From contig JASUTF010000018.1 of NCBI GenBank assembly GCA_030445695.1, positions 1 through 18,672 on the forward strand: 18,672 nt of DNA, read 5' to 3'. The stretch is from Candidatus Iainarchaeum sp. Its GTDB lineage: Archaea; Iainarchaeota; Iainarchaeia; JAADDC01. Numbering within the stretch: position 1 is the stretch's first letter; the number at the start of each line of letters is the position of its first letter. Positions 1 to 18,672 of the stretch are shown piece after piece. A model generated the notes under the pieces. That model was given only the letters and a program-made list of their open reading frames with translations, was not told the origin of the DNA and ran no database searches. The translations under genes were made by a program, and so were the position numbers.

Positions 1-41
1 GCCCGGGCAACAATCAGAGTAATGACAATTGCGAAGCTCAT
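1..41 (-). CDS. Partial N-terminus of a probable membrane protein
   Basis: An ATG on the minus strand at 41 opens a frame that runs off the window edge and reads MSFAIVITLIVAR, a hydrophobic start typical of a membrane segment. A T/A-rich element at 58-66 (TTAAAAAT on the minus strand) lies about 21 nt upstream, slightly short for a leaderless archaeal promoter. It would be divergent from the zinc-ribbon gene at 111. Only 13 codons are visible, so neither the family nor the reality of the gene can be confirmed. Confidence 0.35.
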   Translation of the reverse strand, partial: MSFAIVITLIVAR

Positions 42-110
42 GGCGAGGGGCAAATAGATTTTTAACGATACCCGCACACTCTTCTTCTTAGCAGGTTCTG
101 GGTGATCATC

Positions 111-266
111 ATGGTAACCAAGAGATGCGTGACCTGCGGCAGGGAAACCACGGACTACGTGTCATTCAAGTGCCCTGTCTGCGAAGAGGAGATCGTGCGT
201 TGCGAAACATGCAGGGCAAAGGGCAACCCGTGGGTCTGCCCCACCTGCGGATACACGGACGGTTGA
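111..266 (+). CDS. Small double zinc-ribbon protein (HVO_2753-like)
   Basis: A 51-aa protein with four CxxC knuckles: Cys6/9, Cys21/24, Cys31/34 and Cys43/46, the last in CPTCG. Eight cysteines in so short a chain are enough to bind two zinc ions. The arrangement matches the archaeal small zinc-finger family (HVO_2753 in Haloferax), which commonly sits directly upstream of the EF-1beta gene, as here. The start at 111 is supported by GGTGATC at 101-107, complementary to the 3' tail of archaeal 16S rRNA. The stop at 266 lies inside the EF-1beta Shine-Dalgarno, so the two genes are probably translationally coupled. The function is not established. The position with a translation factor suggests an RNA- or ribosome-linked role, which is inference. 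Confidence 0.85.
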   Translation: MVTKRCVTCGRETTDYVSFKCPVCEEEIVRCETCRAKGNPWVCPTCGYTDG

Positions 267-276
267 GGTGAAGATA

Positions 277-540
277 ATGGGAACTGTTCTGGCTGTTTTC
301 AGAGTGATGCCGGAAGATATGGCGTATTTTGAGGAGATAAAGGAGAAGATAAAAGAGGCCATTCCTGAGGGCGTGGAGCTTCACGAAATCAGGGAGGAGC
401 CCATAGCGTTCGGCCTCAAGGCGCTGAAAGTCGGCGTCACGATGGAGGACACCGGCGGCATTCTCGACAAGGTCGAAGAGGCCCTTTCGAAAATTCCGCA
501 CGTCGAGAGCGTGAACCTTGAGGGAGCTACTCTTGTGTGA
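277..540 (+). CDS. ef1b: Elongation factor 1-beta (aEF-1beta)
   Basis: An 87-aa protein beginning MGTVLAVFRVMPED and ending with a hydrophobic strand, matching archaeal aEF-1beta in length (about 88-91 aa) and pattern: a ferredoxin-like fold, helix 2 ending in KEAIPEGV, and the central segment PIAFGLKALKVGVTMED. It is the guanine nucleotide exchange factor for EF-1alpha in elongation. I place the start at ATG 277 rather than the in-frame GTG 268. A strong Shine-Dalgarno (GAGGTGA, 265-271) lies 5 nt before ATG 277 and overlaps the GTG, and homologues begin at this methionine. The 3' end overlaps the convergent Mut7-C gene by 14 bp. Confidence 0.93.
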   Translation: MGTVLAVFRVMPEDMAYFEEIKEKIKEAIPEGVELHEIREEPIAFGLKALKVGVTMEDTGGILDKVEEALSKIPHVESVNLEGATLV

Positions 541-1018
541 GGCGCTCCCTCACCATTCTGACCGTTTCTCTTATCTTCTTCCAGTGGTTGCCCTCCCAGT
601 AGATCTGGCCGCAGCTCTGGCAGACCCAGAAGCGGTCGTGCGTGTCCAGCACAGTCGCCGGCACCATGCCAACAACCTCCTTCTTGGAGACCTCCACGAG
701 CCGCCCGTTGCAGGATGGGCAGACCAGCGTGGAGGGCGACTCCTGCAGATCCAGATCAAGTTCCCTGACCAGCTGAACGAGCTGGTCCACGATGTCCTTA
801 CCGTTCATGTAGACGGCAGAGACCCCTGCGGACTTTGCACGTTCGTAGAGCTCCTGATCACGGGTTAAAAGAATCCGGTCCTCATCCACGGCTATATTAA
901 TCAGATCATCGTCGTCCACGGGCATATCCGCCGCGCAGAGGGTATCGTATCCCATCATTCGAAGCCAGCGGGCGAGTTTGCCGAGCATCGCGTCCGCAAC
1001 GAACCGCATACCGTTCAC
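527..1018 (-). CDS. Mut7-C RNase-domain / PIN-like protein with zinc ribbon (COG1656 type)
   Basis: A 163-aa protein. Its N-terminus carries the Mut7-C signature (FVADAMLGKLARWLRMMGYDT, residues 6-26, with Asp9), followed by an acidic patch at Asp35-38 and DEDRILLTRDQEL at 45-57. These are the expected acidic residues of a PIN-like nuclease fold. The C-terminus is a zinc ribbon with CPSC at 100-103 and CQSC at 133-136, then YWEGNHW. The family is predicted to act on RNA, but its substrate is unknown. The GTG start at 1018 is 4 nt after an AGGTG Shine-Dalgarno (1023-1027). ATG 1009 is an alternative closer to the usual family start. A minus-strand TATA element at 1057-1066 predicts transcription from about 1035. 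The gene is divergent from rad50 and convergent with EF-1beta. Confidence 0.85.
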   Translation of the reverse strand: MNGMRFVADAMLGKLARWLRMMGYDTLCAADMPVDDDDLINIAVDEDRILLTRDQELYERAKSAGVSAVYMNGKDIVDQLVQLVRELDLDLQESPSTLVCPSCNGRLVEVSKKEVVGMVPATVLDTHDRFWVCQSCGQIYWEGNHWKKIRETVRMVRERLTQE

Positions 1019-1037
1019 GCTCCACCTTCATTCAAAG

Positions 1038-1066
1038 CTTTTTATGATGCGTGATGCTTATAAATA
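1038..1066. promoter_or_regulatory. Divergent, interdigitated promoters of Mut7-C gene and rad50
   Basis: The plus-strand box CTTTTTAT (1038-1045) lies about 29 nt before the rad50 ATG at 1071, giving a nearly leaderless mRNA. The minus-strand box TATTTATAAG (1057-1066) predicts a start near 1035 and a short leader with a Shine-Dalgarno for the Mut7-C gene. Each box lies downstream of the other in its own direction, so the two preinitiation complexes would compete for the same DNA. The assignment is by spacing only. Confidence 0.55.
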
Positions 1067-1070
1067 CCGC

Positions 1071-3665
1071 ATGATCAGAAGGGTCGTCCTGCGTAACTGG
1101 AAGAGCCATTACAACACAGTGGTGGAGTTCGAACCGGGGACAAACATAATCGTGGGCATAAACGGCGCCGGAAAGTCCTCCGTCCTCGAGGCAATACACT
1201 TCGCTCTCTTCGGACCGCCTGACAAGAAGAACTTCTTCGAGCGAACCCTGCGTTACGGGGAGAAAGAGGGATATGTAGAACTGGTTTTCGAGTTTGGAGG
1301 GAACGTCTACACAGTGAAGAGGTGGTTCAACCGCAAGGGGCAGAAGGACGCGCGCCTGGACGGGCCGGAAAAGGTAATAACGGGCAGGGCCGGTGACGTG
1401 GATAAAAAGATCGTCGAAATACTCGGAACGGACGGGAAAACATTCATGAACGCCGTTTATGCGCGCCAGAACGAGATGGCAACCATACTCCAGAACAGCA
1501 AGCAGAGAAAGGAGCTCATAGACGAAATGATAGAGATCTCTGAATTCTCAAAGGTGCGAGACGTCCTGGTAGCGCTAAAAAACAGGGTGCGTGACTGGCT
1601 GAGCGGTGCCGGAACACTGAGCGTACGGGAAGAGATGGAGAGGAAGGAGAAAGAACTTGAGGAAAAGAAAAAGCTGCTGGATGAAAGGAGAGGGGAACTG
1701 GAGAAGATAAACAAGAAATTGCAGGAAAAGGAAGAACTGTTAGAAACGCTGGAAAAGAAGCTCGCAGAGGCGGAGGAGAAGTATAAAAAGCTGAAGGAGC
1801 TTGAGAGGAAACGCTCTGAACTTATCGGAAGACGGGAATCGGCCGAAAAACGGCTTTCAGAACTCGTTGACAAGTATGGAGAGCCCTCCGGCAGCGAGGA
1901 GGGGGACATTAAGAAGTTCAGATCAGAACTGGAAAAAATCAAGGCGACTGAAAAGGAAATTGTTCGTCTCGAGTCCACACTCGCCCATCTGGAGAAAACG
2001 CTTAGAGAAAAGAAAGAGATCGCAGAGCGTGAGATCCCCGTAAGCGAGAATGCCGAAGAAAAAGTAAAGGAAATGGAGAACGCCCTTGAGAATCTCCGGG
2101 AAGAAGAAAGAAACATCCTGACGTCCCTGGCAGCCCTGCAAAAGGAGAAAGAGTCTGCCGAAAACGATCTCAGAAGAGTAAGCGAGGATCTGAAAAGAGC
2201 GAGAAAAACAGTGGAGGAACTCGAGGAGATAAAGAGGAAATATGGCGACGTGAGCGCCAAGATATCCGAGAAGAGGGCCGAACTCGACAGGACGCTGAAG
2301 GAAATAGCTGCCATAGAGTCGTCCATCAGAAGCGAGGAAGAGTTCGTCCGGTCGCTGGAGGGGGCAAAAAAATGTCCCGTCTGTGAATCGCCGCTCACGG
2401 AGGAGAGGGCGTCTGAGTTAAAGGAAAAACACGAGAAGAAACTGCAGGAACTGGCGGACCGTCTCAAGGAGCTAAAGAGAAAGAGAGATGAGGAGGAAAA
2501 AGCCCTAAAAGAGCTGGAAAGCATATACGATAAGCTCATACGCCTCGCAGAAACAATCCCAGACGTGAAAGGTCTGGAAGAGGAGAGAAGAAAGCTGGAG
2601 ATGCGTTTAGAAGAGATAAAGTCAGAGATACGGGAAACTGAGAAGAGGAAAGAAGACGTTGAGAAAATGATCAAGCAGAAGGGAGAGGAGCTGAAACAAC
2701 TCAGGGATGCCCTCAAAGAGGCACAGGAAGTACTGAACGCCAGAAAGGAGGTTAGGCAACTCGAGGAGGAACGTGAAAAGACGCAGAAGGAAATAGAAAA
2801 GCAAAAGAATGTCCTTGCGGGCCGCTCATCGCAGGAGATAGAGGAGAAGATCAGGGTGCTCGAGAAACGCCTGGAAGCACTGAGAACAAAGGACGAACTT
2901 GCAAGAATAGAGGAAGAGATCCGAGAGGTTGAGAAATCACTTGCCGGGCTGAGGGACGCTGAGGAAGAGTTCAAAAAGGCCCAGAATGACATGGTACGGG
3001 CAGAGACGGAAATCAAGGCCTTGAAAGAAAGCAGGGAAAGGACAAAGAGAGAGGTTGACCTGCTCGAGAAGGACGCAAAGGCGATCCAGGACGAACTGAA
3101 AAAACTGAAAGAGAAGCTGGAGGAGATTGAGAAGAAAACAAAGATCCTGGAGACGCTCAACCGCCTCATCCCTGCACTGGAGGCGGCAAGGGAGAAGGTG
3201 AGGGAAGCACGCATACAGGCAATAAACAAAGCCCTCAACATTGTATGGCGGGGGCTCTACCCGCGTGGTGACCTGACGGAGATACGTCTCCGTCCAGAGG
3301 GGCAGGACTACGTGCTGGAAGTGAAGAGAGCCGGTCGCTGGATTCCTGTGGATCACCTGTCCGGGGGAGAGTTCTACGACGCCGCCCTCGCCCTCCGCAT
3401 CGCAATATCAGCGCTGAAGGCAAAGAACCTCGGACTGCTCCTGCTTGACGAGCCGACGCACAACCTTGACGCCGAGGCCACAGAGGCACTGGCCCAGCTA
3501 CTGAGCAAGCTGCCGGAGTACGGGCTGTTCCGCCAGATCATAGTGATTACCCACGACGAGACGCTTCAGAAGGCGGCAACGGGAACTGCATACCTGTTCG
3601 AGCGCGACAAGGACCGAAACAAGCCAACGGTTGTCAAAAAGCTGGCAGTCACGCATGAGGTATGA
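1071..3665 (+). CDS. rad50: Rad50 ATPase, DNA double-strand break repair
   Basis: An 864-aa SMC-like ATPase, close to the usual archaeal Rad50 length. Residues 1-150 hold the N-terminal ATPase lobe with Walker A GINGAGKSS (29-37). Two long heptad-rich coiled-coil arms flank the zinc hook CPVC (Cys435 and Cys438). The C-terminal lobe has the ABC signature LSGGE (763-767), Walker B LLLLDEP with Asp793/Glu794, and an H-loop IVITHDE. Rad50 works with Mre11 to tether and resect broken DNA ends. The start at ATG 1071 gives the canonical MIRRVVLRNWKSH. A longer in-frame extension has no family support and would begin upstream of the TATA box. No mre11, herA or nurA lies within the window, unlike many archaea where these cluster. 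Confidence 0.97.
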   Translation: MIRRVVLRNWKSHYNTVVEFEPGTNIIVGINGAGKSSVLEAIHFALFGPPDKKNFFERTLRYGEKEGYVELVFEFGGNVYTVKRWFNRKGQKDARLDGPEKVITGRAGDVDKKIVEILGTDGKTFMNAVYARQNEMATILQNSKQRKELIDEMIEISEFSKVRDVLVALKNRVRDWLSGAGTLSVREEMERKEKELEEKKKLLDERRGELEKINKKLQEKEELLETLEKKLAEAEEKYKKLKELERKRSELIGRRESAEKRLSELVDKYGEPSGSEEGDIKKFRSELEKIKATEKEIVRLESTLAHLEKTLREKKEIAEREIPVSENAEEKVKEMENALENLREEERNILTSLAALQKEKESAENDLRRVSEDLKRARKTVEELEEIKRKYGDVSAKISEKRAELDRTLKEIAAIESSIRSEEEFVRSLEGAKKCPVCESPLTEERASELKEKHEKKLQELADRLKELKRKRDEEEKALKELESIYDKLIRLAETIPDVKGLEEERRKLEMRLEEIKSEIRETEKRKEDVEKMIKQKGEELKQLRDALKEAQEVLNARKEVRQLEEEREKTQKEIEKQKNVLAGRSSQEIEEKIRVLEKRLEALRTKDELARIEEEIREVEKSLAGLRDAEEEFKKAQNDMVRAETEIKALKESRERTKREVDLLEKDAKAIQDELKKLKEKLEEIEKKTKILETLNRLIPALEAAREKVREARIQAINKALNIVWRGLYPRGDLTEIRLRPEGQDYVLEVKRAGRWIPVDHLSGGEFYDAALALRIAISALKAKNLGLLLLDEPTHNLDAEATEALAQLLSKLPEYGLFRQIIVITHDETLQKAATGTAYLFERDKDRNKPTVVKKLAVTHEV

Positions 3666-3690
3666 TCGTTTTTATCATTATTTTCCACCA
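3666..3690 (+). terminator. T-rich stretch after rad50, possible terminator and tRNA promoter
   Basis: A pyrimidine-rich tract (TCGTTTTTATCATTATTTTCC) directly follows the rad50 stop. Archaeal termination often uses such T-rich runs without a hairpin. The same tract contains a TTTTTATC element about 30 nt before the tRNA-Gln gene, so it may be that tRNA's TATA box instead of, or as well as, a terminator. Confidence 0.35.
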
Positions 3691-3702
3691 CATATCCTAC
3701 GG

Positions 3703-3775
3703 AGCCCCGTGGTGTAGCGGTCAAGCATGCGGGACTTTGGATCCCGCGACCCGGGTTCGAATCCCGGCGGGGCTA
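3703..3775 (+). tRNA. tRNA-Gln (anticodon UUG)
   Basis: A full cloverleaf of 73 nt. The acceptor AGCCCCG (3703-3709) pairs perfectly with CGGGGCT (3768-3774), with A as discriminator. The anticodon arm is CGGGA/TCCCG around a CTTTGGA loop, giving anticodon TTG. The T arm contains GGTTCGAATCC. CCA is not encoded, as is common in archaea. There is no intron. In archaea this tRNA is normally charged through Glu-tRNA-Gln amidation; none of those enzymes is in the window. Confidence 0.97.
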
Positions 3776-3784
3776 TAACCATTC

Positions 3785-3973
3785 TCACTTCTTCTTGCCG
3801 GCCAGCCTGTCCTTGGCTATGCCCACGTAGACAGTGAGCAGACCCACGACGATAAACACGAAGGGCAGGGTCGTGTAAAGTGCTGCGAAGCTTATCACGC
3901 CGAGCCGTTCCAGAAGAAGCAAGACCCCAAAAAACGTTATAAGTATGCCCGTGACCACCGCGTCAACGTCCAT
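3785..3973 (-). CDS. Small two-TM membrane protein, unknown function
   Basis: A 62-aa protein with two hydrophobic helices (about residues 6-22 and 30-53), a short loop with the charged pair ER between them, and a very basic tail ending GKKK. I choose ATG 3973 over an upstream TTG at 3994. The TATA box TATATAAA (3995-4002, minus strand) is centred 25 nt upstream of ATG 3973, the exact spacing of a leaderless archaeal mRNA, and a start at 3994 would lie almost inside it. No family recognised. It is divergent from the ThiF-like gene and follows tRNA-Gln on the opposite strand. Confidence 0.65.
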   Translation of the reverse strand: MDVDAVVTGILITFFGVLLLLERLGVISFAALYTTLPFVFIVVGLLTVYVGIAKDRLAGKKK

Positions 3974-3976
3974 GTA

Positions 3977-4002
3977 GTTAAACGGTACAGGCAATTTATA
4001 TA
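3977..4002. promoter_or_regulatory. Interdigitated divergent promoters of 62-aa protein and ThiF-like gene
   Basis: The minus-strand box TATATAAA at 3995-4002 is 25 nt from the 62-aa gene's ATG. The plus-strand box GTTAAAC at 3977-3983 is 24 nt from ATG 4004. Both predict leaderless transcripts. The boxes are only 11 nt apart and each lies inside the other promoter's start region, so simultaneous use is sterically unlikely. Confidence 0.55.
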
Positions 4003-4003
4003 C

Positions 4004-4639
4004 ATGCGGGACAGGTATCTGCGGCAGCGGGCGGCGGTGGATCAGGAGGCGCTATCCAGATCGCGGGTACTGGTGGCAGGTGCAGGAGGACTCGGGAACT
4101 TCGTGGCCACGGAACTGGCGCTGGCAGGCGTGGGGGAGATCGTAATCGTAGATCCGGACACGGTGGAGATCCACAACCTGAACAGGCAGTTCCTCTACAG
4201 GGAAGAGGATATAGGAAAGTACAAGGCGGAGATTGCAGAGGAGCGCCTGAAGGAGATAAACCCCCACGTAAGTGTCAAGGGCTTTGTCGGCCGGTGGCAG
4301 GATTTGGACCTAAACGGGTACGATTTGGTGTTCGATTGCCTGGACACGTGGGAGGAAAAAAGGGGGCTCATGAGGAGCGTAAATGGCGTTCTGGTCAGCG
4401 GTTCCGTGGGCGAGGACGTTGGCTTCGTATCTGTTCTCGTGAAGGGAGAGATCCCGGCGGAAAGCATACGGGGAACGTGCACCCAACGTGTTCTCGGCGC
4501 GCGTGTGGGCGTGATAGGATCGATCATGGCAAACGAGGGGATCAGGGAGCTCAGTGGCGAAAAGTCGCCATTAAGAGACAGGATCCTTTACGTGGAATTC
4601 AGACGGATGGAGTTTCACATCCTTGACCTCCCGCCGTGA
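4004..4639 (+). CDS. ThiF/MoeB/HesA-family E1-like adenylyltransferase, short form
   Basis: A 211-aa Rossmann-fold protein of the ThiF/MoeB/E1 superfamily. Visible motifs are the nucleotide loop GAGGLG (26-31), the acidic ribose-binding segment VDPDTVEIHNLNRQF (49-63, with Asp50, Asp52, Asn58, Arg61 and Gln62), Lys74 in KYKAEIAEERL, DCLDTWEEKR near residue 113, and a C-terminal GTCTQRVLGARVGVIGSIMANEGI block resembling the family's catalytic-Cys and dimer helix region. Family members adenylate the C-terminal Gly-Gly of ubiquitin-like proteins (SAMPs, MoaD, ThiS) for sulfur transfer or protein conjugation. At 211 aa it lacks the two CxxC zinc pairs of MoeB/UbaA and any rhodanese domain, so the exact partner is unknown. 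The start at ATG 4004 fits a leaderless mRNA. Confidence 0.88.
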   Translation: MRDRYLRQRAAVDQEALSRSRVLVAGAGGLGNFVATELALAGVGEIVIVDPDTVEIHNLNRQFLYREEDIGKYKAEIAEERLKEINPHVSVKGFVGRWQDLDLNGYDLVFDCLDTWEEKRGLMRSVNGVLVSGSVGEDVGFVSVLVKGEIPAESIRGTCTQRVLGARVGVIGSIMANEGIRELSGEKSPLRDRILYVEFRRMEFHILDLPP

Positions 4640-4645
4640 AAGACA

Positions 4646-4653
4646 TTTAAAAA
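4646..4653 (+). promoter_or_regulatory. TATA box of tRNA-Tyr
   Basis: TTTAAAAA lies about 29 nt before the first nucleotide of the mature tRNA-Tyr, in the short gap after the ThiF-like gene. The spacing is suitable for transcription starting a few bases upstream of the tRNA. Confidence 0.55.
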
Positions 4654-4678
4654 TTCGCATCCATTATTCCCTTCGGAT

Positions 4679-4786
4679 CCGGGGGTAGCTCAACCTGGTA
4701 GAGCGGCCGGCTGTAGTCTGGCTTCTGGGCCCAACCTGCAACAGGCAGAAACCGGCAGGTTGGGGGTTCAAATCCCTCCCCCCGGA
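4679..4786 (+). tRNA. tRNA-Tyr (anticodon GUA) with a 34-nt intron
   Basis: The acceptor CCGGGGG (4679-4685) pairs with CCCCCGG (4779-4785), discriminator A4786. The C1-G72 pair is the archaeal tRNA-Tyr identity element. The D arm is GCTC/GAGC (4688-4691, 4701-4704). The anticodon 5' stem GCCGG (4706-4710) pairs with CCGGC (4752-4756). The anticodon GTA is at 4713-4715, and the T stem is 4762-4766/4774-4778. Exons are 4679-4716 and 4751-4786, with the intron after position 37. No CCA is encoded. Confidence 0.96.
4717..4750 (+). other. tRNA-Tyr intron with canonical bulge-helix-bulge
   Basis: The intron interrupts tRNA-Tyr between positions 37 and 38. A bulge-helix-bulge can be drawn exactly. 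Exon CTGT (4711-4714) pairs with intron GCAG (4745-4748) as the 4-bp central helix. The 3-nt bulges are AGT (4715-4717) and AAA (4749-4751). The inner helix is CTG (4718-4720) with CAG (4742-4744), and the anticodon stem is the outer helix. Cutting after the second bulge nucleotide on both strands gives the stated borders. This is the standard substrate of archaeal splicing endonuclease. Confidence 0.92.
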
Positions 4787-4790
4787 CTCC

Positions 4791-4907
4791 TCAAACACTT
4801 CTCGCGATCTTCCATTTCTGGACGAGATACGTGAAGAGGAACGGGCCGAAAATGGCAGTAGCCAGAAAGATGAGAGAAAGCGTGATGAGGAGTTCCACGA
4901 CATTCAT
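4791..4907 (-). CDS. 38-aa single-TM membrane peptide
   Basis: An ORF of 38 codons starting at ATG 4907: MNVVELLITLSLIFLATAIF, then GPFLFTYLVQ and a basic tail KWKIAR. It has one long hydrophobic helix (about residues 4-29) with a Gly-Pro kink and a positive C-terminus, a coherent small membrane protein rather than random sequence. A TATA-like element on the minus strand (TATATTTA, 4924-4931) lies about 21 nt upstream, slightly short for a leaderless start. GTG 4898 in the same frame is an alternative. It lies between tRNA-Tyr and the C/D sRNA, downstream of the 303-aa gene on the same strand. No family recognised. Confidence 0.5.
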   Translation of the reverse strand: MNVVELLITLSLIFLATAIFGPFLFTYLVQKWKIARSV

Positions 4908-4933
4908 AAGCACGTTGAACAAATAAATATATC

Positions 4934-4989
4934 GGCGATGATGAGGAGGTATTACCCTGAACGTTGATGAGAAAGGCCTCAGCTGAGCC
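4934..4989 (+). ncRNA. C/D box sRNA (2'-O-methylation guide)
   Basis: All four boxes are present in order with ideal spacing: C box ATGATGA (4938-4944), 12-nt guide GGAGGTATTACC (4945-4956), D' box CTGA (4957-4960), 4-nt spacer ACGT, C' box TGATGA (4965-4970), 12-nt guide GAAAGGCCTCAG (4971-4982), D box CTGA (4983-4986). A short terminal stem GGC/GCC (4934-4936, 4987-4989) closes it. Nine nucleotides of the D' guide next to the box (4948-4956) are complementary to GGUAAUACC of the 16S 530 loop. By the N+5 rule this predicts methylation of the residue equivalent to E. coli A533. The D-guide target is not recognised. Its 3' part is antisense to the stop of the 303-aa gene. Confidence 0.85.
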
Positions 4990-5890
4990 CTCCTGCTCTC
5001 GATGATATCCAGACCCGTGTAGAGTCATACGCCTCGCTCTCGAAGGGGAAGCGCACCCTCAGGACAAGGAAGAAGGAACCGGTGCCCTGAACGATAACGT
5101 CCCTCCCCAGCGCACGGACTATGTTCTCCGGCGTGATGTATTCCTCGTGCGCCACGATGATCACGGCGTCCTGAATCTGGGGGTAAATGAAACGCTCGTT
5201 CTGGCCCGAGACCGCCAGGAACTGCACGACGTCCGAACCGGTCCATCCGATGTAGACGTCAGCGCCGACCCCTCGCGAGAGAGATGAACGCAAGTAACCC
5301 TGGAATCCGAAGTCCGTGGGCTGAATAAACACCTCGGCGATGTCGTTGGCGCTCTGGACCACAAGACGCTGCTTCTCGAACTCAACTGCGTAGAGGGGGA
5401 CGAAGAAAAGGACAACGACACCATCATACTTGCCCGAGAGCCGGTACCCTGGGAGCATGATTTTACCGTTCCCCTGCGCATCGGCCACAAGGAGGTGCGC
5501 CTCGGGTAGGAGGGGGTGGGAGGATAAGGAGGCGGCACGCTGGATGGAGAATGACCTATTAAGCCCCTCGGCGCGGCGAACAACGGTGAAATAACCGTAA
5601 TCGGCAGGGATCGGACTGGGAACGTAGAAGTAACTGCTTGAGACGGTTATGGATTTCGCCAGCCCGCGGATCCTTGTGCCCCGGAGATAGATCTCAAGGG
5701 GCCGGAACAGGGCAAGCACGGAGAAGAGGATGTATGCGGAAATGGCAAAATATGCGACGTCATGGGAAGGTGCTGTAAGGAACACGACGGGAAGAAAGCC
5801 CAAGAAGCCAATGGCAAGAGCCGATGCGGTAATCACGAAGTTCCTGGGAAAATGGGGGTAGGGGAATGCGATGGTGATGATGCTGGCCAC
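4979..5890 (-). CDS. 303-aa membrane-anchored protein, unknown function
   Basis: Two hydrophobic helices near the N-terminus (about residues 18-40 and 45-62) separated by a short PSHD turn are followed by a roughly 240-residue soluble region rich in predicted strands (for example SITVSSSYFYV, GVVVLFFVPLYAVEF, DVIVQGTGSFFLVLRVRF). No catalytic motif is recognised. The GTG start at 5890 is 25 nt from the centre of the TATA box read on the minus strand (GTATATAAAT, 5911-5920), so the mRNA is predicted to be leaderless. It shares this promoter with cysS. Its stop codon lies over the D guide of the C/D sRNA on the other strand. It could be a receptor- or sensor-like membrane protein, but nothing in the sequence proves this. 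Confidence 0.75.
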   Translation of the reverse strand: MASIITIAFPYPHFPRNFVITASALAIGFLGFLPVVFLTAPSHDVAYFAISAYILFSVLALFRPLEIYLRGTRIRGLAKSITVSSSYFYVPSPIPADYGYFTVVRRAEGLNRSFSIQRAASLSSHPLLPEAHLLVADAQGNGKIMLPGYRLSGKYDGVVVLFFVPLYAVEFEKQRLVVQSANDIAEVFIQPTDFGFQGYLRSSLSRGVGADVYIGWTGSDVVQFLAVSGQNERFIYPQIQDAVIIVAHEEYITPENIVRALGRDVIVQGTGSFFLVLRVRFPFESEAYDSTRVWISSRAGGLS

Positions 5891-5910
5891 GTGCTATTAA
5901 CACCCCCATG

Positions 5911-5920
5911 ATTTATATAC
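5911..5920. promoter_or_regulatory. Single bidirectional TATA box for 303-aa gene and cysS transcript
   Basis: ATTTATATAC on the plus strand reads GTATATAAAT on the minus strand, so it can serve either direction. Its centre is 25 nt from GTG 5890 (minus) and 26 nt from ATG 5942 (plus), matching the spacing of other leaderless starts here. Orientation would be set by flanking BRE elements, which are not clear to me. Confidence 0.6.
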
Positions 5921-5927
5921 GTCCCCG

Positions 5928-5946
5928 CCCATCTTGGTAAGATGGG
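5928..5946. promoter_or_regulatory. Operator-like 8-bp inverted repeat at the cysS start site
   Basis: CCCATCTT (5928-5935), spacer GGT, then AAGATGGG (5939-5946) is a perfect 8-bp dyad. It sits just downstream of the TATA box and covers the predicted +1 of the cysS transcript, the classic position of an archaeal repressor operator. The same dyad places an ATG on each strand. No regulator gene adjacent to it is recognised. Confidence 0.5.
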
Positions 5947-5968
5947 TGTTTGCCTTTGCCTTTGTTGA
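5942..5968 (+). CDS. Cys-rich 8-aa leader peptide upstream of cysS (putative)
   Basis: ATG 5942 opens an 8-codon ORF reading M-G-V-C-L-C-L-C followed by TGA. Three of eight codons are cysteine (TGC, TGC, TGT). The ATG lies 26 nt downstream of the TATA box centre, so the transcript would begin with this AUG and the ORF would be translated leaderlessly. The stop is 41 nt before the cysS start. A cysteine-codon leader in front of cysteinyl-tRNA synthetase suggests sensing of charged tRNA-Cys. This is inference; the ORF is short and may be chance. Confidence 0.45.
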   Translation: MGVCLCLC

Positions 5969-6009
5969 CGCCCCTCTTCTGATTTTCCTACTCGCTGGAG
6001 GTGAAAAAG

Positions 6010-7395
6010 GTGGTTCTGAGGGTATACAATACAATTAGCGGGCAGAAGGAAGAGTTCAAGACGCTGGAACCGGGAAAGGTAAAGATGTACGTGTGTGGGC
6101 CGACCACGTATGACCATTCACACATCGGGCATATGAGAACGTTCGCATTCTTTGACGTGGTCCGGAGATGGCTGGAAGAGAGAGGATACAGCGTCACCAT
6201 GCTCATAAACATAACGGACATAGATGACAAGACCATACGCCGGGCAAACGAAGAGGGCGTCTCCTTCGCGGAGATCGCGGACAGATACATGTTCGACTTC
6301 ATAAACGCGCTCCGCTCATACAACATCCGCCTCCCGAACATCATGCCCAAGGCCACCAGCGTCATAGCGGACATGTACTACGTTATTCAAACGCTCATAG
6401 ACAAGGGGCACGCATACGTGGCCGAGGATGGCGTCTACTTCGACGTATCAACATTCCCGGATTATGGAAAGCTCTCCGGGCAGAAAAGAGAGTTCCTGCT
6501 CACGGGTGTCCGCATAGAGCCGTCCCCGCACAAGAGGAACGCTGGTGACTTCGCACTCTGGAAAAAGAGAAAGGAGGGGGAGCCGTTCTGGCACGCTCCG
6601 TGGATGGAGGGGCGGCCGGGATGGCACATCGAGTGTTCCACCATGATCTGGAAGTATTTGGGCGAGCAAATCGACATACACGGGGGAGGAAACGACCTGA
6701 TCTTCCCGCACCACGAGAACGAGATCGCACAGAGCGAGGCGTTCACGGGAAAGAAACCCTTCGTACGCTACTGGATGCACGTGGGCATGCTGAAGATAAA
6801 CGGAGAGAAGATGAGCAAGTCGCTGGGCAATTTTATCGTATGGTTCGACGCGCTCAAGATGGCACCCGCGGCGGCATGGCGTCTCTACTACGCAATGAAC
6901 GCCTACAGACAGCCCATGAACGTAACAGAGGAGGGCATAAACAACGCATACGAGGCGACAAAAAGGATCTACAGGACGGAACTGGCACTTAAGCAGGCGA
7001 TAGAGGACAACGAACTGGGAGACATGGAATACAGCCCTGATAAGAGGTGGAAACAGTTCTCGGAAAGGATGGACGACGACTTCGACACCCCAGGGGCCGT
7101 GGCGGCACTCATGGAACTCATAAACGACGTAGGCGGCAAGATATACAAAATGAACGAGAATTCCGCGGAAAACACGCTGAGCGTGCTTAGGAAGATGATG
7201 TACACGCTCGGTATGCCGGAGATAGAGGTGGACGAGCGAACGAAGAGGATCATAGACGAGATCGTGGCCCTCCGCACGGAGTTCAGGGAGCGAAAGGAAT
7301 ACGAGAAATCGGACGCCATACGTGCGACGCTGGCAGAGGCGGGCATAGAACTCCACGACGGAAAGAAGGGCACACGCTGGTTCCTGCTCCCGTGA
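6010..7395 (+). CDS. cysS: Cysteinyl-tRNA synthetase
   Basis: A 461-aa class I synthetase charging tRNA-Cys. The HIGH motif is 38-HIGH-41 within YDHSHIGHMRTF. KMSKS is at 267-271. Zinc ligands of the CysRS active site are visible as Cys29 (YVCGPT), Cys in WHIECSTM and His in FPHHENE. Length is typical. The start is placed at GTG 6010: a perfect Shine-Dalgarno GGAGGTGA (5997-6004) precedes it by 5 nt and overlaps the alternative in-frame GTG 6001. The gene thus has a translated-type leader of about 68 nt, unlike the leaderless genes nearby. Upstream lie a shared TATA box, an inverted repeat and a Cys-rich mini-ORF. Confidence 0.97.
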   Translation: MVLRVYNTISGQKEEFKTLEPGKVKMYVCGPTTYDHSHIGHMRTFAFFDVVRRWLEERGYSVTMLINITDIDDKTIRRANEEGVSFAEIADRYMFDFINALRSYNIRLPNIMPKATSVIADMYYVIQTLIDKGHAYVAEDGVYFDVSTFPDYGKLSGQKREFLLTGVRIEPSPHKRNAGDFALWKKRKEGEPFWHAPWMEGRPGWHIECSTMIWKYLGEQIDIHGGGNDLIFPHHENEIAQSEAFTGKKPFVRYWMHVGMLKINGEKMSKSLGNFIVWFDALKMAPAAAWRLYYAMNAYRQPMNVTEEGINNAYEATKRIYRTELALKQAIEDNELGDMEYSPDKRWKQFSERMDDDFDTPGAVAALMELINDVGGKIYKMNENSAENTLSVLRKMMYTLGMPEIEVDERTKRIIDEIVALRTEFRERKEYEKSDAIRATLAEAGIELHDGKKGTRWFLLP

Positions 7396-7398
7396 TCC

Positions 7399-7406
7399 TT
7401 TTATTC
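7399..7406 (+). promoter_or_regulatory. TATA box of the agmatinase-family operon
   Basis: TTTTATTC is centred 24.5 nt before ATG 7427, just after the cysS stop. There is no Shine-Dalgarno between them; the pyrimidine stretch CCCCTTTTTCTTC precedes the ATG. A leaderless transcript for the three-gene operon is predicted. Confidence 0.55.
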
Positions 7407-7426
7407 TGCCCCGCCCCTTTTTCTTC

Positions 7427-8218
7427 ATGGAGTTCGCTGAGGCAAAGGAAAAAGGTGATATCACCATCGTCGGTTTCCCGTATGAGGGCATACTCTCGGG
7501 CCTGCCGGGCATGAGGGAGGGGCCGCACTTTATACGGAAGGCATCCTACCTCCTGGAGTCCTACGTGCCCCGGCTGGACGTAGACCTGCGAGACGTTCCG
7601 TTCACGGATATGGGCAACCTCGAACTCTTCGGATCGCCGGAGAAAGTGGCAGAGGAGGTCTCAGAGGCCATCGCAGGGATAAAACACCCGGCAGTCCTGG
7701 GAGGCGACCACACCGTCACCATCGGAGTGGTAAAGGACTTGATAAAGCGTTACGACGGGCTGAAGGTCCTCTACTTCGATGCTCACTGGGATCTCAGGGG
7801 TGATTACGGTGAATCAACGCACTCGCACGCGTGCACGGCCGCAAGAATAGCAGACCTCGGTGCAGAAGTCATATTCTTCGGCGTGAGATCCGGATCGCGT
7901 GAAGAGTGGGAGATAAGCAAGAAATTCACGAGCTTCAGTGCAACGGAGGCATGGCCCTTCATGTTCTCCGGTCCGGTATACATAACTGTGGACATGGACG
8001 TCTTCGACCCCGCCTACGCACCGGGCGTGGGCACCCCTGAACCTGCGGGCGTCCTCCCCGCAAAGTTCTTCAACTGGCTCTACGATCTGGACGCAAAAAT
8101 CGTGGGCTTCGACGTGGTTGAGACGAACCCGCTCGTGGAAGACGTAATCACGCCAGTACTCGCGGCGAGAATCGTAAGGGATATGATCGCCAAGATGTGG
8201 AAGGGGATGCAGAAATGA
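7427..8218 (+). CDS. speB: Agmatinase/arginase-family (ureohydrolase) enzyme
   Basis: A 263-aa ureohydrolase with the complete binuclear manganese motifs: GGDHT (92-96, His95), DAHWDLR (118-124, with Asp118, His120 and Asp122), and DMDVFDPAYAPGVGTPEP (189-206, with Asp189, Asp191 and Asp194), followed by Glu232 in DVVETNP. In archaea without arginine catabolism this family usually hydrolyses agmatine to putrescine and urea in polyamine synthesis. Substrate cannot be proved from motifs; the loop HSHACTAAR (132-140) replaces the more common SHGT. It is somewhat shorter than bacterial homologues at the N-terminus. The stop overlaps the next start by 4 bp (ATGA), indicating an operon. Confidence 0.88.
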   Translation: MEFAEAKEKGDITIVGFPYEGILSGLPGMREGPHFIRKASYLLESYVPRLDVDLRDVPFTDMGNLELFGSPEKVAEEVSEAIAGIKHPAVLGGDHTVTIGVVKDLIKRYDGLKVLYFDAHWDLRGDYGESTHSHACTAARIADLGAEVIFFGVRSGSREEWEISKKFTSFSATEAWPFMFSGPVYITVDMDVFDPAYAPGVGTPEPAGVLPAKFFNWLYDLDAKIVGFDVVETNPLVEDVITPVLAARIVRDMIAKMWKGMQK

Positions 8219-8982
8219 TCCGAAGGATTTCAGAAGTTTTTCGCAGGCCTCTCAGACGAAGAACTGCAGAAAGCGAGCTGCCGGAGGAGATAAAAAAGGC
8301 GGTGACGGCCCTGAAAGAAAGCGGCGCGCACGATAAAGCGCAGGTGCTCGAGAACATATACAAAGAACTCGCGGGGACGGAGTGGAAGTATAACTGGAGG
8401 GAGAAGGGTTTAGAGCTCGTAAGAAGGAGTATCGACCGTGCACCGCTTGAAAATCTAATTATCGCCGTGGACAAATACCACAAAGTCAAGGAGGGCAAAC
8501 CGTGGCAGAAGGCGGGGTGGCTGCTACTTCACCTCAACGTGGATCCGCAGGTGCTGGAACTGCTTTACAAGGAAATGGAGGCCGCAAAAAGCAGGCGAAA
8601 GGAGAGTGAGGGATCTCTGGAGCTTGAGATCGGAACGTCTTACTTTTCCCACCAGCATATGCGGCAGGGTAGCAGAGCCGTGGGCCTCAAGAGGGTCGTG
8701 GAACGTATCGTGGGGCTGAAAAACCCGAGAGAGATAGAAAGGGTTTGGAAAGCCATAGAGGATGTTTTGAGGAGGAAATACAGGCAGAAGAAGCGTGTGG
8801 AGGAGCTCGTGGATAGGAAGTCAGAACTCATCATGGAGAGAATAGACAGGAATAACATGGAACACGTGAGAAAGGGGCGCGAGCTGGAAAGATATATAGA
8901 CGAGTTAGAAAGACAGTGGGAACAGGGGAACGGACCTCCCCCGGAAGAGCTATTTATGTGGAAACGCGAAAAGAAACCGTGA
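8215..8982 (+). CDS. Unknown charged helical protein, operon with agmatinase and DUF763
   Basis: A 255-aa protein with no recognised domain. It is strongly basic and acidic, predicted mostly helical, with an Arg-rich start (MIRRISEVFRRPLRRR), a central segment containing YFSHQHMRQGSRAVGLKRVV, and a coiled-coil-like C-terminal third (RRKYRQKKRVEELVDRKSEL onward). There is no signal peptide or membrane segment. ATG 8215 is chosen because it overlaps the agmatinase stop by 4 bp; a longer in-frame start at 8197 would overlap more and lacks support. Its own stop overlaps the DUF763 GTG by 3 bp. Translational coupling on both sides suggests a linked function, possibly nucleic acid binding given its charge, but this is a guess. 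Confidence 0.72.
   Translation: MIRRISEVFRRPLRRRTAESELPEEIKKAVTALKESGAHDKAQVLENIYKELAGTEWKYNWREKGLELVRRSIDRAPLENLIIAVDKYHKVKEGKPWQKAGWLLLHLNVDPQVLELLYKEMEAAKSRRKESEGSLELEIGTSYFSHQHMRQGSRAVGLKRVVERIVGLKNPREIERVWKAIEDVLRRKYRQKKRVEELVDRKSELIMERIDRNNMEHVRKGRELERYIDELERQWEQGNGPPPEELFMWKREKKP
8951..8958 (+). promoter_or_regulatory. Possible internal TATA box for the DUF763 gene
   Basis: TATTTATG inside the last codons of the preceding gene is centred 24.5 nt before GTG 8979, the same spacing as the leaderless promoters here. It could give the DUF763 gene independent expression in addition to operon read-through. Confidence 0.4.
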
Positions 8983-10043
8983 AGAGAGTGGGTCATGCGG
9001 ATCTCCGGCTCTGCTCCGGGCCAGTGCCACACTATAGGCAGATCGTGGAACTCGGCGGGGCGTTGATAGAGTATATGGTGGATGAGATAGGCACGGCGGA
9101 AACGCTCAGAAAGTTCTCAGACCCCATCTGGTTCGAGGCCATGGCCAGCGCCATGGGCTTTGAGTGGCAGTTCTCCGGAGCAACTACTGTAACTTTAAGG
9201 GCGATTTCTGAGGCGATACGGGGAAAGGAAGAATCACTGGGGCTCTGGGTAGTAGGAGGGAAGGGCAGCGACGCGAGAACGGTGGACAAGATCCCCGAAG
9301 AACTTGCAGAACCGGATGTGACCACCACAAAGGTTGATTCTGCCCTCGTGCAGGACGGATACAGCATATACTTTCACTCGATACTTTACGACGAAAGGAA
9401 GCGTTGGGTGGTGGTAAACCAGGGGATGAACGTGGAGGACAGGTTGGCCAGACGATACCACTGGAGCTGGGAGGAAGGGCGGTATCTGAACGACGCGGAG
9501 AGCATAGCAGGAAGAAAGGAGAAAATAGTTATGGATCTGCAGACGAAGAATAGTGAGGAGGCCAGAAAAACGATACTGGACATCGTGCGGGACGAACCTC
9601 CGAAGAAAATCGTATACACGATCCTTTCCCTTAGACGGCGGCCGGGACAGATGACGCTTGCTGATTTCGGCAACGGAGGATCTGTAAAAGTAGAGTACAT
9701 GCCCTTTGCGTTCAGGATTCCAAAAAGAATAAGCGAGGAGGCGCTGCAAGTAGCTAAAAACGCCGAAAACTTCCTTGAACTCATAAGAACGCCGGGAATA
9801 GGACCGTCCACAGTTCGAGGGCTGGCATTCGTCGCGTCTCTCGTCTACGGGGCGCCCGTCTCGTGGAAAGACCCCGTAAAGTATACTTACGCCTTCGGGA
9901 CAAAGGCAGGGAAACCATGGATGGTGGAACGGGAGGAGATGGTAAAGGCAGCGTCTTTTCTGCGTCAGGCGGTAGAAGAAGCAAAAGTAGGGGATAAAAC
10001 AAAGAAGGGGGCGCTTCAGCGCCTCTCAAGAATAGTTGCCTAG
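8979..10043 (+). CDS. DUF763-family protein (COG1415)
   Basis: A 354-aa protein matching the DUF763 family: start MKRVGHADLRL, SDPIWFEAMASAMGFEWQFS, WVVGGKGSDAR, KVDSALVQDGYSIYFHSILYD, WVVVNQGMN, ARRYHW, and a C-terminal helix-hairpin-helix-like PGIGPSTVRGLAFVASLVYG followed by DPVKYTYAFGTKAGKPW. The family is conserved in archaea and some bacteria with no assigned biochemical function; the HhH-like element suggests contact with nucleic acid. GTG 8979 is the family start, and its GTG overlaps the TGA of the preceding gene. A longer frame opening at 8916 is not supported. The 3' end overlaps ileS tail-to-tail by 18 bp. Confidence 0.87.
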   Translation: MKRVGHADLRLCSGPVPHYRQIVELGGALIEYMVDEIGTAETLRKFSDPIWFEAMASAMGFEWQFSGATTVTLRAISEAIRGKEESLGLWVVGGKGSDARTVDKIPEELAEPDVTTTKVDSALVQDGYSIYFHSILYDERKRWVVVNQGMNVEDRLARRYHWSWEEGRYLNDAESIAGRKEKIVMDLQTKNSEEARKTILDIVRDEPPKKIVYTILSLRRRPGQMTLADFGNGGSVKVEYMPFAFRIPKRISEEALQVAKNAENFLELIRTPGIGPSTVRGLAFVASLVYGAPVSWKDPVKYTYAFGTKAGKPWMVEREEMVKAASFLRQAVEEAKVGDKTKKGALQRLSRIVA

Positions 10044-12938
10044 CGGCCGGACGGTTATACGCACGTAGTTGCCCTCTATGTTCTCCTCGACCGTCTCCCC
10101 CTCCAGCCGCTGCTCCTCGCTGAAAACAAGTTCCTCGATACCCGCCCTTGCACGGAGCAGGTCCCCGTGTTCCTTGACGGCCCTGCGTATCTCTTCACTG
10201 CCCCATATCTCCACGATTATTCTATCCTTTTCGAGCAGGTGGAGCTTCTTGCGAATATTCTGTATCCTGCGAAGCACCTCGCGGGCAAGTGCCTCGAGAT
10301 AGACGTCCTCGCTCAGTTCAGAGGGCACCGCAACAACACCGCCGTCGAACTCCTTGGAAACGTATCCCTCGGGGACGCTGTCGGTGAAGCGAAGCTCCTT
10401 TGCATTGACGTAACGCAGGAACGCGTCCCTGAACGTCTCGAACGGTTTCCTGTCCTTCACGACGAGGACCACGTCCTGTACTGGCCAGCGGAGGCGAATC
10501 CCTGCATCGTGGCGTGCCGCAAGCACCGCTTCTGCTGCCGCCATAACTGTATCAAACGCGTCCTCAAGCTCGGGGTGGTGGCGGAACTTCACGGGCTCCG
10601 GGTAGTCGATCAGGTGAACACTCTCCGGACCGCCGAAGGGCCGTACAACGTCCTGATAAATCTTCTCTGATATGAACGGGACAAAGGGAGCGGTAAGGAC
10701 CACCGCCTGCTTTAACACGTCGTATATTGTTTGATAGGCAGCCACCTTGCTCGGATCCTTCTCCGGGAGCTTCATGCGCTCGCGGACGAGTTTCACGTAT
10801 GTTCTGCTGAAGTCCTCCAGTATGAAGTCCTTGAGCGTTTCGAAGGCCTTGTCGTGACGGTGACGCTCCATGTAGTCATTAACTTCCTGTGTAACGGTCT
10901 GCAGGCGTGAGAGAATCCATACATCCTCCGGTGCAAGGTAAGATGTCCTGTCCTTCTCAGGATTGAAGTGGAACTGGTCCACATAGCGTTTCAGCAGCTG
11001 TGCGAGGTTCCAGTAGGTGTTCAGGAAGGTGTAATACTGTTTCACTTCCTCCCAGTCGAAGCGGATGTCCTCGCCCACGGGCCGGGAAACCATGTATGCA
11101 CGGAGCGTGTCCCTCGTATACTTCTCTATAACGTCCTCAGGAGCGACAACGTTGCCAAGCGACTTGCTCATCTTTATGCCGTGCACGTCCAGGACGAAGC
11201 CGTGCATGACAACGTTCTCGAAGGGCCTCCTGTCGAACACGATAACGCTGGTGATCATCTGGGAGTTCCACCAGCCACGCACCTGGTCCACACCCTCTAT
11301 CTCGAGGTCCGCCGGCCAGTAGCGCTTGAAGAGTTCCTCGTTCTTCGGGTACCCGAGGGCGGCCCACGTTGTAATCCCCGAGTCGAACCAGACGTCCAGG
11401 ACGTCGGGCGTGCGGTGCATCTCGCCGCCACACTTGGGGCACTTGAGAACAACTTGGTCCACCCACGGGCGGTGCAGTTCGAGGTGCTCCGGCAGTTTCA
11501 CGGCCTTCTGAAGTAATTCGCCCTTGGAACCAATGACCTCCACGTGCCCGCATTTATCGCATATCCATATGGGCGTTGGTATGCCCCAGAAACGCTGCCT
11601 GCTTATGGGCCAGTCGCGGAGGTTGTCCACCCAGTCCTTGAATCGCTCCGTAGCCCACTCCGGCGTCCACTTGACCTTCTCCGCCTCCCTCTTTATCTCA
11701 TCCTTTATATCGGACACCTTGTAGAACCACTCGTCCACGGATATAAACAGCAAGGGCGTCTTACAGCGCCAGCATATGGGGTACTGGTGTCTCAAAGTGC
11801 TCGCATGGACCAGAAGGCCCTTCTTCTCGAGATCCTGCAGGATCACCTTGTCGGCGTCCTTCACGAACATGCCCGCATACTTGCCGGCGTCCTCCGTATA
11901 CGTTCCGTCTATGCGCACGGGAGAGAATACGGGGAGGCCGTACTCCTGACCCACGAGGAAGTCCTCGCGTCCGTGACCTGGAGCGCTGTGCACGAGGCCT
12001 GTACCGTCCTCCATGCTCACGTATCGCTCGGACATGACCACGACGTGGGGCATCTCCCTCTGCTTCGGAACTTCCCCCTCAAGAACGCCCCTGTATTTCA
12101 ATCCTTCCAGTTCCTTGCCGGGGAACTCCTCGAGAACTTCGTAGCCCTCCCATCCCAGCTCCTGGGCTACCGGCTCCAAACGGGTCTCTGCAAGTATGTA
12201 GATGCGGTCGCCCACGCGAACCCTCACGTATCGCTCGGTGGGGTGCGCCATTATGGCCACGTTGGCAACCAGCGTCCACGGAGTGGTGGTCCAGACGAGG
12301 AGGAACTCGTTCTCCTTCCCTTCGACGGGGAAAGCCACGTATACAGACGGGTCTTCTTTCTCCGTGTACTCCACCTCGGCGAAGGAGACGACGGTGCCAC
12401 AGTGGGGACAGACGTGCACGGGATACTTCCCTTTATAGAGTAAACCGCGCTCGTAGGCCTTCTTGAACGTCCACCAGCCAGACTCTATGTACTCGTCCCT
12501 CAACGTGATGTATGGATTTTCCCAGTCCATCCAGACGCCGAGGTTCTTGAACTGCTCAGTCATGGCGTCTATGTGCTCCGTGGCGAACTCCTTGCACATG
12601 TTCACGAAGTTCTCAACACCCACTTTCTCCTCTATCTCCTTCTTTGATGAAACGCCCAGCTTTTTCTCCACCTTGTTCTCAATGGGCGTGCCGTGCGTGT
12701 CAAAACCGGGACGGTCGAAGACGTCATAGCCATTCATCCTGTAGTATCGGATGTAGACGTCCTTCAGGATCTTGTTCCACGCCGTTCCAAGGTGAATACG
12801 ACCCGTGGCGTACGGGGGGCCGTCCATAAAGAAGAAGGGTTTTCCATCCTTCCTTTGCTCCTTCGCCTTTTTGTATACATCGTTCTTCTCCCAGAACGCA
12901 CGCACTTCCTCCTCTACTTCCTTAGAGTATCGGCTCAT
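10026..12938 (-). CDS. ileS: Isoleucyl-tRNA synthetase
   Basis: A 970-aa class I synthetase charging tRNA-Ile. The HIGH-type motif is HLGT (49-52) in PPYATGRIHLGTAWNKILKD. KMSKS is at 589-593 in HGIKMSKSLGNVV. The CP1 editing domain shows WTTTPWTLVANVA and GTGLVHSAPGHGRED. Zinc-type pairs are CPHC (177-180), CWRC, CDKC and CPKC, and VLDVWFDSG follows the last. The anticodon-binding helical domain and a C-terminal extension complete the protein. ATG 12938 is preceded by a GGAGG Shine-Dalgarno 8 nt upstream. A roughly 90-nt structured leader lies between the gene and its upstream neighbour. It is probably also reachable by read-through from the two genes upstream. Confidence 0.97.
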   Translation of the reverse strand: MSRYSKEVEEEVRAFWEKNDVYKKAKEQRKDGKPFFFMDGPPYATGRIHLGTAWNKILKDVYIRYYRMNGYDVFDRPGFDTHGTPIENKVEKKLGVSSKKEIEEKVGVENFVNMCKEFATEHIDAMTEQFKNLGVWMDWENPYITLRDEYIESGWWTFKKAYERGLLYKGKYPVHVCPHCGTVVSFAEVEYTEKEDPSVYVAFPVEGKENEFLLVWTTTPWTLVANVAIMAHPTERYVRVRVGDRIYILAETRLEPVAQELGWEGYEVLEEFPGKELEGLKYRGVLEGEVPKQREMPHVVVMSERYVSMEDGTGLVHSAPGHGREDFLVGQEYGLPVFSPVRIDGTYTEDAGKYAGMFVKDADKVILQDLEKKGLLVHASTLRHQYPICWRCKTPLLFISVDEWFYKVSDIKDEIKREAEKVKWTPEWATERFKDWVDNLRDWPISRQRFWGIPTPIWICDKCGHVEVIGSKGELLQKAVKLPEHLELHRPWVDQVVLKCPKCGGEMHRTPDVLDVWFDSGITTWAALGYPKNEELFKRYWPADLEIEGVDQVRGWWNSQMITSVIVFDRRPFENVVMHGFVLDVHGIKMSKSLGNVVAPEDVIEKYTRDTLRAYMVSRPVGEDIRFDWEEVKQYYTFLNTYWNLAQLLKRYVDQFHFNPEKDRTSYLAPEDVWILSRLQTVTQEVNDYMERHRHDKAFETLKDFILEDFSRTYVKLVRERMKLPEKDPSKVAAYQTIYDVLKQAVVLTAPFVPFISEKIYQDVVRPFGGPESVHLIDYPEPVKFRHHPELEDAFDTVMAAAEAVLAARHDAGIRLRWPVQDVVLVVKDRKPFETFRDAFLRYVNAKELRFTDSVPEGYVSKEFDGGVVAVPSELSEDVYLEALAREVLRRIQNIRKKLHLLEKDRIIVEIWGSEEIRRAVKEHGDLLRARAGIEELVFSEEQRLEGETVEENIEGNYVRITVRPLGNYS

Positions 12939-12944
12939 TCCCTT

Positions 12945-12949
12945 TCCCT
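12945..12949 (-). promoter_or_regulatory. Shine-Dalgarno of ileS within a possible switch region
   Basis: The minus strand reads TAGGAGGGAAAGGGA before ATG 12938. The AGGAG portion can pair with CTCCT in the 3' arm of the leader hairpin (12981-12985 region), which would hide the site from the ribosome when the hairpin is open. Confidence 0.4.
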
Positions 12950-12974
12950 CCTACGAACATAAAGACCAGCGTAC

Positions 12975-13025
12975 CGGGTGAGGAGATCAGGACAGAACCA
13001 GGATTTGACAATCCCTCCTCACCCG
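12975..13025 (-). promoter_or_regulatory. Structured 5' leader of ileS: 11-bp hairpin with nested stem
   Basis: On the minus strand CGGGTGAGGAG (13025-13015) is a perfect complement of CTCCTCACCCG (12985-12975). Directly inside it a second stem GGATT/AATCC (13014-13010, 13005-13001) is capped by GTCA, followed by a 15-nt single-stranded joint TGGTTCTGTCCTGAT. The 5' arm is Shine-Dalgarno-like and the 3' arm anti-Shine-Dalgarno-like. A TATA-like box ATAAAAAC (13053-13060) would start transcription near 13030, at the foot of this structure. It is a candidate riboregulator of ileS; the ligand or signal is unknown. Confidence 0.5.
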
Positions 13026-13056
13026 ACTCACCGGTATGATATGGACACGCATGTTT

Positions 13057-13503
13057 TTATTGTTTGTAGTAAGCGAGGAATGCACCGAGCCAGCCGGCAA
13101 GAACGCCCGGCAGCACCGCCCAGAACGGTGTGAAGAGGAAGTAGTTCCACAGTACCCCAAGGGTCATGGCCCTGCTCCCGTAAAGGACGAACGTGTAGTA
13201 GTATGCCTGAACACCCAGCACAAATGCCAGAAAGGTTACCACCAAGGCGCCGGCAAGGAATACGACGTATTCCATGGCCTCATTCGGCCAGTTAATCTCG
13301 TCCCTGAACCAGCGAACGATAAGGAACGTTGCAATGGCCCCCACAATTGGGAAGAAGTAGTGCGACCACGTCAGGCGGTAGAGGGCCTGCCCGTTATAGA
13401 AAGCGTCGTTAACGTATGCAGAGACGAGGGGTGCCACGAAGAAGAAGAGTGCGTATGCGAGTATGACCGATGAAACGAGGAAACCGTACTCCTTCACGTT
13501 CAT
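13057..13503 (-). CDS. Four-TM membrane protein, unknown function
   Basis: A 148-aa hydrophobic, aromatic-rich protein with predicted helices at about 8-29, 49-65, 79-99 and 113-145 (the last may be two). Loop charges RWFRDE after the second helix suggest a cytoplasmic turn. No family motif recognised. The ATG at 13503 overlaps the TGA of the upstream YbjQ-like gene by 4 bp (ATGA), so the two are co-translated. Its stop lies in the A/T-rich element proposed as the ileS TATA box. It may belong to an operon with ileS. Confidence 0.75.
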   Translation of the reverse strand: MNVKEYGFLVSSVILAYALFFFVAPLVSAYVNDAFYNGQALYRLTWSHYFFPIVGAIATFLIVRWFRDEINWPNEAMEYVVFLAGALVVTFLAFVLGVQAYYYTFVLYGSRAMTLGVLWNYFLFTPFWAVLPGVLAGWLGAFLAYYKQ

Positions 13504-13856
13504 CGCTTCTTCACCTCCACTGCAGTGCCGTAGGCGTACGCCTCGTACATGCCGTAGCCGGAGCGCCAGATCTTTATCTGAACGCCGAGAACCGCGTTGG
13601 CACCGATGCGGCGGGCGTTCTCACGAAGGCGTTCAACGGCCCTGTGCCTGAGACGCTGGAAAAAGCGGGAATAGAAGCGTTGTCGGGCCTGAGGATCCAA
13701 AATAGATGCAAAGAAAGCGTATATCGCCCTGTCGGCGGGCACGAAGTCCAGGGCGCTGCCCATCACGAACCCTTTGCTCTCCACCACATCGTAGTCGGGA
13801 AGATGGGGTAGGGACGTTATGAGCACGTTTTTATCTTCTCCGCTCCCTTTCTTCAT
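13500..13856 (-). CDS. YbjQ-family (DUF74) protein
   Basis: A 118-aa protein with the YbjQ fold pattern: an N-terminal strand LITSLPHLPDYDVVESKGFVMGSALDF, a helix with DPQARQRFYSRFFQRLRHRAVERLRENA, and the family hallmark ARRIGANAVLGVQIKI followed by AYAYGTAVEVKK. YbjQ proteins form small oligomers and have been called heavy-metal-binding, but their role is unresolved. The insertion DFVPADRAIYAFFASILD is more hydrophobic than usual. I choose ATG 13856 over ATG 13880, because a minus-strand TATA box (TTTATATG, 13878-13885) is centred 25 nt from 13856 and would overlap a start at 13880. Divergent from rfcS. Confidence 0.83.
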   Translation of the reverse strand: MKKGSGEDKNVLITSLPHLPDYDVVESKGFVMGSALDFVPADRAIYAFFASILDPQARQRFYSRFFQRLRHRAVERLRENARRIGANAVLGVQIKIWRSGYGMYEAYAYGTAVEVKKR

Positions 13857-13885
13857 AGTAGGAAAATCGCGTTCATCCATATAAA
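13828..13885. promoter_or_regulatory. Crossed divergent promoters of ybjQ-like gene and rfcS
   Basis: The minus-strand box TTTATATG (13878-13885) points to a leaderless start at 13856. The plus-strand box TTTTTATC (13828-13835), inside the YbjQ-like coding region, would start transcription near 13857 and give rfcS a leader of about 41 nt. The two starts would be almost back to back. Confidence 0.4.
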
Positions 13886-13897
13886 GATGGTGGTAAC

Positions 13898-14863
13898 ATG
13901 GACTACGAGCTTCCCTGGACGGAGAAATACAGGCCGAAAACGCTGGACGAAATGGTGGGGCAGGAAGAAGTCGTCGCGCGGCTCAAAGCATACGCTGAGA
14001 AGAAGGAAATGCCGAACCTCCTGTTTGCCGGTCCTCCGGGAACGGGAAAGACCACTGCGGCCATGGCGCTCGCACGGGAGATCTTCGGCGACACGTTTGA
14101 ACAGAACTTCCTCGAGCTGAACGCATCGGACGAGAGGGGCATTAACGTCGTCCGCGAAACAATAAAGGAGTTTGCGAGAACGCTGCCCTTTGGGGGCGCC
14201 AAGTTCAAGATCATCTTCCTGGACGAGGCGGACGCGCTGACGGCGGACGCCCAGCACGCCCTCAGAAGAACCATGGAGAAGTATGCCGCCACCTCCCGTT
14301 TCATACTCTCCTGCAACTACTCCTCGAAGATCATAGAGCCAATACAGTCGAGGTGTGCCATCTTCCGGTTCCGTCCGCTGAGCGAGGAGCAGATAAAGGG
14401 CCGGCTCAGGTACATAGCAGAAAAAGAGGGACTGGAGATCACAGAGGACGGGTTAAACGCGTTGGTATACGTTTCAGAGGGGGACCTCAGAAAGGCCATA
14501 AACCTCCTCCAGGCATCCGCCGCCCTCTCCAAGAAGATAGACGAAAAACTCGTCTTCCAGGTCGCCTCCCGCGCCCGCCCCCAGGAAATAAGGAAGATGA
14601 TGGAACTTGCGTTGAACGGCAAGTTCATGGAAGCAAGGGACATCCTCTACCAGATCATGATAGAGTACGGCATGAGCGGCGACGACGTCATACGGCAGAT
14701 GCACAAGGAGGTCTTCAACCTGAACGTGGACGACAGGACGAAGGTGGAACTCATCGACCTCATTGGAGAGTACGAGTTCCGCATCGTGGAGGGCGCCAAC
14801 GAGCGTATACAGATAGAGGCACTTCTTGCCCAGTTCCTCCGGTTCAGCAAGGGGAAGGAATAA
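13898..14863 (+). CDS. rfcS: Replication factor C small subunit (clamp loader)
   Basis: A 321-aa AAA+ ATPase that, with RFC large subunit, loads the PCNA sliding clamp at primer ends. It has the RFC box [18 protein letters not shown] (7-22), Walker [10 protein letters not shown] (45-53), [10 protein letters not shown] (73-82), Walker B IIFLDEAD (105-112, Asp109/Glu110) and the SRC arginine-finger motif (151-153). A C-terminal collar domain follows. Length is standard for archaeal RfcS without intein; many archaeal rfcS genes carry inteins at Walker A, and this one does not. ATG 13898 is preceded by GGTGGT. The large subunit is not in the window. Confidence 0.97.
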
Positions 14864-14897
14864 ATACCGCCCCATTCTTTTTCTATTGGTGATTGAT

Positions 14898-15557
14898 ATG
14901 GACACAAACGGATGGGTTCTCTCTGTATGGAACTTCATATACCCCGGCGTGGTCGCCTTCGTAATTGCCATCGTGGGCTACATACTGGCGGTCATAGCCG
15001 AGGCGATCACGAGGAAGGTCTTCAAGGGCCTATACTACGAGGAGTGGTTCGCAGCGCACGGGGTTGATCGGGCGATCCTGGGGATTCACATCACGGACGT
15101 CATATCGACCCTCATCAAGTGGTGGGTGTTCCTTGGCTTCTTCGCGCAGGCGATAACGTTCCTTGGGATGCCCCTTGTGACGCAGATGGCCGTATCGCTC
15201 TACAACATATACGTCAGCATCGCGCTGGGGATCGTATACCTGTCCATCGGCCTCATCGTGGCAACATACGTGGGCATAAAGATGCGCGAGGCAGAGATGT
15301 ACGGGGGAGAGCTGGCCATCAAGGCAGTGCAGGCGATCATCATCTACTTCGCCCTGGTAACGGCACTGCCCTACTTCGGCATAAAGGACACGCACATACT
15401 GACAAAGGCCATTGAGATCGCACTCTGGGCCGTGGCGATCGCCTTCGGCGTCGGTCTTGGAATCGCCATAGGTCTGGGTGGCCAGGACATCGTCAGAGAC
15501 GTGCTGAAGAAGAGAAAGAGCCACATCGAGGAGATCCTCGTTGGCAAGAAGAAGTAA
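14898..15557 (+). CDS. TM-helix channel-like membrane protein (MscS-related N-terminal type)
   Basis: A 220-aa membrane protein with about five helices: an N-terminal one (residues 10-34), two in WWVFLGFFAQAITFLGM and LYNIYVSIALGIVYLSIGLIVATYVG, and two in AVQAIIIYFALVTALPYFG and ALWAVAIAFGVGLGIAIGLGG. The repeat ending GLGIAIGLGGQDIVRDVLKK resembles the conserved TM-helix repeat (PF05552 type) of mechanosensitive-channel relatives, but there is no MscS beta domain. The start is ATG 14898 because GGTGAT (14888-14893) is a Shine-Dalgarno 4 nt before it; the longer frame from 14826 overlaps rfcS and is not supported. The basic tail GKKK ends inside the nob1 start. Confidence 0.83.
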   Translation: MDTNGWVLSVWNFIYPGVVAFVIAIVGYILAVIAEAITRKVFKGLYYEEWFAAHGVDRAILGIHITDVISTLIKWWVFLGFFAQAITFLGMPLVTQMAVSLYNIYVSIALGIVYLSIGLIVATYVGIKMREAEMYGGELAIKAVQAIIIYFALVTALPYFGIKDTHILTKAIEIALWAVAIAFGVGLGIAIGLGGQDIVRDVLKKRKSHIEEILVGKKK

Positions 15558-16035
15558 GAGGGTTCTTGACGCGGCTGCCCTCCTCAACTCCTCTTTTTTT
15601 GGATACGAAGAGGCACTCATACCTCCAGCCGTTGCATCGGAGATTCGCTCCCGTTCCCATGTTCTGGACGCGCTCGTATCGTCTGGAATGGTAAGTATAA
15701 AGGCACCCCCAGAGGGGGCAAAAAGAAGAGTGGTGAAAGCGGCAGAGAGATTGGGGGAACTAAACAAACTCTCAGAAGCGGACGTTGAGGCACTTGCGCT
15801 GGCACTGGAGGTAAAGGGAGTCCTCGTAACGGACGACTTTCACGTCCAGAACGTGGCAAGAGCACTGGGCATAGAATATGAGCCGGTGACGGAAGGGATC
15901 AGAGAAGAAAGGAGATACGTTAGAATCTGCAGAAACTGCGGGAGGAAATACCCTCCCACGTATAAGGGGAAAAGATGCCCCCTCTGTGGCGGCCCCCTTG
16001 TCTACTCCTCGAACTCGGAGTTGCCCTCAACGTAG
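15541..16035 (+). CDS. nob1: NOB1, PIN-domain ribosome biogenesis endonuclease
   Basis: A 164-aa archaeal NOB1 (COG1439). The PIN domain has Asp10 in VLDAAALL, Glu34, LSEADVEALALA (77-88, Asp81) and LVTDDFHVQNVA (95-106, Asp98/Asp99). The zinc ribbon has CRNCG and CPLCG (Cys130, 133, 146 and 149). NOB1 cleaves pre-16S rRNA at its 3' end in small-subunit maturation. The only usable in-frame start is TTG 15541, 6 nt after an AGGAG Shine-Dalgarno (15530-15534), making a 17-bp overlap with the preceding channel-like gene. The C-terminus overlaps the convergent gene by 34 bp. Confidence 0.92.
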   Translation: MARRSKRVLDAAALLNSSFFGYEEALIPPAVASEIRSRSHVLDALVSSGMVSIKAPPEGAKRRVVKAAERLGELNKLSEADVEALALALEVKGVLVTDDFHVQNVARALGIEYEPVTEGIREERRYVRICRNCGRKYPPTYKGKRCPLCGGPLVYSSNSELPST

Positions 16036-16745
16036 CCCTGCACCCATTTCTTGATCTTCTCCCGTCGGACGAAGATGAGTGCTGCCACGATGAGGAGTAT
16101 AACCGAGATGTAGATGTTCGTGGATGCCGAGAAGAGGATCTCGACAATGGACGGGATTCCCGCCGGCTTGGGGATCTCGTAGCGGACGTAAATGTCATTG
16201 GTCGTTATGGGCCCTTCCCACGTGATCATGTTCTCCGCACGGTGCGCCTCGTCCACCGCAGGAGCGTATGATATTATTCTGGATCTCTGGGGCAGAACGA
16301 CGACGAGGGACATGCCCTCCGGAATGATATATGCACCTGACTGCCGGGGCAGGTGGAAACGGTTCAGGATATACTCCCAGCTCGTGGCCGTTTCCGCTGA
16401 GAGAGAAGCCGCCTTAACCTTGTACCGAACGGTAAGCTTTACAACATTTGGACCGACAATCCCCCAGTAAAGGGATATGTTCGACAGATCCGTATACTCC
16501 CTCCCCAGATGGAAGTCCACACCGTCAACACCGGCTATCCAGAGCTGATAAGAGTTCCCCATCTTGCTGGCAAGATTCACAAATGCATTCATCTCGCTGC
16601 TGTCGTGGAAGATGAAGAAGTACTCCTCTCGCACGCTGGCAACACCCTCCTGATCAACAACGGCGGTAACCGTGACGGACGACGGAGAAATGGCCATTGA
16701 AAGGGGAATAAGAACGAGTAGAAGAACCGGAAATGACCATCGCAT
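16002..16745 (-). CDS. Secreted, C-terminally membrane-anchored protein, unknown function
   Basis: A 247-aa protein with a cleavable-type signal peptide (MRWSFPVLLLVLIPLSMA, 1-18), an extracytoplasmic region of about 190 residues rich in beta strands (for example SVTVTAVVDQEGVASVREEYFF and DIYVRYEIPKP), and one C-terminal helix (about 211-226) followed by a basic stop-transfer RREKIKKW. No enzymatic motif seen. The ATG at 16745 is 24.5 nt from a TATA box on the minus strand, so the mRNA should be leaderless. It lies downstream of rnz on the same strand. Confidence 0.82.
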   Translation of the reverse strand: MRWSFPVLLLVLIPLSMAISPSSVTVTAVVDQEGVASVREEYFFIFHDSSEMNAFVNLASKMGNSYQLWIAGVDGVDFHLGREYTDLSNISLYWGIVGPNVVKLTVRYKVKAASLSAETATSWEYILNRFHLPRQSGAYIIPEGMSLVVVLPQRSRIISYAPAVDEAHRAENMITWEGPITTNDIYVRYEIPKPAGIPSIVEILFSASTNIYISVILLIVAALIFVRREKIKKWVQGYVEGNSEFEE

Positions 16746-16765
16746 GTAAATAAGTGGTGGTCCGC

Positions 16766-16773
16766 GTTTAAAG
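16766..16773 (-). promoter_or_regulatory. TATA box embedded in the rnz stop codon
   Basis: The minus strand reads CTTTAAAC, centred 24.5 nt before ATG 16745. The TAA inside it (16768-16770) is the rnz stop codon. The secreted-protein gene thus has its own leaderless promoter despite being only 22 bp after rnz. Confidence 0.6.
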
Positions 16774-17658
16774 CTCTATGGTGTAGCCGTCACGGGCGGC
16801 AACACTGTGCTCAAACACCTTCCGCGCCTCCGCCTCGACCACGGACAGATCCTTGATGCGCGCTGAGAAGTGTGTAAGAACCAGGAGACGGGCGTTCAAC
16901 TTCTTTGCAAGTTCTGCTGCCTCCAAAACGGTGGAGTGCTTCTTCTCCACTGCGAGTTCGTGATCATCGTGGAGGAACGTGGCGTCATGTATGAGCACGT
17001 CTGCCCCCACGGCTCTCTCATGGAAAATGGGACAGGTATCTACGGCGTAGACGATCTTTCTGCCCGGAACCGTATATACGATCTCCTCCGGGCTGATCGT
17101 CCTCCCTTTCCAGTAAACGGGGTTGCCCGCCTTGAGCTCACGGACCAGCGGCCCCTCGATACCCAGCTCCTTGACCTTCTTCTTATCCGCCTTCACCTTC
17201 GGGCTCTCCTCGAACACGTAGGCGTAGCAGTCCGACGTGTGCTCCAAGGGGTAGGCGTAAACGGTGAAGTCAGCCGTGTGGAAGAGCAGGCCCTCGTCAA
17301 CACCGTGGATGTAAACGGGATAATCAACGCCCATGGGAATTGCGTTAAGGAACGCCTCCACGTAGGGAACCTGGCGAACAGGTACCCAGATGTGGACGGG
17401 TTTTTCCCTCCCGTATAACGCAAGGGTGCTAAGTAGCCCGGGGAGGCCAAAGAGATGGTCACCGTGATAATGGGAGATGAGTATGTGTTCAACCCTCATG
17501 ACTGACCGGCCGAAACGCATGAACTGGCGCTGCGTACCCTCTCCGACGTCAAACAGTATCCCCTGCCCCTTGTATTCCAAGAAGACCGCTGGAAGGCCCC
17601 TGTCCTTCGTGGGAACCGAGGCGGACGTGCCAAGGAAGGTTATCCTGATTTCCGGCAT
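16768..17658 (-). CDS. rnz: Ribonuclease Z (tRNA 3' endonuclease)
   Basis: A 296-aa metallo-beta-lactamase-fold enzyme that removes the 3' trailer of pre-tRNAs before CCA addition, which fits the two CCA-less tRNAs here. Motifs: FLGTSASVPTKDRG (8-21), FDVGEGTQRQ (36-45), HYHGDH (63-68, zinc ligands), a His in YPLEHTSDCYAY, an Asp in YAVDTCP and a His in LVLTHFSARI. The start is ATG 17658 (MPEIRITFLGT), with GGAGGG (17666-17671) as Shine-Dalgarno 7 nt upstream. The longer frame from 17697 has no support. It overlaps the upstream trmG10 by 19 bp, so the two are co-transcribed. Confidence 0.96.
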   Translation of the reverse strand: MPEIRITFLGTSASVPTKDRGLPAVFLEYKGQGILFDVGEGTQRQFMRFGRSVMRVEHILISHYHGDHLFGLPGLLSTLALYGREKPVHIWVPVRQVPYVEAFLNAIPMGVDYPVYIHGVDEGLLFHTADFTVYAYPLEHTSDCYAYVFEESPKVKADKKKVKELGIEGPLVRELKAGNPVYWKGRTISPEEIVYTVPGRKIVYAVDTCPIFHERAVGADVLIHDATFLHDDHELAVEKKHSTVLEAAELAKKLNARLLVLTHFSARIKDLSVVEAEARKVFEHSVAARDGYTIEL

Positions 17659-18605
17659 ACGTGAACCCTCCGGGTGAGCTTGGAGTGTACATACCAATTG
17701 GACACCCGATCTACATAAAACCCGGCCATTTCAAGCAGGGGTGAAACATCGCGGTCAGCGACGACCACGCAGTATCTGCCCCTCTTCAGCGCCGAGAACA
17801 TGGACTCAAACGCGTCCCTGTACAGAGCACGCAGATCACGGGTGAGCACCTTCGAGGAGCGGCCATAGGGGACGTCCGTGGCAATGGCGTCAAACCCTGT
17901 CCAGGGAATGCTCCTGGCGTCTCCCCTGAGCACCGTGCCCCTCAGACCGTAGTGCTGGAGGTTTACTGAGGCACCGAGAACCATATCCTCAACGGCGTCG
18001 ATGCCGTAGACGTCTGCACCCACCATTGCCGCCTCTATGAGTATTCCGCCCACGCCGCAGAAGGGGTCAAGAAAACGCTCCCCAGGCAGAACCCCGGAAA
18101 TATTCACAAGGAGACGGGCGTCCCTTGCGTTGAGCGACGTGGGGTGGTGATACGGACGGTTCTTCGTGTCCCTCGGTGCAAAGTCCTTGGCACGGATCTC
18201 CAGTGCAGGGGCGATGAAATAGAACCTCCCGCCGGCACGGACAACGAATATTGTTGTCTTGGGTCGCTTCAGATTCACCTCGCCGTCGAAGTACCAGCCA
18301 ACACGTGCATCGAACTCCGGGGAGACGTTGGAACGGATGGCGAACGGCTGGTTACTGAGCAAAAACTGCTGAAGACCTGACTCCCTCGCGAGCCGGCCCG
18401 CATCGCTTATCCTCTTCGTTGAGAACCAAACCCTGCCATAGACCCGCGTGTACGCCAAGCGGGAGTAAAAACGGACGTCATCGCCCTGAACGGTGACAAA
18501 GCGGTCTGCCACTATCTTATACCTCTCGCCACGACGGGTGGCCAGAGACACGATCTCCTGCCGAGCCAGATCCGTCAACCGGCCCAGAAGGTAGAAACCG
18601 ATCAC
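17640..18605 (-). CDS. trmG10: tRNA (guanine-10 N2) methyltransferase, Trm-G10 type
   Basis: A 321-aa protein with an N-terminal THUMP-containing half and a C-terminal Rossmann-fold methyltransferase. AdoMet and catalytic motifs are LDPFCGVGG (179-187), YGIDAVEDM (200-208) and TDVPYGRSSK (243-252), a DPPYG-like N-methylase tetrapeptide with Val in place of the first Pro. It ends VHVCRKSG. The enzyme makes m2G/m2,2G at position 10 of tRNA. The GTG start at 18605 has a minus-strand TATA box (TTTTATCT, 18626-18633) centred 24.5 nt upstream, so it is leaderless. The operon with rnz couples two tRNA maturation steps. Confidence 0.92.
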   Translation of the reverse strand: MIGFYLLGRLTDLARQEIVSLATRRGERYKIVADRFVTVQGDDVRFYSRLAYTRVYGRVWFSTKRISDAGRLARESGLQQFLLSNQPFAIRSNVSPEFDARVGWYFDGEVNLKRPKTTIFVVRAGGRFYFIAPALEIRAKDFAPRDTKNRPYHHPTSLNARDARLLVNISGVLPGERFLDPFCGVGGILIEAAMVGADVYGIDAVEDMVLGASVNLQHYGLRGTVLRGDARSIPWTGFDAIATDVPYGRSSKVLTRDLRALYRDAFESMFSALKRGRYCVVVADRDVSPLLEMAGFYVDRVSNWYVHSKLTRRVHVCRKSG

Positions 18606-18625
18606 GGAAAAAGAGGATGAGATGA

Positions 18626-18633
18626 AGATAAAA
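18626..18633 (-). promoter_or_regulatory. TATA box of trmG10-rnz operon
   Basis: TTTTATCT on the minus strand is centred 24.5 nt upstream of GTG 18605, with no ribosome binding site between. This matches the other leaderless promoters of the window. Confidence 0.55.
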
Positions 18634-18672
18634 GGGTTAACAACCAGATGTTAGCGTGGGCGTGCTGGACGA

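Follow-up and report, generated by a model that had tools for sequence, protein, structure and literature searches.

Autoregulatory frameshifting is best known from prfB and antizyme. To our knowledge no T-boxes or trp-type attenuators are known for aminoacyl-tRNA synthetase genes in archaea. In bacterial prfB (release factor 2) an internal Shine-Dalgarno (SD) sequence and a CUU codon ahead of a slow stop codon lead to a +1 shift (PMC12421855; PMC5009743). When the prfB-type stop was replaced by UGU (CUU UGU) in a 70S in vitro system, a +1 shift arose at low cysteine and was stimulated by an upstream hairpin (PMC6321510); a short SD spacing favours +1 slips, whereas an SD 8-11 nt upstream of the slippery site favours -1 slips (PMC6321510 and references there). 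For archaea, the -1 shift of Saccharolobus fucA1 was in 2021 the only reported case of its kind, and the part of the review that says so names no +1 case (PMC8211752); a 2016 review gives a likely +1 shift in one archaeal virus. The fucA1 gene shares with the leaders described below programmed frameshifting in an archaeon; unlike the shift proposed here, that of fucA1 is -1 and is not regulatory for synthetases. In open-licence papers we found no synthetase controlled by frameshifting and no programmed +1 shift of a cellular archaeal gene.

The cysS locus and the reading proposed for its leader

We examined the region upstream of cysS within the window, which is the whole analysed stretch of 18,672 nucleotides. 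An earlier note on this DNA had placed a leaderless 8-codon ORF after a TATA box and ahead of a cysS gene with its own SD, and this arrangement was confirmed in the sequence; the leader codons from the ATG at 5942 are ATG GGT GTT TGC CTT TGC CTT TGT TGA. The features of the locus are as follows.

5912-5919, + strand: TATA box TTTATATA of the cysS transcript, ending 22 nt before the leader start
5942-5968, + strand: leaderless 0-frame leader ORF MGVCLCLC*, of which M-G-x-x-L-C is kept in 7/7 readable leaders from two genera
5945-5948, + strand: SD-like GGTG, exactly 5 nt upstream of the slippery codon, as in 38/38 leaders of its class
5954-5956, + strand: putative slippery P-site codon CTT, which would re-pair on TTT at 5955-5957; CTT in 7/7 cysS leaders
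5957-5959, + strand: putative sensor (hungry) Cys codon TGC, cognate in 7/7 and the sole Cys codon kept in all relatives
5966-5968, + strand: 0-frame stop TGA, two codons past the sensor codon
5958-6038, + strand: +1-frame ORF that would be read after the slip, crossing the cysS SD and start, with stop TAG at 6036-6038
5997-6004, + strand: SD of cysS, GGAGGTGA, an 8-nt match at spacing 8
6010-7395, + strand: cysS, cysteinyl-tRNA synthetase (CysRS), start GTG at 6010

We propose, with a probability of about 0.84 and from comparison of sequences, that the leader serves as a sensor of charged tRNA by autoregulatory programmed +1 frameshifting at a hungry cognate codon. The ribosome would begin on the mini-ORF at or near the mRNA 5' end and would come to stand with CTT in the P site and the Cys codon in the A site, the SD-like GGTG lying slightly too close upstream. 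With Cys-tRNA plentiful, the Cys codon would be read and the ribosome would halt at the 0-frame stop, giving little CysRS; with Cys-tRNA scarce, the A site would stay empty, the SD contact would strain the P-site pairing, and the peptidyl-tRNA would slip from CUU to UUU, whereupon the ribosome would go on in the +1 frame into cysS and more enzyme would be made when charged tRNA is short. Where leader and gene overlap, the +1 frame is the synthetase frame and the enzyme would be made directly; in most spaced leaders, including that of the window cysS, the +1 frame crosses the start and translational coupling (termination-reinitiation) would have to follow. The occurrence of the shift, its response to charging, its efficiency and the coupling step are all what we infer from the sequences. 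The same device, with slippery and sensor codons exchanged, would operate ahead of ileS, thrS, leuS, hisS, tyrS, trpS and valS.

Such a leader would resemble bacterial prfB in its short 0-frame ORF with a slippery CUU followed by U and an internal SD just upstream, in the slow A-site codon that is read via the gene's own product, and in the placing of the functional protein in the +1 frame. It would differ from prfB in having a sense codon in the A site and in responding to charged tRNA, whereas the prfB signal is the release factor; in the SD spacing, which is 6-7 here (less compressed) versus 3 nt in prfB; in a 0-frame ORF that begins right at or close to the 5' end of the mRNA, with some members coupling to a separate start; and in being archaeal and recurring ahead of at least eight genes, each time with a slippery codon matched to the sensor codon. 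With hungry-codon frameshifting (PMC6321510) the leaders would share a +1 slip at a sense codon after CUU when the A site is empty; that is a laboratory effect, whereas the leaders here appear to be a regulatory device built into the genes. If the proposal is true, it would give a sequence-defined answer for one lineage to how synthetase levels are matched to tRNA charging; it would widen autoregulatory frameshifting to sense codons and a whole gene set, and hungry-codon frameshifting, otherwise a translation error, would become a regulatory sensor.

Conservation and distribution of the leaders

Leaders at the same place in three genomes of the same genus read MGVRLCPCN*, MGAGLC* and MGVCLCPC*, and those ahead of cysS in the sister genus read MGGRLCL*, MGGRLCR* and MGEGLCTL*; the leader is thus present in every readable case although CysRS is only about 41% identical between the two genera. 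Within the constant M-G-x-x-L-C there is a single Cys codon, always directly after CTT. Of the Cys codons on which the earlier note had built, TGC at 5957 is the one kept throughout; those at 5951 and 5963 of the window copy are not conserved. From TATA box to leader start there are 22-24 nt in each of the seven cysS leaders and 21-23 nt in most leaders of the wider set. Conservation stops at the leader stop codon, the spacers to cysS being 39-55% identical within the genus (near-random). A genus-wide motif search allowing up to 2 mismatches recovered the cysS leader in 4/4 genomes with cysS; the other matches, at 2 mismatches, were the leuS leader of G004 and the tyrS leader of G001, which belong to the same leader family as the cysS leader, and one in G002, a genome without cysS. 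No such leader was seen ahead of cysS genes from other families of the class, so that the device, in the case of cysS, seems to be confined to this family.

The two copies of GCCTTT (5952-5957 and 5958-5963) and the AAAGGT (6006-6011) from which the earlier note had derived an RNA switch are present as written, but the AAAGGT partner is replaced in all three relatives. The proposal that a stalled ribosome uncovers the cysS start through GCCTTT:AAAGGT pairing was rejected because of this loss; SD sequestration was, moreover, no stronger than in shuffled spacers, and as a common output of the leaders it was discarded on the same grounds (mean z 0.42).

We surveyed the upstream regions of the Cys, Leu, His, Tyr, Trp, Val, Ile, Thr, Phe, Ser, Gly, Asp, Met and Pro synthetase genes in ten genomes from two genera of one uncultivated archaeal family, several of the assemblies being incomplete. 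Similar leaders were found ahead of ileS, leuS, hisS, tyrS, trpS, valS and thrS, and less clearly ahead of pheS and serS; the putative sensor leader is not specific to cysS. The codons at the slip position are listed here by amino acid.

Cys: slippery CTT, cognate TGY, 7 genomes
Leu: slippery CTT, cognate CTN or TTG, 7 genomes
His: slippery CTT, cognate CAC, 6 genomes
Tyr: slippery CTT, cognate TAY, 6 genomes, with a seventh (G006) from the motif and frame scan
Trp: slippery CTT, cognate TGG, 4 genomes
Val: slippery CGG, cognate GTN, 8 genomes
Ile: slippery CAA or GAA, cognate ATH, 7 genomes
Thr: slippery CAA or GAA, cognate ACN, 4 genomes
Phe: slippery CAA, cognate TTT, 4 genomes tabulated, with a fifth visible in G003
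Ser: slippery CAA, cognate TCY, 4 genomes

The codon right after the slippery codon is cognate in 57/57 leaders of the ten synthetases, and no other aligned column behaves in this way; by label permutation across the ten synthetases the chance of the cognate pairing is 1/10! = 2.8e-7. The 0-frame stop falls 0-5 codons past the cognate codon. The claim that Cys-tRNA sensing controls cysS is the best reading by far, and it gains strength from the nine other synthetases with a codon for their own amino acid in the leader; the RNA-pairing mechanism first attached to it is not supported. Two exceptions were read by eye, namely the valS of G007, which is without a Val codon, and the valS of G004, which is without GGTG. 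No leader was seen for tyrS of G005 and G007, for trpS, pheS and serS of the sister genus, or for those glycyl, aspartyl, methionyl and prolyl synthetase genes that could be read. Covering as they do eight amino acids, with several different slippery codons and the SD in either of two positions, the leaders amount to a natural experiment in which the rules of slipping are directly testable.

Frames, slip codons and rival explanations

The leader, its cognate codon, the SD placement, the frames and their conservation are features of the sequences themselves. Four points argue for FRAMESHIFTING, namely the open +1 frame, the slippery-codon rule, the fixed SD position and a scan that ignored the cognate codon. 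As to the first, in 49/49 leaders, from eight synthetases, the +1 frame runs without a stop into the synthetase or past its start. Overlapping leaders have the synthetase itself in the +1 frame (24/24); hisS of this genus is an example, the gene lying in +1 and the start codon closest to the predicted 5' end of the mRNA belonging to the 0 frame. Of the leaders set apart from their gene, 25/25 keep the +1 frame open over the synthetase start, compared with 10.6 expected from dinucleotide shuffles of the spacers, and 6/25 keep the +2 frame open, compared with 10.3 expected from such shuffles. At the window cysS the 0 and +2 frames are closed, and the first base of the +1 stop codon lies 26 nt downstream of that of the start codon; every relative likewise has a +1 frame that stays open beyond the start of cysS. 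Apart from one leuS pair at 84%, the spacers are 36-77% identical, and no bias by third codon position is seen in them, which indicates that the open frame is kept and not the peptide; conservation of the +1 product at the peptide level was rejected for the same lack of bias.

As to the second point, the slippery codon tracks the first base of the sensor codon: CTT is used when that base is U or C, CAA or GAA when it is A, and CGG when it is G. With that base following, these are the codons able to re-pair in +1; a slip on CAA, GAA or CGG would keep only two of the three re-pairing bases. As to the third, GGTG stands exactly 5 nt upstream of the slippery codon in every leader of its class, and AGGAGG exactly 6 nt upstream in 11/11; the aligned SD-to-P-codon spacing is 6 or 7 (7 for the GGTG class), compared with mostly 8 (19/23) for the SDs of genes. 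As to the fourth, a scan by motif, frames and stops, with the cognate codon ignored, was run over 634 kb of family sequence (enriched for synthetase loci and partly redundant) and returned 50 distinct sites, of which 49 are synthetase leaders, all with the cognate codon, and include the tyrS leader of G006 that was absent from the leader table; the 50th is without a TATA box and is not a synthetase leader. In 279 kb of longer stretches, some chosen for known synthetases, there were five synthetase leaders and one chance site.

Classical leader-peptide control without a frameshift, in which a ribosome stalled at the cognate codon alters folding, SD access or termination and thereby increases synthetase expression, is the rival that survives best and is nonetheless improbable. 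It would account for the short leaderless ORFs, for the cognate codon conserved in them and for the strong leader-spacer stems of Ile and Thr leaders, and the leaders share with attenuators and with the mycobacterial leaderless poly-Cys uORFs (PMC4633059) a short leader ORF with the relevant codons and a leaderless start. But it does not predict the open +1 frame of spaced leaders, the synthetase in +1 in overlapping ones, the slippery rule or the fixed SD distance; an alternative fold would find no space in the overlapping leaders (his, val, trp); SD sequestration does not exceed that in shuffles; and one cognate codon only is conserved. The leaders are not classed as leader-peptide attenuators because there is no conserved cluster of cognate codons, and their open +1 frame and SD placement are not attenuator features. 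For cysS in particular, the poly-Cys attenuator on the mycobacterial pattern, to which the earlier note had pointed, does not fit MGAGLC*, MGGRLCL* and MGGRLCR*, which have one Cys codon each.

Dual initiation, whereby the synthetase frame has its own start at the GTG within GGTG or at an ATG close by, and the mini-ORF would reduce expression by competing with it, is still less probable. The GGTG of class B leaders always puts a GTG in the +1 frame, and in overlapping leaders such a start lies 4-22 nt past that of the leader; against this, neither the cognate nor the slippery codon is explained, and an internal GTG would have to serve without an upstream SD on a leaderless mRNA. Among the class A leaders, those of ileS and thrS from this genus show no +1 start codon ahead of the slip site in 7/7, so that internal initiation upstream cannot serve them.

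A T-box-like RNA, in which the cognate codon would be the specifier that binds uncharged tRNA and the peptide would play no part, we regard as very improbable. One codon-like triplet of cognate identity per gene would suit it, and the leaders do share with bacterial T-box riboswitches one specifier codon per synthetase gene and the logic of tRNA charging; unlike T-boxes, they contain no T-box RNA, and the codon would be read by the ribosome within an ORF. The window has no Rfam T-box match at the gathering threshold, for which reason the leader is not classed as a T-box; in overlapping leaders the synthetase start follows 4-22 nt after the leader start and leaves no room for one; and every leader maintains the reading frame set by its start codon. 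Nor would a T-box explain the frames and the slippery rule. A chance short ORF with leftover sequence similarity can practically be dismissed, since, common as short ORFs are, this one is kept across genera with so diverged a CysRS, ten synthetases have the right codon, and off-target matches came to one in 634 kb and one in 279 kb.

Within the reading as a programmed +1 shift, coupling is the weakest step because the spaced genes carry good SDs of their own, which by simple folding are not hidden above chance. The cysS leaders of G006 and G007 have a +1 frame that runs on into cysS; in the window's genus it crosses the start but differs from the cysS frame. In other spaced leaders of this genus, too, the +1 frame is not that of the synthetase, so that the proposal has to include a coupling step. 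The +1 frame of most spaced leaders ends 4-32 nt after the synthetase start, and ATGA or TTGA overlaps occur for ileS of two genomes and leuS of one.

The ileS leader, class C and minor observations

A second leader of the same kind lies ahead of ileS in the window, with the following features.

12987-13031, - strand: leader ORF VSRVRRDCQILVLS*, its TATA box AATAAAAA ending 22 nt before the start
13014-13019, - strand: internal SD AGGAGG, 6 nt upstream of the slippery codon as in 11/11 Ile and Thr leaders
13002-13007, - strand: putative slippery CAA and sensor ATC (Ile), with Ile there in 7/7 genomes
12935-12937, - strand: +1-frame stop TGA, overlapping the ileS start (ATGA)
10026-12938, - strand: ileS, isoleucyl-tRNA synthetase

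An 11-bp stem (CGGGUGAGGAG : CUCCUCACCCG) joins this leader to its spacer and recurs in relatives with changed bases. Strong stems between leader and downstream spacer are found in Ile and Thr leaders; a stem from leader start to spacer was rejected as a common device, and since it is not general it is treated as a possible extra.

Class C comprises pheS and serS of this genus (L239-L242, L244 and L103, L105-L107), with leaders MPSQF* and MPYQS(A)*, a conserved GATGCCGTNCCAATNN and the cognate codon after CAA. Here the frame open towards the gene is -1/+2, pheS lying in it and serS being overlapped by it, and the SD stands 11-12 nt before the CAA codon. That class C uses a -1 shift would fit the spacing rule and is unproven, the slip from CAA to CCA not being attractive. 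On the evidence of the whole set we lean towards the view that at least eight, perhaps ten, synthetases are under one modular frameshift switch, in which the sensor codon would name the amino acid and the slippery codon would be matched to its first base, with pheS and serS served by a -1 shift and an SD at 11-12 nt. Such a switch would be a third general route, beside T-boxes and attenuators, by which genes sense the charging of their tRNA, and the first case in Archaea of a programmed +1 shift in cellular genes.

In the sister genus, L171, L191 and L210 (concerning ileS, thrS or cysS) have a leader fused with the gene start, AGGAGGG-ATG or GGTG doubling as SD and start in the +1 frame; such fusions show how spaced and overlapping forms can interconvert. 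A caution that follows from the leaders is that in genomes which have them the annotated starts of synthetases are probably wrong. Short ORFs at the leaderless TATA distance with a long ORF in the +1 frame were also seen at L258:13650 (- strand) and L260:15010 (+ strand), the long ORFs encoding an endonuclease III-like protein and a 307-aa protein; both sites are without SD and slip motif, and could represent chance or another use.

A perfect hairpin, CCCATCTT-GGT-AAGATGGG, at 5928-5946 overlaps the start of the cysS leader; as an operator or hairpin it was set aside, being present in this genome only and lying mostly upstream of the expected transcription start. A pyrimidine-rich tract (CTCTTCTGATTTTCC, TTCTTCT or similar) at 5970-5990 is found at the same place after the leader stop in most spaced leaders, and could be a termination or cleavage signal. 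Elsewhere in the window, an Rfam match at 4679-4786 (+ strand) marks a 108-nt tRNA missed by ARAGORN, which is probably an intron-containing tRNA-Tyr (GTA).
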